64,000 nt of DNA from Microlunatus capsulatus (lineage in GTDB: Bacteria; Actinomycetota; Actinomycetes; Propionibacteriales; Propionibacteriaceae). Positions 1-64,000 of this stretch are shown here, one piece after another. Below the pieces are notes generated by a model. That model did not search any database. It saw only the letters and a program-made list of their open reading frames with translations, and had not been told where the DNA came from. The stretch covers positions 1,054,001 to 1,118,000 of the forward strand of contig NZ_JAGIOB010000001.1 of assembly GCF_017876495.1 (NCBI RefSeq), read 5' to 3'. Position 1 is the stretch's first letter; every line of letters begins with the position of its first letter. Both the position numbers and the translations under genes were made by a program.

Positions 1-42
1 CGTCTCCACCGCCACCCCGTTGGCCCGACAAGGAAGTCACCG

Positions 43-1566
43 ATGACGATCTACGCACAGCCCGGAACCGACGGCAGCGTCGTCTCCTACAAGGCGCGCT
101 ACGAGAACTGGATCGGCGGGGAGTGGGTGCCCCCGGTCAAGGGCCAGTACTTCGAGAACCCCTCGCCGGTGACCGGCAAGACCTTCTGCGAGGTCGCCCG
201 CGGGACCGCCGAGGACATCGAGCTGGCGCTGGACGCCGCGCACGCCGCCGCCCCTGCCTGGGGGAAGACGTCGGTCGCCGAGCGCGCGGTGGTCCTCAAC
301 AAGATCGCCGACCGGATGGAGCAGAACCTGGAGATGCTCGCCGTCGGCGAGACCTGGGACAACGGCAAGCCCGTCCGCGAGACGCTGGCCGCCGACCTGC
401 CGCTGGCCGTGGACCACTTCCGCTACTTCGCCGGCGCCATCCGGGCCCAGGAGGGCAACCTCTCCCAGCTGGACGAGGACACCGTCGCCTACCACTTCCA
501 CGAGCCGCTGGGCGTGGTCGGGCAGATCATCCCGTGGAACTTCCCCATCCTCATGGCGACGTGGAAGCTGGCCCCGGCCCTGGCCGCCGGCAACGCCGTC
601 GTCCTCAAGCCCGCCGAGCAGACGCCGGCGTCGATCATGCTCTGGATGGAGCTGATCGCCGACCTGCTGCCCCCGGGCGTGCTGAACGTCGTCAACGGCT
701 TCGGCACCGAGGCGGGCAAGCCGCTGGCGTCGTCCAAGCGCATCCGCAAGATCGCCTTCACCGGCGAGACCACGACCGGCCGGCTGATCATGCAGTACGC
801 CAGCCAGAACCTCATCCCGGTGACGCTGGAGCTGGGCGGCAAGAGCCCGAACGTCTTCTTCGAGGACGTGGCCCGCAGCGAGGACGCCTTCTACGACAAG
901 GCGCTCGAGGGCTTCGCGATGTTCGCGCTGAACCAGGGCGAGGTCTGCACCTGCCCCAGCCGGGCGCTGATCCAGAACTCGATCCTCGACCAGTTCCTGC
1001 CGGCCGCGACCGACCGGGTCAAGGCGATGGTCCAGGGCAACCCGCTGGACACCGACACCATGGTGGGCGCGCAGGCCAGCAACGACCAGCTCGAGAAGAT
1101 CCTGTCCTACATCCAGATCGGCTCGGAGGAGGGCGCCCGGATCATCACCGGCGGCGAGCGCGTCGACCTCGGCGGCGACCTGTCCGGCGGCTACTACATG
1201 GCGCCGACGATCTTCCAGGGCCACAACAAGATGCGGGTGTTCCAGGAGGAGATCTTCGGCCCCGTCGTCTCCGTCACCGGGTTCGACGACTACGCCGACG
1301 CGATCGACATCGCCAACGACACCCTCTACGGGCTGGGCGCCGGCGTGTGGTCGCGCGACACCAACACCGCCTACCGGGCGGGCCGCGACATCCAGGCCGG
1401 CCGGGTGTGGACCAACTGCTACCACCACTACCCCGCCCACGCGGCGTTCGGCGGCTACAAGTCCTCGGGCATCGGGCGCGAGAACCACCTGATGATGCTG
1501 GACCACTACCAGCAGACGAAGAACATGCTCGTCTCCTACAACCCGAACAAGCAGGGCTTCTTCTGA
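43..1566 (+). CDS. NAD(P)-dependent aldehyde dehydrogenase (acetaldehyde dehydrogenase type)
   Basis: A full-length 507-residue aldehyde dehydrogenase, expected to oxidise acetaldehyde and related aldehydes to acids in the cytoplasm. The cofactor-binding PWN motif is at residues 164-166. The general base Glu263 lies in [10 protein letters not shown], and the catalytic thiol Cys302 in [10 protein letters not shown], all at canonical ALDH spacing. The start is ATG 43, preceded by AAGGAAG. The stop overlaps the next start (TGATG), so it is translationally coupled to a DUF779 protein, a pairing typical of the AldA/ExaC class in actinobacteria. Only 42 bases precede it here, so an upstream alcohol dehydrogenase or regulator cannot be judged. 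Exact substrate is inferred from the family. Confidence 0.95.
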
Positions 1567-2006
1567 TGGCCGAGCAGCAGCCAGCGGACCGGGCGGCGCG
1601 GGTCGCCGTCACCCCGGCAGCGGCGGAGATGATCCGCAGCCTCGCCGAGGAGAACGGCCCGCTGATGTTCCACCAGTCCGGTGGCTGCTGCGACGGGTCG
1701 TCGCCGATGTGCTTCCCGCAGGGGGACTTCATCACCGGCGACTCCGACCAGTTCCTCGGCGAGCTCGACGCCGGGACCCCCGAGCCGGTGCCCGTGTGGA
1801 TGAGCAAGGAGCAGTTCGCCTACTGGCGGCACACGCACCTGACCATCGACCTGGTGCCCGGCCGCGGGGCGGGCTTCTCGCTCGAGGGCCCGACCGGCTT
1901 CCGCTTCCTCATCCGGTCGCGGTTGCTGAGCGAGGAGGAGATGGCCGACCTGGACGTCCAGGACGGCGCCGCCGTGGGAGCGCAGCTCCCCCGGCCCGCA
2001 CGCTGA
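1566..2006 (+). CDS. DUF779 family protein
   Basis: A 146-residue protein of the DUF779 family, which habitually follows this class of aldehyde dehydrogenase. Its ATG overlaps the dehydrogenase stop by one base, implying coupled expression. A conserved cysteine-rich stretch, GGCCDGSSPMC (residues about 40-50), could bind metal or act in redox chemistry. The biochemical role is not established, and association with aldehyde oxidation comes from context only. The gene ends just before a strong hairpin separating it from the convergent membrane-protein gene. Confidence 0.9.
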   Translation: MAEQQPADRAARVAVTPAAAEMIRSLAEENGPLMFHQSGGCCDGSSPMCFPQGDFITGDSDQFLGELDAGTPEPVPVWMSKEQFAYWRHTHLTIDLVPGRGAGFSLEGPTGFRFLIRSRLLSEEEMADLDVQDGAAVGAQLPRPAR

Positions 2007-2027
2007 CCGACCCCTCCCCCAGGGCCT

Positions 2028-2068
2028 GTCGGTGCTGGTGGTCGCGCACGTCGACCGCCAGCACCGAC
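2028..2068. terminator. Bidirectional terminator hairpin between convergent genes
   Basis: A 17-bp stem (2028-2044 with 2052-2068; starts GTCGGTGCTGG, ends CCAGCACCGAC) with one G-U wobble and a 7-base loop CGCACGT. It lies between the stop codons of the DUF779 gene and the convergent gene. There is no T tract, as is common for actinobacterial terminators. Confidence 0.7.
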
Positions 2069-2088
2069 GGGATCTCCACCCCGGCGGG

Positions 2089-2472
2089 TCACCGGTCGTG
2101 CCGCAGCGCCGCGCCGACGTCGACGACCGCCATCGCGAGGTAGAGCCCGCAGAGCCGGCGTGTGCGCCGCTCCTCCCCCGCCGTCCGGGCGCCGGCACCC
2201 GCGTGCAGCCAGGCCAGGCAGAGGGGCAGGTCGACGGCGTCCTGGCCGACGAACGCCCAGAGCCGGCGTGACGTCGGGCGGTGCAGGAAGACCACGGCGA
2301 CGACCAGCTCGCGCACCCCCACCAGCCGCAGCAGCGACCGCACGGACGGCCGGTCCGGCAGCCCCGCCCAGCGGGCGACGGCACCCGGGGCCACCAGCGG
2401 CACCACCCCCAGCAGGACGCTCGGCCAGCCCAGGAGGGCCGCTGTGCCCGCGGGCAGCGAACGGGCGGTCAT
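2089..2472 (-). CDS. Small four-helix membrane protein, unknown function
   Basis: I do not recognise the family with certainty. The 127-residue product is hydrophobic, with about four predicted membrane segments (near residues 8-36, 45-63, 73-90 and 107-123) and arginine-rich loops. This resembles small DUF4267-like integral membrane proteins. ATG 2472 is preceded on the minus strand by TACACA six bases upstream, a plausible -10 for a leaderless transcript. It is monocistronic, divergent from the SRPBCC gene and convergent with the DUF779 gene. Confidence 0.75.
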   Translation of the reverse strand: MTARSLPAGTAALLGWPSVLLGVVPLVAPGAVARWAGLPDRPSVRSLLRLVGVRELVVAVVFLHRPTSRRLWAFVGQDAVDLPLCLAWLHAGAGARTAGEERRTRRLCGLYLAMAVVDVGAALRHDR

Positions 2473-2553
2473 CGCGCCTGTGTAGCAGACGGCTCCGGGC
2501 GGGTGCGGACCGGTCGGCCGGACGGCGTCCGGGCCCCGGTGCGAGACTGGCGC

Positions 2554-2994
2554 ATGGCCACCACCACCCTCAGCGCGTCCTGCTCGCCCGAGGCCGTCTT
2601 CGCCGTCCTGGGCGACGGCTGGCTCTACCCCAGCTGGGTCGTCGGCGCCTCACGCATCCGCGACGTCGAGCCCGCGTGGCCCGCCGAGGGCGCCCGGATC
2701 CACCACTCGTTCGGCGTCTGGCCGGCGCTCATCGACGACACGACCTCCGTCCTGGAGTACGACCCGCCCCGGCGGATGGTGCTGAAGGCCCGCGGCTGGC
2801 CCATGGGCTCGGCCCGCGTCGTGCTCGAGGTCACGCCCACCCCGAGCGGCTGCCACCTCAGCATCGACGAGGACGCCATCGAGGGCCCCGGCCGTCTGGT
2901 GCCCTCCCCCGTGCGCCAGCCGCTGATCCACGTCCGCAACATCGAGACCCTGCGCCGGCTGCGCTACCTCGCCGAGGGCCGCGCCGCCGGCTGA
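2554..2994 (+). CDS. SRPBCC (START-like) family protein
   Basis: A 146-residue protein beginning MATTTLSASCSPEAVFAVLGDG, a typical first strand and helix of the polyketide-cyclase/SRPBCC ligand-binding fold. A central PPRRMVLKARG segment and a C-terminal amphipathic helix follow. Members bind hydrophobic ligands or act as coenzyme-Q/cyclase-like proteins; no specific ligand can be read here. An upstream in-frame extension is compositionally non-coding. ATG 2554 has GAGACT just upstream, so a leaderless message is plausible. Confidence 0.85.
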   Translation: MATTTLSASCSPEAVFAVLGDGWLYPSWVVGASRIRDVEPAWPAEGARIHHSFGVWPALIDDTTSVLEYDPPRRMVLKARGWPMGSARVVLEVTPTPSGCHLSIDEDAIEGPGRLVPSPVRQPLIHVRNIETLRRLRYLAEGRAAG

Positions 2995-3030
2995 GCGCCC
3001 GCCGCACCCTGAGCCTGGGACTCCGCGCCG

Positions 3031-3068
3031 TGAGCCTGTCGACGGGCCTTCGACGAGCTCAGGCAGCG
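3031..3068. repeat. Inverted pair of the TCGACRGGCTCAG extragenic repeat
   Basis: Two facing copies of a short palindromic repeat: TGAGCCTGTCGA (3031-3042) and TCGACGAGCTCA (3050-3061), followed by GGCAGCGG. They can fold into a hairpin between the convergent SRPBCC and oxidoreductase genes. The same unit recurs three times near 25.5 kb in this window. Confidence 0.75.
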
Positions 3069-3095
3069 GAGGTCGCGACCGGCTCCCGGCCACGC

Positions 3096-4691
3096 TCAGA
3101 GGCGGCCGAGCCGCGCGGCGGCGACGACCGCGCGGGCCGCGTTGGCGCCCGGGGCGCCGTGCACACCGCCGCCGGGGTGGGCCGAGGCCGAGCCGAGGAA
3201 GAGCCCCCGGACCGGGGTGTCGGCCCGGCCGAGGCCGGCGATGGGCCGGAAGATCACCTGCTGGTGGAAGTTCGCCGTGCCGCCGCCCAGCGCCCCGCGG
3301 ACGAGGTTCTCGTCGCGGGCCTGCAGCTCGTGCGGCCCCATCACCCGCCGGGCCACGACCCGGGACGCGAAGTCGGGCGCGTACTTCTCGATCCGCGCCT
3401 GCATCCGGTCGGCCATCCGCTCGCACTCGTCGCGGTCCCAGCGCCCGGTGATCCCGTCGGGGCCGGCGTCGCGGTGCGTCACCTGCGGCACGTGGGTGTA
3501 GGCCCACAGCGCCTCGGTGCCGGCGGGCGAGCGCGTCGGGTCCGACGTCGTCATCTGCCCGACCAGCAGGAACGGCTCGGACGGCACGCTGTGGCTGGTG
3601 ATCTGGGTCTGGGTGCGGCTCAGCTGGTCCATCGAGTCGATGACGTGCACCGTCCCCGGGGCGGCGGGCGGCGGGCTGGCCCAGGGCACCGGGCCGGACA
3701 GCGCCCAGTCGACCTTGATGGTGCCGGGGTCGTGCTCGTAGCGCTCCATCCCGCGGCGGACCCGGGCGGGCAGCTCGGACCAGTCGACGAGGTCGCCGTA
3801 GAGGGCGGTGGCCGCGACGTCGGCGACGACGGCCCGGGCGCCGATCCGCTCGCCGTCGGCGGTGACGACGCCCTGGACCTGGCGGTGCTCGACCAGCACG
3901 CGAGCAGCGCGGGTGCTGGTGCGGATCCGGCCGCCCTTGGCCACCAACCGGTCGGCCATGGCCCGGGTGAGCCGGCCGGAGCCGCCCTCGGGCACCGGGA
4001 AGCCGACGGTCTGCCCGCTCATGGCCAGCAGCAGGCCGAGCAGGCCCGAGCCGGAGGCGTCCATGGGGATGTCGGCGTGCAGCGCGTTGCCGGCGATCAG
4101 CAGCTGACCCGCCTCCGCGGCGAAGCGCTTGCCGCCCATCGTCGACGCCGGCTCCAGCAGCGTGCGGACGTAGTCGAGGCCGCCGACGCGGGGCAGCCGG
4201 GCGAGCGTGGCCAGCCCGCCCCTGACCGGCGGGAACGGCGTGAGCAGCGCCTGCACCAGCGAGGGTCCGATGGTCTCCCAGTCCTCGACCAGCTTCCGCC
4301 AGGCCTCGCCGTCACCGGGGTGGTGCTGCTCGAGCCCGGCGACGGTCTTCTCCAGGTCGCGGTGCAGCATCGCCCAGGAGCCGTCGGGCAGCGGGTTGCC
4401 GAGCACGGCGGGCGCGTGCACCCAGCGCAGGCCGTGGTCCTCCAGGTGCAGGCTCGGGATGACGGGCGAGGCCGCCGACAGCGGGTAGAAGGCGCTGAAG
4501 GCGTCGTGCACGTAGCCGTCGGCGACGTCGGTGTCGCTGCGCACGGCGCCGCCCACCTCGGGCTGGGTCTCGAGCACGAGCACGTCCCAGCCGGCGTCCA
4601 CCAGCAGGTTGGCGGCCACCAGGCCGTTGGGCCCGGCCCCGATGACGACGGCGTCCCTGGTCCCCGATCGCGCCACAGCCGTCCTCCTCAT
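3096..4691 (-). CDS. CrtI/PYROXD2-like FAD-dependent oxidoreductase
   Basis: A 531-residue phytoene-dehydrogenase-like NAD(P)/FAD oxidoreductase. The dinucleotide motif VIGAGPNGLVAANLL starts about residue 16, and the ETQPEVGGAVRS segment follows the second strand of the FAD fold. The C terminus carries GLFLGSASAHPGGGVHGAPG, the usual FAD-closing glycine motif. Carotenoid-type enzymes and uncharacterised PYROXD2-like proteins share this layout, and no phytoene synthase is nearby, so carotenoid synthesis is not supported. Its ATG overlaps the stop of the upstream SDR gene by 4 bases (4688-4691), giving a two-gene operon of oxidoreductases acting perhaps on one lipid-like substrate. Confidence 0.88.
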   Translation of the reverse strand: MRRTAVARSGTRDAVVIGAGPNGLVAANLLVDAGWDVLVLETQPEVGGAVRSDTDVADGYVHDAFSAFYPLSAASPVIPSLHLEDHGLRWVHAPAVLGNPLPDGSWAMLHRDLEKTVAGLEQHHPGDGEAWRKLVEDWETIGPSLVQALLTPFPPVRGGLATLARLPRVGGLDYVRTLLEPASTMGGKRFAAEAGQLLIAGNALHADIPMDASGSGLLGLLLAMSGQTVGFPVPEGGSGRLTRAMADRLVAKGGRIRTSTRAARVLVEHRQVQGVVTADGERIGARAVVADVAATALYGDLVDWSELPARVRRGMERYEHDPGTIKVDWALSGPVPWASPPPAAPGTVHVIDSMDQLSRTQTQITSHSVPSEPFLLVGQMTTSDPTRSPAGTEALWAYTHVPQVTHRDAGPDGITGRWDRDECERMADRMQARIEKYAPDFASRVVARRVMGPHELQARDENLVRGALGGGTANFHQQVIFRPIAGLGRADTPVRGLFLGSASAHPGGGVHGAPGANAARAVVAAARLGRL

Positions 4692-5638
4692 GCTCGCGGC
4701 CGCCGGCGGCGGCCCAGCCGGGCCCGCAGCCCGGCTGCGATCGACGCTACGGGACTGCCCTGGCCGCCGTGCAGCCTGTTCCCCTCCGGCACCGACGCCA
4801 GCACGTTGCCCGGCACGTCGACGGCCGCCCGGCGGACGTCAGTGGCGCCGACGACGAACAGCGGGGTGACGATCCGGTCGAACACCGCGGGCGCCAGCGT
4901 GAAGCCCGCCATCGTCAGCCAGTTCGCGGGCCCCACCTGGATCCGCGGGCGGGGGTGGTCGAGCAGCCGCAGCGCCGCCCGGGCCACCCGCTCGGGGCTG
5001 ACGACGGGGGGCGGCGGACGGCCGACCCAGCCCAGGTAGTTGGCCGCCTGCAGGTAGATGGGGGTGTCGACCCCGCCCGGGGACAGGTGGCAGACGTGCA
5101 CGCCGTCGCGGTCGACGTTCTCGACCTGCAGCAGCCGTGCCAGCCCCCGCACGCCCCACTTGCTGACGGCGTAGGCGGACATGTACGGCGGCGCCAGGTA
5201 CCCGATCAGGGAGCCGATGAGCACCAGCGTGCCGGCGTTGCGCTCGCGCATCTGCGGCAGCACGGCCCGGGCGATGTTCACCGAGCCCAGCAGGTTCGTC
5301 GCCACCACGCGGTCGAAGATCTCGACGGGCACCTCCTCGAGCCGGCCATAGGCGACCAGCCCGGCGGAGTGCACGACGGCGTCGACGGGCCCGAGCTGGG
5401 CGGCGACCTCCGCGAACGCCGCCCGGACGGCGGCGTCGTCGGCGACGTCGGTGGGCAGGGCGAGGGCCGACGCCGCGCCGGCCGTCCGGCACTGCTGCGC
5501 GGCGTCCTCCAACGCCTCGGCGCCGCGGGCCAGCAGGACGACGTGGTCCCCCCGCTCCGCGGCGGCCAGGGCGCTCGCCAGCCCGATGCCGCTCGAAGCG
5601 CCGGTCACCACCACCACACGTGCGTCCTGCTCGCCCAC
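4688..5638 (-). CDS. Short-chain dehydrogenase/reductase
   Basis: A 316-residue classical SDR. The NAD(P) motif VTGASSGIG lies at residues about 9-17, and the catalytic Tyr/Lys are in YAVSKWG with a preceding serine in IGSLIGYLAPPY. A C-terminal extension of about 60 residues is basic and partly hydrophobic, possibly for membrane association. I choose GTG 5638 because GGAGGG precedes it at good spacing; no ATG is in frame nearby. The stop overlaps the start of the CrtI-like oxidoreductase (ATGA), so both are co-translated. The substrate is unknown. Confidence 0.88.
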   Translation of the reverse strand: MGEQDARVVVVTGASSGIGLASALAAAERGDHVVLLARGAEALEDAAQQCRTAGAASALALPTDVADDAAVRAAFAEVAAQLGPVDAVVHSAGLVAYGRLEEVPVEIFDRVVATNLLGSVNIARAVLPQMRERNAGTLVLIGSLIGYLAPPYMSAYAVSKWGVRGLARLLQVENVDRDGVHVCHLSPGGVDTPIYLQAANYLGWVGRPPPPVVSPERVARAALRLLDHPRPRIQVGPANWLTMAGFTLAPAVFDRIVTPLFVVGATDVRRAAVDVPGNVLASVPEGNRLHGGQGSPVASIAAGLRARLGRRRRPRA

Positions 5639-5727
5639 GGGCGCTCCCTCCTCAGCGGCGGGGTGTCCCCCCGCCTCGTCGTCCCCTCGCTGTTCCCCGC
5701 CCCGGGCCTGCCGGATGCGGGGCGCTC

Positions 5728-6843
5728 TCAGAAGGCGTACCGCACCGTGCACTCCGGCAGCGTGCGGGCCAGCGCCTCCTGCAGCTGGTCGAGGTACCCG
5801 CGCTTGGCCCCGCTGCGGTACCGGACGTTCAGCGCGCCGTTCTCCGAGCGCTTGGTCTCCTGCAGGTCGGGGCGCCAGAGCACCTCCTCGGCCTTCGGGT
5901 GCCAGCCCAGGTTGACCTCGTGCAGCTGCTCGTTGTGGGTCAGGAAGATGATCTCGGCGCCCAGCTGGCGCCGTGCCGTCTCCCCCACCCCGTCGCGGAC
6001 CTGCGCGAACAGCTCGGTCCACTGCTCCAGCCAGTCGTCGACCACGACGACCGGGGAGAAGTTGAGGTGCACCTCGTAGCCGGCGGCGACGAAGTCGTCG
6101 ACGGCCGCGATCCGCTCGGCCACCGGGGAGGTGCGGATGTCGACGAGCCTGGCCATCGTCTCGGGCATCAGGGAGAAGCGGACGCGTGTCCGGCCGCGCG
6201 GGTCGAGGTCGAGCAGGTCCCGGTTGACGTACTTGGTGGCGAAGCTGGCCTTGGCGGTGGGCCGCCGGCGGAACAGCGCCACGAGGTCGGCGACGTTGTC
6301 GCTGATGGTGGCGTCGACGGAGCAGTCGCTGTTCTCGCCGATGTCGTAGAGCCAGGCCTGCGGGTCGCACTGGTTCGGCGTCGTCTTGGTGCCCTGGCGG
6401 GTGATGTGCCGGTCGAGGTAGCGGGTGATCTGCTCGATGTTGGCGAACGTCGTCACCGGGTTGCTCCAGCCCTTGCGCCGCGGGACGTAGCAGTAGGCGC
6501 ACGCCATCGCGCAGCCGTTGGCGGTGGACGGGGCGATGAAGTCGGCCGAGCGCCCGTTGGGCCGGGCGCTGAGGGACTTCTTGACCCCCAGCACCAGGGC
6601 CTCCGTCTTGATCCGCACCCAGCGGGCGACGTTGGTCTGGTCGCCGTGCAGCTCGGGGATCTGCCAGTGGCTGGCCACCTCGGTGATCTCGGCGTCCGGC
6701 CAGCGCTGCACGACCTGCTGCCCCCGGGGCAGCTCGAGCGCCGCGGGCTCGGCGTAGATCCGGCGGACGTCCAGCAGCGGCCCGGCCGGTCGCCGGGCCG
6801 GTCGCTCCTCCAGGGGCAGGGGCACGCTCACCCCGTCAGTCAA
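5728..6843 (-). CDS. Spore photoproduct lyase family radical SAM protein
   Basis: A 371-residue radical-SAM protein of the spore-photoproduct-lyase (SPL) family. Cys111, Cys115 and Cys118 form the CxxxCxxC [4Fe-4S] motif (GCAMACAYCYVPRRKG). It also has the SPL-like LYDIGENSDCSVDATISD and FATKYVN segments. True SPL repairs the UV thymine dimer of endospores; the presumed host makes no endospores, so this branch may repair other DNA lesions or act differently. The start is uncertain: TTG 6843 gives the full frame, and GTG 6831 is an in-frame alternative. It is transcribed alone or into the SDR pair 89 bases downstream. Confidence 0.88.
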   Translation of the reverse strand: MTDGVSVPLPLEERPARRPAGPLLDVRRIYAEPAALELPRGQQVVQRWPDAEITEVASHWQIPELHGDQTNVARWVRIKTEALVLGVKKSLSARPNGRSADFIAPSTANGCAMACAYCYVPRRKGWSNPVTTFANIEQITRYLDRHITRQGTKTTPNQCDPQAWLYDIGENSDCSVDATISDNVADLVALFRRRPTAKASFATKYVNRDLLDLDPRGRTRVRFSLMPETMARLVDIRTSPVAERIAAVDDFVAAGYEVHLNFSPVVVVDDWLEQWTELFAQVRDGVGETARRQLGAEIIFLTHNEQLHEVNLGWHPKAEEVLWRPDLQETKRSENGALNVRYRSGAKRGYLDQLQEALARTLPECTVRYAF

Positions 6844-6896
6844 CCAGCCACCACCGACATCTCACCGGGCCCGGCTGCCGGGCGGGGGCTGACGGC

Positions 6897-7766
6897 TCAG
6901 CCGGGCCGGCGGGCGCCGCTGAAGGGCATGTAGGCGATCTTGCTGTACTCGACGTCCTTGCCCGCGCGCGGGGCGTGGATGACCTGGCCGTCGCCCACGT
7001 AGATCGCCACGTGGGCGGGCTGCTTGCCGTAGAAGAAGACGAGGTCGCCCGGCCGCAGGTCGGCCTCCGCGATCTTCTTCCCGGTGCCGAACTGCTGCTG
7101 GGAGGTGCGCGGGACGGTGACCCCGGCCGCCTTCCAGGCGCTCAGCGTGAGGCCGGAGCAGTCGTAGGCCTTCGGCCCCGTCGCCCCGTACTGGTAGGGC
7201 TTGCCCAGCTGCGACTTCGCGAAGGCCACCGCACGCGCCCCCGCGTCGGCGGGCTTCGCGGGCGGGGCCGCGAGGTAGCGGGTCGAGACCCAGCGCTCCT
7301 TCCCGCTGACGGTGGTCTGGGCGTAGCCCTTCGTCACGGTGCCGGTGAGCTTCACCGACGCCCCTTCGGCGATCCGCGCCACCAGCGCGCCGGAGCCGGC
7401 CGCGCGGTCGCGGACGGCGAGCCGGGCGGTGGCGATCCGGGTGCCCTTGCCCAGCGCCCGCGGCGCCGCGGGCAGCTTCGTCGTGCGGGTGGTGAGCGCG
7501 GCCGAGGCGACGTAGGCGGTCTTGTCGCGGAAGCGCACCTGCACCCAGCCGTGGCTCGCGGCCTTCGTCGTCGGGATCCGCTGGCCGCGCTCGAGGGTGC
7601 CGACGACGGCGCCCTTCGTGGCTGCCGAGCCGCGGATCGCGGTCTTCGCGGTGGCGGTGCCGGTGACCACGGCGGCCTCGGCCGGCGCGGCGCCCAGCAG
7701 GCCGCCGGCCAGCACCCCGGCGGTGGCCGCGACGGCGGCCAGGCGGCGGAGAAGGGGTCGGGTCAT
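6897..7766 (-). CDS. Secreted NlpC/P60 peptidoglycan endopeptidase with SH3-like repeats
   Basis: A 289-residue cell-wall hydrolase. An N-terminal signal peptide (residues 1-32, ending AAPAEA) is followed by two SH3b-like domains (about 34-95 and 105-168). The C-terminal NlpC/P60 domain has the catalytic Cys203 in YDCSGL and His252 in AHVAIYVG. Such enzymes cleave D-Glu-mDAP bonds in peptidoglycan during growth or separation. ATG 7766 is chosen because GAGGAGCT precedes it and the signal peptide starts directly there; an upstream in-frame extension lacks coding character. The 180-base upstream region shows no riboswitch I can recognise. Confidence 0.9.
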   Translation of the reverse strand: MTRPLLRRLAAVAATAGVLAGGLLGAAPAEAAVVTGTATAKTAIRGSAATKGAVVGTLERGQRIPTTKAASHGWVQVRFRDKTAYVASAALTTRTTKLPAAPRALGKGTRIATARLAVRDRAAGSGALVARIAEGASVKLTGTVTKGYAQTTVSGKERWVSTRYLAAPPAKPADAGARAVAFAKSQLGKPYQYGATGPKAYDCSGLTLSAWKAAGVTVPRTSQQQFGTGKKIAEADLRPGDLVFFYGKQPAHVAIYVGDGQVIHAPRAGKDVEYSKIAYMPFSGARRPG

Positions 7767-7949
7767 GGGGAGCTCCTCGCTGTCGCACCGCCGCGCGGTG
7801 ACCGGTTCCCCCCGAACACCGACCACGCTAGGGGCGGCGCTCCGCGGGTCACCAGGGACGAAAGGCCCCAAGGGTCCGGGCGCAAGGCGACACGCCGTCC
7901 TGCGACCGAACGGTGCGCAGACCGAGACCGCTCCGCGACCCGGACCGGG

Positions 7950-8339
7950 TCAGCAGGTCGGGGTGCAGCGTGCAGCGGGCAGCGCGTCGGCGGCCCAGCT
8001 GCCCAGGGCGTGCAGGATCGGCGTCAGGTCGCGGCCGGCGTCGGTGAGCGCGTAGCTGACCCCGGGGGGCCGTGTGTCGGTCACGGTCCGCTCCACCAGC
8101 CCGGCGGCGACCAGCTCGGCCAGCCGGTCCGACAGCACCGAGTCGGTGATCGTGCCGACGGCGCGCCGCAGGTCGGCGAAGCCGGTCGGGCCCCCGTCGA
8201 GGGTGGCCAGGATGACGCCGTTCCAGCGCTTGCCGAGGAAGTCGAAGGCCCGCCGCAGGTCCGCGGTGCACGCGTGCACGCGCGGGTCGGCGGGGGCGTC
8301 GCCGGCCGACGGCAGGGCGTCCTCGGCGAGCTGGCTCAT
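7950..8339 (-). CDS. HxlR-family winged-helix regulator
   Basis: A 129-residue HxlR-type transcription factor. The winged helix runs from FDFLGKRWNGVILATL (about residues 33-48) through the recognition region and wing to GVSYALTDAGRDL. Cys24, preceding the first helix, is the kind of cysteine used for redox or quinone sensing in YodB/QorR relatives. It is divergent from the azoreductase gene and very probably represses it. TAGCAT lies exactly six bases before ATG 8339, suggesting a leaderless transcript. Confidence 0.9.
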   Translation of the reverse strand: MSQLAEDALPSAGDAPADPRVHACTADLRRAFDFLGKRWNGVILATLDGGPTGFADLRRAVGTITDSVLSDRLAELVAAGLVERTVTDTRPPGVSYALTDAGRDLTPILHALGSWAADALPAARCTPTC

Positions 8340-8375
8340 GGGTCGATGCTACCGGCGCGCCGCGTCCCGGGCGAT

Positions 8376-8410
8376 GTGCTAGTTTTTTCCTAGTTGGTAG
8401 CGAAGTGCTA
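8376..8410. promoter_or_regulatory. AT-rich operator region of the hxlR-azoR divergent pair
   Basis: An AT-rich island in otherwise very GC-rich DNA. It contains CTAGTTTTTTCCTAG (8379-8393), in which self-complementary CTAG half-sites are spaced by 7, and a direct repeat GTGCTA at 8376-8381 and 8405-8410. It sits between the divergent start codons and is the likely HxlR operator and azoR promoter. Confidence 0.6.
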
Positions 8411-8438
8411 TCAGCCCCCGACTTCTGATGGAGAACCC

Positions 8439-9101
8439 ATGACCCTCTTCCGTCTCGACGCCAGCATCCGCGTCGAGGGATCCCACAGCCGCGAGATCGC
8501 CGACCTGGTCGAGCACGAGTGGCTCTCGGCCCACCCCGACGACGACGTCGTCCGCCGCCACCTGGGCACCGACCCGGTGCCCGCCACCGCCTGGGCCGAC
8601 GCCGTCGGCGCCGCCTACGTGCCCGAGGACGAGCGCACCGAGGCCCAGCGCAGCGCGGTCGCCCTGGCCGCGCAGGCCGTGGACGAGCTCGTCGCCGCCG
8701 ACGCCCTGGTCTTCGCCGTCCCGCTCTACAACTTCGGGGTCTCCCAGCACTTCAAGACCTGGGCCGACCTCGTCATCGCCGACCCGCGGATGGCGGCCGG
8801 CACCGAGCCCGCGACCGCCGGCAAGCCCGCCGTCCTGGTCACCGTCCGCGGCGGCAGCTACGCGGCCGGCACCCCGCGCGAGGGCTGGGACCACGCCACC
8901 GGCTGGATGCGCCGCATCCTCGCCGACGTCTGGAAGCTGGACGTCTCGGTGGTCGAGAGCGAGTTCACCCTCGTCGGGGTCAACCCGGCGCTGGACCAGT
9001 TCGCCGACCTGGCCCGCGACCTGCGCCAGCAGGCCGAGGCCGACGCCCGCGCGCACGGCCGGACGCTGGCGGCGAGCCGCACGGAGCGCGCCGCCGCCTG
9101 A
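8439..9101 (+). CDS. azoR: FMN-dependent NADH-azoreductase / quinone reductase
   Basis: A 220-residue flavodoxin-fold oxidoreductase of the AzoR family, reducing quinones and azo compounds with NAD(P)H. It has the N-terminal FRLDASIR (normally xxxSxR phosphate-binding region), the VPLYNFGVSQHFKTW signature (about residues 93-107) and the VRGGSYA loop. ATG 8439 follows GGAGAACCC. Divergence from an HxlR gene is the classic arrangement for quinone- or disulfide-stress-induced reductases. The operator-like AT-rich segment lies between them. Confidence 0.9.
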   Translation: MTLFRLDASIRVEGSHSREIADLVEHEWLSAHPDDDVVRRHLGTDPVPATAWADAVGAAYVPEDERTEAQRSAVALAAQAVDELVAADALVFAVPLYNFGVSQHFKTWADLVIADPRMAAGTEPATAGKPAVLVTVRGGSYAAGTPREGWDHATGWMRRILADVWKLDVSVVESEFTLVGVNPALDQFADLARDLRQQAEADARAHGRTLAASRTERAAA

Positions 9102-9103
9102 CC

Positions 9104-9973
9104 TCAGCGGAAGACGACGGTCCGGGTGTCGTTGAGCATGACCCGGTGCTCGCTGTGCCAGCGGACGGCGCGGGAGAGCACCTGGGTCTCGACGTCGCGG
9201 CCGGCCGCCACGAAGTCCTCGGGGGACATCTGGTGGTCGACCCGCACGACGTCCTGCTCGATGATCGGGCCCTCGTCGAGGTCGTCGTTCACGTAGTGCG
9301 CGGTGGCCCCGATGAGCTTGGTGCCGCGGTCGTGGGCCTGGTGGTAGGGCTTGGCGCCCTTGAAGCTGGGCAGGAACGAGTGGTGGATGTTGATCGCCCG
9401 GCCGGCCAGCGCGTGGCTGGTCGGCGCGGTCAGCACCTGCATGTAGCGGGCCAGCACCACCAGCTCGACGTCGTGCTCGGCGACCAGCCGCAGCATCTCG
9501 GCCTCGGCCTCGGCCTTGGTGTCCGGGGTGACCGGCAGGTGCACGTAGGGGATGCCGGCCGAGGTGACGAGGTCGGCGAAGTCCGGGTGGTTGGAGACCA
9601 CCAGCGGGATCGCGATGTTGAGGGTGCCCATCCGGTGCCGGTAGAGCAGGTCGTTCAGGCAGTGGCCGAACTTGCTGACCAGGATGAGCGTCCGCATCGG
9701 GGTGGCCGCGTCGGCCAGCGTGAACGTCATCCCGCGCTCGGCCGCGACGCCGGCGAAGCCCTGCTCCAGCTCGGCGAGCGGGGGCACGGCGCCGACGAAG
9801 TCGAACTGCACGCGCATGAAGAACCGGCCGGTCTCGCGGTCGCCGTACTGCTGGCTGGACAGGATGTTGGCGCCGTGGTGCACCAGGAACCCTGCGACGG
9901 CGTGCACCAGGCCGGGCCCGTCGGCGCAGGAGAGCGTGAGGACGTACTGCGGGCCGGACGGGCGGGGTGGCAT
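9104..9973 (-). CDS. purU: Formyltetrahydrofolate deformylase
   Basis: A 289-residue PurU, which hydrolyses 10-formyl-THF to formate and THF to balance one-carbon pools. The N-terminal ACT domain occupies residues about 9-85 (VLTLSCADGPGLVHAVAGFL) and the formyltransferase domain residues 92-289. Catalytic Asn195, His197 and Asp233 are present in AINIHHSFLPSFKG and DLDEGPI. I choose ATG 9973 because GGAG sits 8 bases upstream; the longer in-frame extension starts in non-coding sequence. It is convergent with azoR with only 2 bases between stops. Confidence 0.94.
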   Translation of the reverse strand: MPPRPSGPQYVLTLSCADGPGLVHAVAGFLVHHGANILSSQQYGDRETGRFFMRVQFDFVGAVPPLAELEQGFAGVAAERGMTFTLADAATPMRTLILVSKFGHCLNDLLYRHRMGTLNIAIPLVVSNHPDFADLVTSAGIPYVHLPVTPDTKAEAEAEMLRLVAEHDVELVVLARYMQVLTAPTSHALAGRAINIHHSFLPSFKGAKPYHQAHDRGTKLIGATAHYVNDDLDEGPIIEQDVVRVDHQMSPEDFVAAGRDVETQVLSRAVRWHSEHRVMLNDTRTVVFR

Positions 9974-10146
9974 GGCGGGGCTCCAGGGTCGGCAGCCGTC
10001 CACGGGCGAGCGGACGGGAGCCGCAGCGTACAACGGGGCCGCCGTCGGGCCCGGGAACGACGACGGACCGCCGACGCGCCCGACGGCTGCCGGCCAGCCG
10101 TGCACCGGGCGCACGGCGCGGGTCCCCGCTGCCTAGACTGACCGGC

Positions 10147-10662
10147 ATGGCTCCCCCTGACCAGCCCGCCGCCGAGCCGAGCACGCGGTGGCTCGACGCG
10201 GAGGAGCGCGCCGCCTGGCTGAGCCTGTCCCGCACCATCGTCAAGCTGCCCTCGGCGCTGGACGCGCAGCTGGAGCGGGACGCGGACCTCAACTACTTCG
10301 AGTACCTCGTGATGGCCATGCTCAGCGAGCAGGAGACCCGGACCCTGCGGATGAGCCAGCTGGCCGCGCTGAGCAACGCCTCGCTGTCACGGCTGTCGCA
10401 CGTGGCGAAGCGGCTGGAGAACCGGGGCTTCCTGCACCGCGAGCCCGACCCCGACGACGGCCGCTTCACCCGGGCCACGCTGACCCAGGAGGGCTTCGAC
10501 AAGGTCGTCGCCTCGGCGCCCGGGCACGTGAGCGCGGTCCGCGCGATGGTCTTCGACGCCCTCACCGCCACCCAGCTGCGCCGGCTCCGCGAGGCCACCG
10601 ACGCCATCCTGACCCGCGTCGACCCGGGCAACAGCAGCTGGCCCACCCCGCCGCCGGTCTGA
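10147..10662 (+). CDS. MarR-family transcriptional regulator
   Basis: A 171-residue MarR protein. The DNA-binding core is MSQLAALSNASLSRLSHVAKRLENRGFLHR (recognition helix in its second half), followed by the wing DPDDGRFTRATLTQEG. Dimerisation helices form both ends. TAGACT at 10134-10139, seven bases before ATG 10147, marks a probable leaderless promoter. A glycosyltransferase gene starts 4 bases after its stop and is probably co-transcribed. The effector is unknown. Confidence 0.9.
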   Translation: MAPPDQPAAEPSTRWLDAEERAAWLSLSRTIVKLPSALDAQLERDADLNYFEYLVMAMLSEQETRTLRMSQLAALSNASLSRLSHVAKRLENRGFLHREPDPDDGRFTRATLTQEGFDKVVASAPGHVSAVRAMVFDALTATQLRRLREATDAILTRVDPGNSSWPTPPPV

Positions 10663-10666
10663 CCGC

Positions 10667-11506
10667 GTGAGCGCCGCGGAGCCCGTCCGCCTCTCCGTCG
10701 TCGTCCCGGCGTTCGACGAGGAGGCCTACCTCCCGGCCACCCTGGCCTCGCTGGCCCGCCAGCACGTCCCCGGCGGCTTCGAGGTGGTCGTCGTCGACAA
10801 CGCCAGCACCGACGGCACCGCCGCGGTCGCGGCCCGCCACGGCGCCCGGGTGGTGCGCGAGGAGACGCCCGGCGTCTGCGCCGCCCGCCAGCGCGGCACC
10901 GAGGAGGCGCGCGGGGCGGTCGTCGTCTCCACCGACGCCGACACGGTCCACCCCGACGGCTGGCTGGCCCGGCTGGCCGGGCACTTCGACGACGACGACG
11001 TGGTCGCGGTGGCCGGCCCGTGCCGCTACCTGGACCCGCCGTGGTGGGCGCGGATCTTCCCCACCGGCTGGTTCGCCGTCATCAGCGCCGTGCACGCCCT
11101 GACCGGCCGGGTGCTCTACGTGACCGCCACCAACATCGCCTTCCGCCGCGAGGGGTTCCCGGGCTACGACACCCGGCTCACCCAGGGCGGCGACGAGGTC
11201 GACCTGCTGCGCCGGCTCCGCCGTCGGGGCCGGGTGGTCTGGGACGGCGGCAACCCGGTGCTCACCTCCTCGCGCCGGATGGACCAGGGCCTGCTGCACA
11301 CCCTCGTCGTCTCCTACGGCTACCACTACGCGCTCAACCTCGCCCTCAACCGGCTGCGCCCCGACCGCGTCATGCACGTGGCCCCGGTCATCCGCGAGCA
11401 GCAGGCCGCGACGAGCCGCCGGCTGCGGCGGCGCTGGCGGGTCGCGGTGGCCGTCGCGGTCACCGCGGGCCTGGTCCTGTCGCGGCGCCGGTCCGGGGAG
11501 CGCTGA
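10667..11506 (+). CDS. Family 2 glycosyltransferase with C-terminal membrane segment
   Basis: A 279-residue GT-A fold glycosyltransferase. It has the N-terminal SVVVPAFDEEAYL motif, nucleotide-binding VVVDNASTDGT, and the metal-binding DXD-type segment STDADTVHPDGW (about residues 86-97). An acceptor-side GGDEVDLLRRL motif is near residue 177. Single hydrophobic segments at about 135-150 and 260-275 suggest membrane association. It begins with GTG 4 bases after the MarR stop and has no separate promoter visible. It probably transfers a sugar onto a lipid or cell-wall acceptor; the substrate is unknown. Confidence 0.87.
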   Translation: MSAAEPVRLSVVVPAFDEEAYLPATLASLARQHVPGGFEVVVVDNASTDGTAAVAARHGARVVREETPGVCAARQRGTEEARGAVVVSTDADTVHPDGWLARLAGHFDDDDVVAVAGPCRYLDPPWWARIFPTGWFAVISAVHALTGRVLYVTATNIAFRREGFPGYDTRLTQGGDEVDLLRRLRRRGRVVWDGGNPVLTSSRRMDQGLLHTLVVSYGYHYALNLALNRLRPDRVMHVAPVIREQQAATSRRLRRRWRVAVAVAVTAGLVLSRRRSGER

Positions 11507-11545
11507 CCACCCCACCCGTGAGCCCCCGTCCGTGAGCCGTCACCC

Positions 11546-11947
11546 GTGAGCGCGCCGGACGGCGCGCGGCCGTCCGGCCAGCCCGGTCGGGCCGAGCGGC
11601 TGGCGACCGTGCTGGCGCGCGACGGCGCCACCTGCACGTGGTGCGGCCGCGCGTTCGGCCCGCGGGTGCTGCCCACCACCGACCACCTCGTGCCCAAGGT
11701 GAAGGGCGGGCCGTCCTGGCTGGAGAACGAGGTGGCGGCCTGCCGGCGCTGCAACGGCGAGCGGGGCCACCGCGGCGCCGCCGACTGGCTGGAGGAGTGC
11801 GGACGCCGGGGCTGGTCCCCCGACGCCGCCCGGGTGCGCCGGGTGCTGGAGGCCCTCGACGGCGCGATCGGCGAGCGCGGCGGGCAGCGGCGAGCCCGAC
11901 CGCACCTGGCCACCCAGCTGCGCCGGCTGCGGCGCGCCGACGGCTGA
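11546..11947 (+). CDS. HNH endonuclease domain protein
   Basis: A 133-residue HNH nuclease. Zinc-ribbon pairs CTWCG (about residue 30) and CRRCN (about residue 68) flank the catalytic TTDHLVPKVKGG segment with its Asp-His, and NEVAACRRCN carries the Asn. Small stand-alone HNH proteins like this are common in actinobacterial chromosomes; their targets are mostly unknown and no methyltransferase or phage genes adjoin it. GTG 11546 is the first good start, about 40 bases after the glycosyltransferase stop. Confidence 0.85.
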   Translation: MSAPDGARPSGQPGRAERLATVLARDGATCTWCGRAFGPRVLPTTDHLVPKVKGGPSWLENEVAACRRCNGERGHRGAADWLEECGRRGWSPDAARVRRVLEALDGAIGERGGQRRARPHLATQLRRLRRADG

Positions 11948-12011
11948 TCGGGCCGGGCCGCCCGACCGCCCGGGCTGCTGCGGGACCGTGCGCTAGGTTG
12001 AGGGCGTTCCC

Positions 12012-13439
12012 ATGTCCCACTTCCTGCTGCCGGCGACGCCCATCTACGGGCACGTGACGCCCATGGTGGCGATCGGCCGCGGGCTCGTCGAGCGGGGTCA
12101 CCGGGTGACCGTCCTGACCGGCCGGAAGTACGAGGGCACGGTCTCCGGCAGCGGACTCGGGTTCCGGCCGCTGCCCGCCGAGGTCGACTACGACGACGCC
12201 GAGCTCGACGCCTGGCTCCCCGGCCGTCAGGAGCTGCGCGGGGTGGCCGCCGGCCGGCACGACATCCTCGGGCTGTTCGTGCGCCCGCTGCCCGCCCAGC
12301 ACCGCGCCCTGCGGGCCGCCCTCGACGCGGACCGGTACGACGCCGTGGTCTGCGAGGCCGCCTTCCTGGGCGCGCTCCCCCTGCTCAGCGTCCCGGCCGC
12401 GCGCCGGCTGCCGGTGGTGGGCGTCTCGGTGACCCCGCTCGCCGTCAGCAGCGCCGACTGCGCCCCCTTCGGCGCGGGCCTGCAGCCCGACCGCTCGGTG
12501 CACGGGCTCGGCCGCAACTGGGTGATCTCGACGATCCTGCACCGGGGACCGCTGCGCCCGGTCCAGGACGGCCTGCGGGCGGCGCTGCACGAGGCCGGCG
12601 CGCCGGGTCCGGAGGGCAACTACTTCGACCAGGCCACCCGCTTCGACCTGACCTTCCAGCTGGCGACCCCCGGCATCGAGTACCCGCGCCGGTCCATGCC
12701 GGCCACGGTCCGCCTGGTCGGGCCGCTGCAGCTGCCCGTCGCCCCCGGCGTGCCGGCCGACGGCCCGCCCGTCCCCGGGCACCGCCCGGACGGGCCGGCC
12801 CGCGCGGCGGACCGGACCAGCGGGCTGCCCTCCTGGTGGGGCGACCTCGACGGCCGACGGCCCGTCGTGCACGTCACCCAGGGGACGATGGCCAACGGCG
12901 ACCTCGGCCGGCTGATGGTGCCGACGCTGCGCGGGCTGGCCCGCGAGGACGTGCTCGTGGTGGCCTCCACCGGGGGTCGGCCGGTCGAGCAGCTGGTCGA
13001 GCAGCACGGCGGCCCGCTGCCCGCCAACGTGCGGGTGGCGTCATTCCTGCCCTACGACCAGCTGCTGCCGCGCACCTCGGTGATGGTGACCAACGGCGGC
13101 TTCGGCGGGGTGCAGCAGGCGCTGGCCTACGGCGTGCCGCTCGTCGTCGCCGGCAGCAGCGAGGACAAGCCCGAGGTCGCCGCCCGGGTCGCCTGGTCCG
13201 GCGCCGGGCTGAACCTGCGCACCGGCTCGCCGGGGGCCGCCCGGGTGCGCCGGGCCGTCCGCCGGGTGCTGCGCTCCCCCGCCCACCGGCGCGAGGCCGG
13301 CCGGCTGCAGCGCGAGATCGCGGGGCTGGGCGACCCGGTGAGCACCGTCGTCGACACCCTCACCCGGCTCACCGACGGCGACGGCCACGTCCGGCTGGAC
13401 GAGGTCGGCGCGACCGCCGGCTACCGCGCCGCCGGCTGA
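12012..13439 (+). CDS. GT1 (UGT/MGT-type) glycosyltransferase
   Basis: A 475-residue GT-B glycosyltransferase. The N-terminal acceptor domain opens with MSHFLLPATPIYGHVTPMVAI. The C-terminal donor domain has HVTQGTMAN and the nucleotide-sugar signature running from residue about 345 (FLPYDQLLPRTSVMVTNGGFGG) to VPLVVAGSSEDKPEVAARV. The usual HGG of natural-product GTs is NGG here. Relatives glycosylate macrolides, flavonoids or lipids; the acceptor is unknown. TAGGTT at 11994-11999 gives a short 5-prime leader to ATG 12012. Confidence 0.9.
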   Translation: MSHFLLPATPIYGHVTPMVAIGRGLVERGHRVTVLTGRKYEGTVSGSGLGFRPLPAEVDYDDAELDAWLPGRQELRGVAAGRHDILGLFVRPLPAQHRALRAALDADRYDAVVCEAAFLGALPLLSVPAARRLPVVGVSVTPLAVSSADCAPFGAGLQPDRSVHGLGRNWVISTILHRGPLRPVQDGLRAALHEAGAPGPEGNYFDQATRFDLTFQLATPGIEYPRRSMPATVRLVGPLQLPVAPGVPADGPPVPGHRPDGPARAADRTSGLPSWWGDLDGRRPVVHVTQGTMANGDLGRLMVPTLRGLAREDVLVVASTGGRPVEQLVEQHGGPLPANVRVASFLPYDQLLPRTSVMVTNGGFGGVQQALAYGVPLVVAGSSEDKPEVAARVAWSGAGLNLRTGSPGAARVRRAVRRVLRSPAHRREAGRLQREIAGLGDPVSTVVDTLTRLTDGDGHVRLDEVGATAGYRAAG

Positions 13440-13457
13440 GTCCGGTCGGCAGCGGGC

Positions 13458-14756
13458 TCAGACCGCCGTCTCGGGCGCCAGCGACGCGTCCCCGTGCCGG
13501 CGCACGGCCGCCCGCCGCCGCTCCCGGTCCAGCAGCATCATGGCCGGCGTGGCCGTCAGCCCGTGCAGCAGCACCGACGCGGCCACGGTCAGCGCCACCA
13601 CGGCCCACAGCCGCTCGGGCTGGGCGAAGTCGCCGTGCTCGAGGGCCCAGGAGATGTAGAACAGCGAGCCGATGCCGCGCACCCCGAAGAAGGCGATGAC
13701 GGCGCGCTCGCGGGGGCCCGTGCCGGTGCCGAGCATCCCCAGCCAGCCCAGGCCCGGCCGGATCAGCAGCAGGAACGCGACGACGAGCAGCACGTCGCGC
13801 GGCTGCAGGGCGTCGAGCAGGCCGCGGGTGAGCGCCCCGCCGAGCAGCACGAGGACCAGCACGGTGAGCAGCCGCTCCAGCTGCTCCACCCAGGAGTGCA
13901 GCACCTTGTGGAACCCGTGGCTGCGCTCGGCGGCCCGGATCGCGCAGGCGCACACGAAGACGGCGACGAAGCCGTAGCCGTGCACCAGCTCGGCGAGCCC
14001 GTAGGTCAGGAAGGTCGCGGCCAGCGCGACGAAGCCCTCGGCGTGGTCGGCCAGCCGCAGCGGCTGCAGCGGCGCGTTGAAGAACAGCTTGCCCAGCAGC
14101 CAGCCGGCCACCAGCCCGACGACCACCCCGGCCGCGAGCCGCCAGAGGAGGTCGACGGCGAGCCAGTGCCCGAACGACGCCCAGCCGAGGCCCGCGGTGC
14201 TGATGGCCACGGCGGCGTAGGTGAAGGGGAAGGCCAGCCCGTCGTTGAGGCCGGCCTCGGAGGTGAGCGCGAACCGCGCCTCGTCCTCGACGGGGGCGTC
14301 CGGCTCCTCGGCCGGCTCGGCGACCTGCACCTCGCTGGCCAGCACCGGGTCGGTGGGGGCGACGACGGCGGCCAGCAGCAGCGCGGCCGCGAGCCCCAGG
14401 CCCAGCCAGGCGCTGCCCACGAGGGTGACGACGGCGATGCAGCCCACCATCGTCAGCCCGATCAGCCGGCGCGGGCTGCGCCAGCCCTTCCAGCTGAGCG
14501 GGCGGTCCAGGGCCAGCCCGGCGCCCATCAGCGACACCAGCACGCAGACCTCGGTGAGGTGGGTGGTGACCGCGGGGTGCGCCAGCGGGTCCGGCGTCGG
14601 GAGCTCGGGCACCAGCCAGAAGACCAGGGCGCCCAGCCCGAGGAAGACCATGGGCATGGAGACGGGGACGCGGCCGAGCAGCCGCGGCAGCAGGGCGGCT
14701 GCGAAGGCGGCCAGGCCGAGCGCGGCGAAGAGCAGACCGGGGTTGTCGACGCTGAT
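13458..14756 (-). CDS. Na+/H+ antiporter (CPA1/NhaP type), apparent ATC start
   Basis: A cation:proton antiporter of about 432 residues with 12 or so membrane helices, including LAAVVAPTDPVLASEVQV (ND-type ion-binding helix, here TDP), EAGLNDGLAFPF and FFGVRGIGSLFY. No ATG, GTG or TTG lies in frame between the putative -10 (TAGACT, minus strand, 14860-14855) and the first helix. ATC at 14756 has a perfect CAGGAG ribosome site six bases upstream. The first canonical start is ATG 14657, giving 399 residues but deleting the first helix (LLFAALGLAAFAAALLP). I therefore annotate from the ATC. Convergent with the glycosyltransferase. Confidence 0.85.
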   Translation of the reverse strand: MSVDNPGLLFAALGLAAFAAALLPRLLGRVPVSMPMVFLGLGALVFWLVPELPTPDPLAHPAVTTHLTEVCVLVSLMGAGLALDRPLSWKGWRSPRRLIGLTMVGCIAVVTLVGSAWLGLGLAAALLLAAVVAPTDPVLASEVQVAEPAEEPDAPVEDEARFALTSEAGLNDGLAFPFTYAAVAISTAGLGWASFGHWLAVDLLWRLAAGVVVGLVAGWLLGKLFFNAPLQPLRLADHAEGFVALAATFLTYGLAELVHGYGFVAVFVCACAIRAAERSHGFHKVLHSWVEQLERLLTVLVLVLLGGALTRGLLDALQPRDVLLVVAFLLLIRPGLGWLGMLGTGTGPRERAVIAFFGVRGIGSLFYISWALEHGDFAQPERLWAVVALTVAASVLLHGLTATPAMMLLDRERRRAAVRRHGDASLAPETAV

Positions 14757-15081
14757 GGCGTGCTCCTGGGACGGGGTCCGCGACCCGACCGGGTCGTCAG
14801 TCGCGGGCTGGTCGTGACCGCGGGTCGCCGAGCCGCCCGGCGCCGGACCGCAGAAGTCTAGGCGCTCCCCACCCGCGCACGGGCCGGGCCGGCGGGGCCG
14901 GTGGGAGCAACCCTCACGTCGCGGTAGGGTTGAGGTTCCCGGCCGCGGCCAGCCGTCGCCCGGGCCGCCGGTGCAGCGTCGCGCCGCCGTCGCGAGCCCC
15001 GCCCGCACCCCTGACCCACTCCGCCCGTCGCGCCCGCGGCCGCCGCACGCCCTGCTCGCCCGACCACCCGAACGGACCCCC
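14757..15081. promoter_or_regulatory. Divergent intergenic region, antiporter / SulP
   Basis: 325 bases without a gene. For the antiporter there is a minus-strand -10 TAGACT (14860-14855) and the CAGGAG ribosome site (14768-14763). For sulP there is TAGGGT at 14925-14930 inside a perfect inverted repeat AACCCT-N11-AGGGTT (14909-14931), then a roughly 145-base leader rich in C and without a recognisable riboswitch. Confidence 0.6.
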
Positions 15082-16602
15082 ATGACGTCACCGCCGTCCG
15101 CCCCGGCGCCCGCCGCCGTCCACGCCCCCGACAACCCGACGGTGCGGCAGGCCCTGCGCTCCCCGCGCCGGCTGCGCACCGAGGTGCTGGCCGGGCTCGT
15201 CGTCGCGCTGGCGCTGATCCCCGAGGCCATCTCGTTCTCGATCATCGCCGGCGTCGACCCCCGCGTCGGGCTGTTCGCGTCCTTCACCATGGCGGTGACC
15301 ATCGCCGTCGTCGGCGGCCGGCCCGCCATGATCAGCGCCGCGACGGGTGCGGTGGCCCTCGTCATCGCCCCGCTGGTGCGCGACCACGGCCTGGACTACC
15401 TCGTCGTCACCGTGCTCGCCGCGGGCGTGCTGCAGATCGTCCTCAGCCTGCTGGGCGTGGCCAAGCTGATGCGGTTCGTGCCGCGCAGCGTCATGGTCGG
15501 CTTCGTCAACGCGCTGGCGATCCTCATCTTCAGCTCGCAGGTCCCCTACCTGCTGGGCGTGCCCTGGCTGGTCTACCCGATGGTCGCCGTCGGGGTCGCG
15601 GTGATCGTCCTGCTGCCCCGGCTGACCACCGTCGTGCCGGCCCCGCTGGTCGCCATCGTGCTGCTCACCGCCGCCGCGCTCGCCTTCGGCCTGGCCGTGC
15701 CGACCGTCGGCGACCAGGGCGCGCTGCCCGACAGCCTCCCGACGCTGTTCCGCCCCGACGTCCCGCTGACCCTGGAGACGCTGCGGATCATCGCCCCCTA
15801 CGCGCTGGCCGTCGCCCTCGTCGGCATCCTCGAGTCGCTGATGACGGCCAAGCTGGTCGACGAGATCACCGACTCCCGCAGCTCGAAGAGCCGCGAGACC
15901 TGGGGGCAGGGCGTCGCCAACGTCGTCACCGGCCTGTTCGGCGGGATGGGCGGCTGCGCGATGATCGGCCAGACCATGATCAACGTCAAGGTCTCCGGGG
16001 CCCGGACGCGGATCTCCACCTTCCTGGCCGGGGTCTTCCTGCTGGTGCTGGTGGTCGCGCTGGGCGACGTCGTCGCCGTCATCCCGATGGCCGCCCTGGT
16101 CGCGGTGATGATCATGGTGTCGGTCGGCACCTTCGACTGGCACAGCGTGAGGCCCTCGACGTTGCGCCGGATGCCGCTCAGCGCCACCGCGATCATGGTC
16201 GCGACCGTCGCCGTCACCGTCGCGACGCACAACCTGGCCTACGGCGTCGTCGTCGGCGTGCTGGTGGCGATGGTCTTCTTCACCCGCCGCGTCGCCCACT
16301 TCACCGAGGTCGTCGACGTCGCGCACCCCGACGAGGACACCCGCGTCTACGCCGTCCGGGGGGCGCTGTTCTTCGCCTCCAGCAACGACCTGGTGCAGCA
16401 GTTCGACTACGCCGGCGACCCGCAGCACGTGGTCATCGACCTGTCCGGGTCGCAGATCTACGACTCCTCCACCGTCGCCGCCCTGGACGCCATCGAGACG
16501 AAGTACCGCCAGCGCGGCAAGGACGTGCAGATCGTCGGGCTCAACGAGCCAAGCCGGGTCTGGCACAGCAAGCTGAGCGGGCAGCTCGGTGCCGGGGGCT
16601 GA
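15082..16602 (+). CDS. SulP family anion transporter with STAS domain
   Basis: A 506-residue inner-membrane SulP transporter carrying sulfate, bicarbonate or another anion. The N-terminal transport domain has about 11-12 helices (signature LALIPEAISFSIIAGVDPRVGLFAS near residue 45; GGMGGCAMIGQTMINVKVSG near 285). A shortened C-terminal STAS domain includes VVIDLSGSQIYDSSTVAALDAIE. ATG 15082 is the start; sequence before it is non-coding leader. A MerR gene overlaps the 3-prime end by 14 bases, suggesting a shared transcript. Substrate cannot be assigned from sequence. Confidence 0.9.
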   Translation: MTSPPSAPAPAAVHAPDNPTVRQALRSPRRLRTEVLAGLVVALALIPEAISFSIIAGVDPRVGLFASFTMAVTIAVVGGRPAMISAATGAVALVIAPLVRDHGLDYLVVTVLAAGVLQIVLSLLGVAKLMRFVPRSVMVGFVNALAILIFSSQVPYLLGVPWLVYPMVAVGVAVIVLLPRLTTVVPAPLVAIVLLTAAALAFGLAVPTVGDQGALPDSLPTLFRPDVPLTLETLRIIAPYALAVALVGILESLMTAKLVDEITDSRSSKSRETWGQGVANVVTGLFGGMGGCAMIGQTMINVKVSGARTRISTFLAGVFLLVLVVALGDVVAVIPMAALVAVMIMVSVGTFDWHSVRPSTLRRMPLSATAIMVATVAVTVATHNLAYGVVVGVLVAMVFFTRRVAHFTEVVDVAHPDEDTRVYAVRGALFFASSNDLVQQFDYAGDPQHVVIDLSGSQIYDSSTVAALDAIETKYRQRGKDVQIVGLNEPSRVWHSKLSGQLGAGG

Positions 16603-16990
16603 CGCCGGGGCCGGCGCCCCGCAGCAGATCGGCCGGGTGGCCGAGGACCTCGGGCTCTCGATCCGGACGCTGCGGCACTGGGACGAGGTGGGCCTGGTCC
16701 CCCCGTCGGTGCGCAGCGCGGGCGGCTACCGGCTCTACACCGCCGACGACGTCGACCGGCTGCGCACGATCCGGCGGATGAAGCCGCTGGGCTTCACGCT
16801 GGAGGAGATGGGCCGGCTGCTGGCCTCCCTGGACGTGCTCGACGGCGCGGGCGCCTCGGAGGAGGACACCCGCGCCGCCGCGGCGTTCGTCGCCGACTGC
16901 CACGCCCGGGCCGAGGAGAGCTGCGCGACGCTGGCCCGCCAGCTCGGCTGGGCCGAGGAGTTCCGCGACCTGCTGGCCGGCCGCGGCTGA
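16589..16990 (+). CDS. MerR-family transcriptional regulator
   Basis: A 133-residue MerR protein. The helix-turn-helix is IGRVAEDLGLSIRTLRHWDEVGLV (about 14-37), with wing RSAGGYRLYTADDVDRL, then a coiled dimerisation helix and a short effector tail containing two cysteines (CHARAEESC), possible metal or redox ligands. It starts with GTG inside the end of the SulP gene and ends in a hairpin whose loop carries its stop codon. Whether it regulates sulP is not shown. Confidence 0.87.
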   Translation: MPGADAGAGAPQQIGRVAEDLGLSIRTLRHWDEVGLVPPSVRSAGGYRLYTADDVDRLRTIRRMKPLGFTLEEMGRLLASLDVLDGAGASEEDTRAAAAFVADCHARAEESCATLARQLGWAEEFRDLLAGRG

Positions 16991-17003
16991 GCGGCCGGCC
17001 GGC
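16975..17003. terminator. Hairpin terminator with the MerR stop codon in its loop
   Basis: Perfect 10-bp stem GGCCGGCCGC (16975-16984) with GCGGCCGGCC (16991-17000), extendable by three more pairs, and loop GGCTGA containing the MerR stop. It lies between convergent genes and probably terminates both. Confidence 0.65.
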
Positions 17004-17006
17004 GGG

Positions 17007-19358
17007 TCAGCGGGCGGCGCTGACCGCCTGCACCCGCTCGACACCCGGGCGGGCGGCGGGGCTGACGGCGGCGTGCCGGCGCCGGGCCAGGTCGCCGACG
17101 TCGGGGTTGTCGGTGAAGAAGGCGTCCATCCCGGCCTCGAGGTAGGTCTCGATCTCGCGCCGCAGGTCACCCGGCGCCGTGAGGTCGGAGCCCAGCCGGT
17201 AGTCGGCCGGCAGGTACTGGTTCTCCAGCCGGAACGTCCAGCCGGTGACGCTGAGCCCGACGCGGTGCGCGTCGCGGATGACGTCGGTGGGCTCCCCGAG
17301 CCGGTTCTGGGCGTCGCGCGGGATCATCACGTCCTTGCAGAGGCCGACGGCGTCGGCGTAGCCGCTGATCTCGGCCAGGCCCTCCGGCGTCACCAGGTCG
17401 GCGTAGGTGCGCGGGTCGCCGGAGCTCACCAGGTCGAACGGGGCGCCCGCGCAGTCGACGAGCTGCACCAGCGGCAGGTCGGTGCGGCGGGAGAGCCGCT
17501 GCAGGTTGGCGGTCTCGAAGCTCTGGATGACCACCGGGTCGTCGGCGCCGGCGTAGCCGTTCTGCTCCAGCACGTCGACCAGACGGTCCTCCAGCGCCAG
17601 CCCGAGGTCGGCGAAGTAGGTGGGATGCTTGGTCTCGGGGTAGACGCCGATCCGGCGGCCGTCCGCGGTCCGGGAGTGCCGGGCCAGGTCGATCACCTCG
17701 TCCAGCGTCGGGACCTGGTAGAGCCCGTCGAAGCGGGTGTTGGCGCCCCGGACCTGCGGCAGCCGCTCGACCGCCCGCAGGGTGCGCAGCTCGCCGAGGG
17801 TGAAGTCCTCGGTGAACCAGCCGGTGATGCGGCGGCCGTCGATCACCTTGGTGGTGCGCCGGCCGGCGAACTCGGGGTGCACCGAGACGTCGGTGGTGCC
17901 GCCGATCTCGTTCTCGTGCCGGGCGACCAGCTGGCCGTCCTTGGTGGCGACGACGTCGGGCTCGATGTAGTCGGCGCCCTGGGCGATGGCCAGCTCGTAG
18001 GACGCCAGGGTGTGCTCGGGGCGGTAGCCGCTGGCCCCGCGGTGCGCGATCAGCATGGTGGACGGAGCGGTGACGCGCTCCTTCTTCAGCTGCAGCATGA
18101 TCATCTCCGTGTCGTCGGGCGTGCCCGGGTACCGGGCGTCGTTGCCGGGGAAGTTGTTGTCGTTGGCCAGCAGGTAGCGGCCACGGCCCAGCGGGACGAC
18201 GGTCTCGACCGACTGGAAGGGGAACGAGAAGGTGCGGCCGACGCCGTAGGCGCCCGGTGAGCGGTCGACGCCGATCTCGGCCGGGTTGGCGATGTCGAGC
18301 AGGTCGACGACCAGGGTCTTGACCAGGTAGCCGTCGCGGTCCTTCTTGCGCAGGTCCAGCGCGTAGACGCGCTTGGTGACGGCGGCGGCGCCCTGGAAGT
18401 CGTCGCGCTCGAGGACGACCATCGTGTGCTTGCCGGTCATGTGCGCGTCGCCGACGACGTTCGCGTCGGTGTCGGTCTGGTACGCCCAGGTCCGCGCCGT
18501 GTAGCGCTTCTTCCGGGTGTCGAACTCCGAGATGACCCGGCGGCGCTTCTCGGGGTCGGTGGTCAGCGCGCCCTCGACGACGGGGTAGAGCCGGCGGCCG
18601 TCGGCCGAGCCCGCCATCGCCTCGAAGCCACGGCTCCGCGGCACGACCGCCTCGCCGGAGCCCAGCGTCGGGTTGTCCGGGGACTTCCCGCCGCGGAAGG
18701 GCACCGGCGCGTCGAGCACCCGACCGCGCCGGTCCACGTGCAGCAGGAAGGGGCCGAACTCCTCGCCCACCCAGAAGGTGCCGTCCGGCACCCGGACGAC
18801 GGACTCGATGTCGAAGTCCGCCCCGGTCAGCAGCCGGGAGCGGGTGCGCTCGTGGACGATCGGGAAGCCGATCTTGCGGTCCGGGTCGCGCAGGGAGATG
18901 AACTTCTGCACGCGGATCGCGCCCTTCCCGCCCTTCGCGGTCTCCCAGGCGGGCTCCACCAGGTACATCCGCAGCAGGAAGTCGGCGGAGTTGGCCTTGG
19001 CGCCGAAGCCGTTGTCGGGCATCGCCCAGAAGGTGCCGTCGCCGTTGGCCACGACGCCGGAGAAGCCGGGCACGACCTGGCCGTCGAAGGGGCCGGTGCG
19101 GCCGTTGGCCGGGGTGGCCTGCGCGCCCGAGGCCGGCCCGGGGGCCAGGAAGTCCGCCGACAGGGTGGCGCGGGCGGTGAGCACGGGGGTGGTGGTCGTC
19201 CGGGGCCGCTCGGCGGCGGCGCGGGCGGGCGTCGTGGTGGTGGTCGCGCGCTGCTCGCGCTCGACCGGTCGGGGGGCCGCGGTGGCGGCCGCCGTCGGCC
19301 ACAGCAGGCCGAGGGAGAGGAGGGCGGCCGTCGTGGCGCCCAACGGGGACAGTCGCAT
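17007..19358 (-). CDS. Secreted phytase-like esterase / glycerophosphodiester phosphodiesterase fusion
   Basis: A 783-residue exported two-domain protein. A signal peptide (residues 1-27) and a Thr/Arg-rich linker precede an esterase-like-phytase beta-propeller (about 80-430; VPGFSGVVANGDGTFWAMPDNGFG and FDIESVVRVPDGTFWVGEEFGP). A GDPD domain follows (about 437-760), with all hallmark residues: AHRGASGYRPEHTLASY, EPDVVATKDGQLVARHE and a late TDNPD. It would hydrolyse glycerophosphodiesters, with the first domain perhaps acting on organic phosphate, for phosphate scavenging outside the cell. Single transcription unit; start ATG 19358 with GGAGC upstream. Confidence 0.9.
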   Translation of the reverse strand: MRLSPLGATTAALLSLGLLWPTAAATAAPRPVEREQRATTTTTPARAAAERPRTTTTPVLTARATLSADFLAPGPASGAQATPANGRTGPFDGQVVPGFSGVVANGDGTFWAMPDNGFGAKANSADFLLRMYLVEPAWETAKGGKGAIRVQKFISLRDPDRKIGFPIVHERTRSRLLTGADFDIESVVRVPDGTFWVGEEFGPFLLHVDRRGRVLDAPVPFRGGKSPDNPTLGSGEAVVPRSRGFEAMAGSADGRRLYPVVEGALTTDPEKRRRVISEFDTRKKRYTARTWAYQTDTDANVVGDAHMTGKHTMVVLERDDFQGAAAVTKRVYALDLRKKDRDGYLVKTLVVDLLDIANPAEIGVDRSPGAYGVGRTFSFPFQSVETVVPLGRGRYLLANDNNFPGNDARYPGTPDDTEMIMLQLKKERVTAPSTMLIAHRGASGYRPEHTLASYELAIAQGADYIEPDVVATKDGQLVARHENEIGGTTDVSVHPEFAGRRTTKVIDGRRITGWFTEDFTLGELRTLRAVERLPQVRGANTRFDGLYQVPTLDEVIDLARHSRTADGRRIGVYPETKHPTYFADLGLALEDRLVDVLEQNGYAGADDPVVIQSFETANLQRLSRRTDLPLVQLVDCAGAPFDLVSSGDPRTYADLVTPEGLAEISGYADAVGLCKDVMIPRDAQNRLGEPTDVIRDAHRVGLSVTGWTFRLENQYLPADYRLGSDLTAPGDLRREIETYLEAGMDAFFTDNPDVGDLARRRHAAVSPAARPGVERVQAVSAAR

Positions 19359-19576
19359 CGGTGCTCCTGGTCGGAGTCTGCGGGGGGTTCGCAGAGAGGC
19401 TCGTGCTCCGACTGAACCCAGTGCGGACGGCGCCGGCGTGGCCGCCGGGGCACGGCCAGGCGAGCAGCAGGTGAACTCTGGCCGCCGGGGCCCGCGGCGC
19501 GGCCCCGGACGCCGCTCCCCCGCCCGCTCACCTGGACGTCAGCGCCCGTTCACCCGGGCCTGCCAGCCTGCACCGC

Positions 19577-19984
19577 ATGCAGCCTGAGCGACGTGTGCTG
19601 GGACCCGCCGAGGTCCGCTGGAACGACTACGTGGGCACGGCCGCGGCCGACGACGCCGACGCGGTCCTGGACCGGCCGAGCCTCTACGAGCTGGCCGGGG
19701 TCGACCGGGGCCGCTACACGATCCTCGGGGTGGACCTGACGATCTGGGAGGACACGACGACCGCGAGCGTCTACGCCGTCGACCGGGTCGCCGAGCAGCT
19801 CGAGACCCACGGCGACATCGACGCGCTGGGCCAGGAGCGGGGCGAGATCCCGGTGGTCGAGTTCCCCCTGCCGGCGCAGGCCGTCACGGAGTTCCTCGAC
19901 GACGCCTTCAAGCGGATCGCGCTGCGGCTGGTGGCCCGCGGCGTCCGCGAGCACCAGCTCGTGGTCGTCCCCCAGGCCGGCTGA
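19577..19984 (+). CDS. Conserved hypothetical protein
   Basis: A 135-residue soluble acidic protein I do not recognise. It has a WNDYVGTAAADDADAV start, a central GRYTILGVDLTIWE segment and no signal or membrane helix. Codon use is strongly coding (third positions nearly all G/C). CAGCCT lies seven bases before ATG 19577, allowing leaderless transcription. It stands alone between the divergent GDPD fusion and the vWA gene. Confidence 0.75.
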   Translation: MQPERRVLGPAEVRWNDYVGTAAADDADAVLDRPSLYELAGVDRGRYTILGVDLTIWEDTTTASVYAVDRVAEQLETHGDIDALGQERGEIPVVEFPLPAQAVTEFLDDAFKRIALRLVARGVREHQLVVVPQAG

Positions 19985-20046
19985 GCCGGGCGGCGGGGCC
20001 TGGGGACGACCCGCTCCCGGACCCGGGCCGCCCCTAGGGTGTCCCC

Positions 20047-21915
20047 GTGTCCTCGGGTCCCGGTCGTCGTGTCCTCGCCCTCTGCTGCGCCCTGCTGGTG
20101 GTGCTGGGCAGCTGGCTCGCGCCCCGGCCGGCGGCGGCCGCCGAGGCCGGGAAGCTCGTGATGGTGCTCGACTCGTCGGGCTCCATGAAGGCCCGGGTGG
20201 GCGGGAAGTCCAAGATCTCGATCGCCAAGGCGGCGCTCGCCTCGGTCGTCCGCGGGCTGCCGGCCGACGCCCCGGTGGGCCTCCGGGTCTACGGCGCGAC
20301 GGTCTTCGACCGCTCCGACAAGGGCGCCTGCACCGACTCCCAGCTCGTCGTGCCGATCGGCACCGCCAACCGGGACGCCCTGCAGGACGAGATCCGGCAG
20401 TACGAGCCCTACGGCGAGACCCCGATCTCCTACAGCCTGGAGCAGGCGGCGGGCGACCTCGGGAAGGACGGCAAGCGCACGATCCTGCTCGTCTCCGACG
20501 GCGAGGAGACCTGCGACGCCGACCCGTGCGAGACCGCGGCCGCGATCACCGAGGCCGGCGTCGACGTCAAGGTCGACGTCGTCGGGCTGGCCGTCAGCGG
20601 CAAGGTCCGCGACCAGCTGCGCTGCGTGGCCGACAAGGGCAACGGCACCTACTACGACGCCGACAGCGCCGACGACCTCGAGGAGTCCCTCGACAAGCTC
20701 GCGACCCGCGCGTTCCGGCCGTTCCGGCTGACGGGGACGCCGGTCGAGGGCGGGCGCTCACCGGGCACGGCGCCGCTCGTCCGGCCGGGCCAGTACCTCG
20801 ACACCTTCGACGCGTCGGACCGCCCGCGGTACTACCGCATCGCGCGGACCGCCCCCGGGTCCACGCTGCGGGTGGGGTTCACCGCCCGGCCCGCCGGCAC
20901 CGTCAACACCGCCGTCGTCCGGCTGCGGACCCCCGAGGGCCAGGAGTGCAGCGCGGGGCTCGGCCAGTCGATCGCGACGGGCGGGACGTCGCCCCTGGTC
21001 AGCGGCGAGGTCGACTCCTGGGTGCGCAGGGAGGCGTCGGACTGCAACCAGGCGGACGAGCTGGTGGCCCAGGTCGCGACGTCGGGTGAGGACCTGGCCG
21101 GGGGCCGCTTCGAGCTCCTGGTCGCCGAGGAGCCGCCCGTCACCGACGCCGACGACCTCCCCGAGCGGGAGAGCGCGATCCGCTGGCAGAAGATGACGGC
21201 GACGAGGGCCGTCAAGCCCCCGGTCCCGGGCAGCAGCCTGTCCGACGCGCCGACGCTGGCCCCCGGCACGTACCGGACGACGATCCTCACCGGCGAGAGC
21301 CAGGTGTTCGCGGTGCCGGCCGACTGGGGGCAGCGCGTGCAGGTGCAGGTCAGCATCGCCCCGCGGACCGGGGCGCTGGCCCGGGCGCTGGACGTCAGCG
21401 ACTCCCTCGACCTGCAGCTGCTGGGCGCGGGCCGGGGCCGCTACACCAACCTCGCCGTCCGCGGACTGCCCGAGCGCACCTTCACCCTGACCGACGACGA
21501 CGCGACCTACCGGGTGGCGGCGTCCACCCCGACGGTGCGCTACCGCAACCGGCTCGACTTCGGCCCGACCGACTACGCCGCCGTGCCCGGTCCGCAGTAC
21601 GTCGTCCTCAACATGAGCGAGGACCGCGACGACGCCTTCCTCGTGCCCTACACCCTGCAGGTCGAGGTGCTCGGCCGCGCCGGCGCGGGCGCGCCCACCT
21701 ACGCGGGGGCGAGCACGCCGACGCCCACCCCGACGCCCAGCCCCTCGCCCTCACCCGGTGCCTCGACGCCGGCCGCGGTCCCGCCGCCCCAGGAGGAGGA
21801 CGACGACGGGGTGCCGACGCCGGTGGTGCTGGGCATCGCCCTGGGCACGCTGGTCCTCGGGGCGGGCGGGGTCCTGGCCGCTCTGGCCCTCGGCCGTCGC
21901 CGGCGCCGGTCCTAG
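20047..21915 (+). CDS. Secreted, membrane-anchored von Willebrand factor A protein
   Basis: A 622-residue surface protein. Signal peptide (residues 1-32, ending PAAAA) is followed by a vWA domain with the metal-ion-dependent adhesion motif DSSGSM (42-47) and the supporting TGEETPIS-like GETPISYSL segment. A long beta-rich extracellular region follows, then a Pro/Ser/Thr-rich stalk (about 555-590), one membrane helix (about 594-616) and a cytoplasmic RRRRR tail. TAGGGT at 20035-20040 sits exactly six bases before GTG 20047, a textbook leaderless promoter. The binding partner is unknown. Confidence 0.88.
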   Translation: MSSGPGRRVLALCCALLVVLGSWLAPRPAAAAEAGKLVMVLDSSGSMKARVGGKSKISIAKAALASVVRGLPADAPVGLRVYGATVFDRSDKGACTDSQLVVPIGTANRDALQDEIRQYEPYGETPISYSLEQAAGDLGKDGKRTILLVSDGEETCDADPCETAAAITEAGVDVKVDVVGLAVSGKVRDQLRCVADKGNGTYYDADSADDLEESLDKLATRAFRPFRLTGTPVEGGRSPGTAPLVRPGQYLDTFDASDRPRYYRIARTAPGSTLRVGFTARPAGTVNTAVVRLRTPEGQECSAGLGQSIATGGTSPLVSGEVDSWVRREASDCNQADELVAQVATSGEDLAGGRFELLVAEEPPVTDADDLPERESAIRWQKMTATRAVKPPVPGSSLSDAPTLAPGTYRTTILTGESQVFAVPADWGQRVQVQVSIAPRTGALARALDVSDSLDLQLLGAGRGRYTNLAVRGLPERTFTLTDDDATYRVAASTPTVRYRNRLDFGPTDYAAVPGPQYVVLNMSEDRDDAFLVPYTLQVEVLGRAGAGAPTYAGASTPTPTPTPSPSPSPGASTPAAVPPPQEEDDDGVPTPVVLGIALGTLVLGAGGVLAALALGRRRRRS

Positions 21916-21948
21916 GCGCGCGCCGTCCCGGCCGGGCGCGGCCCGCGG

Positions 21949-22716
21949 TCAGGCCGGGTGCGCCACCAGCACGGTCGCCTCGCGGTCCGCGTCCCGGCGG
22001 ACGTCGGCACGCAACCCCTGCGCGGTGGCGTGGGCGGCCAGCGGCCCGCTCTGGGCCTCGCTGCACTCCACGAGCACGTGCCCGCCGGGCGCCAGCCAGC
22101 CGGCGGCGCCCACCAGCACCCGGCGCAGCACGTCGAGGCCGTCGTCGCCGCCGTCGAGGGCCATCGGCGCCTCGTGGTCGCGGGCCTCCGGCGGCATCAG
22201 GGCGATGGCCGCCGTCGGCACGTAGGGCGCGTTGGCGACCAGCACGTCGACCCGGCCCGCGAGGTCGGCGGGCAGGGCGTCGAAGAGGTCGCCCTGGTGC
22301 ACGGCCGCCCGCTCCCCCAGGCCCGCCCGTGCGCACGCCACCGCCGCCGGGTCGAGGTCGGCGGCGTGCAGCTCGACGCCCGGGCGCGCGGCCAGCACCG
22401 CGAGGGCGACCGCGCCGGCCCCGCAGCAGAGCTCGACGACGACCCCGTCGGGGGGCGTCAGGGCGACCGCCTCCTCAGCGAGCAGCTCGGTGCGCCGGCG
22501 GGGGACGAAGACGCCCGGCCGGACCGGCACCCGCAGGCCGGCGAAGGCGACCCAGCCCAGCACCTGCTCCAGCGGCTCGCCCGCCACCCGGCGCGCGACC
22601 AGCGCCTCGCGCCCGGCGCCCTCGGCCGCGGCGACCAGGAGGGCGGCCTCGTCCTCGGCGAAGACGCAGCCGGCGGCCCGCAGCCGGACCACCAGGTCGT
22701 CCTCCGCGTCGCCCAC
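21949..22716 (-). CDS. Putative protein N5-glutamine methyltransferase (HemK-like)
   Basis: A 255-residue class I SAM methyltransferase of the HemK/PrmC type. An N-terminal helical domain ends in EPLEQVLGWVAFAGLRV. The SAM motif is VVELCCGAGAVALAV. The substrate motif reads NAPYVPTAAIALMPPEARDHEP-like instead of the NPPY of release-factor methylases, so the target may not be a release factor. GTG 22716 is preceded by TAGCCT at six bases on the minus strand (22728-22723). It is divergent from the kinase gene. Confidence 0.85.
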   Translation of the reverse strand: MGDAEDDLVVRLRAAGCVFAEDEAALLVAAAEGAGREALVARRVAGEPLEQVLGWVAFAGLRVPVRPGVFVPRRRTELLAEEAVALTPPDGVVVELCCGAGAVALAVLAARPGVELHAADLDPAAVACARAGLGERAAVHQGDLFDALPADLAGRVDVLVANAPYVPTAAIALMPPEARDHEAPMALDGGDDGLDVLRRVLVGAAGWLAPGGHVLVECSEAQSGPLAAHATAQGLRADVRRDADREATVLVAHPA

Positions 22717-22787
22717 CGCGCCAGGCTACGGCTCGGCGCGCGCCGCGCGTGGGCGTCCGACCCGTCCCGAAGGGGCAGACTGGGGCC

Positions 22788-24772
22788 ATGGCGGTCGGTC
22801 GGCACCGGGTGCACCTCGGTGCGGCTCCCCCGCACGACGACCCCGACCCGCACAACCCTGACCCGCGCAGCACCGGCCGGCACAGCACAGGGCTCGACGC
22901 CGCGGGCGCGTGGGCGGGCGGGGAGCGGGTGGTCGTCGCCGTCTCCGGCGCCGCCGAGTCCCCCGCCCTGCTGCACCGGGCGGCCCGCATCGCCTCCCGG
23001 GCCACCGGCGGGGAGTGGCTTGCGGTCTACGTCAGCCGCCGCGACGGTCCCAGCGCCGTGCCGGCCAGCCGGTTGGAGGAGCTGCGGGAGCTGACGACCG
23101 GGCTCGGCGGCACGTTCCACGCCGTGGTCGCGGCCGACGCGGCCGAGGGCCTGCTGGACTTCGCCCGCGGCGTCGGCGCCACCCAGGTGCTGCTCGGCGC
23201 CAGCCGTCGCGGGCGGCTGGCCAGCCTGCTGCGACCGGGGCTCAGCGAGGCGGTGATCGCCGGCTCGGGGGACGTCGACGTGCACGTGGTCACCCACCTC
23301 TACGCCCGGGGCGCCGGGGGGCCGCGGCGCCCGCGCGGTCGGGTCAGCCGACGCCGGCTCGTGGGCGGGGCGCTGATGGCGCTGCCGGGGACGGCGCTGC
23401 TGGCCCTGCTGCTGCGGCTGACCGCCGACCTGCACGGGCTGCCGACCGAGTCGATGCTCTTCATGGCCCTGGTCGTGGCGACCGCGCTGGTCGGCGGGCT
23501 GTGGCCGGCCGTCGTCGGGGCGCTGTTCGGGGGGCTGCTGCTGAACCTGCTGTTCGTCGCCCCGACGGGCACCCTGGCGGTCGCCGAGCCCGAGAACGCG
23601 CTGGCGATCCTGGTCTTCCTGCTCACCGGCACCGCCGTCGCCTCCGTCGTCGACCGCGCCGCCCGACGGACCGAGCAGGCGACCCGCGCCCGCGCCGAGG
23701 CCAACGCGCTGGCCGTCCTGTCCTCCACGCTGCTGCACACCGGCGACGACCAGGAGCAGCTGCTGGCCCGGATCTGCGAGGTGTTCGCGCTGACCGGCGC
23801 CGCCGTGCTCCGGCGCGCACCTGACGGCTGGGTGACCGAGGCCGCCACCGGCGACGCCCCGGACCGCCCGGACGGGGCCGACGCCGAGCTGGTCGTGGCA
23901 CCGGACGTCACCGTCGCCTTCCGCGGGCACGCCCTGGACGCGGCCGACCGTCGGCTGCTGTCGGCCTACGGGGCGCACGTGGCCGTGGTCCGCGAGCGCC
24001 GCGACGCCCTCGCGGAGTCCCGGCGGGCCGCCGAGCTCACCGAGGGCAACCGGACCCGCACCGCGCTGCTCGCCGCCGTCTCGCACGACCTGCGCAGCCC
24101 GCTGGCCGTCATCAAGGCGGCCGCCAGCAGCCTCCGCGACCCCGGGGTCCGGTGGTCGGCGGCCGACGAGGCCGAGTTGCTGGCCACCGTCGAGGACGGC
24201 GCCGACCGGCTGGAGAACCTCGTCGGCAACCTGCTGGACCTCAGCCGGCTGCAGATGGGCACCGTCACCCCGCTGCTGGGCGAGGTCGACCTGGCCAGCG
24301 CCGTCGCCTGGGCGCTGGAGCCGCTGCCCGGCGCCGACCGCGTGCGGGTCGACCCGGGGGCGCCCGACCGGCCCGCTCTCGCCGACCCGGGGCTGCTCGA
24401 CCGGGTGGTCGCCAACCTCGTCGAGAACGCCCTGCGGCACACCCCCGACGGGACGCCGGTGGAGGTCACGACGTGGCCGGCCGGCGCCGACCGGGTGGAG
24501 CTCCGCGTCGTCGACCACGGGCCCGGGGTCCCCGCCGACGCGAAGGAGACCCTCTTCGCCCCCTTCCAGCGCCTGGGCGACGTGCCGCAGGGCGACGGCC
24601 TGGGCCTGGGCATGGCCGTGGCCCGCGGGCTGACGGAGGCGATGCACGGGCGGCTGAGCGCCCTCGACACCCCCGGCGGCGGCCTGACGATGGTCGTCGA
24701 CCTCCCCCTGGCCCCGGTGGGTGCCACCTCCGACGCGTCCGCCCCGGTGCCGCCGACGGCGGTGGGGCCCGC

Positions 24773-24776
<4 letters not shown>
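22788..24776 (+). CDS. KdpD-like sensor histidine kinase lacking the KdpD N-terminal domain
   Basis: A 662-residue membrane histidine kinase. A universal-stress-protein-like domain (about 45-170) precedes a DUF4118 four-helix membrane domain (about 190-290). A GAF-like region follows (about 300-405), then HisKA with His433 in SHDLRSPL and a catalytic ATPase domain with NLVENALRHT, DHGPGVP and GDGLGLGMAVA. KdpD proper begins with a roughly 200-residue domain carrying a Walker A motif, absent here. CAGACT lies six bases before ATG 22788. The stop overlaps the kdpE-like start (ATGA). No kdpFABC is present nearby, so the potassium link is not secured. Confidence 0.88.
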
Positions 24777-25453
<677 letters not shown>

Positions 25454-25460
25454 GGGCGGC

Positions 25461-25568
25461 CCGTCGACGGGCCCGGGCCCCTTCGACGGGCTCAGGGAGC
25501 GGGTGCGGCTCAGGCCCTTCGACAGGCTCAGGGAGCGGGCGGCCCTTCGACGGGCTCCGGGGGCGGGG
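25461..25568. repeat. Three tandem copies of the CCCTTCGACRGGCTCAGGGAGCGG repeat
   Basis: The space between the convergent kdpE-like and methyltransferase genes consists of a short palindrome (CCGTCGACGGG, 25461-25471) and three head-to-tail repeat units at about 25478-25503, 25514-25540 and 25541-25568. The core TCGACGGGCTC / TCGACAGGCTC is shared, and the third copy is diverged. The element matches the inverted pair near 3.03 kb. Confidence 0.8.
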
Positions 25569-26216
25569 TCAGGCGCGACGGGCGACGACGGCGTAGAGCG
25601 GGTCGCCCCGGTAGGAGCGGGCCGAGGGCGTGCGCAGGCTGACCTCGGGCTCGGTGAAGCCGCCGGCCCGGCGCAGGTAGTCCGCGACGAGCGCGCAGCG
25701 GCCGGCGTCGTCGGTCGCCAGCCAGCCGTGCACCGCCTTGGTCGGGAAGCAGCGGTTGGAGAAGGTCAGCACCACCGGGGCGCCCGGCCGCAGCACCCGG
25801 GCCGCCTCGGCCAGCACCTCCACCGGTCGGACCAGGTAGTCGACCGACACGCAGCACAGCACCGCGTCGAAGGAGGCGTCGGCGAAGGGCAGGGCCGGGT
25901 CCTCGTTGAGGTCCTGCACCACCCGCCCGGTCGCGACCGGGTTCGCGGCCAGCTCGGTCTCGTTCATGCCGAGCACGACCAGCTCGGCCGGCGGCGTCCG
26001 CAGGTGCGAGACCCAGGACGACATGCGGTCCAGCACCCGCCGGGGCCCGCCCGCCGAGCCGTCGACCCCCAGCTCGGCGTAGAGGTCGCCGACGGCGGCG
26101 ACCGCCCCGTCGTCGATGTGGGTGACCAGCCGGGTCGGCCGGTAGAACCGGTCGTCGGGGCTCGGGTCGTCGCGGTCGAAGAACCAGGCCGGGAACGGTG
26201 CGCCGGGGGTCGTCAC
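25569..26216 (-). CDS. Class I SAM-dependent methyltransferase
   Basis: A 215-residue methyltransferase. Instead of a glycine-rich loop, motif I is VVLGMNETELAAN, and motif II-IV is PFADASFDAVLCCVSVDYLVRPVEVLAEAARVLRPG, as in UbiE/methyltransferase-11 proteins. It ends with a beta strand typical of the fold. GTG 26216 overlaps the upstream epimerase stop (GTGA), so the two form an operon. The weak motif I means SAM binding is probable rather than certain. Substrate unknown. Confidence 0.82.
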   Translation of the reverse strand: MTTPGAPFPAWFFDRDDPSPDDRFYRPTRLVTHIDDGAVAAVGDLYAELGVDGSAGGPRRVLDRMSSWVSHLRTPPAELVVLGMNETELAANPVATGRVVQDLNEDPALPFADASFDAVLCCVSVDYLVRPVEVLAEAARVLRPGAPVVLTFSNRCFPTKAVHGWLATDDAGRCALVADYLRRAGGFTEPEVSLRTPSARSYRGDPLYAVVARRA

Positions 26217-27211
26217 GCCCGGGCGACCCGGAAGCGCTCGACGAGGGCGTCCATCGTCGCGTCCATCGCCGCGTCGACCTGCTGGCGGGCCGGGTCGGCG
26301 TCGAACCACGCCATGATCTCGCGGGCGCCCTGGACGAAGGGCACCTTGGCGACGTAGTCGGGCACCAGCCGCTTCACCTTGGTGTTGTCGAAGATCATCG
26401 TGTGCGCCTTGTCGCCGATCAGCCCGTCGCCCCACTCCGGGTCGGCCTCGTTGATGACGTCGGAGGGCACGTGCACCAGCTCGGGGTCCAGCCCGGCGAC
26501 CCGGGCCACGGTCAGGAAGATCTCGTTCCACGACAGCCACTCGTCGGAGGTGATGTGGAAGCTGTCGCCGATCGCCGCCGGGTGGCCCAGCAGACCGACG
26601 AAGGCGTGCGCGAAGTCGGTGTGGTGGGTGAGCGTCCACAGGGAGGTGCCGTCGCCGGGGACGACGACGGGGACCCCGCGGCGCATCCGGTCGACGACGG
26701 TCCAGCCGCCGTCGAAGGGCAGCAGCGTGTGGTCGTAGGTGTGCGACGGACGCACGATGGTCATCGGGAGCCCCCGCTCGCGGTAGGCCGCGGTGAGCAG
26801 CTCCTCGCAGGCGATCTTGTCGCGGGAGTACTGCCAGAACGGGTTGTGCAGCGGCGTCGACTCCCGCACCGGCATCCGCCCGGGCGGGGTCTGGTAGGCC
26901 GAGGCGGAGCTGATGAAGACGTACTGGCCGGTGCGGCCCTCGAGCACGTCGAGCCGGCTCTGCACGTGCTCGGGGGTGAACGCGCGGAAGTCGGCGACGA
27001 CGTCGAACGCGCGGTCGCCGACGGCGCTGCGGAAGGAGGCGGGGTCGGAGAGGTCGCCGACGAGGGTCCGCACGCCCTCGGGGACCGGCCGGGTCGTCGA
27101 GGTGCCGCGGTTGAGCACGGTCACCTCCCAGCCCTGGGCCAGGGCACGGGTGGTGCAGGCGGTGCTGATGATGCCCGTGCCGCCGAGGAACAGGACCGAG
27201 GGTGACGTCAT
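26213..27211 (-). CDS. NAD-dependent epimerase/dehydratase family protein
   Basis: A 332-residue extended SDR resembling CSP41/isoflavone-reductase-like epimerases. It has the Rossmann motif FLGGTGIIS at residues 8-16, ISSASAY, and the catalytic YSRDKIACE (Tyr-x3-Lys). TAGGAT lies exactly six bases before ATG 27211 on the minus strand (27223-27218), a leaderless promoter. It is the first gene of a two-gene operon with the methyltransferase. The reaction is unknown; sugar-nucleotide or aromatic substrates are possible. Confidence 0.86.
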   Translation of the reverse strand: MTSPSVLFLGGTGIISTACTTRALAQGWEVTVLNRGTSTTRPVPEGVRTLVGDLSDPASFRSAVGDRAFDVVADFRAFTPEHVQSRLDVLEGRTGQYVFISSASAYQTPPGRMPVRESTPLHNPFWQYSRDKIACEELLTAAYRERGLPMTIVRPSHTYDHTLLPFDGGWTVVDRMRRGVPVVVPGDGTSLWTLTHHTDFAHAFVGLLGHPAAIGDSFHITSDEWLSWNEIFLTVARVAGLDPELVHVPSDVINEADPEWGDGLIGDKAHTMIFDNTKVKRLVPDYVAKVPFVQGAREIMAWFDADPARQQVDAAMDATMDALVERFRVARA

Positions 27212-27276
27212 GCGGCGATCCTAGGGACCACCCCCGCGCGGCCGACCGGTGGCCGCCGGGCCCGCCGCCGGGCCGG

Positions 27277-28074
27277 TCAGCGGCGGCGGAGCGCCCGGCG
27301 CGTGGTCACGACGTCGACGGCGGTCTTGACGACGAGCAGCAGGGCCACCGCGACGACGCCGTCGGTGCGCCAGGCGGGCGGCAGCCAGCCGGTGAGCGTG
27401 CCCAGCCAGGCGGGAGGGGCCTCCCCCCTGAAGCCGCTGAGGACCAGCGCGAAGGCCCCGAGCACGGCGACCTGCAGCACGATGATCCGCGGGTAGGGCT
27501 GCGCCATCGCGGTCGAGGGCGAGGTGGTCCGCCGCTGGCCGTCGTCGCCGAACCACGTGGTCGCGGTCTCGACCGCGTAGCGGAGCACCAGCAGCACGAC
27601 GGGCAGGCCCAGCAGGAGGAAAGTGGGCTCGAACCCGATGGCGAACGCCACGAAGCCGGTGAAGACCAGGTGCACGAGGCAGAACAGGCCGTAGTGGAAC
27701 GTGAAGAACAGGCCGAAGAGCGCCGGGCTGCCCTCCCGGGGCCGGCCGTTGACCGTGATCCGGGCGTTCGAGGTGCCCTGGGCGGTCACCACCTTCACCA
27801 GCGTGGCCACCCCGAGCACCGCGTTCTCCGCCCAGAACAGCAGCAGGACGTTGCCGGCCGGCCAGCCGAGCAGCAGGACGCCGAGCAGGGCCACCAGGTT
27901 CCAGGCCACCGACAGGGCCAGGGCGAGGGCCACGCCGGAGCGCGGCGCGCCCGGCGCGCCGGGACCAGGACCAGGACCGGCGAGCGGCCGCCCGCCCTGG
28001 AAGGGGTTGCCCCGCCGGGGCGTGCCGGCGCCCTCGCCGTAGGCCGGGGTGGGCGGGTAGGTCGGTCCGGTCAC
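27277..28074 (-). CDS. DUF6498-like polytopic membrane protein
   Basis: A 265-residue integral membrane protein with a Pro/Gly-rich cytoplasmic N terminus (1-45) and about six membrane segments. The FWAENAVLGVATLVKV motif after the second helix resembles the conserved WxEN element of DUF6498 proteins, an assignment from memory only. The start is GTG 28074 with GAGG upstream. No function can be proposed. Confidence 0.75.
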   Translation of the reverse strand: MTGPTYPPTPAYGEGAGTPRRGNPFQGGRPLAGPGPGPGAPGAPRSGVALALALSVAWNLVALLGVLLLGWPAGNVLLLFWAENAVLGVATLVKVVTAQGTSNARITVNGRPREGSPALFGLFFTFHYGLFCLVHLVFTGFVAFAIGFEPTFLLLGLPVVLLVLRYAVETATTWFGDDGQRRTTSPSTAMAQPYPRIIVLQVAVLGAFALVLSGFRGEAPPAWLGTLTGWLPPAWRTDGVVAVALLLVVKTAVDVVTTRRALRRR

Positions 28075-28183
28075 GGGGTGCCTCGCTCTCGTCCGCGGGC
28101 GGGTCCGGCGGGCCGCGCTCCGCCCGCTCCGACGGCCCGGGCCGCACGGCGGTTCCCTCCCGCGCTGCCGCCGCCGGGGCGGG

Positions 28184-29026
28184 TCAGACCCACGCGAGGT
28201 CCAGGCCGGCCAGGCCGCCGGCCATCGTGTAGCCCAGCCGGACGGCGGCCGCCCCCGCCGGTCGTGGCGGCAGGGGCAGCACCTTGGGCCCGTTGAGGGA
28301 GGCGAACTCGCCGCAGACGCGGCCGTCGGGCATCACCATCTCCCCCGTCAGCCGGAGGCCGTTCACGCGCGGGTTCGGGTCGTCGACGGCGACGACGACG
28401 TCCACCCGCGGCTCGACGGGCTCCCCGGTGAAGACCCCGGTCCAGACCGGCGTCACCGGGCCGGCCGGAGCCCAGGCCCAGGTGCCCCAGACGTCGGGCT
28501 GGTCGGCGTAGAAGGGCCAGTCGTGGCGCAGCGCCACGATCTCGAAGCCGTCGTAGCGGTCGTCGGTCACCACCGGCTGCGCCGAGGTCGTGTAGCCGCT
28601 CGGCAGGCAGCGGGTGGCTGCGCCGACGGTGCCCAGGGCCAGCAGCGCGTTGTAGGCCGAGACGAGCGCCTCGTCGACCAGCGCGGTCTCCACCAGCTCC
28701 ACCAGCGCGACGTCCACCGTCGGCGCCGCGAAGGTGTGCACGTCGTCCTCCACCACCTCGATGACGTCGGCGTAGCCGTTGCGCTCGACGGTGCTGCGCA
28801 GGTGCCGGCAGAGCACCGGGTCGGTCTCCACCGCGTGCACCCGGGCGGCGCCGGCCCGCGCCGCGTAGAGGGCGAGGATCCCGGTGCCGGCCCCGGCGTC
28901 GAGCACGACGTCCCCGGGCCGGACGGTGGCGGCGACCACCTCGGCCAGGGTGGCGGTGCGGCGCCGGTCGCGCAGGCAGGTGTAGGGGAAGTCCGTCGAG
29001 GACCAGAACCCGTGCTCGTCGGACAT
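28184..29026 (-). CDS. PRMT-like SAM-dependent methyltransferase
   Basis: A 280-residue methyltransferase in which motif I is VVLDAGAGTGILALYAARAGAARVHAVE. The double-E-like region VALVELVETALVDE resembles protein arginine methyltransferases, and a C-terminal beta-barrel follows. Bacterial relatives are poorly characterised. I choose ATG 29026 (MSDEHGFWSS) over an upstream in-frame start because CATCCT lies six bases before it and the extension is Arg-rich non-coding. Monocistronic, divergent from the following membrane protein. Confidence 0.82.
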   Translation of the reverse strand: MSDEHGFWSSTDFPYTCLRDRRRTATLAEVVAATVRPGDVVLDAGAGTGILALYAARAGAARVHAVETDPVLCRHLRSTVERNGYADVIEVVEDDVHTFAAPTVDVALVELVETALVDEALVSAYNALLALGTVGAATRCLPSGYTTSAQPVVTDDRYDGFEIVALRHDWPFYADQPDVWGTWAWAPAGPVTPVWTGVFTGEPVEPRVDVVVAVDDPNPRVNGLRLTGEMVMPDGRVCGEFASLNGPKVLPLPPRPAGAAAVRLGYTMAGGLAGLDLAWV

Positions 29027-29117
29027 GGCACGAGGATGGCACCCGACCCGCGCCCGGGAGCGGAGCCCCGCCCGCGACGAGCCGGTCCGTGTCGGCACCC
29101 CTCCCTAGACTGGGGCG

Positions 29118-29759
29118 GTGACCCGCCCCGCCGACCCGCGCGCCGCGGGTCGCGCGACCACCGACGCCGGACCGGGGCACCCGCTGCGCGGCGTCGCCCG
29201 GCTGGTCCGTGCCGGCGTCCTCGGCGGGTCCTCGCTGCTGCTCGCGGGCACGGCGCACCTGGCCGGTGGCGGGCGGCTCCCGTCGGCCGGCGTGCTGGTC
29301 GTCCTGGCCCTGCTCGTCGGGCTGGTCGCGGTCACCGCGACGGCCCGCCGCTGCCGGCCGGCCGGCCTGCTCGCCCTGCTCGCGGTGGAGCAGCTGGGGC
29401 TGCACGTCGCCCTCGGCGCCAGCGCGCTGCCGCCCGCGGTCCTCGGCTGCCTGACCGGCCCGCACGTCCACCACGCGGCGGCGGGCTGCCCGCCCGCTCC
29501 CGGTGCGGCGCCGGCCGCCGGCACCGAGCTCGGGATGTGGGCGGCCCACGCCGCGGCCGTGCTGGCCACCGCGTGGTTGCTGTCCCGCGGCGAGGCGTTC
29601 CTGTGGCGCGCCGTCGACCGGGTGGCCGCCGCCGTCCCGGTGCTGCGCACCCGGTCCACCGCCTCCCGGCGGCGCCCGGCGACCCCCGCTCCCCGCCGGG
29701 CCGCGGCCCGCCGCCCCGGCACCACCGCCGTCCCGCGCGGCCCCCCGCTCCTGGCCTGA
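29118..29759 (+). CDS. Hypothetical membrane protein
   Basis: A 213-residue protein with three to four hydrophobic segments (about 33-52, 58-75, 80-100, 133-150) and a Cys/His-containing loop (CLTGPHVHHAAAGC, about 114-127). The C-terminal tail is Arg/Pro-rich. The loop could bind a metal, but I do not recognise the family. TAGACT at 29106-29111 is six bases before GTG 29118, a leaderless promoter. It is followed by the disulfide-oxidase pair, to which it may be functionally linked. Confidence 0.72.
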   Translation: MTRPADPRAAGRATTDAGPGHPLRGVARLVRAGVLGGSSLLLAGTAHLAGGGRLPSAGVLVVLALLVGLVAVTATARRCRPAGLLALLAVEQLGLHVALGASALPPAVLGCLTGPHVHHAAAGCPPAPGAAPAAGTELGMWAAHAAAVLATAWLLSRGEAFLWRAVDRVAAAVPVLRTRSTASRRRPATPAPRRAAARRPGTTAVPRGPPLLA

Positions 29760-29869
29760 CCGCCCCCAGCGACGCCGCCACCCCGACCCGGGCGGCCGAC
29801 GTCGTCCCACCGCACGGCCGCGCCCCGCGCCGCCGCGCGGTGGTCAGCCCACGTCACTCAGGAGAACCC

Positions 29870-30655
29870 ATGTCCCGCACGTCCCGCCGCGCCCCCGGGC
29901 CCGCCGCCGGCAACCGCCGCCAGGCCGCCCGCGAGCAGGCCCGGCTGGCCGCGGCCGCCGCCCGCCGGCGCCGCCTCGTCGTCCAGCTCGGCGTCGTCGC
30001 CGCCGTCGCCGTCCTCGTGGTCGGCATCGTCACCACCGCCGTCCTCGTCGGCCGCCGACCGGCCGCCGACGGCGCCGGCGGCCCGCCCGTCGTCAGCAGC
30101 ACCACCACCGTCGGGGGCGTCTCCGTGCCGTTCGCCGTCGACGGCTCGGCCGTCCGCGTCGGTCCGGCCGACGCCCCGGCGAAGATCGACCTCTGGGTCG
30201 ACTACTCCTGCCCCCACTGCCAGGAGTACGAGGCCGCGAACGGGCCCGTCCTGGACCAGCTGGTGGCCGGTGGGGGCGTCTCGGTGAGCTACCACAACAT
30301 CCAGATCGTCACCGACTACGGCACCGCGGCCGGCAGCGCCGCAGCCTGCGTCGCGGTCGAGGACCCCGAGCGCTGGCCGGCCGTCAACGCCGCCCTCTAC
30401 GCCCAGCACAGCGCGGCCACCGACGGCTGGTCGGCCGCCCAGCTGCGCAGCTGGGCAGCCGACCAGGGGGTGGACGAGGCGGCCCAGCAGTGCATCGGCC
30501 AGGAGCGCTACACCGGCTGGATCGCCACCAACACCGCCGACGCGGCCGCGCGGGGCGTGCAGTCCACCCCCACGCTGCAGCTGAACGGGCAGACGGTGCC
30601 CACGGTCGGCGGCCAGGAGCTGCGCGACCGGGTCGCCCAGCTGGCCCGTGGCTGA
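29870..30655 (+). CDS. Membrane-anchored DsbA-family thiol:disulfide oxidoreductase
   Basis: A 261-residue exported protein. A basic N terminus precedes one membrane helix (about 42-61). A thioredoxin-fold DsbA-like domain follows, with active site CPHC in DYSCPHCQEYE and a cis-proline loop QSTPTLQLNG. It should introduce or isomerise disulfides in secreted proteins. ATG 29870 has AGGAGA upstream. The stop overlaps the following VKOR gene, the membrane enzyme that would re-oxidise it; this pairing is well known in actinobacteria. Confidence 0.92.
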   Translation: MSRTSRRAPGPAAGNRRQAAREQARLAAAAARRRRLVVQLGVVAAVAVLVVGIVTTAVLVGRRPAADGAGGPPVVSSTTTVGGVSVPFAVDGSAVRVGPADAPAKIDLWVDYSCPHCQEYEAANGPVLDQLVAGGGVSVSYHNIQIVTDYGTAAGSAAACVAVEDPERWPAVNAALYAQHSAATDGWSAAQLRSWAADQGVDEAAQQCIGQERYTGWIATNTADAAARGVQSTPTLQLNGQTVPTVGGQELRDRVAQLARG

Positions 30656-31409
30656 GCACGGCGGGACGGCCCCCGCCGCCCGGCACGACGACGCCCCGAT
30701 GCGGCCCGGGCCGGCGGTGACCGACCTGCACCTCGACGACCCGGACCTCGACCCGGAGCTCGACGACGACGCCGCTGACGACGACCTCGACGTCGGGACC
30801 GGCCCCGACCCGCTCGCGGGCACCCGCGGGCTCGGGCTGGTCCTCGTCGTCGCCGGGGTGCTCGGGCTGGTCGCCGCGCTGGTGCTCACCGTCGACCGCT
30901 TCCGCCTGCTGTCCGACCCCGGCGCGACGCTGGCCTGCGACCTCAGCCCCTTCGTCGCCTGCGGGCCGGTGATGACGTCGCGGGCCGGGGCGCTGCTCGG
31001 CTTCCCCAACCCGCTGCTGGGCCTGATGGGCTTCCCGGTCCTGCTGCTGACCGGCGCGCTGCTGCTGGGCCGGACGGCGCTGCCGCGCTGGTACTGGCGG
31101 GGCCTGCAGGTCGGCGTGCTGCTGGCCGCCGCCCTCATCACCTGGCTGCAGACCCAGAGCCTCTACGTCATCGGCGCCCTGTGCCTGTGGTGCCTGCTCG
31201 TCTGGGCGGTCACCATCCCGGCCGTCGTCGGCGTCACCCTGCAGGTGGCGGCCGCGGGCCACCTGGGGGCGGGGCCCGCCCGGCTGGGCCGCCGGCTGCG
31301 GCCCTACGCCGTCTCGGTGGTCGCGGTCTGGTACCTGGTCGTCCTCGGGGCGGTCGCGCTGCGCTTCGCCCGCGACGTCGCGCTGGCCTGGTTCGGGGTC
31401 GTCCTCTAG
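30648..31409 (+). CDS. Vitamin K epoxide reductase (VKOR) family disulfide oxidase
   Basis: A 253-residue four- to five-helix membrane protein. After an Asp-rich cytoplasmic N terminus (1-60), it has the VKOR cysteine pair in CDLSPFVACGPVM, a conserved Ser/Asn loop near FPNPLLGLMG, and the CxxC active site CLWC in GALCLWCLLVW. It would oxidise the adjacent DsbA-like protein and pass electrons to menaquinone. GTG 30648 overlaps the DsbA-like stop by 8 bases, so expression is coupled. Confidence 0.93.
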   Translation: MAEHGGTAPAARHDDAPMRPGPAVTDLHLDDPDLDPELDDDAADDDLDVGTGPDPLAGTRGLGLVLVVAGVLGLVAALVLTVDRFRLLSDPGATLACDLSPFVACGPVMTSRAGALLGFPNPLLGLMGFPVLLLTGALLLGRTALPRWYWRGLQVGVLLAAALITWLQTQSLYVIGALCLWCLLVWAVTIPAVVGVTLQVAAAGHLGAGPARLGRRLRPYAVSVVAVWYLVVLGAVALRFARDVALAWFGVVL

Positions 31410-31526
31410 CCCGGGCCGGCGCCGGCCGCGCGGCCCGGTGCATCCACGACGGCGCCGGGCGGGGAAACACCTCCAGCCCGTCGGACCGGTCACCTGACCG
31501 GCGCGGCGGCGGATCCGGAGGTAGCC

Positions 31527-31970
31527 GTGCGTCCCGACCTGGCGAGCGACCCGCTCACCGAGCCCCTCACGCCGCAGCAGTCCGACGTCTACGCCCACCT
31601 CGTGCGGCAGCGCACCGCCGCCGACGAGCTGGAGCAGCAGCGCCGGCGCGCGGTGGCGTCCGCGCTGGAGGCCGGCCTCACCTGGCCGGTCATCGCCGCC
31701 GGGCTCGGCACCGAGGTGCGAGCCGCCATGACCTGGTACGGCGCGACCCCGCACCTGCGGGCGGCCACCCCGCCGGCCCTCACCGGCGAGGAGCAGAAGA
31801 TCCTCACCCTCGTCCTCGAGGGCTGGACCAACCAGGCCATCGCGGAGTCGCTCTACGTCTCGAAGCGCTCCCTGGAGGCCCAGCTGACGGCGCTGTACCG
31901 CACCCTGGGGGTGGCCAGCAAGGCCGAGCTCCGGACCCTGCGGGACACCCGTCCCCGTCAGGCGTCCTGA
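31527..31970 (+). CDS. LuxR-type HTH regulator without a sensor domain
   Basis: A 147-residue protein. The C-terminal helix-turn-helix is LTGEEQKILTLVLEGWTNQAIAESLYVSKRSLEAQLTALYRTLGV-like (residues about 78-122), as in NarL/LuxR proteins. The N-terminal 75 residues are helical with no receiver signature. GTG 31527 has GGAGG upstream. Its target is unknown. It precedes a GNAT gene by 39 bases and may be co-transcribed with it. Confidence 0.82.
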   Translation: MRPDLASDPLTEPLTPQQSDVYAHLVRQRTAADELEQQRRRAVASALEAGLTWPVIAAGLGTEVRAAMTWYGATPHLRAATPPALTGEEQKILTLVLEGWTNQAIAESLYVSKRSLEAQLTALYRTLGVASKAELRTLRDTRPRQAS

Positions 31971-32009
31971 GACCCTGACGTCCCCACGTCCCGTCCGGAG
32001 GTGCCGCCG

Positions 32010-32549
32010 ATGCCCCCTCCACCCCCGCCGCCCGCCGCGCCCGACGCCGACGACCCGCCCGTCGAGCTGGTCCGGCTGACCGCGGTCCCGCTCGCCGACG
32101 TGACGGCCCTGCTGGCGGAGCCGCGGAACGCCCGGCACCTGCCGCTCGCGCGCGGGGCGGTGACGGCGGGGTCGACCGCCGCCTGGGTGCGCGGCAAGGA
32201 CGCGCTCTGGGCGGCCGACGGCTACGGCCCCTGGGCGATCCTGCTCGACGGCGCGTTCGCCGGCTGGGGCGGGTTCCAGCGCGAGGACCACGGGCCCGAC
32301 CTCGCCCTGGTGCTGCGGCCGGAGTGCTGGGGCGCCGGCGCCATCGTCACCCGGGTCCTCCTGCGCCGCGGCTTCGACGACCTCGGCTTCACCGCCGTGA
32401 CGACCGCCCTCCCCCGGACGCGGAACCCGGACCGCGCGGTGGCCCGGCTCGGGTTCGAGCCCGCCGGCGAGACGGCCTTCGACCAGGTCCCGTTCCGGCT
32501 CTACCGGCTGACGCGCGAGCGCTGGCGCCAGGTCGACCGGGCCGGCTGA
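32010..32549 (+). CDS. GNAT-family N-acetyltransferase
   Basis: A 179-residue GNAT protein of the RimJ-like class, after a Pro-rich N terminus. It has FAGWGGFQRE on strand 4, LRPECWGAGAIVTRVLLRRGFD in place of the acetyl-CoA loop and helix, and NPDRAVARLGFEPAGE at the end of the fold. I choose ATG 32010 because GGAG is at proper distance; an in-frame GTG nine bases earlier abuts it. The substrate, a small molecule or protein amine, is unknown. Confidence 0.83.
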   Translation: MPPPPPPPAAPDADDPPVELVRLTAVPLADVTALLAEPRNARHLPLARGAVTAGSTAAWVRGKDALWAADGYGPWAILLDGAFAGWGGFQREDHGPDLALVLRPECWGAGAIVTRVLLRRGFDDLGFTAVTTALPRTRNPDRAVARLGFEPAGETAFDQVPFRLYRLTRERWRQVDRAG

Positions 32550-32645
32550 GCGGCCGGCCGGACGGCGGGCCATGATCGGGTCGCCGCGGCTGCACCGGCG
32601 CGCCCGGCCGCCGCGGTGCCGCCGGTCCCGACCCCAGGAGCCCCG

Positions 32646-34016
32646 ATGACCACCGACGCCTCCCCCGCCGACCGTCCCGCTCGTCCCGAGGACGACGCGT
32701 CGGCCTGGGACGACCTGGCCCGGCCCCTGCCCGCTTGGGTCCCCCGGGCCAAGCTGGGCATCTTCGTCCACTGGGGTGCGTACTCCGTGCCCGCCTGGGC
32801 CGAGCCCAGCGGCGCGCTGGGGGCCGTCCCCGAGCAGGAGTGGTTCGCCCACAACGCCTACGCCGAGTGGTACGCCAACACCATCCGCATCCCCGGCAGC
32901 CCCGCCGCCGCGCACCACCGGGAGACCTGGGGCGACGCGCCCTACGACGACTTCCTCGACGCCTGGACCGCGGAGCGCTTCGACCCGGCCGCCTGGGCGG
33001 CGCTGTTCGCCGAGGCCGGCGCCTCCTACGTCGTGCCCACGACGAAGCACCACGACGGGATCGCGCTGTGGGACGCCCCGGGCACCGGCACCCGCAACAC
33101 GGTGCACCGCGGGCCCCGCCGCGACCTCGTCGGCGACCTCGCCGCGGCCGTCCGGTCGGCCGGGATGCGCTTCGGCGTCTACTACTCGGGCGGCCTGGAC
33201 TGGAGCACCAGCAGCTTCGGGCCGCACACCACCATGGCCGAGGTCGGCAGCCTGCGGCCCGTCGACGCCGCGTACAACTGCTACGCGCTGCTGCACGTCC
33301 GCGACCTCGTGGCCCGTTACGCCCCCGACGTGCTGTGGAACGACATCGACTGGCCCGACGCGGGCAAGCGGACCGGCGCCTGGTCGCTGCACGAGCTGTT
33401 CCGCGACTTCTACGCCGGCAACCCCGACGGCGTGGTCAACGACCGGTGGGGCGAGACGCACCGCGACTACCGGACGAGCGAGTACGAGCACGGCACCGAC
33501 GTCGAGACCGGGACCGACTGGGAGCAGTGCCGCGGGATCGGCCTCTCCTTCGGCTACAACCAGGTCGAGGACGAGTCCGTGGTGCTGTCCGGCCACCAGC
33601 TCGCGACCCTGCTGGCCGACGTCGTCTCCCGGGGCGGGCGGCTGCTGCTCAACGTGGGTCCGACGGCGGCGGGTGAGATCCCGGCCATCCAGCAGCGCTC
33701 GCTGCGCGACCTCGGCCGCTGGACCGGCGTCGTCGGGGAGACCCTCCGCGCGGCCACCCGGGTCGACCCGGCGGTCGCGCGCGGCGAGGACGAGCCGTGG
33801 ACGCGCTGGCTGGACACCCCGGACGGCCTCGTCGCCCTGGTCGACCGGACGGGCCGCACGCCGCTGGCCTTCCACCGCGACGCCGCCGACGCCGCGGCCG
33901 CGGTGGTGCTGAGCGGGCGCGCCGTCGTCGACACGACCGGCGGCGCGGTGGCCGTCGACGTCGCCGGCCTGGACGGCGGACCGGCGGCCGTCCGGCTCCC
34001 CTGGCGGCGGCGCTGA
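32646..34016 (+). CDS. GH29 alpha-L-fucosidase, intracellular
   Basis: A 456-residue glycoside hydrolase family 29 enzyme. It has KLGIFVHWGAYSVPAW (residues 36-51), PTTKHHDGIALWD (131-143) and the predicted nucleophile Asp233 in VLWNDIDWPDAGK. There is no signal peptide, so it acts on imported fuco-oligosaccharides or glycosides. ATG 32646 follows CAGGAG. It lies 55 bases upstream of an FGGY sugar kinase, consistent with a small deoxy- or pentose-sugar catabolic unit, though no transporter is adjacent. Confidence 0.9.
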   Translation: MTTDASPADRPARPEDDASAWDDLARPLPAWVPRAKLGIFVHWGAYSVPAWAEPSGALGAVPEQEWFAHNAYAEWYANTIRIPGSPAAAHHRETWGDAPYDDFLDAWTAERFDPAAWAALFAEAGASYVVPTTKHHDGIALWDAPGTGTRNTVHRGPRRDLVGDLAAAVRSAGMRFGVYYSGGLDWSTSSFGPHTTMAEVGSLRPVDAAYNCYALLHVRDLVARYAPDVLWNDIDWPDAGKRTGAWSLHELFRDFYAGNPDGVVNDRWGETHRDYRTSEYEHGTDVETGTDWEQCRGIGLSFGYNQVEDESVVLSGHQLATLLADVVSRGGRLLLNVGPTAAGEIPAIQQRSLRDLGRWTGVVGETLRAATRVDPAVARGEDEPWTRWLDTPDGLVALVDRTGRTPLAFHRDAADAAAAVVLSGRAVVDTTGGAVAVDVAGLDGGPAAVRLPWRRR

Positions 34017-34071
34017 GCCCGCTCCGGACGCGGAGGAGGTGACCCGGGCCGCGACCGGGCAAGATGACCCC

Positions 34072-35676
34072 GTGAGCGACATGACGACGGACGCCCGGGA
34101 CGCCATCACGCAGGGGCGCACCGCGCTGGGGATCGAGCTGGGGTCGACGCGGATCAAGGCGGTGCTGATCGGGCCCGACCACGCCCCGCTCGCGGTGGGC
34201 GGCTCGGACTGGGAGAACCAGTTCGTGGACCGGCGCTGGACCTACGCCCTCGAGGACGTCTGGTCCGGGCTGCAGGAGGCCTACGCCGGGCTGGTCGCCG
34301 ACGTCCGGGGCCGCCACGGCGTCGAGCTGACCACCGTGGGCGCGCTCGGCGTCTCCGCGATGATGCACGGCTACCTCGCCCTGGACGCGGACGGCGAGCT
34401 GCTCACCCCGTTCCGGACCTGGCGCAACACCAGCACCGGGCCGGCGGCCGAGCGGCTCAGCGAGCTCCTCGGGTACAACATCCCGCACCGCTGGAGCGTC
34501 GCCCACCTCGTGCAGGCCGTCCTCGACGACGAGCCGCACGTCGCCGACGTCGCCCACCTCACGACGCTCGCCGGCTACGTGCACGCCCGGCTCACCGGCG
34601 AGCGGGTCCTCGGCGTCGGCGACGCCAGCGGCATGTTCCCCATCGACGTCGCGACCGGCGGCTACGACGCCGGCATGCTCGCGCAGGTCGACGCCCTGGT
34701 GGCCGAGCACGGGGCCACGCTCCGGCTGGCCGACCTGCTACCCGTCGTCCGGACGGCCGGCGACCCGGCCGGGGAGCTGACGGCGGAGGGCGCCCGGCTG
34801 CTCGACCCCTCCGGCGCGCTGCAGCCCGGCGTCCCGATGTGCCCGCCGGAGGGCGACGCCGGCACCGGCATGGTGGCCACGAACTCGGTCGCCCCCCGCA
34901 CCGGCAACGTGAGCGCCGGGACCAGCATCTTCGCCATGGTCGTGCTGGAGCAGCCGCTGAGCCGGGTGCACCGCGAGCTCGACCTCGTCACCACCCCCGC
35001 CGGCGACCTGGTGGCGATGGTGCACTGCAACAACGGGGCCAGCGAGCTGAACTCCTGGGTCCGGCTGTTCGGGGAGTTCGCCGGCGCCCTGGGCGTCGAG
35101 GTGGACTCCGCGCGGCTGTTCGGCACGCTGCTCACCACCGCCCTGGACGGCGCCCCCGACGGCGGCGGCCTGATGGCCTTCAACTACCTCTCGGGCGAGC
35201 CGATCACCGAGCTGGACGAGGGCCGTCCGCTGTTCCTGCGCTCCCCCGGCAGCACCTTCGACCTGGCCACCTTCATGCGCGTCCAGCTGTACTCGGCGCT
35301 GGCCACCCTGCGCCTCGGGATGGACGTCCTGCAGCGCGACGAGGGCGCCCGGCTGGACGCGATGTTCGCTCACGGCGGGCTCTTCCGGACCAAGGGCGTC
35401 GGCCAGGCCCTGCTGGCCGCCGCCATCGACACCCCCGTCACCGTCGGCGACGTGGCGGCCGAGGGCGGCCCCTGGGGGATGGCAACGCTGGCCGCGTTCC
35501 GGGCCGGCCGGGCGGAGGGCCAGACGCTGGCCGACTACCTCGCCGAGCGGGTCTTCGCCGGTGCCGCGCTGGAGACCGTCGAACCCGACCCGGCCGACGT
35601 CGCCGGCTTCGCGCAGTTCATCGAGCACTACGTCGCCGCCCTGCCGGTGGAGCGGGCGGCCGCCGCGCTCGGCTGA
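34072..35676 (+). CDS. FGGY-family carbohydrate kinase
   Basis: A 534-residue ASKHA-fold sugar kinase. The phosphate-1 motif is LGIELGSTRIKAVLIG (about 18-33). It has LGVSAMMHGYLALD and the second ATPase domain with GNVSAGTSIFAMVV and AHGGLFRTKGVGQALLAAA. The length and motifs fit xylulo-, ribulo- or fuculokinases, but the substrate cannot be fixed. GTG 34072 has CAAGAT six bases upstream (leaderless); ATG 34081 is an alternative. The context with an alpha-L-fucosidase favours a fucose-related ketose, by inference. Confidence 0.88.
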   Translation: MSDMTTDARDAITQGRTALGIELGSTRIKAVLIGPDHAPLAVGGSDWENQFVDRRWTYALEDVWSGLQEAYAGLVADVRGRHGVELTTVGALGVSAMMHGYLALDADGELLTPFRTWRNTSTGPAAERLSELLGYNIPHRWSVAHLVQAVLDDEPHVADVAHLTTLAGYVHARLTGERVLGVGDASGMFPIDVATGGYDAGMLAQVDALVAEHGATLRLADLLPVVRTAGDPAGELTAEGARLLDPSGALQPGVPMCPPEGDAGTGMVATNSVAPRTGNVSAGTSIFAMVVLEQPLSRVHRELDLVTTPAGDLVAMVHCNNGASELNSWVRLFGEFAGALGVEVDSARLFGTLLTTALDGAPDGGGLMAFNYLSGEPITELDEGRPLFLRSPGSTFDLATFMRVQLYSALATLRLGMDVLQRDEGARLDAMFAHGGLFRTKGVGQALLAAAIDTPVTVGDVAAEGGPWGMATLAAFRAGRAEGQTLADYLAERVFAGAALETVEPDPADVAGFAQFIEHYVAALPVERAAAALG

Positions 35677-35758
35677 CCGGCCCGCGCGCCCGAGCAGGAG
35701 CCGCGCTGGGCCCCGGCGACCCCTGTCCGGACGCGCCCGGGCGCTCTACCATCACCAG

Positions 35759-36856
35759 ATGGAGGCGGCCGGGACGGAGTCGGTGCAGGACATCCGCTTC
35801 GCCCGCTCGGCCGACGGCGTGGGCATCGCCTACGCGGTGCACGGCTCGGGCCCGCCCCTGCTGGTGGACAGCTGCTGGCTCAGCCACCTCCAGTTCGACT
35901 GGCAGAGCCCGGTCTGGCGGCACTACCTCGTCGAGCTCGGCCGGATCGCCACCGTGGTGCGCTTCGACGAGCGCGGGCACGGGCTCTCCGACCGGGGCGT
36001 GACCGACCACGGCCTGGCCGCACGCGTCGCCGACCTCGAGGCCGTCGCCGACGACGCCGGGCTGGAGCGCTTCGCCCTGCTGGCCATGGCCCAGGGCGGG
36101 CCGGTCGCCATCGAGTACGCCGCCCGGCACCCCGAGCGGCTGAGCCGGCTGGCCTTCTACGGCAGCTACGCCGGCGCGAAGGTCGGGGCGACCCGGGAGG
36201 AGCTGGAGCTGGACGCCGCCTTCACCGCCCTCATCCGGGTGGGCTGGTCGCGGCCGACGCCGGAGTTCCGCCGGGTGTTCACCAGCCTGATGATCCCGGG
36301 TGGCAGCGAGGAGCAGATGCGCTGGATCGACGACCTGCAGCGGATGGCCGTCGACGCCGAGACGGCGGTGCTGGCCCGCGCGCAGCGCCAGGTCACCGAC
36401 GCGAGCGGCCGGCTGGCCGGGCTGGACCTGCCCACCCTGGTGCTACACAGCCGCGGCGACCAGATGAACGGCTTCGAGCAGGCCCGCCGGCTGGCCGCCG
36501 CGATCCGCGGGGCCCGGCTGGTCGCCCTGGAGAGCGACAACCACATCGTGCTGGAGCACGAGCCCGCCTGGGCGGTCCTGCTCCGCGAGCTCACCGCGTT
36601 CCTGGCGCCCGACCGCCCGGCCGCGCCCGTCCCGGTCGCCGGCGTCGGCGGCGACGTCGCGGACGTGCTCTCCCCGCGGGAGCTCGCCATCCTGCGGCTG
36701 GCCGCGGACGGGCGCGACAACGACACCATCGCCGGGACGCTCGTGCTCTCGGTCCGCACCGTCGAGCGGCACCTGCAGAACACCTACGCCAAGCTCGGCC
36801 TGCACGGCCGCACGGCCCGCACCGCGGCCGTCGCCCAGCTGCTCTCCCGCGCCTGA
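35759..36856 (+). CDS. Alpha/beta-hydrolase-fold / LuxR fusion regulator lacking the nucleophilic serine
   Basis: A 365-residue fusion. An alpha/beta-hydrolase fold (about 10-285) joins a LuxR DNA-binding domain (about 303-365; LSPRELAILRLAADGRDNDTIA, SVRTVERHLQNTYAKLG). The nucleophile elbow reads A109-M-A111-Q-G-G, so the G-x-S-x-G serine is alanine. The acid (Asp234, HSRGDQ) and histidine (His262, ESDNH) are kept. It is likely a ligand receptor that controls transcription rather than an esterase. TACCAT (35747-35752) is six bases before ATG 35759, a leaderless promoter. Confidence 0.88.
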   Translation: MEAAGTESVQDIRFARSADGVGIAYAVHGSGPPLLVDSCWLSHLQFDWQSPVWRHYLVELGRIATVVRFDERGHGLSDRGVTDHGLAARVADLEAVADDAGLERFALLAMAQGGPVAIEYAARHPERLSRLAFYGSYAGAKVGATREELELDAAFTALIRVGWSRPTPEFRRVFTSLMIPGGSEEQMRWIDDLQRMAVDAETAVLARAQRQVTDASGRLAGLDLPTLVLHSRGDQMNGFEQARRLAAAIRGARLVALESDNHIVLEHEPAWAVLLRELTAFLAPDRPAAPVPVAGVGGDVADVLSPRELAILRLAADGRDNDTIAGTLVLSVRTVERHLQNTYAKLGLHGRTARTAAVAQLLSRA

Positions 36857-36990
36857 GGCTGCGCGCCGGGACTGCGCGCCAGCCGCCACGCCGGCAACGA
36901 CCCGGGACCCGGTTGCGCGTCGGCACCGATGCGGGGACCGCTCCCGTGTCCCTAGCGTGCGGTCATCGACCACCGAGGCGGAGGCACCCC

Positions 36991-37848
36991 ATGACCAGCA
37001 CCAGCACCAGCGCACCCCCGACCAGCACCCCCGAGGACCGTGCACTCAAGGCGAGGCACGCGGCCCTGTGGGCCAGCGGCGACTACCCCGCCGTCGCCGA
37101 CCAGGTGGTGGGCGGGCTGGGCGGGGTCCTCGTCGACACCGTCGACGTCCGCCCGGGCCAGCAGGTGCTCGACGTCGCCGCCGGGACCGGGACCGCGGCC
37201 GTCCCCGCCGCCCGGCGCGGGGCCGTGGTGACCGCCACCGACCTGACGCCCGAGCTGCTCGAGGTCGGCCGGGCCCGCGCCGCCGGGGAGGACCCCGACG
37301 GCGCCGGCGGGCGGCTGACCTGGCGGACGGCGGACGCCGAGGCGCTGCCCTTCGGGGAGGCCGCCTTCGACGTCGTGCTGTCCTGCATCGGGGTGATGTT
37401 CGCCCCGCACCACCAGCAGGCCGCCGACGAGCTCGTCCGGGTCTGCCGCCCCGGCGGCACGCTCGGCCTGCTCAGCTGGACGCCGGAGGGCTTCATCGGG
37501 CAGCTCTTCGCCACCATGAAGCCCTTCGCGCCGCCGCCTCCGCCCGGGGCCTCGCCGGCGCCGCTGTGGGGCCGGGCCGACCACGTCCGGGCGCTGCTCG
37601 GCGAAAGGGTGACCGACCTGGTGGCCCGGCAGCAGAGGCTCCGGGTGGACCGCTTCGCCGACGGCGCGGAGTTCCGCGACTTCATGAAGGCCCGCTACGG
37701 CCCGACCCTGGCCGTCTACCGCGCGCTGGCCGGGGACCCGGACCGCACCGAGGCCCTCGACGCCGCCCTGGCCGCGCTGGCCGACGGAGCCCTGCACGAC
37801 GGCGTGATGGAGTGGGAGTACCTCCTCGTCACCGCCCGCCGGGTCTGA
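36991..37848 (+). CDS. UbiE-like class I SAM-dependent methyltransferase
   Basis: A 285-residue methyltransferase. Motif I is VLDVAAGTGTAAVPAARRGAVVTATD, and post-motifs include ALPFGEAAFDVVLSCIGVMFAPHHQQAADELVRVCRPGG-like segments. A Ser/Thr-rich N terminus starts at ATG 36991 with GGAGGC upstream; the longer frame upstream is non-coding. It is convergent with the PhoD gene across a perfect hairpin. Small-molecule substrate unknown. Confidence 0.87.
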   Translation: MTSTSTSAPPTSTPEDRALKARHAALWASGDYPAVADQVVGGLGGVLVDTVDVRPGQQVLDVAAGTGTAAVPAARRGAVVTATDLTPELLEVGRARAAGEDPDGAGGRLTWRTADAEALPFGEAAFDVVLSCIGVMFAPHHQQAADELVRVCRPGGTLGLLSWTPEGFIGQLFATMKPFAPPPPPGASPAPLWGRADHVRALLGERVTDLVARQQRLRVDRFADGAEFRDFMKARYGPTLAVYRALAGDPDRTEALDAALAALADGALHDGVMEWEYLLVTARRV

Positions 37849-37858
37849 GGCGGGCGCA

Positions 37859-37892
37859 CCGCCGGACCGGGCCGCTCGGGCCGGTCCGGCGG
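37859..37892. terminator. Bidirectional terminator hairpin
   Basis: Perfect 12-bp stem CCGCCGGACCGG (37859-37870) with CCGGTCCGGCGG (37881-37892) and a 10-base loop. It lies between the convergent methyltransferase and PhoD stop codons. Confidence 0.7.
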
Positions 37893-37898
37893 CACCGG

Positions 37899-39440
37899 TC
37901 AGCGGTGGTGGCGCTCGGGGACCAGGGTGGTGCTCCAGAGCGAGGTGCCCGCCCGGTCGCGCAGGTCGACCCGCAGCTCGCCCGTGCGGCCGTCGACGTT
38001 CACCTCGCCGAAGTGCTGGAAGCCCTCGGCCGGCGAGGCGCCGGCCACCGGCGGGGCGTGCACGAACACCGCCTCGGGGCCGAAGGTGCCGTCCAGGGCG
38101 TTCGGGCCGAACGCGCCGGCGTGCGCCGGCCCCGACACGAACTCCCAGAACGGGGTGAAGTCCTGCACGGCGGCCCGCGACGGGTCGTAGTGGTGGGCCG
38201 CGGTGTAGTGCACGTCCGCGGTGAGGAAGACGATCCCGGTCACGCCGTGCCGGTGCGCCTGCCGCAGCACGGTGGCGAACTCGCCCTCGCGGCCCAGCGG
38301 GGCCCCGTCGTCGCCCTGGCCCACGCCCTCCTGGGCGGTGGGGCCGTCGGGCACCACCAGGCCCAGCGGCAGGTCGTTCGCGATGACCTTCCAGGTGGCG
38401 CGGCTGCTCCTCAGCTCCCGCACCAGCCACCGCCGCTGGGCCTCGCCCAGCGTGCCGCGCGTCCGGTCCCGGCCGTCGTTCGCCCCGTTGGCGTCCTTGG
38501 CGCTGCGCATGTCCAGCACGAACACGTCGAGCGAGGGCCCGTAGGACAGCCGCCGGTAGAGCGGGCCGGCCACCGCCGACGGGATGGGCAGCCACTCGCG
38601 GAAGGCCCGGTGCGCCCGCGCGGCCAGCACGTCGACCCGCTGCTCGGTGTAGCGGGGGTCGTCGAGGACCTCGCCCGGGTACCAGTTGTTCGTCACCTCG
38701 TGGTCGTCCCACTGGTTCACCTGGGTGACCTCGGCGGTGAAGGCCCGGTAGTGCTCGTCGAGGAGGTTGTAGGCGTACTGGCCGCGGTACTCGTCCAGCG
38801 TCTCGGCGACCTTGAACTTCGCCTCGGTGACCAGGTTCCGGTAGACGCGGCCGTCGGGCAGCGTCACCGACTCCTGCAGCGGGCCGTCGGCGTAGACGGT
38901 ATCCCCGCTGTGCAGCAGGAAGTCCGGGCGCCGGCGGCGCATGGACTCGAAGATCTGCAGCCCGCCGAAGGCCGGGTCGATGCCCCAGCCCTGGCCGACG
39001 ACGTCGCCGGTCCAGACGAACCGCACGTCCTGCCGGCGCCGCGGCGCGGTGGTGAGCCGGCCGGGCACGGGCGGGCTCAGCAGCCCCGGCCGCTCGAGGC
39101 TCTCCACGCGCACCCGGTAGTGGACGTCGGAGCCGGCGGGCAGGTCGCGCAGCCGCACCTTGCCGGTCAGGTCGGTCGCGGGCGTCACCACCGGACCGCG
39201 GACCAGGCGCGCGCCGCGGAAGTCGGGCCGGCGGCTGGCCTCCACCCAGAGCCGGCCGGGCCGGTCGGCCCGCGCCCACAGGGTCGCGGCGTCGGCGGTG
39301 GCGTCCCCGCTCTGCACGCCGTGGGTGAGGGCCGGGCGAGCACCGGGCCGGTGCGCGAACGCCGGCACGGACCCGAGCGCGCTCACCACCCCGCCCGCCA
39401 GGCCGGCCTGCAGCAACGTCCGACGATCCACACGAGTCAT
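37899..39440 (-). CDS. phoD: Tat-exported PhoD-type alkaline phosphatase
   Basis: A 513-residue metal-dependent phosphodiesterase/phosphatase. The Tat signal MTRVDRRTLLQAG...AFA occupies residues 1-29 with the twin arginine at 6-7. The N-terminal beta-sandwich is followed by the catalytic domain with FLLHSGDTVYADG, QWDDHEVTNNW and FLTADVHYTAAHH (Fe/Ca ligands of PhoD). It would release phosphate from organic esters outside the cell, complementing the GDPD fusion at 17 kb. ATG 39440 is chosen because the signal peptide begins there. Confidence 0.93.
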   Translation of the reverse strand: MTRVDRRTLLQAGLAGGVVSALGSVPAFAHRPGARPALTHGVQSGDATADAATLWARADRPGRLWVEASRRPDFRGARLVRGPVVTPATDLTGKVRLRDLPAGSDVHYRVRVESLERPGLLSPPVPGRLTTAPRRRQDVRFVWTGDVVGQGWGIDPAFGGLQIFESMRRRRPDFLLHSGDTVYADGPLQESVTLPDGRVYRNLVTEAKFKVAETLDEYRGQYAYNLLDEHYRAFTAEVTQVNQWDDHEVTNNWYPGEVLDDPRYTEQRVDVLAARAHRAFREWLPIPSAVAGPLYRRLSYGPSLDVFVLDMRSAKDANGANDGRDRTRGTLGEAQRRWLVRELRSSRATWKVIANDLPLGLVVPDGPTAQEGVGQGDDGAPLGREGEFATVLRQAHRHGVTGIVFLTADVHYTAAHHYDPSRAAVQDFTPFWEFVSGPAHAGAFGPNALDGTFGPEAVFVHAPPVAGASPAEGFQHFGEVNVDGRTGELRVDLRDRAGTSLWSTTLVPERHHR

Positions 39441-39627
39441 GACGGCACTCTCACCCGGGCAGGTGACGGCCGGGCGACACCCGGCTGACATCCGCCCTCC
39501 TCCGCGGTGACGGGACCCCGCCGCGCTCCCCGGCCACCCGGAGGGCTTGACTACCGGCCAGCACGGCGGGCCGCCGTCCCGAGGACCGGGGCGCCGCGGG
39601 CCCCGCCCCGACGAGGAGGAGGTGCCG

Positions 39628-39924
39628 GTGATCCGTCACACGGTGTCGTTCGCGCTGGTGCACGCCGAGGGCTCGGCCGAGGAGGCGGCCTTCCTGGCCC
39701 GCGGGCGGGAGGTGCTCACCGGCGTCCCCGGCGTCGAGGACTTCCAGGTCTCCCGGCAGGTGAGCCCGAAGAGCCTCCACCGCTTCCAGTTCGCGATGAC
39801 CTTCGCCGACGAGACCGCCTACCGCGCCTACGACGCCCACCCGGCGCACCGCGACTTCGTCGCCAGCTCCTGGGAGCCCGAGGTCGCCGACTTCCAGGAG
39901 CTGGACCTCGTCCCCCTCTCCTGA
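39628..39924 (+). CDS. Dabb-domain (stress-responsive A/B barrel) protein
   Basis: A 98-residue ferredoxin-like dimeric alpha/beta-barrel protein. MIRHTVSFALVH opens the first strand, VPGVEDFQVSRQVSP the second, and YDAHPAHRDFVASSWEPEV carries the conserved HPxH-type helix. GTG 39628 is preceded by GAGGAGGAGG at good distance. Family members are stress proteins or small enzymes (for example cyclases); the role here is unknown. Confidence 0.86.
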   Translation: MIRHTVSFALVHAEGSAEEAAFLARGREVLTGVPGVEDFQVSRQVSPKSLHRFQFAMTFADETAYRAYDAHPAHRDFVASSWEPEVADFQELDLVPLS

Positions 39925-39950
39925 GCCGGCCGCCGCGAGGACGAACCGTC

Positions 39951-40005
39951 GAGTGCGCGCTCCCGCAGGTCCGGGAACCCGCTGAGCCTGCTGCGGCGCG
40001 CACTC
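39951..40005. terminator. 10-bp inverted repeat, probable terminator
   Basis: GAGTGCGCGC (39951-39960) pairs perfectly with GCGCGCACTC (39996-40005) around a 35-base interior that can itself pair weakly. It lies between the Dabb gene and the chromate promoter. Terminator is the simplest reading; a regulatory site cannot be excluded. Confidence 0.5.
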
Positions 40006-40034
40006 GGCTCGGCGACGAGGCATCCCGCGTCGTC

Positions 40035-40063
40035 TTGACGTCGCCGGCCCCGTTGCCCACGAT
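40035..40063 (+). promoter_or_regulatory. Promoter of the chromate operon
   Basis: TTGACG (40035-40040), a 17-bp spacer and CACGAT (40058-40063), then six bases to ATG 40070. This is a well-formed promoter with a leaderless start. Confidence 0.6.
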
Positions 40064-40069
40064 GTAACC

Positions 40070-40567
40070 ATGGTTGCAGAGCGAGGGTGGTGGGTGCTGC
40101 TCAGCTACCGCGTCCCCCGGGAGCCCTCCACGCCGAGGATCGCGGTGTGGCGCCGGCTCCGCCAGCTCGGGGTGGCCCAGCTGGGCGACGGGCTGGTCGC
40201 GCTGCCCGAGGACGCCCGCACCCGCGAGCTGCTGGAGTGGGTAGCCGGGGACGTCGAGGCCGCGGGCGGCGAGGCCGTGCTCTGGCGCGCCCAGGCGCTG
40301 GCCGGGGCCGACGAGCGCGCCGTCGCCCGGACGATGGCCGACGCACGGGCCGTGGAGTACCGCGGCCTGGCCGAGGCCGCGTCCTCGGCCCTGGCCGGAC
40401 CCGCCGAGGAGGCGACCCGGGCGCTGCGGCGGCTCCGCCGCGAGCTGCAGGCCGTCCGCCGCAGGGACTTCTTCCCCCCGCCCGAGCGGGAGGCCGCCAC
40501 GCAGGCGCTGGACGCGCTGGCCCGCGCCGTCGCCGACGGCGCCCGCACCGCCGGGAGCCGCGCGTGA
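40070..40567 (+). CDS. ChrB N-terminal-domain protein (chromate resistance regulator half)
   Basis: A 165-residue protein matching the N-terminal part of ChrB, the chromate-sensing regulator. It begins WWVLLSYRVPREPSTPRIAVWRRLRQLGVAQLGDGLVALP-like (PaaX-like winged helix), followed by an Arg-rich helical region. In many bacteria this is fused to the C-terminal ChrB domain; here the second half is a separate overlapping gene. It heads the operon and presumably represses it until chromate appears. Confidence 0.85.
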   Translation: MVAERGWWVLLSYRVPREPSTPRIAVWRRLRQLGVAQLGDGLVALPEDARTRELLEWVAGDVEAAGGEAVLWRAQALAGADERAVARTMADARAVEYRGLAEAASSALAGPAEEATRALRRLRRELQAVRRRDFFPPPEREAATQALDALARAVADGARTAGSRA

Positions 40568-40998
40568 GCACCTGGGTCACCCGGGCCGGCGTGCACATCG
40601 ACCGGGCCGCGTCCGCCTGGCTCATCCGGCGCGCCATCGACCCCGACGCCCGCTTCGTCTTCGTCGACGACCCCGACGAGCGGCCCGCGGACGCCGTGCC
40701 GTTCGACATCCGGGGCGTCGAGCTGGGCCACCAGGGCCAGGACTGCACCTTCGAGACCCTGCTGCGCCGCCACGACCTGCTCGACCCCGTGCTGTGGCGG
40801 ATCGCCGCGGCCGTGCACGAGGCGGACCTCGAGGACGACCGCTACGACGCCCCGGAGGCGGCCGGCCTCGACGTCGTCCTGCGCGGCCTGTCCCTGGTCC
40901 GCGACGACGACGAGGTCCTCGCCCTCACCGGGCCCGTCTTCGACGGCCTGTACGCGTACTTCCAGCGCAGCCTCCTGCTCGGAGAGGAGCCGGCATGA
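40564..40998 (+). CDS. ChrB C-terminal-domain protein
   Basis: A 144-residue protein equivalent to the C-terminal half of ChrB. It has WVTRAGVHIDRAASAWLIRR, DPDARFVFVD, HQGQDCTFETLLRRH and a HEADLED segment. These conserved His/Cys/Asp residues could bind metal or chromate. GTG 40564 overlaps the preceding stop, and its own stop overlaps chrA (ATGA), so all three genes are translated together. Function is inferred from ChrB. Confidence 0.87.
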   Translation: MSTWVTRAGVHIDRAASAWLIRRAIDPDARFVFVDDPDERPADAVPFDIRGVELGHQGQDCTFETLLRRHDLLDPVLWRIAAAVHEADLEDDRYDAPEAAGLDVVLRGLSLVRDDDEVLALTGPVFDGLYAYFQRSLLLGEEPA

Positions 40999-42428
40999 CC
41001 GCCGACCGGACCCCCGCCCGCACCTCCACGCCCGCCTCGTGGGGCACCCCGGAGCACCCGGCCGACGACGGCAGCACCGCGACCGGCGACGTGCTGCCGC
41101 TGTGGGAGGCGACCAGGACGTGGTTCGCCATCTCGCTGCAGACCTTCGGCGGGCCCGCCGGCCAGATCGCGGTCATGCAGCGCGTGCTCGTGGAGGAGAA
41201 GCGGTGGGTGGGCCAGCGCCGCTTCCTCTTCGCCCTCAGCTACTGCACCCTGCTCCCCGGCCCGGAGGCGCAGCAGTTGGCCACCTACATCGGCTGGCTG
41301 CTGAACGGCGTCAAGGGCGCCCTCGTCGCGGGCACCCTCTTCGTCCTGCCCGGCCTGGTCGCCCTGCTGGCGCTGTCGGGCCTCTACGTCGGCTACGGCG
41401 ACACCGGGCTGGTGCAGGCCCTGTTCCTGGGCCTGGCCCCCGCCGTCATCGCCATCGTCGTCCAGGCGGTGATCAGGGTCAGCAGGCGCGGGCTGACCCA
41501 CCCGGTCCTGGTCGGGCTGGCCGTCGCGTCGTTCGTCGCCCTCACCGTCGTCGGCGTCCCGTTCCCCGCCGTCGTGCTCGGCGCCGGCGTCCTCGGCTGG
41601 CTGCTCGGCCGCCGCCTTCCCGGGCTCACCCGGCCGAAGGCGGCCGCCGGCGACGACGGTCCCCCGCCGCTGATCAGCGACGACGCCCTGCACAGCCAGC
41701 GCCCGTCCGGGCGCCGGGCCCTGGTCACCCTCGTCGTCGGGCTGGTCGCCTGGGCGGCCCCGGTGGCCGCCGCGGCCGTGCTCTTCGGCCGCTCCAGCGT
41801 CTTCGTCGACCAGGGCCTGTTCTTCTCCGGCGCCGCCCTGGTCACCTTCGGCGGCGCCTACGCCGTGCTCGCCCACGTCGCCCAGCAGGCGGTCCAGGTC
41901 TACGGCTGGCTGCTGCCCGGGGAGATGGTGCGCGGTCTCGCGCTGGCCGAGACCACGCCCGGCCCGCTGATCATGGTCGTCCAGTTCGTCGCGTTCCTGG
42001 GGGCCTACCGCAACCCGGGGTCGCTGGACCCGTGGGTGGCCGCCGTCCTCGCCTCGCTGCTGACGACGTGGGTCACCTTCGTGCCCTGCTTCCTGTTCAT
42101 CCTGCTGGGCGCGCCCTACGTCGAGCGGCTGCGCCACAACCAGGCCCTCACCTCGGCGCTGACCGGCATCACGGCCGCAGTCGTCGGCGTGATCGCCAAC
42201 CTCGCCCTGTTCTTCGCCCTGCACACCCTCTTCGCCCGCACCCGGGTCGTCGACGCCGGGCCGCTGGGCTTCGAGGTCCCCGTTATCGGCTCGCTGCAGG
42301 TGGCCGCGCTGGGCATCACCGTGCTGGCCTTCGTGCTGCTGTTCCTCGCGCGCTGGAGCGCGCTACGCACGCTCGGGGTGTGCGCGCTGGCCGGGGTCGT
42401 CGTCCACCTGGTCGGCACGCTGGTCTGA
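40995..42428 (+). CDS. chrA: Chromate efflux transporter (long, two-CHR-domain type)
   Basis: A 477-residue ChrA with two homologous CHR halves: SLQTFGGPAGQIAVMQ near residue 52 and VTFGGAYAVLAHVAQQ near residue 287. PGPEAQQLATYIGW in the first half corresponds to TTPGPLIMVVQFVAF in the second. About ten to twelve membrane helices expel chromate from the cytoplasm. It starts 4 bases before the end of the ChrB-C gene. Its last 66 bases overlap the convergent RidA gene, so no terminator separates them. Confidence 0.95.
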   Translation: MTADRTPARTSTPASWGTPEHPADDGSTATGDVLPLWEATRTWFAISLQTFGGPAGQIAVMQRVLVEEKRWVGQRRFLFALSYCTLLPGPEAQQLATYIGWLLNGVKGALVAGTLFVLPGLVALLALSGLYVGYGDTGLVQALFLGLAPAVIAIVVQAVIRVSRRGLTHPVLVGLAVASFVALTVVGVPFPAVVLGAGVLGWLLGRRLPGLTRPKAAAGDDGPPPLISDDALHSQRPSGRRALVTLVVGLVAWAAPVAAAAVLFGRSSVFVDQGLFFSGAALVTFGGAYAVLAHVAQQAVQVYGWLLPGEMVRGLALAETTPGPLIMVVQFVAFLGAYRNPGSLDPWVAAVLASLLTTWVTFVPCFLFILLGAPYVERLRHNQALTSALTGITAAVVGVIANLALFFALHTLFARTRVVDAGPLGFEVPVIGSLQVAALGITVLAFVLLFLARWSALRTLGVCALAGVVVHLVGTLV

Positions 42429-42851
42429 GGCCGGGGCTCCGGTCCGGGCGACCGCGACGGCCTCCACCTCCACCAGCTGGTCGGGCCAGCCGAGGACGGT
42501 GACGCCCAGCAGGGTCCCGGGGACGTCGTGGGCGCCGAAGTGGCGGCGCACCACCTGCCAGACGGCGGCCAGGTCCTCCCGGGAGCTGCTGGCCACGTAG
42601 GCGGTGATCACCAGCACGTCCTCCAGCTCCGCCCCGCCCGCGCGCAGGGCCGCGCGCAGGTTGACCAGCACCCGCTCGGCCTGGCCGAGGAGGTCGCCGA
42701 CCGCGACGGTCCGGCCCTCCTCGTCGAGAGGGCAGGCGCCGGCGGTGAAGACCAGCCGGACGGGGGCGTCGGTGGTGGCGGCGTGCGCGTAGGGCAGGTC
42801 GACGCTCAGCGCGGGGCTGCGGAGCAGGCGGACGGTCGAGGCGGCGGTCAT
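42363..42851 (-). CDS. RidA/YjgF-family protein
   Basis: A 162-residue RidA-type protein, probably deaminating reactive enamine/imine intermediates. It has AGACPLDEEGRTVAVGDLLGQAERVLVNLRAAL-like helix 1 and ITAYVASSSREDLAAVW. The usual catalytic Arg of the RidA pocket (normally near residue 105) is not evident, so the activity may differ. The C-terminal 22 residues overlap the chrA 3-prime end in antisense and look unconserved. Start ATG 42851. Confidence 0.8.
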   Translation of the reverse strand: MTAASTVRLLRSPALSVDLPYAHAATTDAPVRLVFTAGACPLDEEGRTVAVGDLLGQAERVLVNLRAALRAGGAELEDVLVITAYVASSSREDLAAVWQVVRRHFGAHDVPGTLLGVTVLGWPDQLVEVEAVAVARTGAPASDQRADQVDDDPGQRAHPERA

Positions 42852-42903
42852 GGCCGCAGCCTCCCACCGACCGGCCGCCCGGCTCCTCCGGTGGTGCGAC
42901 GCG

Positions 42904-44010
42904 TCAGAGCGCGCGGCGGCCGGCGACCAGCGGGCAGAGGAACGGGTCGCGCCCCTTGAGCCCGACGGTGTTGAGATAGCGCACGACGATGCCGTAGGAC
43001 TGCCACAGCGTCGTCTGGGTGTACGGGACGCCCATCGCGGCGCAGTGCGCCTCGACCATCGGCTGCACGTGCCGCAGGTGGGGGCGGGCCATGGAGGGGA
43101 ACAGGTGGTGCTCGACCTGGTAGTTGAGCCCGCCCATGAGGACCGCCATCGGCCGGCCGCCGGAGACGTTGCGGCTCATCAGGACCTGACGGCGCAGGAA
43201 GTCCAGGCGCAGCCGGGCCGGCACCAGGGGCATGCCGATGTGGTTCGGGGCGAACGAGCCGCCCATGTAGAGGCCGAAGACCGCCAGCTGCACGGCCATG
43301 AAGGCGACGCCCTTGCCGGGGGGCAGCACGAGGAACACCAGCGTCAGCAGCCCGCCGAGGCGGAGGACGAGCAGGGTCAGCTCGACCCAGCGACGCTTGA
43401 GCTTCCCGCGGCCGAGCACCCGGATCAGGCCGTCGGCGTGCAGGGAGACGCCCTCGAGGAGCAGGGTCGGGAAGAAGTACCAGCCCTGACGGGCGACCAG
43501 CCAGCGCAGCACGCGCGGCCGCGGGCGCTGGGCCCGGGCCGGGGTGAACGCGATGACGGCGAGGTCGATGTCGGGGTCGGCGCCCTCCTCGTTGGGGGCC
43601 GCGTGGTGGCGGGTGTGCTTGCTCTGCCACCAGCCGTAGCTGAGGCCCACGAACAGGTTGGCCACGACGAGGCTCGTCCAGTCGTTCCAGCGCCCGGACT
43701 TGAAGATCTGCCGGTGGGCGGCGTCGTGGCCGAGGAACGCGGCCTGGGTGAGCAGGACCGAGAGGACGACGGCGCTGCCGAGCTGCCACCAGGTGTCGCC
43801 CAGCAGGACGAAGCCGACGGCCCAGGCGGCCAGCAGCACGGCGGCGCCGACCAGCTTGGTCCAGTAGTAGCCGTAGCGGCGGCGCATCAGGCCCGCCTCC
43901 TGCACGGCCCTGGCCAGGGCGGTGAAGTCGCTGGTGCTGCGCTCGGCCGCGGGACGGCGGACGCGCGGTGCGGCGCTCTCGGGCACGGGCGGGGTGGCGA
44001 GCAGAGTCAC
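42904..44010 (-). CDS. Membrane fatty acid desaturase
   Basis: A 368-residue acyl-lipid desaturase. Three histidine boxes bind the di-iron centre: HDAAH (95-99), HTRHH (132-136) and QVEHHLFP (about residue 300). Four membrane helices lie in two hairpins. It introduces a double bond into membrane acyl chains. GTG 44010 is chosen; GTG 44037 would add nine residues. Its promoter region contains a palindrome also found in front of the adjacent tetR gene, so regulation by that TetR is likely. Confidence 0.9.
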   Translation of the reverse strand: MTLLATPPVPESAAPRVRRPAAERSTSDFTALARAVQEAGLMRRRYGYYWTKLVGAAVLLAAWAVGFVLLGDTWWQLGSAVVLSVLLTQAAFLGHDAAHRQIFKSGRWNDWTSLVVANLFVGLSYGWWQSKHTRHHAAPNEEGADPDIDLAVIAFTPARAQRPRPRVLRWLVARQGWYFFPTLLLEGVSLHADGLIRVLGRGKLKRRWVELTLLVLRLGGLLTLVFLVLPPGKGVAFMAVQLAVFGLYMGGSFAPNHIGMPLVPARLRLDFLRRQVLMSRNVSGGRPMAVLMGGLNYQVEHHLFPSMARPHLRHVQPMVEAHCAAMGVPYTQTTLWQSYGIVVRYLNTVGLKGRDPFLCPLVAGRRAL

Positions 44011-44100
44011 GGGAGGAGCCCCTCTAGGCGCGTGCACGGGGAAGGTCGGGTTCGAGGCCTTCCGGCAGGACGCGGTGAGCCGGGCTCAGCTTCGTGCTGC

Positions 44101-44124
44101 TGTAGATCTACGCCGTAGTCTACA
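44101..44124. promoter_or_regulatory. TetR operator in front of the desaturase gene
   Basis: CTACG-C-CGTAG (44108-44118) nested inside TGTAGA...TCTACA (44101-44106 and 44119-44124). The same core recurs upstream of tetR at 44947-44957. Confidence 0.7.
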
Positions 44125-44136
44125 CGCCTGCGGACG

Positions 44137-44931
44137 TCAGTCCTCGCCGTCCGGCCCGTCGTCGCGGGCCGTCGCCAGCTCGGTCCGCAGGCCGGTGAAC
44201 AGGACCGCCAGACCCTGGTCCAGCTCGGCCTCGCCGTCGTAGCCGGCGAGCTCGCTGGCCAGGCCGCGGACCAGCGGGAACTCCCGGGGCGGGAGCCGGT
44301 GCAGGCCCAGGCGCAGCAGGTCGGTGGTCTCCTCGGGGTCGGTCACCAGCTCCTGCAGCTCGGTGAGCATGTGGCCGTAGAGGAAGCCGATGTAGAGCCG
44401 GTAGACGCGCAGGGCGAGGGGCGGGGGGAACCCCGCGTCGGTCAGCACCCGCAGCAGCTTCTCCAGCGGTCGCAGCGTGCCCAGCGGCCGCAGCCCCAGC
44501 GGGGTGGACAGCGGGCGGGTGACGATGAGGTTGACGACGTGCGGGTGCGCCAGACCCAGCCGGCGGAAGTCGTGGGCCGTCCGCGAGAGCTGCAGCTGCC
44601 AGTCCTGCCCGCCGTCGGGGATGTCCAGCTCGTCGAGCACCAGCTCGACGATGCCGTCCAGCAGCGCGGCCCGGTCCGGGGCGTACCGGTAGAGCGCCAT
44701 CGCGTCGCGCCCGAGCTCCTGGCCCAGCCGTCGACGGGTCAGCGCGTCCAGCCCCTCGTCGTCCACCAGCCGCAGCGCCGCGGCCAGCACCCGCTGCCGG
44801 GTCAGCGGCGTGCGGCCGCCGCTCGGACCGGGCTCGGAGGACTCGCGAGGAGCAGGAATGGCACGACCAGCTTCTGGGGGAGGCGACGGGGCCGAGGGCA
44901 CCGGAGGGACAGCCGTCACCCTACCGGGCAC
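44137..44931 (-). CDS. TetR/AcrR-family regulator of the desaturase
   Basis: A 264-residue TetR protein. After a Pro-rich N terminus, the HTH is LTRQRVLAAALRLVDDEGLDALTRRRLGQELGRDAMALYRY-like (residues about 42-83). A TetR_C_1-type ligand domain follows, predicted to bind an acyl or other hydrophobic effector. GTG 44931 lies six bases after TATGGC (minus strand), and its promoter holds the same CTACGCCGTAG site as the desaturase promoter. It most likely represses both itself and the desaturase. Confidence 0.87.
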   Translation of the reverse strand: MPGRVTAVPPVPSAPSPPPEAGRAIPAPRESSEPGPSGGRTPLTRQRVLAAALRLVDDEGLDALTRRRLGQELGRDAMALYRYAPDRAALLDGIVELVLDELDIPDGGQDWQLQLSRTAHDFRRLGLAHPHVVNLIVTRPLSTPLGLRPLGTLRPLEKLLRVLTDAGFPPPLALRVYRLYIGFLYGHMLTELQELVTDPEETTDLLRLGLHRLPPREFPLVRGLASELAGYDGEAELDQGLAVLFTGLRTELATARDDGPDGED

Positions 44932-44957
44932 GTCTAGGCCATAGACCTACGCCGTAG
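44932..44957. promoter_or_regulatory. TetR operator(s) in front of tetR
   Basis: Two adjoining palindromes: GTCTA-GGCCA-TAGAC (44932-44946) and CTACG-C-CGTAG (44947-44957), overlapping the putative -10 of tetR. The second is identical to the core in front of the desaturase gene. Confidence 0.7.
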
Positions 44958-44996
44958 ACCCGGCTGGCGGAGCCGGTCCCCGACGTGCACCGGCCC

Positions 44997-45407
44997 TCAG
45001 CCCGCCTCGGGGATCAGCTCGGCGACGAGGCTCTCGACCCGACGGCGGATCGCGTCGCGGATGGGCCGGACGGACTCCACGCCCTTCCCGGCGGGGTCCT
45101 CGAGGACCCAGTCCTCGTACCGTTTGCCCGGGTGGAAGGGGCAGGTGTCGCCGCACCCCATGGTGACCACGACGTCGGAGTCGACGACGGCCTGGTCGGT
45201 GAGGATCTTGGGCTTCTCGGCCGTGATGTCGATGCCCACCTCGGCCATCGCGGCGACGGCGGCCGGGTTGACCCGGTCGGCGGGCTCGGAGCCGGCCGAG
45301 CGGACCTCGACCCGGCCCCGGGACAGGTGGGTGAGGAACGCCGCGGCCATCTGGGAGCGGCCGGCGTTGTGGACGCACACGAAGAGGACGCTGGGACGGT
45401 CGCTCAC
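44997..45407 (-). CDS. arsC: Arsenate reductase, low-molecular-weight phosphatase type
   Basis: A 136-residue ArsC of the LMW-phosphatase fold. The P-loop CVHNAGRSQMA (CX5R) starts at residue about 10, and MGCGDTCPFHPGKRYEDWVLEDPAGK provides the redox cysteines and the general acid Asp. It reduces As(V) to As(III), using thioredoxin or mycothiol. GTG 45407 overlaps the acr3 stop (GTGA) with GAGGAG upstream. Last gene of arsR-acr3-arsC. Confidence 0.95.
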   Translation of the reverse strand: MSDRPSVLFVCVHNAGRSQMAAAFLTHLSRGRVEVRSAGSEPADRVNPAAVAAMAEVGIDITAEKPKILTDQAVVDSDVVVTMGCGDTCPFHPGKRYEDWVLEDPAGKGVESVRPIRDAIRRRVESLVAELIPEAG

Positions 45408-46525
45408 GGACGGGCTCCTCGGACGGGGGTCGGCTCGGCGGCCGGGGCGGGCTCGGGGAACAGGTGCTCGCGGGCCCACAGGCTCAGGTAGACGAGCCCG
45501 ACGAGGGCGGGCACCTCGACCAGCGGGCCGACGACCCCGGCCAGGGCCTGGCCGGAGGTGACGCCGAAGGTGGCGATGGCCACGGCGATGGCCAGCTCGA
45601 AGTTGTTGCCGGCCGCGGTGAACGCCAGCGTCGTGGCGCGCGGGTACCCCATCCCCAGCGCCCGCCCGATCAGCAGGCTGGCGGTGAAGACGACGGCGAA
45701 GTAGACCAGCAGCGGCAGCGCGACGCGGGCGACGTCCAGCGGCTCGGCGATGATCCGGTCACCCTGCAGGGCGAACAGCACGACGATGGTGAACAGCAGC
45801 CCGTACAGCGCCCAGGGGCCGATCCGCGGCAGCACCCGGGCCTCGTAGCCCTCGCGGCCGAGTCGGCGCTCACCGAGCGAGCGGGTCAGGAACCCGGCGA
45901 GCAGGGGGATGCCGAGGAAGACCAGCACGCTGCCGGTGATCGACCAGACGGAGAACTCCGCCGAGGTGGTGGGCAGGCCGAGCCACGACGGCAGCAGCTG
46001 CAGGTAGAACCAGCCCAGCGCGCCGAACGCGACGACCTGGAAGACGGAGTTGATCGCGACCAGGACGGCGGCGGCTTCCCGGTCGCCGCAGGCGAGGTCG
46101 TTCCAGATCAGCACCATGGCGATGCAGCGGGCGAGGCCGACGATGACCAGCCCGGTCCGGTACTCCGGCAGGTCGGCGAGGAAGACCCACGCGAGGGCGA
46201 ACATGAACGCCGGCGCGAGCACCCAGTTGATGACCAGCGAGGTGACCAGCAGCCGGCGGTCGGCCAGCACGCGGTGGGTCTCGTCGTAGCGGACCCCGGC
46301 CAGCACCGGGTACATCATGACCAGCAGGCCGAGGGCGATGGGCAGCGAGACCGAGCCGACCGCGACGGCGTCCAGGACGCCGGCCAGGCCGGGGACCGTG
46401 CGACCCAGCACCAGCCCGAGGGCCATCGCGGCCAGGATCCACACGGGCAGGAACCGGTCGACCGTCGAGAGCCGGGCGGTGGCCTCCTGCTCCCCCGTCA
46501 CCAGCGCCGACGTGTCGGCGCTCAC
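45404..46525 (-). CDS. acr3: ACR3-family arsenite efflux transporter
   Basis: A 373-residue ten-helix arsenite permease of the Acr3 (ArsB-unrelated) family. It has LPIALGLLVMMYPVLAGVRYDE, the thiol-containing VGLARCIAMVLIWNDLACGD (about residue 140), and FTAAGNNFELAIAVAIATFG near the end. It exports As(III) produced by ArsC. Start GTG 46525 overlaps the arsR stop (GTGA), so the three-gene operon is tightly coupled. Confidence 0.95.
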   Translation of the reverse strand: MSADTSALVTGEQEATARLSTVDRFLPVWILAAMALGLVLGRTVPGLAGVLDAVAVGSVSLPIALGLLVMMYPVLAGVRYDETHRVLADRRLLVTSLVINWVLAPAFMFALAWVFLADLPEYRTGLVIVGLARCIAMVLIWNDLACGDREAAAVLVAINSVFQVVAFGALGWFYLQLLPSWLGLPTTSAEFSVWSITGSVLVFLGIPLLAGFLTRSLGERRLGREGYEARVLPRIGPWALYGLLFTIVVLFALQGDRIIAEPLDVARVALPLLVYFAVVFTASLLIGRALGMGYPRATTLAFTAAGNNFELAIAVAIATFGVTSGQALAGVVGPLVEVPALVGLVYLSLWAREHLFPEPAPAAEPTPVRGARP

Positions 46526-46896
46526 CCGCAGCTCCGCGTCGCCGTCGGGTCGGACGGCGGCGCGATCAGGGCGGCGAGGTCGGCCAGCGCGGCGGGGCGG
46601 AGGCGGTAGTACACCCAGGTGCCGCGCTTCTCGCGCTGCAGCAGGCCCGCGTCGTGCAGCACCTTGAGGTGGTGGCTGATCGTCGGCTGGGACAGCGCGA
46701 AGCAGTCGACGAGGTCGCAGACGCACGCCTCACCGCCGGCGTGCGAGGCCACGATCGAGAGCAGCCGCAGCCGGACCGGGTCGGCGAGCGCCTTCAGCCG
46801 CGGCGCGACCTGCGCGGCCTGCTCGGTGCTGAGCGGCTCGCGCGCCAGCGGCGCGCAGCAGGCGGGGGCGTCGGCGGCGACGAGAGACATCGACAT
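46522..46896 (-). CDS. arsR: ArsR arsenic-responsive repressor
   Basis: A 124-residue ArsR/SmtB repressor. The metal motif is EACVCDLVDCF (CxC), the recognition helix LSQPTISHHLKVLHDAGLL, and the wing REKRGTWVYYRL. Extra cysteines occur near the N terminus (ACCAP) and at the C terminus (RSCG), which could complete an As(III) site. ATG 46896 lies inside an imperfect operator palindrome, so repressor binding would cover the start of its own leaderless message; ATG 46890 is an alternative. Confidence 0.92.
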   Translation of the reverse strand: MSMSLVAADAPACCAPLAREPLSTEQAAQVAPRLKALADPVRLRLLSIVASHAGGEACVCDLVDCFALSQPTISHHLKVLHDAGLLQREKRGTWVYYRLRPAALADLAALIAPPSDPTATRSCG

Positions 46897-46911
46897 GCAT
46901 CTATGTTGATG
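46888..46911. promoter_or_regulatory. ArsR operator
   Basis: CATCGACAT (46888-46896), 6-base spacer, ATGTTGATG (46903-46911): arms match at 8 of 9 positions. It overlaps the arsR start codon and the likely -10, as expected for an autoregulated ars operon. Confidence 0.7.
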
Positions 46912-46986
46912 GCCGTCGATGCCAGCGCGCAACTCGAGGGCCCGGCGCGGCCCCTGGGTGCGGCTGCGGCAGGGTGGGGACGGCGT

Positions 46987-47796
46987 CTAGTTCCGCTCCG
47001 ACCGGAGGGTCCCGCCGAGCCGCCCCTCGGCGGCTGCGTGCCCGGGCTGCGGGGCGCGCGCGTGCTCCACGACCTCCGTCGCGATCTCGTGCAGCTTGCG
47101 GTTCTGGTGCTGGGAGGCCTGGGTGAGGAGGCTGAAGGCCTGCTCGGCGCTGCAGTGCCGCAGCCCCATGAGGATGCCCTTGGCCTGCTCGATGACGGCC
47201 CGGGTCTTGAGGGCCTCGTGCAGGTTGCGGGACTCGGCGACCGCCGCGTCGTACATGACCGCGTTGAAGACGGCGACGGCGGCGTACCCGGCGAAGGTCT
47301 CGGCCAGCTGCACGGACTCGGGCGTGAAGGCCTCCGAGGCCGTCGAGTACAGGTTGAGGGCGCCGATGGTGGTCTGCGGGATCGGCAGTCCGACCGCCAG
47401 CACCCGCGTGACCCCGCGCCCGGCGGCGACCGCGGCGAACTCGGGGTAGTCCCCGTCGCGGTCGGCCGTGTGGACGGTGATGGTGCTGCCGGTGAGAGCC
47501 GCGTCCAGGCAGGGCCCGAACTTCCGCCCGTACTGCCGCTCGTCGAGGTAGGGGGCCAGCGGCCCGGTGAAGACGACGGTCCGGGGCTCGCCCCGCTCGA
47601 TCAGCGTGACCGAGACGTCGGCCAGCTCGGGCAGCACCGTCGCGGCGAGGTCGGCGATGCGCTGCAGCACCTGCGTCATGGCGACGTCACCGGTGGGGTG
47701 CAGCAGCTTCCCGAGCTCGGCGAAGACGCCCAGCGGGGCGGCCAGGGGGAGGCCCTCGGACGAGGAGGGGCGGAGAGCGGGGGTCGGCTCCGTCAT
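46987..47796 (-). CDS. GAF-ANTAR putative transcription antiterminator
   Basis: A 269-residue regulator. The GAF domain (about 40-185) is followed by an ANTAR RNA-binding domain (about 190-245: LKTRAVIEQAKGILMGLRHCSAEQAFSLLTQASQ). ANTAR domains bind paired RNA hairpins to prevent termination. The 5-prime leader holds a strong hairpin covering the ribosome site, suggesting RNA-level autocontrol. It is the first of two neighbouring GAF-ANTAR genes. The GAF ligand is unknown. Confidence 0.88.
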   Translation of the reverse strand: MTEPTPALRPSSSEGLPLAAPLGVFAELGKLLHPTGDVAMTQVLQRIADLAATVLPELADVSVTLIERGEPRTVVFTGPLAPYLDERQYGRKFGPCLDAALTGSTITVHTADRDGDYPEFAAVAAGRGVTRVLAVGLPIPQTTIGALNLYSTASEAFTPESVQLAETFAGYAAVAVFNAVMYDAAVAESRNLHEALKTRAVIEQAKGILMGLRHCSAEQAFSLLTQASQHQNRKLHEIATEVVEHARAPQPGHAAAEGRLGGTLRSERN

Positions 47797-48249
47797 GGTC
47801 GGTCCTCACGCAGTCGGGACCCGCCGTCCGGACAGCCTGGCGGGGTCTGCGTGAGCCGCTGCTTGACCCAAGGCCGGCAGCCGTCGTCGACGCCCCCCGG
47901 TTCGCCACCCGTCGAGGCAGCCACAGGGGCGCCAGATTACCCGGGACCGCCCGGCTGCGTCACGTCAGGGCGGGCCGGTGGCGTGGTGTGCTGCGCATGC
48001 GTCGCGGACGACCGGGCTGGGTCCCGCGGTCGACGGCCACCACCAGACGAGACCTCGGAGAAGGCACCGGACCGGGCGGTGGACGCCGCACGCGAGTCCG
48101 GAGGCTGTCTGTTCAACCCGGCGAACCTGAACCACGCGCCCACGCTCTCTGGGCGGTGCCTTGTCCTCCACGGTACCCGTTCCGGGGCGTCTCACCCGTC
48201 GTCGTGCACCAGACCTCGGGACCCTGGCCCACGGGAGCGGAGCCACCGG
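47797..48249. promoter_or_regulatory. 450-base leader/promoter region upstream of the GAF-ANTAR gene
   Basis: No gene is visible. On the minus strand GTGACG (47963-47958) and TAATCT (47939-47934) are an 18-bp-spaced promoter candidate, giving a leader of about 130 bases. The leader ends in a long hairpin (47805-47855). A further loose palindrome GTTCA-N12-TGAAC lies at 48111-48132. The rest shows nothing recognisable. Confidence 0.45.
47805..47855 (-). promoter_or_regulatory. Structured leader hairpin of the GAF-ANTAR mRNA
   Basis: On the minus strand an outer 9-bp stem (CTCACGCAG with CTGCGTGAG, perfect) and an inner 8-bp stem (GACCCCGCC with GGCGGGTC, one bulge) enclose a 13-base loop containing GTCCGGAC. 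The 3-prime arm ends in GTGAG, part of the GTGAGGAC ribosome site just before ATG 47796, so folding would restrict translation. Confidence 0.6.
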
Positions 48250-48990
48250 TCACCCGTCGGCCTGCAGGACCTCGTCGACGGGCAGCTGGTGGCTGGTCAG
48301 CCGGTGCGCGACGTCGTCCAGCGTGGTGCCCTGGCTGAAGGCGTGGGCCCGGAGCACGGCCAGGCCCTCGGGCTGGCTGAGCTGGCTGGCCGCCATCAGC
48401 ATCCCCACGGCGCTCCACACGTTCATCCGGCTCTGCACCGACTCACCGGCCAGCCACGGCACCTGCGCGTAGGCGTCCTCGACGTGCAGCTGCGTCAGCT
48501 GCGCCCCGGACAGCAGGGTGCTGACCACCGTCGTGACGTCGCCGCGGACCGGGTCGTCGACCAGCGCGGGGTCGGGGGTGGCGTCCTCCAGGTACAGGTC
48601 CAGGGCCAGGAACGGCCGCCGGTCCGGCCAGGCGAGGGGCAGCGAGACGACCGAGCGGAACGGGGTCCGGGCCATCAGCTCCCGGGCGAAGAGCGGCCAC
48701 CGCTCCACCATCGCGGCCGTGTCGGCGAGCAGAGGGGCCGCCGTCTCCACCGCCGACAGGCACGGCCCCTCCCCCAGCGTCGTCTGCAACCGCTCCGCCA
48801 CCCGCACCTCCTCCCCGCTCGCGCCCAGCGGGACGCGCAGCGAGTCGACGAGGCTCAGGCCGGCGCCGTCCACGCCGAGCACTTCCACCGCGGCGCTGGA
48901 CAGGACCGTGGGCATGACGCCCGGGTCGACCGGGCCGCCCTGGAACGTCGACAGCACCGCCACCACGTACCGGTTGGACAGATCGCTCAT
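48250..48990 (-). CDS. GAF-ANTAR domain protein
   Basis: A 246-residue protein. GAF-like sensor domain (about 25-165; LGVDGAGLSLVDSLRVPLGASGEE) is followed by an ANTAR domain (about 180-240; SRMNVWSAVGMLMAASQLSQPEGLAVLRAHAFSQG). It may control RNA termination in response to a small molecule or stress. ATG 48990 has GGGAGGG upstream. It is transcribed in the same direction as the first GAF-ANTAR gene but separated by about 450 bases, so each probably has its own promoter. Confidence 0.85.
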   Translation of the reverse strand: MSDLSNRYVVAVLSTFQGGPVDPGVMPTVLSSAAVEVLGVDGAGLSLVDSLRVPLGASGEEVRVAERLQTTLGEGPCLSAVETAAPLLADTAAMVERWPLFARELMARTPFRSVVSLPLAWPDRRPFLALDLYLEDATPDPALVDDPVRGDVTTVVSTLLSGAQLTQLHVEDAYAQVPWLAGESVQSRMNVWSAVGMLMAASQLSQPEGLAVLRAHAFSQGTTLDDVAHRLTSHQLPVDEVLQADG

Positions 48991-49062
48991 CGCGCACCCT
49001 CCCGTCCCGCGGCCCGGCCGGCCGACGGCCCTCCCCTGCCTGGGTTCCCCGTCGCGCGGGGC

Positions 49063-50349
49063 TCAACCAGACCAGGCCCTGAGCCCGGTCCGGTCGCGGG
49101 CGAGCACGAGCAGTCCCACCAGCGAGAGGGCGGCCCCGGCGATGACCAGGGCGGCCAGCGGGACGGCGGTCCGGTCCCCGCCGAGGCCGGCGAGCGGGGC
49201 GACGGTCCCTGCGGCCACCCACTGGACGAAGCCGAGGAGCGCGGAGCCGGTCCCGGGGTGCTCGGGGACCTGGGCGGAGGCGAGCGCTCCCGCGTTGCCG
49301 CCGATGAGGCCCTGGGCGCTCATCAGCACGAAGAAGCAGACGACCACCAGCGGGAGCGGGGTGCCGAACCAGAGCGCGCCGACGAGCAGGGCGACGCCGG
49401 AGGCGAGCGCGGCGAGCTGGCCGACGAGGACGACCGCCCGGGTCGCGACCCGACCGGCCAGCCGGGCGGCGACGAGCGCCGCGACCGTCATCCCGCCGGC
49501 GTTGGCGGCGAAGTCGACGGCGTAGCCGATCGGCGACAGGCCGTTCATCGACTGCAGCACGAACGCCGAGGTGGCGACGTAGGCGAACAGCGCCGCCATC
49601 GCGGCCCCGCTGACCACGAGGTAGCCGACGTAGCGGCGGTTGCGGAGCACCTCCCGGCCGGCGCGGACGAAGGCCCGCAGCCCGCCGCTGTGCCGGCGGG
49701 CGGGCGGCAGGGTCTCCGGGACCGCGGCGAGCACGCAGGCCGCCATCACGAGGGCCAGCGCCGCGACCACCCAGAAGGAGACGCGCCAGCCGGACAGCTG
49801 GAGGATGACGGCGCCGAGGAGCGGCCCGACGACCGGCGCGATGCCGCCGACGCCGGCGATCACGTTCAGCACCCGTACCAGCTGCGCGCCGGTGGCCAGG
49901 TCCACGACGACGGCGCGGCCGATCACCATCGCCCAGCCGCCGGCGAAGCCCTGGACCAGGCGGGCCGCCGTCATCAGCGCGATCGTCGGGGTGACCGCGC
50001 AGGCGGCCGACGCCAGGGCGGTGACGAGCAGGGCGGCGAGCAGGGGGCGCCGCCGTCCCCGCTGGTCCGAGACCGGGCCGCCGACCAGCTGGCCGAGCGC
50101 CATGCCGACGAAGAAGGTCGTGAGGGTCAGCTGGACCTGGGTCGCCGTCCCACCCAGCTCGGCGGCGACCCGCGGGAAGGCGGGGACGTAGAGGTCGGTG
50201 GCCAGCGGGGCGATGGCGGTGAGCAGCACCACCGTCGCCACCAGGGCGGACGTCAGCCGGGCCCGGTCCTGGTCGCGCGCCGTCGGGCCGCCCGGCCGGG
50301 CGTCCAGGGGCCGGCGCCCGGGGAGCCGGACCCCGGCCTCGTCGTCCAC
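49063..50349 (-). CDS. Bcr/CflA-type MFS drug efflux transporter
   Basis: A 428-residue twelve-helix MFS transporter. It has TAIAPLATDLYVPAFPRVAAEL and the Bcr/CflA signature LVGGPVSDQRGRRRPLL (motif A). FAGGWAMVIGRAVVVDL and GGIAPVVGPLLGAVI (motif C) mark it as a drug:H+ antiporter. GTG 50349 has TAGGGT seven bases upstream on the minus strand. Probable substrates are bicyclomycin-, chloramphenicol- or peptide-like compounds, inferred from family. Single transcription unit. Confidence 0.92.
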   Translation of the reverse strand: MDDEAGVRLPGRRPLDARPGGPTARDQDRARLTSALVATVVLLTAIAPLATDLYVPAFPRVAAELGGTATQVQLTLTTFFVGMALGQLVGGPVSDQRGRRRPLLAALLVTALASAACAVTPTIALMTAARLVQGFAGGWAMVIGRAVVVDLATGAQLVRVLNVIAGVGGIAPVVGPLLGAVILQLSGWRVSFWVVAALALVMAACVLAAVPETLPPARRHSGGLRAFVRAGREVLRNRRYVGYLVVSGAAMAALFAYVATSAFVLQSMNGLSPIGYAVDFAANAGGMTVAALVAARLAGRVATRAVVLVGQLAALASGVALLVGALWFGTPLPLVVVCFFVLMSAQGLIGGNAGALASAQVPEHPGTGSALLGFVQWVAAGTVAPLAGLGGDRTAVPLAALVIAGAALSLVGLLVLARDRTGLRAWSG

Positions 50350-50423
50350 GACGCCGACCCTAGGACCGCCCGCCCGGTCGGGCGAGGCCCTGCGAGGGCA
50401 CCCCTCGCGGGGGTGCCCCGGGC

Positions 50424-50711
50424 TCAGAGCGCGGCGATGACCCTCATGTCGCGCCGGGCGCCGCCGTCGAGGGCGGCCAGCGCCTCCTGGTAGGCGGGGC
50501 TGTCGTGCGCGGCCCGGGCGGCCTCGACGGACGGGAACACGACGAGCACCGTGCGGGTGACCTCACCCGCCTCGTAGGTCTGCTCGGGCAGCCCGCGCGC
50601 CACGAAGGTGCCGCCCGCCGCCTCGAGCGCGGGGCGGGCCAGCCGGGCGTAGGCGTCGACCTTGTCCTGGTCGAGGATCTCCCGGTACGTGCTGATCCAG
50701 TAGGCAGTCAT
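50424..50711 (-). CDS. DUF1330 family protein
   Basis: A 95-residue dimeric alpha/beta-barrel protein. MTAYWISTYREILDQDKVDAY, GGTFVARGLPEQTYEAGEVTRTVLVVFPSVEAARA-like central part and SPAYQEALAALDGGARRDMRVI are typical of DUF1330. CAAGAT lies six bases before ATG 50711, consistent with a leaderless message. Role unknown. It is divergent from the rhodanese gene. Confidence 0.87.
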   Translation of the reverse strand: MTAYWISTYREILDQDKVDAYARLARPALEAAGGTFVARGLPEQTYEAGEVTRTVLVVFPSVEAARAAHDSPAYQEALAALDGGARRDMRVIAAL

Positions 50712-50805
50712 GCCGCCATCTTGGCGGACCGGGACCCCAGCTCGGGCGAGGTGGTCCGGCCGGGCCCGGGCAACCGCCGCCCGGGCGTCGGGAGATGCTG
50801 GCGGC

Positions 50806-51201
50806 ATGGGGATCGAGGAGACGCTGGCGGCGTCGCGGCAGGGGGTCCGACGCCTCACCCCGGTCGAGGCGCGGGACGCCGCGGAGGCCGGGGCACTGCT
50901 GGTCGACACGCGCACCGACGTCCAGCGCGCCGAGCAGGGTGAGCTGCCGGGTGCCCTGGTGATCGACCGGACCGTGCTGGAGTGGCGCCTGGACCCGGCG
51001 TCGGAGAGCCGCATCCCGGAGGCGGTGGGCCACGACCTCCTCGTCGTGGTCCTCTGCCGGCAGGGCTACAGCTCCAGCCTCGCCGCCGCCTCGCTGCGCG
51101 GCATCGGCCTGCACCGCGCCACCGACGTCGTCGGCGGGGTCGAGGCCTGGCTCGCCGCCGGCCTGCCGGTGCACGAGGGGTCGGCGGACGTCCGCCGCTG
51201 A
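50806..51201 (+). CDS. Rhodanese-like domain protein
   Basis: A 131-residue single-domain rhodanese. It has LLVDTRTDVQRAEQGELPGALVIDRTVLEW and the active-site loop CRQGYSSSLAAASL with the catalytic Cys at about residue 85. GGVEAWLAAGLP closes the fold. It could transfer sulfane sulfur or handle persulfides. ATG 50806; the stop codon sits in the loop of a terminator hairpin. Confidence 0.9.
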   Translation: MGIEETLAASRQGVRRLTPVEARDAAEAGALLVDTRTDVQRAEQGELPGALVIDRTVLEWRLDPASESRIPEAVGHDLLVVVLCRQGYSSSLAAASLRGIGLHRATDVVGGVEAWLAAGLPVHEGSADVRR

Positions 51202-51210
51202 GCGCGGCGG
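51192..51210. terminator. Short hairpin carrying the rhodanese stop codon
   Basis: Perfect 7-bp stem CCGCCGC (51192-51198) with GCGGCGG (51204-51210), loop TGAGC including the stop. It lies between convergent rhodanese and MarR genes. Confidence 0.5.
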
Positions 51211-51220
51211 CACCCCGGTG

Positions 51221-51694
51221 TCAGCCGGGCTCGTCGGAGGAGGCCGGACCCCGGGCGGCGACCTCTCCCGTCCGGGTCGACAGGTCCTCGGAGATCGAGC
51301 GCAGGTTCGCCGCCAGCACCTGGTGGTCCACGGGGTCGATCGAGCGGAAACCGGCGGACAGCCACTGGTGGCTCAGCCGGATCACCTCGTGCCCGCGGGA
51401 CGTGAGCCGGACCAGCGTGCGCCGCCGGTCGTGCGGGTGGGGGTAGCGCTCGGCGACCCCCGACCGCTCGAGCCGGTCGACCAGGCCCGTCGAGGCGCCG
51501 CTGCTGAGCCCGAGCCCCGCCGCGAGCTCGTTCTGACCCTGGTCCCCGTGCACGGTCAGGTAGCTCAGGGCCTGGGTCTCGGTCACCCCCAGCCCGACGT
51601 GCTCGGACAGCACCTGGCGGTACTGCTCACCGGCGAGGATCAGCGCGCGCAGCCCGCGGACCGCCTCTTCCGTCCGGTCCTGCTCCTGAACCAC
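51221..51694 (-). CDS. MarR-family transcriptional regulator
   Basis: A 157-residue MarR protein. Its HTH is NELAAGLGLSSGASTGLVDRLERSGVAERYPHPHDRRRTLVRLT-like (about residues 54-97), flanked by dimerisation helices. GTG 51694 has GAGGTGAG at good distance. It is divergent from the B12-binding/PPOX genes, whose promoter contains palindromes that may be its operator. Confidence 0.9.
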   Translation of the reverse strand: MVQEQDRTEEAVRGLRALILAGEQYRQVLSEHVGLGVTETQALSYLTVHGDQGQNELAAGLGLSSGASTGLVDRLERSGVAERYPHPHDRRRTLVRLTSRGHEVIRLSHQWLSAGFRSIDPVDHQVLAANLRSISEDLSTRTGEVAARGPASSDEPG

Positions 51695-51759
51695 TCGTGC
51701 TCACCTCACTGCTCCGTCGTCCGGTCTGGTGCCGCAGGATACTCGCAGCGCACTCGTAC

Positions 51760-51790
51760 TTGACGACAAAGTCATCGCGTTACACGATGA
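51760..51790 (+). promoter_or_regulatory. Promoter with palindromes for the B12-binding/PPOX genes
   Basis: TTGACG (51760-51765), 17-bp spacer, CACGAT (51783-51788). Overlapping it are TGAC-N6-GTCA (51761-51774) and TCATCG-N7-CGATGA (51772-51790). The -35/-10 pair matches that of the chromate operon. Confidence 0.6.
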
Positions 51791-51963
51791 TCGCGCGAAG
51801 AGGAGAGTTTGGCCTGCTCGGGTCCCTGCGCGGACTCCGGCCGGCACGAGGGCTGACGGACGTGACGTCCCGACCGTCAGCCCTCGTCCCGGTCGGACGC
51901 GCGCGACCTCCCGGGCCGGAGCCCTCCTGGCCGAGGACGAGGGTCGAGGTGGAGGTGGTCGCG

Positions 51964-52713
51964 ATGCTGGCAACCGGTCTGAGCACGACGGCCGAGCGGG
52001 CCCTGGTGGCGTGCTCGGCCCTGGACGGCCACGCGGTCGAGGCCGTCCTCGACGCGTGCTCCCGTCAGGCCGGCCCGGAGGCCGCGGTGACCGAGGTGCT
52101 CGTCCCCGTGCTGCGCGAGGTCGCGCGCTGCGTCGCCGCCGCCGAGCTCACCACCGTCCACCAGCAGCTGTTCACCGGGGCGGCGCAGCGCTGGCTGCGG
52201 CACGCCCGACGAGCCGCTCCCCCACCCACCGTTCCCGCCCCCGTGCTGCTCGCCTGCGCGCTGACCGAGCACCACGCCGTCGAGCTGGCGTCGCTGGAGC
52301 TCCTGCTCCGGCACCGCGGTCTCCCGGTGACCGACCTCGGGGCCAACACCCCGTCCTCGGACCTCCTCGCCGCCATCCGACGGCTCCGGCCCGCAGCCGT
52401 CGTGGTCTCGTGCCACCTGCCCCGTTCGCGTCCCCACGCGGTGGGCGCGCTGCGGCTCGCCCGGAGCCAGGGGGTGAGCACCTTCGCCCACGGCGCCGGG
52501 TTCAGCGCACCGGAGGAGGGCGACCGCGACCCGCTCGACCACCTCGACCCCGACCCGGGGGTGGCGGCGGACGCGATCACCCGGGCCGTCGTGCACCAGC
52601 GGTCGGGGCCATCCCTGCTGCTGCCCCCGACCGAGGTCGTACCCCGGCCCGGCACCGACCGCGAGGCCGCACCGGCGCGGCCGGCTCCGGACCTGTGCCC
52701 GTGCCCGCGCTAG
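51964..52713 (+). CDS. B12-binding domain protein without DNA-binding domain
   Basis: A 249-residue protein. A helical cap-like region (about 20-80; VTEVLVPVLREVARCVAAAELTTVHQQLF) precedes a Rossmann-like cobalamin-binding domain (about 97-205). The DxHxxG cobalamin loop reads TEHHAVEL, keeping the His but replacing the Gly. In light-sensing LitR/CarH proteins the same pair follows a MerR HTH, absent here. ATG 51964 has GGAGGTGG upstream; ATG 51787, directly after the -10, would give a longer form of 308 residues. Confidence 0.78.
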   Translation: MLATGLSTTAERALVACSALDGHAVEAVLDACSRQAGPEAAVTEVLVPVLREVARCVAAAELTTVHQQLFTGAAQRWLRHARRAAPPPTVPAPVLLACALTEHHAVELASLELLLRHRGLPVTDLGANTPSSDLLAAIRRLRPAAVVVSCHLPRSRPHAVGALRLARSQGVSTFAHGAGFSAPEEGDRDPLDHLDPDPGVAADAITRAVVHQRSGPSLLLPPTEVVPRPGTDREAAPARPAPDLCPCPR

Positions 52714-53162
52714 GGAGGAACCCCGGGGCCGACGCCACCGCCCCCGAGCACGGCCTGCCGGAGGACCGCTGCCTCGCGCTCCTGAGGCGGCACAGCATCG
52801 GACGCGTGCTGTCGGCCACGACGGACGGGCTGGCGGTCGTGCCCGTCAACTACCGGTTCGACGGTGACCGGCTGGTGCTCAGCGCTCCCCCGGGCCTCGA
52901 GGAGCTGGCGGCCGCGTCCGGCCCCGTCACCTTCGAGGTGGACCAGCACGAGGAAGGTCTGCCCTGGTCGTGGGTCGTGGTCGTGCAGGGGACGCTCCGC
53001 GTGCTCGACGCCGACGACGTGGACGCGTCGCACTTCGACCCCCCGCTCGCCGCCTGGTCGGCCGACGGCGGGAGCCCGTACCTGGAGCTCGTCGCCCGCA
53101 GCTGGACCGGCCGCGAGCTGAGCCGCCACCACCAGCTCATCCCCGGGGCCGACGGCTGCTGA
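52695..53162 (+). CDS. PPOX-class flavin (pyridoxamine oxidase-like) protein
   Basis: A 155-residue split-barrel flavoprotein. It has RCLALLRRHSIGRVLSATTDGLAVVPVNYRFDGDRLV-like strands 1-3 and FEVDQHEEGLPWSWVVVVQGTLRVL, typical of nitroimidazole-resistance-like PPOX proteins binding FMN, F420 or haem. The start is uncertain: GTG 52695 and GTG 52701 are both in frame and overlap the B12-protein stop, implying coupling. Function unknown; pairing with a B12-binding protein suggests redox or light response. Confidence 0.85.
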   Translation: MPVPALGRNPGADATAPEHGLPEDRCLALLRRHSIGRVLSATTDGLAVVPVNYRFDGDRLVLSAPPGLEELAAASGPVTFEVDQHEEGLPWSWVVVVQGTLRVLDADDVDASHFDPPLAAWSADGGSPYLELVARSWTGRELSRHHQLIPGADGC

Positions 53163-53346
53163 GCCGGTCGGGGGTCGGTGAGCCGACCGGCCCGCCGACG
53201 GCGACCGGTTCTCGGCGCCACCTCCTCGACCCGACCCGGCGGCAGGGCTCGGAGAGCGGCGCCAGCAGGTGGTCGCCGAGGCGGCCGACAGGCTCGCGCG
53301 GCATCATCGGGGCGACGTCGTCCCCCGTGCCCGAGCAGGAGCCGCC

Positions 53347-54948
53347 ATGCCCCGCCCCACCGCCGTGCCCCGCGACCCGGCGCGGACGGACGTCGTCGAC
53401 CACGCCGCGCTGCCCGGACCCGGCGGCCGGAGGTCGCTGATCCCCGCCCCGGACGCCCGGGCGTGGACGCTGAAGGTCGCGCTGTCCCAGCGTCCGTGGA
53501 GCTTCGTCGCCTCGATCGCCATGGCGGCGTCCTTCGTGTGCAACGGCCTGACGCCGGTGGTCATCGGCCACGCCGTCGACGAGGCGGTCGCCACCTCGGC
53601 GCTGGACCGGCTGGGGTTCTGGGTCCTGGTGCTGGCGGGGCTCTACCTCGTCGCGGTCGGCGTCGGCTGGGTCGCCCGCTTCATGCTGGTCCGCAGCCAG
53701 CAGCTGGTCAGCCACGACCTGCGCACCCTGGTGACCGACCGCATCCAGGACCCGCGGGGCTTCGCGGGCCGGGAGCGCACCGCCGGCGGCCTGCTCTCGA
53801 TCGCCTCGTCCGACACCACGCGCGTCGGCGAGATCGTCATGATGACGGTGATGCCGGTCGCCGAGGCGGCCTCGATCACCTACGGCGCGGCCGTCATGTA
53901 CTCCATCGACCCCTGGCTCAGCCTCGCCACGCTGGTCGGCGGGCCGGCGCTGGTCCTCGTGGCGCTGCGGGTCGGCCGCCCGCTGCAGGTCCGCTCGGTC
54001 GAGCGGCAGCAGGCCGTCGCGCAGGCCGCCGCCACCGCGGTCGACGTGGTCCAGGGGCTGCGCATCCTCAAGGGCCTGGGCGCCATCACGACCGTCCGCG
54101 GCCGGTACGAGGCGGTCTCGGGGACCGCCTACGTCAGGACCGTCGCGGCCAACGCGGCGGAGGCGCGGCTCAACGGCGCCACCGAGGCGGCCGGGGCGCT
54201 CTTCGTCTCCGGCCTCGGCATCGCCGCCGGCGTGCTGGCCCTCGACGGCCGGGTCACCATCGGCCAGCTCATCACCGTCGTGGGTCTGACCCAGTTCCTC
54301 ATCACCCCGATGACGATGCTGGGCCGCAACCTCGCGTCGCGCTGGGCGTCGGCGGAGGCCTCGGGCCAGCGGATCCGAGAGGTGCTCGCCGCCGGCTTCG
54401 AGCGGACCGACGAGCCGGACGCCGCCCGCAGCGCCCGGACCGTCGACGCCCTGCCCGTCGGGGTCACCGTCGTCCGGGGGGCGGACCACGCCCTGGTCTC
54501 CCGCCTGGAGGCGCTGCCCCGGACGCGGGTCGTGGTCGCCCCGCACGCCGCCGACCTGTTCGACGGCAGCGTCGCCGACAACGTGCACCCCGACCGGGCC
54601 GTCGCCGAGCGGGCCCTCGCCGTCGCCTGCTGCGACGACATCCCCGAGGGCCCCGACAAGCGCGTCGGCGAGGGCGGGCGGATGCTCTCGGGCGGTCAGC
54701 GCCAGCGGGTCGCGCTGGCCCGCGCCGTCGCCGTCGACCCCGAGGTGCTGGTCCTGCAGGACCCGACCACCGCGGTCGACTCGGTGACCGAGCAGGACAT
54801 CGCCGAGCAGGTGGCGCGGCGACGGGCCGGTCGGACCACCCTCGTGGTCAGCGAGGCGCCCGCCTGGCACGCCGTGGCGGACCACCACCGGAGCCTGGCG
54901 GACCTGCTCGACGGCGACGTCCGGCGGGCCGGGGAGGGCGCCCGGTGA
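53347..54948 (+). CDS. ABC exporter half with P-loop-less nucleotide-binding domain
   Basis: A 533-residue half-transporter. The six-helix exporter domain spans about residues 40-345. Its nucleotide-binding domain is shortened to about 160 residues: no Walker A motif exists, the Q-loop reads VVVAPHAADLF, and the Walker B region is VLVLQDPTTAVD (Gln471-Asp472 instead of Asp-Glu). The signature LSGGQ (447-451) is perfect. ATG 53347 follows CAGGAG. It is coupled to the next gene by a GTGA overlap and should function only as its heterodimer partner. Confidence 0.88.
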   Translation: MPRPTAVPRDPARTDVVDHAALPGPGGRRSLIPAPDARAWTLKVALSQRPWSFVASIAMAASFVCNGLTPVVIGHAVDEAVATSALDRLGFWVLVLAGLYLVAVGVGWVARFMLVRSQQLVSHDLRTLVTDRIQDPRGFAGRERTAGGLLSIASSDTTRVGEIVMMTVMPVAEAASITYGAAVMYSIDPWLSLATLVGGPALVLVALRVGRPLQVRSVERQQAVAQAAATAVDVVQGLRILKGLGAITTVRGRYEAVSGTAYVRTVAANAAEARLNGATEAAGALFVSGLGIAAGVLALDGRVTIGQLITVVGLTQFLITPMTMLGRNLASRWASAEASGQRIREVLAAGFERTDEPDAARSARTVDALPVGVTVVRGADHALVSRLEALPRTRVVVAPHAADLFDGSVADNVHPDRAVAERALAVACCDDIPEGPDKRVGEGGRMLSGGQRQRVALARAVAVDPEVLVLQDPTTAVDSVTEQDIAEQVARRRAGRTTLVVSEAPAWHAVADHHRSLADLLDGDVRRAGEGAR

Positions 54949-56765
54949 GCGGCTCGACCACGGGCGCGGCCGCTCGCGCCGGGACGGGCCCGGGCGCGCG
55001 CTTCCCGCTCGCCACCCTGCGCCAGGTGCGGCGCGAGGTGGCGCGGCAGGTGCTCCTGGTCCGCGGGGCGCGCTGGTCGTTCCTGCTGGCCGTGGTGCTG
55101 CTCGGCCTCGGGGCGTACGCGACCGTGCTGGTCCCCCAGCTGATGGGGCAGGTCGTCGACCTCGTGACGGACGGCGCGGCCGCCCGGTCGATGGGGCGGA
55201 TCGGCGCCGAGCTCGTGGCGCTCGCCCTCGTCGGCGCGGCGATGAGCGCCGGCGGCTTCTACCTGGTGTCGCGGCTGTCCGAGCGCGTGATCGCCAACCT
55301 CCGCCAGGACATGGTCTCGACCGCCCTCGGGCTCCCCCTGCACCAGGTCGAGGACGCGGGGACCGGCGACCTCGTCAGCCGGTCCACCGACGACGTCGCC
55401 GAGCTCTCCGCCGCCGTCACCGAGACCCTGCCCACCCTGTCGACCTCGCTGTTCTCCGTCGTCGCCACGGTGGTCGCGCTGACGACGCTGGACTGGCGCT
55501 TCCTCGTCATCCCCGTCGTCGTCGCGCCGGTGTACCACGTCGCCGCGCGGACCTACCTCGCCCGCGCTCCGCAGCGCTACGCCGAGGAGCGCGCCGCGAT
55601 GGCCGAGCGCGCGCGCCGGGTGCTCGAGGCCATCCGCGGGCGGGCGACGGTGCGGGCGTTCTCGATGGAGGACCGGATGCACACCGAGATCGAGCGCGCG
55701 TCGTGGAGCGTCGTCCGGCTGGGCATCCGCGCCCGCACCACCATGCTGGTGCTCAACACCTGGATGCTCGTGATCGAGTTCCTCATGCTCGCCCTGGCCC
55801 TCGTGGTCGGCTACCACCTCGTGGCCACCGGCGAGCTCACGGTGGGTGCGGTGACCGGCGCGGTGCTGATGATCATCCGGATGCGGGGACCGCTGAACAT
55901 GCTCATGCGGGTCCTCGACGTCGTGCAGTCCGGCTACGCCTCGCTGGCCCGGGTGGTGGGGGTCATCACCGACCCGCCGGTCCCGGTGCCCGACAGCGGG
56001 GCCGACGCGCCGCGCGGGCACGTCGAGCTGCGCGACGTCAGCTTCAGCTACGGCGGGGGCTGGGCCGTCCGGCACGTCGACCTCGCCGTCGCCCCGGGCG
56101 AGACCGTCGCCGTCGTCGGCGCGTCCGGGGCCGGCAAGACCACCGTGGCCGCGCTGGTGGCCGGCCTGCGGGTGCCCGACGCCGGCGAGGTGCTCGTCGA
56201 CGGGTACCCGGTGTCCCGCCTCTCGGACCGCGAGCGCATCGCCCGGATCGCCACCATCAGCCAGGAGGTGCACGTCTTCTCCGGGACCCTGCGCCAGGAC
56301 CTGACGCTGGCCGCGCCCGAGGCCACCGACGCCGAGCTCCTCGCCGCGCTGGACCGCGTCCACGCCGCCGCGTGGTTCGACCGGCTGCCGTCGGGTCTGG
56401 ACACCGTGGTCGGTGCCCGCGGCCTCCAGCTGGAGCCCGTCGCCGCGCAGCAGCTGGCGCTAGCCCGCATCCTGCTGCTGGACCCGGCCGTCGTCGTGAT
56501 GGACGAGGCCACCGCCGAGGCGGGCTCGGCCGGGGCCGGCGCGCTGGAGGCGGCGGCCGACGAGGTGACCCGCGGCCGGTCCGCCCTCGTCGTGGCGCAC
56601 CGGCTCGACCAGGCCTCCCGCGCCGACACCGTCCTCGTGATGGACGGCGGCGCGGTGGTGGAGCGCGGGACCCACGAGCAGCTGCTCGCCCTCCGCGGCA
56701 CCTACCACCGGCTCTGGTCGGCCTGGTCCGTCGGCCGTCAGGAGCGCGACGCCGACGCGTCCTGA
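54945..56765 (+). CDS. ABC exporter half with intact ATPase motifs but degenerate signature
   Basis: A 606-residue half-transporter. The exporter domain spans about residues 40-335, and the NBD (about 355-590) has Walker A GASGAGKTT (392-400), Q-loop TISQEVHVFSGT, Walker B VVVMDEAT (Asp520-Glu521) and H-loop VVAHRLDQ. The ABC signature is replaced by LEPVAAQQ (496-503). With the upstream partner providing LSGGQ, one complete ATP site forms. It starts with GTG 54945 overlapping the first half. Substrate unknown, perhaps a drug or lipid. Confidence 0.9.
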   Translation: MSGSTTGAAARAGTGPGARFPLATLRQVRREVARQVLLVRGARWSFLLAVVLLGLGAYATVLVPQLMGQVVDLVTDGAAARSMGRIGAELVALALVGAAMSAGGFYLVSRLSERVIANLRQDMVSTALGLPLHQVEDAGTGDLVSRSTDDVAELSAAVTETLPTLSTSLFSVVATVVALTTLDWRFLVIPVVVAPVYHVAARTYLARAPQRYAEERAAMAERARRVLEAIRGRATVRAFSMEDRMHTEIERASWSVVRLGIRARTTMLVLNTWMLVIEFLMLALALVVGYHLVATGELTVGAVTGAVLMIIRMRGPLNMLMRVLDVVQSGYASLARVVGVITDPPVPVPDSGADAPRGHVELRDVSFSYGGGWAVRHVDLAVAPGETVAVVGASGAGKTTVAALVAGLRVPDAGEVLVDGYPVSRLSDRERIARIATISQEVHVFSGTLRQDLTLAAPEATDAELLAALDRVHAAAWFDRLPSGLDTVVGARGLQLEPVAAQQLALARILLLDPAVVVMDEATAEAGSAGAGALEAAADEVTRGRSALVVAHRLDQASRADTVLVMDGGAVVERGTHEQLLALRGTYHRLWSAWSVGRQERDADAS

Positions 56766-57508
56766 GGGTGGTCGGCCGCGGTGGGCCCGCCGGCTGCCAG
56801 GTCCGCGAGGACGGCCGCACGCCCCAGAACGTCGATCTGGGCCTCGTTGTAGACCTCGAGGAGGGTCGCCACGACCGCCTCCTGGGTGACCCGCGGACCC
56901 CGCGGCTGGTGCGCGGCCTGGTCGACCAGCCACGGGTGGTCGGCGACGTGCTGCGCGAGCTGCGGGGCCAACGTCTCGGAGAGCCGCTGCCGGGTGGCCT
57001 CGTCCGCGTCCGGCGGCAGCGCGTCGAACGCGGCCCCCGCGTCGTCCGGCTCGGCCTCCACCATCGCCCTCAGGTCGGCCATCGCCGACGCGTCGTAGAG
57101 CTGGGAGTAGACCAGCACCAGCGACCGGTCCGGGCGGGACAGCCGGCCGGCGAGGTCCTCGAAGCCCGACGGCACGTCGGTGGCGGAGACCCCGTGCAGG
57201 ATCGCCCGGATCTCGGCGCGGGCCCGCTGCAGCCGCTCGATGCTGGCGGCGAGGTCGGCGTCGATCGCCAGCAGGGCCGCCGACGGGCTCTCCCCCGCCG
57301 AGCTCACCGACTCCAGCTGCGCGAGCGGCACCCCGAGGTCGCGGAGCCGGCGGATCTGCAGCAGCCGCACGAGGTGCCGGGCGCCGTACTCCTTGTAGCC
57401 GTTGGACCTCCGTCCCGGCTCCTCGAGGAGACCGGCCCGGTGGTAGTGCCGGACCGCGTTCACCGTGGTCCCGGCGAGCTCTGCCACCTCGCGCGTGCTC
57501 CAGGCCAT
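56738..57508 (-). CDS. MerR-family regulator with long effector domain
   Basis: A 256-residue MerR protein. It has MAWSTREVAELAGTTVNAVRHYHRAGLL (HTH), the wing GRRSNGYKEYGARHLVRLL, a coiled coil (about 80-105) and a TipAS/multidrug-like C-terminal domain of about 140 residues. ATG 57508 has GGGGAG upstream. It is divergent from the small multidrug exporter, whose promoter has a MerR-type 19-bp spacer. Its 3-prime end overlaps the ABC gene by 28 bases in antisense. Confidence 0.88.
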   Translation of the reverse strand: MAWSTREVAELAGTTVNAVRHYHRAGLLEEPGRRSNGYKEYGARHLVRLLQIRRLRDLGVPLAQLESVSSAGESPSAALLAIDADLAASIERLQRARAEIRAILHGVSATDVPSGFEDLAGRLSRPDRSLVLVYSQLYDASAMADLRAMVEAEPDDAGAAFDALPPDADEATRQRLSETLAPQLAQHVADHPWLVDQAAHQPRGPRVTQEAVVATLLEVYNEAQIDVLGRAAVLADLAAGGPTAADHPQDASASRS

Positions 57509-57653
57509 CGCCCGCTCCCCTCTCCTTGGGCCGTGGTCCGCCCACGGGCTTCGGGCGTCCCGACCGGCTGACGGCGTCACGACCAGTGAAGACCATGGTC
57601 CGACCACAGGGTCCAGCGCGGGAACACCGTCGGTCGGGGCCGACCAGGGTCGC

Positions 57654-57684
57654 TTGACCCTGTGCCGAGAACACGGTTTCCACT
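57654..57684 (+). promoter_or_regulatory. MerR-type promoter of the small multidrug exporter
   Basis: TTGACC (57654-57659), a 19-bp spacer, TCCACT (57679-57684). The spacer is spanned by an imperfect dyad GACCCTGTG / CACGGTTTC (57656-57664 and 57672-57680, 6 of 9 paired). Over-long 19-bp spacers are the hallmark of MerR-activated promoters. Confidence 0.6.
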
Positions 57685-57747
57685 GTCTCCCGTCCCCGCG
57701 GACGGCCACCCGGCCGACGCGTGCCGCCGAACCTGGGAAGGGCTGAC

Positions 57748-58395
57748 ATGGACAACCCGTACGCGTGGTTGCAGGAGTTCGTCGCGCAGGTGCCCGAGAT
57801 CCTCCGACCGCTGGTCGTGGCCCTCGCCGGCGCCGTCCCCTACGTCGAGGGCGAGGGGGCGGCGGCCTTCGGCATCCTCGCGGGCCTCCACCCCGTCGTC
57901 GCCGCGGCCGCCGGCGCGACGGGCAACATCGCCTGCGTCCTCGCCGTCGTGCTGCTGGGCTCCCGTCTCCGCGACCGGGTGGTCTCGCGTCGCGCCGCGG
58001 GAGCCCGGACGTCGCGGGCCGGGAGCTCCGTCGTCGCCGCTCCGCCGAGCTCCTCGGCCGACGGCGCCGGGTCCGCCGCGGTGTCCCGCACCCCTGGCCC
58101 ACCGGCGGTCGGCGTGCTCGAGCAGCCCGCCGGCGACGAGGACCGGACGGGCGCGAAGCCGACCCGGCGCGCGAAGGGCCGGGCGCGGCTGAACCGCTGG
58201 GTGGTCCGCTTCGGCGTCCCCGGGGCGAGCCTGCTCGCACCGCTCGCGCTCCCCACGATGCTGACCGCCGCGTTCTTCGTCGGGTCGGGGGTCCCCAAGC
58301 ACTGGGTCCTGCTGTGGCAGGTCGTCGCGATCGTCTCGTGGACGAGCGCGGTGGCGGTCGCGGCGACCGGCGCCCTCGCCCTCCTCGGCTGGTGA
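57748..58395 (+). CDS. Small multidrug export protein family member
   Basis: A 215-residue membrane protein of the Sm_multidrug_ex family. It has LRPLVVALAGAVPYVEGEGAAAFGILAGLHPVVAAAAGATGN-like conserved N-terminal helices, then an 80-residue charged, Ala/Ser-rich loop. A C-terminal helical pair follows, RFGVPGASLLAPLALPTMLTAAFFVGSG. ATG 57748 has GGGAAGGG upstream. Divergent MerR and its promoter type suggest drug-inducible expression. Transport function is predicted, not proven for this family. Confidence 0.83.
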   Translation: MDNPYAWLQEFVAQVPEILRPLVVALAGAVPYVEGEGAAAFGILAGLHPVVAAAAGATGNIACVLAVVLLGSRLRDRVVSRRAAGARTSRAGSSVVAAPPSSSADGAGSAAVSRTPGPPAVGVLEQPAGDEDRTGAKPTRRAKGRARLNRWVVRFGVPGASLLAPLALPTMLTAAFFVGSGVPKHWVLLWQVVAIVSWTSAVAVAATGALALLGW

Positions 58396-58457
58396 GCGCG
58401 CTGGCTCGCGGTGGCGGTCGGCACCCGGTCGGCCTGGGGGCCCAGCAGCCGCACCCC

Positions 58458-59126
58458 TCACCGCACGAAGGTGAACAGCGGTGCGGGCGCGGGTCGCAGG
58501 TCGACCGCGGGCCCGGCGTAGCGCACCACGCCCACGGCGGGCCGCCCGCCCCCGTCGTGCGTCTCGTACGCCTGCTCCTCGAACCCGGCGTCGGCGAAGC
58601 GGGCGCGCACCTCGTCGTTGAGGTCGCCGGCCGTGACGCCCGGCAGCTCGCGGCTGAACCGACGGCCCCGTGACCAGAGGACGGCCGCTCCGGGCCGGCA
58701 CAGCTGGGGCGCGACGCCGATCACCCGCCAGACGTCCGCGTCCGCGATGTTGCCGAAGATGCCCACCAGCACCACGACGTCGGCCGGCGCCGCCCCCGCG
58801 TAGGCCTGCACCGTGCCGGCGTCGACGGCACGGACCTCGACGTGCGCCAGTCCTGCGGCGTCCGCCGCGTCGCGAGCCCGCTGGGCGAGCTCTGGGTGCA
58901 GCTCCAGCAGCACGGCCGACACCCGGTCGGCGTCGGCCCGCTCGGCGAGGACCCCCAGGACGTCGCGGCCGTCCCCGGCGCAGACGCTGAGCACCCGGCG
59001 GTCCCCCGCGCGCTCGTCGAGCGCACCGTGCAGGTGGCGGCGCACCCGCCGCAGCCTCCAGGACAGCCCGGAGCGCGGGTCGTCGTAGCGGCGGTGCCAG
59101 TCCTGGTAGTCGCGCGTGCCGGTCAC
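58458..59126 (-). CDS. Class I SAM-dependent methyltransferase
   Basis: A 222-residue methyltransferase. Motif I is VLSVCAGDGRDVLGVLAER, motif II LLELHPELAQRARDAADAAGL, and ADVVVLVGIFGNIADADVWRVI follows. It matches uncharacterised actinobacterial methyltransferases with an N-terminal YDDPRSGLSWRLRRV segment. GTG 59126 is six bases after CATGAT on the minus strand, a leaderless promoter. Substrate unknown. Confidence 0.83.
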   Translation of the reverse strand: MTGTRDYQDWHRRYDDPRSGLSWRLRRVRRHLHGALDERAGDRRVLSVCAGDGRDVLGVLAERADADRVSAVLLELHPELAQRARDAADAAGLAHVEVRAVDAGTVQAYAGAAPADVVVLVGIFGNIADADVWRVIGVAPQLCRPGAAVLWSRGRRFSRELPGVTAGDLNDEVRARFADAGFEEQAYETHDGGGRPAVGVVRYAGPAVDLRPAPAPLFTFVR

Positions 59127-59193
59127 CCCCCGATCATGGCCGCGCCGTCCAGCGGGATCCCCGGTCGGCCCCGCCGAGCGCCCGCCGCGCGGC

Positions 59194-59964
59194 TCAGCCC
59201 TTGTGACGCATCATCCGCTCGGCGGTCCGCAGCGCGAGGCGCGTGGGGAGGACGCGCGACGCGGCGGCGGCCAGGAGGCTGTTCGCCCGACCGTCGACGA
59301 GGGAGGGCGCCGAGCCCGCCAGTCCCCGCCAGGCCGTGTCGACGACCTGCTCCGGCGTGCGCTTCCTCCCGCTGGCACCGGGGTTCATCGGCGTGAGGGT
59401 GTCCCCCGGGGAGACGGCGAGGATGCGCAGGCCAGCGCTCCGGTTCTCCTCCGACAGCGCCTCGGTGAACATCCGGACGTAGGACTTCGAGGCCGCGTAG
59501 GCCGCGAGGTGCGGCACGGGCTGGTACCCGGCCGCACTGGCGATGTTGACGATCGTCCCGTGGCCCTGCGCGCGCATCCGGACCACCGCCGCCCGCGTCA
59601 GCAGGGTGAGCGCGGTGACGTTGAGGTCGACCAGCTGCCGCAGCGCCTGCTCCTCGGCCCGGTGCAGGTCGCCCTCCGGCGCGACGCCGGCGCAGTTGAC
59701 GACGTGGTCGACCCGCGGCAGCCCGCCCACCAGCGCCTCAGCCAGGGCGGTGACGTCCGCCTCCCGGGTGAGGTCGGCGGGGTGCACCTCGACGGCCACC
59801 CGGTGCGCCCTGGCCAGCTCGGCCGCGAGGGCCTCCAGGACGGCGCCCGACCGGGCGACGAGCACGAGGTCGTACCCCTCCCGGGCGTAGCGGCGGGCGA
59901 ACTGCTCGCCGATGCCCGAGCTGGCTCCGGTGATGACGGCGACGGGACGTGACGGGTGGGTCAT
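59194..59964 (-). CDS. Short-chain dehydrogenase/reductase under TetR control
   Basis: A 256-residue classical SDR. It has VITGASSGIGEQFA (9-22), NCAGVAPEGD, catalytic Ser in IASAAGYQP, and YAASKSYV with Tyr/Lys. It resembles DltE/YqjQ-like ketoacyl or aldehyde reductases. ATG 59964 has GAGAGGAC upstream. The divergent TetR gene and two identical palindromes in between show that it is almost certainly repressed by that TetR. Substrate unknown. Confidence 0.9.
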   Translation of the reverse strand: MTHPSRPVAVITGASSGIGEQFARRYAREGYDLVLVARSGAVLEALAAELARAHRVAVEVHPADLTREADVTALAEALVGGLPRVDHVVNCAGVAPEGDLHRAEEQALRQLVDLNVTALTLLTRAAVVRMRAQGHGTIVNIASAAGYQPVPHLAAYAASKSYVRMFTEALSEENRSAGLRILAVSPGDTLTPMNPGASGRKRTPEQVVDTAWRGLAGSAPSLVDGRANSLLAAAASRVLPTRLALRTAERMMRHKG

Positions 59965-59983
59965 GCGGGTCCTCTCGATGAAG

Positions 59984-60033
59984 CGGATGATCTATCCGAG
60001 AAGAGCCTAGCGTGATCCGGATGCCTGATCCGG
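59984..60033. promoter_or_regulatory. Two TetR operators, CGGAT-N5-ATCCG
   Basis: Site 1: CGGAT-GATCT-ATCCG (59984-59998). Site 2: CCGGAT-GCCTG-ATCCGG (60017-60033), directly before the -10 TAGAGT (60035-60040) of tetR. Both are perfect palindromes with 5-base spacers. Confidence 0.8.
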
Positions 60034-60046
60034 TTAGAGTGCGGGG

Positions 60047-60598
60047 ATGGACGGCCAGCGCAGGGACGCCGCACGCAACCGCGCGCACATCGTCGAGGCG
60101 GCCCGCGGACGAGCGGCCGCCGGAGAGGGTCTGGCGCTGAACGCCGTCGCCCGCGCCGCCGACGTGGGGGTGGGGACGGTCTACCGGCACTTCGCGAGCG
60201 TGGACGAGCTGGAGGAGGCCGTGGTCGCGGAGCGGTTCGACGAGCTCGCCGCCCTCCTCCGCGCCGCCGGTCCCGGGCAGCTCGAGCAGGTGCTGACGGC
60301 GCACTTCCGGCTGCTCGCCGACGACGCCCTCTTCGAGAGGGTGACGGCGCGCGCCGAACCGGCGCTGGAGCAGACGACCCGGACGCGCGACGCCCTGATC
60401 ACCGACCTGGCGGAGCTCATGGCCCGCACCCGGGAGCGGGGCGACCTGCGGGCGGACGTCGACGCCGCCGGGGTCCTGCTGCTCGTGTGCGGGCTGGCGC
60501 ACGCCGTGCGCAGCGCGGGGGTCCCCGCCGACAGCCCGCCGGGCCGGGTCCTCCTGCGCGTGGTGCTCGACGGGCTGCGCCCGCCCCGGCGGGACTGA
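60047..60598 (+). CDS. TetR-family regulator of the adjacent SDR
   Basis: A 183-residue TetR protein. The N-terminal HTH (RRDAARNRAHIVEAARGRAA...LNAVARAADVGVGTVYRHF, about 4-48) has the canonical GVGTVYRHF recognition helix. The C-terminal ligand domain is about 130 residues. TAGAGT (60035-60040) is six bases before ATG 60047, a leaderless promoter overlapping operator site 2. It should repress itself and the divergent SDR until an unknown small molecule binds. Confidence 0.9.
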   Translation: MDGQRRDAARNRAHIVEAARGRAAAGEGLALNAVARAADVGVGTVYRHFASVDELEEAVVAERFDELAALLRAAGPGQLEQVLTAHFRLLADDALFERVTARAEPALEQTTRTRDALITDLAELMARTRERGDLRADVDAAGVLLLVCGLAHAVRSAGVPADSPPGRVLLRVVLDGLRPPRRD

Positions 60599-60687
60599 CG
60601 GCGGGACCCTCTCCCCGGCCCGCGGGATCCCCGTGACAGCCCGGAGCAGCCGTAGCGGTCGGCACGGGTCAGCAGAACGCCCAGCAC

Positions 60688-60703
60688 TCGAACGCCTGTT
60701 CGA
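60688..60703 (+). promoter_or_regulatory. SOS (LexA) box
   Basis: TCGAAC-GCCT-GTTCGA, a perfect palindrome identical to the actinobacterial LexA consensus. It lies 8 bases upstream of the -10 TAGGGT (60712-60717), where LexA would block polymerase. Confidence 0.85.
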
Positions 60704-60723
60704 ATGAGGGTTAGGGTGTGACC

Positions 60724-60966
60724 GTGTCCACCCAGCCGCAGGAGCCGGACCTCCGGCACGTCTGGGTGCAGGGCTCCGCGGGCTTCGGTGACCCGGTGCC
60801 GGCGGTGGTCATGGGGTGGGCTCCGGCCCCCGTCCGCCACGCCGGCGCCTCTCCCTGGATCTGCCTGGTCGCCGCCTGCCCGCAGGGCACGGCCCTCCTC
60901 GTGGAGTGGGTCAGCGGCGACCGCGTCGTCGGTGTCCGCGACCCCACACCCGCCGATGGAGGCTGA
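60724..60966 (+). CDS. Small SOS-controlled protein of unknown function (first of pair)
   Basis: An 80-residue protein I cannot assign. It starts MSTQPQEPDLRHVWVQG and continues with GWAPAPVRHAGASPWICLVAACPQG and VEWVSGDRVVGVRDP. A RHVWV motif is shared with the next gene. GTG 60724 is chosen because TAGGGT ends six bases before it, as in other leaderless genes here; GTG 60718 is possible. The perfect SOS box upstream implies LexA repression and DNA-damage induction. Confidence 0.75.
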   Translation: MSTQPQEPDLRHVWVQGSAGFGDPVPAVVMGWAPAPVRHAGASPWICLVAACPQGTALLVEWVSGDRVVGVRDPTPADGG

Positions 60967-61159
60967 GGGCCGGCGACGTCGCCACGTCTGGGTCGACCTC
61001 GGCGGCGGCGGGCGGCATCCCGGCCTCGTCCTCGACTGGCGGCGCAGCCAGGACGGCCGGTGGGAGGCCCAGGTCGCCGTCGTCCGACCGCACTGGCTGC
61101 TCACCGCCTGGTACCCCTCCACAGCGCTGAGCCCGGTCGCCGACGACCGGTGGCGCTGA
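60956..61159 (+). CDS. Small SOS-controlled protein of unknown function (second of pair)
   Basis: A 67-residue protein overlapping the previous gene by 11 bases. It carries RRHVWVDLGG, PGLVLDWRRSQDGRWEAQVAVV and HWLLTAWYPSTAL, forming a likely small beta-rich fold. It shares the RHVWV start with its neighbour and was too short for routine calling, but codon use and the shared motif support it. ATG 60956. I recall similar short proteins beside error-prone polymerase genes in actinobacteria, but this is unverified. No polymerase gene is in the window. Confidence 0.68.
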   Translation: MEAEGRRRRHVWVDLGGGGRHPGLVLDWRRSQDGRWEAQVAVVRPHWLLTAWYPSTALSPVADDRWR

Positions 61160-61258
61160 ACGACGGCAGCTCCCGCCGGAGCGGGCCCACCGCGTGCTCG
61201 CGGACGCCGACCGGCCGGCTCCGAACGCGCTGAGCCGCCCTCGTCCCCCCGGGCTCGA

Positions 61259-61290
61259 CCGGGACACCCGGAGGCCCCCCGGGCGTCCGG
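61259..61290. terminator. Imperfect hairpin between convergent genes
   Basis: CCGGGACACCCGG (61259-61271) pairs with CCGGGCGTCCGG (61279-61290) with one mismatch and one bulge. It precedes the aldo/keto reductase stop and follows the small SOS cassette. Confidence 0.45.
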
Positions 61291-61292
61291 GG

Positions 61293-62177
61293 TCACTCCT
61301 GGTCGAGCGCGGTCAGCTCCTCCGGCGTCAGCTCGAGGTCAGCGGCCGCGGCGGAGTCGAGGATCGACTGCGGCCGCTTGGCGCCCGGGATCGGGATGAC
61401 CACGGGCGACTGGGCCAGCTCCCAGGCCAGCGCCACCTGCTGGGCGCTCACGCCGCGGGCCTGCGCCACCTGCTGGAAGGCCGGGTGGTGGGTGGCCAGC
61501 TCCTTGGCGTCCGACAGCCCGCCGAGCGGGCTCCAGGGCAGGAAGGCCAGGCCCAGCTCGGTGCAGACGTCGATCTCGGGCCGGCTGCTGCGGAACTTCG
61601 GGCTGAACTGGTTCTGCACGCTGACCAGGCTGTCGCCCAGCGCCTCGTGCGCCGCCCGGATCTGGCCGGGGTCGGCGTTGGACAGCCCGATCATCGCCAC
61701 CTTGCCGCTGGCCGCGATCTCGGTCAGCGCGCCGATGGTCTCGGCGTAGTCGACCTCCGGGTCGGGGCGGTGATGCTGCCACAGCGCGATCTGCTCGACG
61801 CCGAGCCGCGACAGGCTGGCGTCGACCGCCCGGTACAGGTGCTCGGGCCGCCCGTCGTGGTCCCAGCCGCCGCCCTCCGTGCGGAAGGCACCGCCCTTCG
61901 TGGCCAGGAGCACGCGGTCGCGGACGCCGAGCTCGTCGAGGATCGAGGCGATGAGCTTCTCGTTCTCGCCCTGGGCGTCCGGACCCAGCTCCTGGCCGGG
62001 CCCGTAGGCGTCGGCGGTGTCGAAGAGGGTGACGCCGGCGTCGAGCGCGGCGCGGACGGTGTCGAGCAGCTGCTCGCGGGGCTGGTGGCCGGTCTGGTCG
62101 AACGTCATCAGGCCGAGCCCGACCGCCCCGACCTCGACGCGGCCGACGGTGTCGTTGCCGAGTGCGCGTGTGTGCAT
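61293..62177 (-). CDS. Aldo/keto reductase
   Basis: A 294-residue NADPH-dependent aldo/keto reductase with a TIM-barrel fold. It has FDTADAYGPG (catalytic Asp and Tyr), LATKGGAF (Lys), WQHHRPDPEVDY (His) and IPIPGAKRPQSI (cofactor loop). It reduces aldehydes or ketones of unknown identity. TAGGGT (minus strand, 62189-62184) lies exactly six bases before ATG 62177, a leaderless promoter. Single gene. Confidence 0.92.
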   Translation of the reverse strand: MHTRALGNDTVGRVEVGAVGLGLMTFDQTGHQPREQLLDTVRAALDAGVTLFDTADAYGPGQELGPDAQGENEKLIASILDELGVRDRVLLATKGGAFRTEGGGWDHDGRPEHLYRAVDASLSRLGVEQIALWQHHRPDPEVDYAETIGALTEIAASGKVAMIGLSNADPGQIRAAHEALGDSLVSVQNQFSPKFRSSRPEIDVCTELGLAFLPWSPLGGLSDAKELATHHPAFQQVAQARGVSAQQVALAWELAQSPVVIPIPGAKRPQSILDSAAAADLELTPEELTALDQE

Positions 62178-62568
62178 GAGCCGACCCTACGGACCCTCCT
62201 GGGAGCCGCCGGGTGCGGGTCGTCGCCTCGTTCCCGATCCAGTCGATCCGCCCCGTCGACCGACCGGGACGAGATCCGCCGCCTGGCCCGGGACACCTTC
62301 GCCGTCCTCGACGGCCAGAGCCGGGCCGCGCGGACCGTCACCTCCCTCGAGCCGCACCCCGACGGGCGCTCCCGCGTCCTCGCCGCTGAACGCGCGGCCC
62401 CGCGAGCCCGGTGACGGCGGGCCACGCCCACCCTCCCCGGGGCCGCCGGCTCGTGCTGCCCCGTCGACGAGTTCCCCGCATTCCGGCGCGAGGATGTCCG
62501 GGATGCAACCTCTCGCCCTCCTGGTGCGTAGAAGGACCACCGACCCGTGACACCGAGGGAGACCAGCC
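62178..62568. other. 390-base intergenic region, aldo/keto reductase to FG-GAP protein
   Basis: Contains the aldo/keto reductase promoter (62189-62184), a possible frameshifted gene remnant (62213-62414) and the leader of the FG-GAP gene with GAGGGAG before its ATG. Nothing else is recognisable. Confidence 0.5.
62213..62414 (+). pseudogene. Possible short frameshifted gene remnant
   Basis: From GTG 62213 (GGGAG upstream) about 15 codons (MRVVASFPIQSIRPV) have coding-like third positions. Near 62256 coding character moves to the next frame, giving STDRDEIRRLARDTFAVLDG...AAERAAPRAR to a stop at 62414. Almost every third base is G or C. I do not recognise the product; this could also be chance in GC-rich DNA. 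Confidence 0.3.
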
Positions 62569-64000
62569 ATGCGAAGAGTCCGACGCACGAACCGGGTGAT
62601 CGTGGCCGCCGTGGGGTTGGCCGCCACCAGCCTGCTGTGGACCGCCCCACCCGCCTCGGCCGCGTCCGGGTGCTCGACGAGCAGCTCCGACTTCGACCGC
62701 GACGGCACGCCGGACGTGGCCGTGGGGGTGCCGGGTGGAGCCGGTCGCAACGGCGCGGTGCAGGTGCGGCTCAGCAACGAGGGCGAGCCGATCACCACCA
62801 CGGTGACCGGCGCCCCGGGGTTTGGTACGGCGGTCACGTCCGTGAGCTCGTACGCGGGTGCGGGCGACGACGAGCTCTGCAGCCAGCTGGTCGTCGGCAG
62901 CCCCGACGAGAGCACCCGCGCCGGCCTGCGGCGGAGCGGAGCCGTCCACGTGTACGCCTGGGACGCGGCCGCGCAGCGGTTCGTGCTGCGCGGGAGCTTC
63001 GCACCCCAGGCCCGGGGCGTGCAGGGCACAGCCCAGTCGGGCGCCCGTTTCGGTGCGGCCCTGGCGGCCGAGCAGCGGCCGGCCGGCACGACCGGTCCGA
63101 GCCCGGCACGGCTGTTCGTGGGGGCCCCGGGCACCGACCTCGGCGGGTTCCCCGACACGGGGCAGGTGACGTCGTTCTGGGTCGACGCCGAGGACGACCC
63201 CCTCGCCCACGAGACGGAGCTCACCCGGCTCGGCGAGCCCCTGACCGACGAGCCCACCCCGCGAGCCGCTCTGGGCTCGTCCCTGTCGGTGGCCGACGGC
63301 GTGGTGGCGATGGGCATGCCGGGCTTCCCGACGCGTGGTCAGGCCGGGGCCGGCGCCGTGCTGGTCGACCTCGTGGACGGCGGCCCTGACGACCCCAACG
63401 CCCTGGTGCTGAGCCAGGCCAGCGCGGGGGTGCCGGGCTCCCCGGAGAAGGGCGACCGGTTCGGGGCGTCGGTGCACGTCGTGCCCGGTCCGGCCGGTCA
63501 GCGGCCGACCGTGCTGGCGGGTGCACCCGGGGAGGACGTCGGCGAGGCCGCCGACGCCGGCTCCGTGACCGTCGCGCGCATCTCCCCCGACCTGGAGGTC
63601 AGCGGCGCGGCCCGGACCGTGCACCAGGACTCCGCAGGGATGGCCGGGTCGGTGGAAGCCGGCGACCAGCTCGGCGCCGCGGTCTCCAGCGCGCGGTACG
63701 GCTCCTCGACCGTCTACCTGGTGGGCGCCCCCGGGGAGGACGTCGGCACCGTGCGCGATGCCGGGATGGTGCAGACGATCGGCACCGGCAAGGGCTGGAC
63801 GCAGAGCAGCGCGGGCGTGCCCGGCACCGTCGAGCCCGGTGACCGGCTGGGCGCCTCGCTGGGCGGTTCGCCGGCCACCGGGGCCACCCGGTCCTCGGTC
63901 GGCATCCCCGGCGAGGACGCCTCGACCGGCGCCGTGCTCGTCGGGCTCCCCGGCGGCGGCAGACCGGTCAGCTACCTGAAGGGGACCCAGGTGGGCAACC
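62569..64000 (+). CDS. Secreted FG-GAP (integrin-alpha-like) repeat protein, cut by the window end
   Basis: At least 477 residues with no stop before the edge. After a signal peptide (1-31), FDRDGTPDVAVGVPG opens a series of FG-GAP beta-propeller blades. Blade motifs include QLVVGSPDES, RLFVGAPGTDLG, VLAGAPGEDVG, YLVGAPGEDVG and SSVGIPGEDAS, with intervening DRFGAS/DQLGAA-type turns. Such proteins are extracellular and bind calcium or other proteins. ATG 62569 has GAGGGAG upstream. The C-terminal part, and any anchor, lies beyond the window. Confidence 0.88.
   Translation, partial: MRRVRRTNRVIVAAVGLAATSLLWTAPPASAASGCSTSSSDFDRDGTPDVAVGVPGGAGRNGAVQVRLSNEGEPITTTVTGAPGFGTAVTSVSSYAGAGDDELCSQLVVGSPDESTRAGLRRSGAVHVYAWDAAAQRFVLRGSFAPQARGVQGTAQSGARFGAALAAEQRPAGTTGPSPARLFVGAPGTDLGGFPDTGQVTSFWVDAEDDPLAHETELTRLGEPLTDEPTPRAALGSSLSVADGVVAMGMPGFPTRGQAGAGAVLVDLVDGGPDDPNALVLSQASAGVPGSPEKGDRFGASVHVVPGPAGQRPTVLAGAPGEDVGEAADAGSVTVARISPDLEVSGAARTVHQDSAGMAGSVEAGDQLGAAVSSARYGSSTVYLVGAPGEDVGTVRDAGMVQTIGTGKGWTQSSAGVPGTVEPGDRLGASLGGSPATGATRSSVGIPGEDASTGAVLVGLPGGGRPVSYLKGTQVGN

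Follow-up and report, generated by a model that had tools for sequence, protein, structure and literature searches.

In Microlunatus capsulatus, a perfect palindromic LexA box lies directly upstream of two overlapping genes for small paralogous proteins, which sequence profiles place in a patchily spread actinomycete family whose loci, where examined, are mostly preceded by a LexA box with at most one mismatch. One of the two proteins is confidently predicted to fold as an SH3-like barrel. The reading to which we lean, with somewhat less than even confidence, is that the cassette is a LexA-repressed two-gene operon, whose paired barrels would form an adaptor acting in trans on the damage-response machinery.

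The LexA box and the two overlapping genes

The features of the cassette, with positions in the window (the whole stretch of 64,000 nucleotides analysed), are listed here together with the lexA gene located elsewhere in the same genome.

60688-60703, plus strand: LexA (SOS) box TCGAACGCCTGTTCGA, perfect palindrome (sequence search; conserved in congeners)
60712-60717, plus strand: putative -10 element TAGGGT (read by eye; TANNNT equivalent in 7/7 cassettes)
60724-60966, plus strand: ORF1, 80 amino acids, first RHVWV-family protein (reading frame, conservation)
60956-61159, plus strand: ORF2, 67 amino acids, second RHVWV-family protein, predicted SH3-like barrel (reading frame, conservation, model)
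4092539-4092730 (genome position), minus strand: LexA_DNA_bind domain match, lexA

The palindrome TCGAACGCCTGTTCGA, of the actinobacterial LexA type, is the only perfect site in the window. A search of the window for the 14-mer LexA core, with up to one mismatch allowed, gave three sites against 1.94 expected by chance, so that the imperfect LexA-like sites carry no meaning. The gap between box and TAGGGT is 8 nt, and a further 6 nt separate TAGGGT from the GTG at 60724. There is a second in-frame GTG at 60718; the alignment of relatives favours the start at 60724, and the ORF1 message beginning with this GTG is probably leaderless. The perfect SOS box next to a -10 hexamer, proposed in an earlier note on this DNA, is thereby borne out, and the leaderless 80-residue gene that it described holds as probable.

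Across the 4,409,943 bases of the genome there are five exact copies of the 16-mer; allowing up to one mismatch raises the count to 25 sites, against five for a reversed control pattern. One of the other perfect boxes precedes imuA'-imuB-dnaE2 at 3.88 Mb, 2.8 Mb from the cassette (NCBIfam identified ImuA' and the error-prone polymerase, and Pfam recognised ImuB as an IMS protein), another is located at a HEPN_SAV_6107/Pol IV cluster, and another stands beside lexA, where boxes with at most one mismatch lie at 4092913, 4093044 and 4093111, within about 0.4 kb. Since only five perfect boxes are present and three of the four others adjoin known SOS genes, the box at 60688-60703 is one of a few strong LexA sites in this genome. 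Two features of an actinobacterial LexA regulon, a palindromic promoter box kept in relatives and a lexA gene with boxes in the genome, were found. We also observed, on the other side of the lexA box cluster (4092539-4093126), a gene for 126 amino acids without family match, and the fifth perfect box (4247246-4247261) precedes a gene for 122 amino acids without Pfam or NCBIfam match, another SOS candidate of unknown function.

ORF1 and ORF2 overlap by 11 nt, stop included, both carry the RHVWV motif, and they are paralogues (hhalign probability 97.7, E 1.9e-12). Their median net charges in the genus are -3 and +2, respectively, so that the pair leans opposite ways. Neither protein matched Pfam, NCBIfam or PHROGs at E up to 10, the NCBIfam and PHROGs searches covering these two members of the family. 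Two database matches were rejected: the sole PADLOC match of the two proteins, between ORF1 and a type IV Cas6 profile (E 0.012), and one methyltransferase at E 1.7 in the sequence search of the PDB. The flanking genes encode a TetR regulator, a short-chain dehydrogenase and an aldo/keto reductase; a polymerase or recombinase is therefore not adjacent. On all these points (a 67-residue gene overlapping the 80-residue one, the shared motif, no nameable family, no neighbouring repair polymerase or recombinase) the earlier description stands.

Conservation of the cassette and spread of the family

As a query, ORF1 found matches in 15 of 57 related genomes at E up to 0.01, the window's own included. 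A seven-row ORF1 profile matched 11/20 genus genomes at E up to 0.001; seven of these matches span the full length and have E below 1e-36. In the taxonomic family, at least 12 of the 147 genomes matched. The distribution in the genus is patchy. Both frames are kept in six further genus genomes, at 42–55% identity to the window proteins. The motif GAAC-N4-GTTC is present at the same place in 7/7 full cassettes, the window's included, and CGAAC-N4-GTTCG is exact in four of them and has one mismatch in three. Reading by eye, we found in all seven a TANNNT and then a GTG shortly downstream of the box, and in all seven the second family gene overlaps or adjoins the first. The first frame of one draft genome (G005) lacks a start that is in register with the conserved GTG, which may be an assembly error or a real difference. 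Between the two closest relatives, dN/dS is 0.055 for ORF1 and 0.224 for ORF2, and on these ratios both overlapping genes are under purifying selection. The earlier note had named a lack of frame conservation in relatives as a refutation; frames and box alike were found in 7/7 congeners with a full ORF1 match. The flanks of the cassette differ between species, except in one close pair (G014/G017); together with the distance to imuA'-imuB-dnaE2, this upholds the view of the cassette as a self-standing unit.

In the class as a whole, an ORF2 profile found matches at E up to 0.001 in at least 29 of 296 genomes, and in the phylum a narrower profile did so in at least three of 396. The conserved family features are RH[VC]WV, PGLLLEWR, GWEG/A-x-V and a late tryptophan. 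A scan for the Nocardioides-like subgroup returned 52 loci, mostly from Nocardioides, with Marmoricola, Pimelobacter and Janibacter also represented. Against Pfam, 26 family members gave stray single matches only: DUF4597 (E 3.2e-4 in one member), Agenet, a Tudor-type domain (E 0.07), CopD (0.14), Crystallin (0.21), DUF6566 (0.43) and a plant domain (1.4). The Nocardioides proteins (L111-L162) have N-terminal extensions upstream of RHCWV that often hold a motif GIPLxxRVR, which the window proteins do not have; the looser pattern [PA][LM]xxR is present in 46/52 loci of the scan, a count made without a control.

The LexA box accompanies the family at most of the loci examined. Scanning up to 260 nt upstream of the matched stretch for CGAAC-N4-GTTCG with at most one mismatch, we found a box at 48/52 Nocardioides-type loci (28 perfect) versus 1/48 and 2/51 in the two stretches of these loci that served as controls, which contained no perfect box, and at 35/47 family loci of related genomes (14 perfect) versus 0/45 and 1/45 in controls; these counts are descriptive only, because related loci are not independent events. 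For two of the four unboxed loci in the 52-locus set, a contig end lies less than 200 bases from the start of the locus. The 47-locus set includes the seven window-type cassettes, L169 and L170 (probably non-members) and L051, which is also in the 52-locus set (as L132, Nocardioides sp. SYSU D00038). It leaves out the ORF2-profile matches without a locus, the second genes of pairs and six weak ORF1 matches (L010, L012-L015 and L017; E 7.9e-4 to 0.0055), which are unlike family members and none of which has a box at up to one mismatch. No LexA box was found within 250–300 nt at a fused member in genome G009, at the Yimella plasmid member or at the phage MinS1 member, all described below. The SOS box and gene pair that the earlier note described were thus found to be conserved, boxes preceding most of the family loci examined.

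Small ORFs are common in high-GC DNA, and a random palindrome could stand by chance before spurious frames. This explanation is refuted by the box and frames in 7/7 cassettes, by the purifying selection and by the boxed loci of both sets, and we give it next to no weight.

Predicted fold and comparison with known SOS proteins

The AlphaFold2 model of ORF2, built with 27 relatives (pLDDT 84.8, pTM 0.69), has strands at residues 10–14, 20–30, 36–44, 47–54 and 58–60, with a short helix turn before the last one, and ORF2 is confidently predicted to be an SH3-like barrel with five strands, similar in type to Tudor, chromo and KOW domains. ORF1, modelled alone, reached a pLDDT of 51.2 (low confidence) with strands in the same order, and it is predicted by homology to share the barrel fold. 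In Foldseek, the PDB entry that best matched the ORF2 model was the Tudor domain 6if4 (E 0.032); chromo, PWWP and 53BP1 Tudor domains came next, and a second structure comparison gave PHF19 (Z 7.9, rmsd 2.2, 55 residues aligned), PWWP (7.8) and NusG KOW (6.9). These matches are tied and below the level of kinship, in a range reached by many small barrels (Z below 8, Foldseek E no better than 0.032); they speak for a type of fold and not for a function. In a viral structure library, the best matches of ORF2 were uncharacterised phage proteins (E 1.5e-3 and 2.1e-3).

Two readings of the barrels draw on these neighbours. The one ranked second, which we consider doubtful, takes them as Tudor adaptors that would bind RNA polymerase and couple transcription to repair in the SOS response, as the Tudor and NusG KOW neighbours may suggest. 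There are precedents: it has been argued that CarD and PcrA/UvrD bind to RNA polymerase through their Tudor domains, and DinX is proposed to do so (PMC6511836). Against it, none of the 26 family members has a Pfam match to those families, and an identity with the CarD, PcrA or DinX Tudor domains was rejected for this reason; among the structural matches listed (best 50 of each comparison) there is also no UvrD, PcrA, CarD or YolD entry, which is not evidence of absence and, for CarD and PcrA, proves nothing either way. The other reading is that the barrels bind DNA or RNA directly, for instance single-stranded DNA at stalled forks. The structural neighbours of ORF2 include a PWWP domain with single-stranded DNA and the C-terminal barrel of an integrase, and the mobile form of the pair, considered below, lies near ssb and dprA; the domains are nevertheless near neutral, with a median net charge of 0 in a 28-row family alignment, besides the -3 of ORF1 and +2 of ORF2, and we judge direct binding unlikely.

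A third possibility is an SOS-induced toxin or cell-division inhibitor. Some small SOS-controlled proteins, DinQ and SulA among them, act in one of these ways. The predicted soluble, folded barrel and the paralogous nature of the pair, which is not a toxin with an unrelated antitoxin, argue against such a role, and we hold it to be very unlikely.

Among known systems, YolD (PF08863), the SOS-controlled partner of Y-family polymerases in Gram-positive bacteria, offers one of the closest comparisons: like YolD, the family proteins are small and predicted to be LexA-controlled and to form an SH3-like barrel, and at the loci examined they are encoded apart from a polymerase, as YolD can be. YolD and UmuD' have been argued to be SH3-like partners of Y-family polymerases, and YolD can be encoded apart from its polymerase (both PMC6511836). 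The cassette differs from YolD in the lack of a YqjW/UvrX-type polymerase neighbour (a feature that is not absolute in YolD), in its Tudor-type structural neighbours and in its paralogous pairs, and an identity with YolD was rejected, since neither the window proteins nor the 26 family members matched PF08863 at E up to 10. With UmuD' and the stand-alone ImuB-C the family shares the character of small, beta-rich SOS accessory subunits (PMC6511836), but it has its own promoter and no profile similarity to the one ImuB-C sequence compared (hhalign probability 0.1–0.2), UmuD being compared through Pfam only. The predicted Tudor-type SH3-like barrel is likewise shared with the Tudor domains of CarD, PcrA/UvrD and DinX (DUF3553), where it is a bacterial protein-binding module (same source); those are, however, parts of larger proteins that are not defined by LexA control. 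The HEPN_SAV_6107-Pol IV cluster of the same genome also lies near a perfect LexA box, but it contains a polymerase and consists of other proteins; no similarity of the family to the Pol IV N-terminus or to a protein of the HEPN cluster was found.

Using the genome's own ImuA', ImuB, DnaE2 and Pol IV as tblastn queries (E up to 1e-5), we found none of the four genes at any of the 24 regional and 52 Nocardioides-type loci, each covering about 6 kb or less, and adjacency to a polymerase was rejected for the family loci examined. A DnaE2 match of at least 70% is present in 11/11 genus genomes with a family match and in 8/9 without one (G010 lacks it); the co-occurrence is uninformative, because DnaE2-like polymerases occur with and without the cassette.

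Pairs, mobile elements and a proposed role in the SOS response

A profile over all loci detected two adjacent family domains in 7/7 cassettes, 14/52 Nocardioides-type loci and 2/4 plasmid loci. Among the loci counted, L151 has a second gene interrupted by a stop codon, and L162 runs off the end of its contig. In genome G009, ORF1 and ORF2 are fused in a single frame (L103 7972-8481); genes that by eye resemble those for HNH proteins, cytosine methyltransferases and integrases lie around the fusion. In a tree that is poorly resolved (few columns, 23/44 inner branches open), the N-terminal half of the fusion joins the ORF1 clade (support 96), and the two partners in the Nocardioides pair fall in different clades, so pairing may have arisen more than once.

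A search of plasmid records with the family member of genome G208 led to five records, and a search with ORF2 found none. Three of four plasmid loci are boxed, with one mismatch each (Nocardioides QY071, Pimelobacter N40 and Nocardioides JS614), and the fourth (Yimella) is unboxed. The Nocardioides-type pair sits in a shared backbone, with dprA at 11/14 loci within the DNA examined and often DUF4192, SSB and a GIY-YIG protein as neighbours; a single-gene locus (L148) has much the same surroundings. The two proteins of the Janibacter copy share 89% and 94% identity with those encoded on a Nocardioides plasmid, and this identity and the shared backbone point to a mobile element that crosses orders. 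Across L107, L108 and L144-L161, plasmid and chromosomal loci of Nocardioides, Pimelobacter and Janibacter, we observed GIY-YIG, the boxed pair, dprA, DUF4192, SSB and ParB, not all of them everywhere. Separately, protein UIU47046.1 of Microcystis phage MinS1 (L106 2914-3204), encoded beside an integrase gene, resembles the G208 member (39%, E 1e-3). The ORF1 search of phage records found no match, and in IMG/VR neither alignment A5 nor the MinS1 protein retrieved a relative.

On plasmids and islands the pair has dprA, DUF4192 and ssb as neighbours, which could mean that it modulates RecA or LexA, as a feedback or anti-SOS function useful to the mobile elements that carry it, and plasmid leading regions with psiB offer a parallel. 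Since 38/52 scan loci and the window cassette are not of the mobile-backbone pair type, we regard this function as quite unlikely.

We hypothesize instead the adaptor acting in trans. LexA bound at a box next to the -10 element would block the promoter; upon DNA damage, cleavage of LexA caused by RecA would release a probably leaderless, overlapping message from which both barrels would be made together. The recurrence of pairs and the one fusion suggest that ORF1 and ORF2 may then assemble into a heteromeric adaptor, which would bind another damage-response protein in trans, most plausibly of the translesion or recombination machinery. Small SH3-like barrels are often docking modules. This property favours the adaptor, as does the precedent of YolD and UmuD', small SOS proteins unrelated to the family (PMC6511836). 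We also count in its favour the dprA and ssb neighbours of the mobile form and the opposite charge lean of the pair, and against it the missing polymerase neighbour, the lack of sequence similarity to YolD and, in one comparison, to ImuB-C, the unboxed members, the modest fold scores, the low pLDDT of ORF1 and the patchiness of the family. A more far-reaching proposal, which we hold to be improbable, is that the pair is an undescribed actinomycete SOS effector, a two-chain Tudor-like module put together more than once from paralogous barrels, serving in trans as the missing small subunit of the damage-induced polymerases, a counterpart of UmuD', and adopted by mobile elements beside ssb and dprA.

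The cassette fits a known kind of system, an SOS regulon that includes small accessory proteins. None of the libraries searched has a curated model of the family, which occurs as singles, pairs and a fusion and is also plasmid-borne. The actinomycete SOS response matters for mutagenesis and drug tolerance. For Streptomyces venezuelae, the authors of PMC9380542 state that most LexA-associated genes with differential regulation have no known function, and in the open-licence full texts on actinobacterial LexA/SOS and on small or Tudor-like SOS proteins, which were consulted in part, we found no description of the family. The related genes appear to be a component of the bacterial response to DNA damage that had not been described before, and the named Nocardioides hosts make the family directly testable. 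If the barrels are adaptors of a polymerase or of RNA polymerase, they would be a new part of the damage-tolerance machinery of the phylum.
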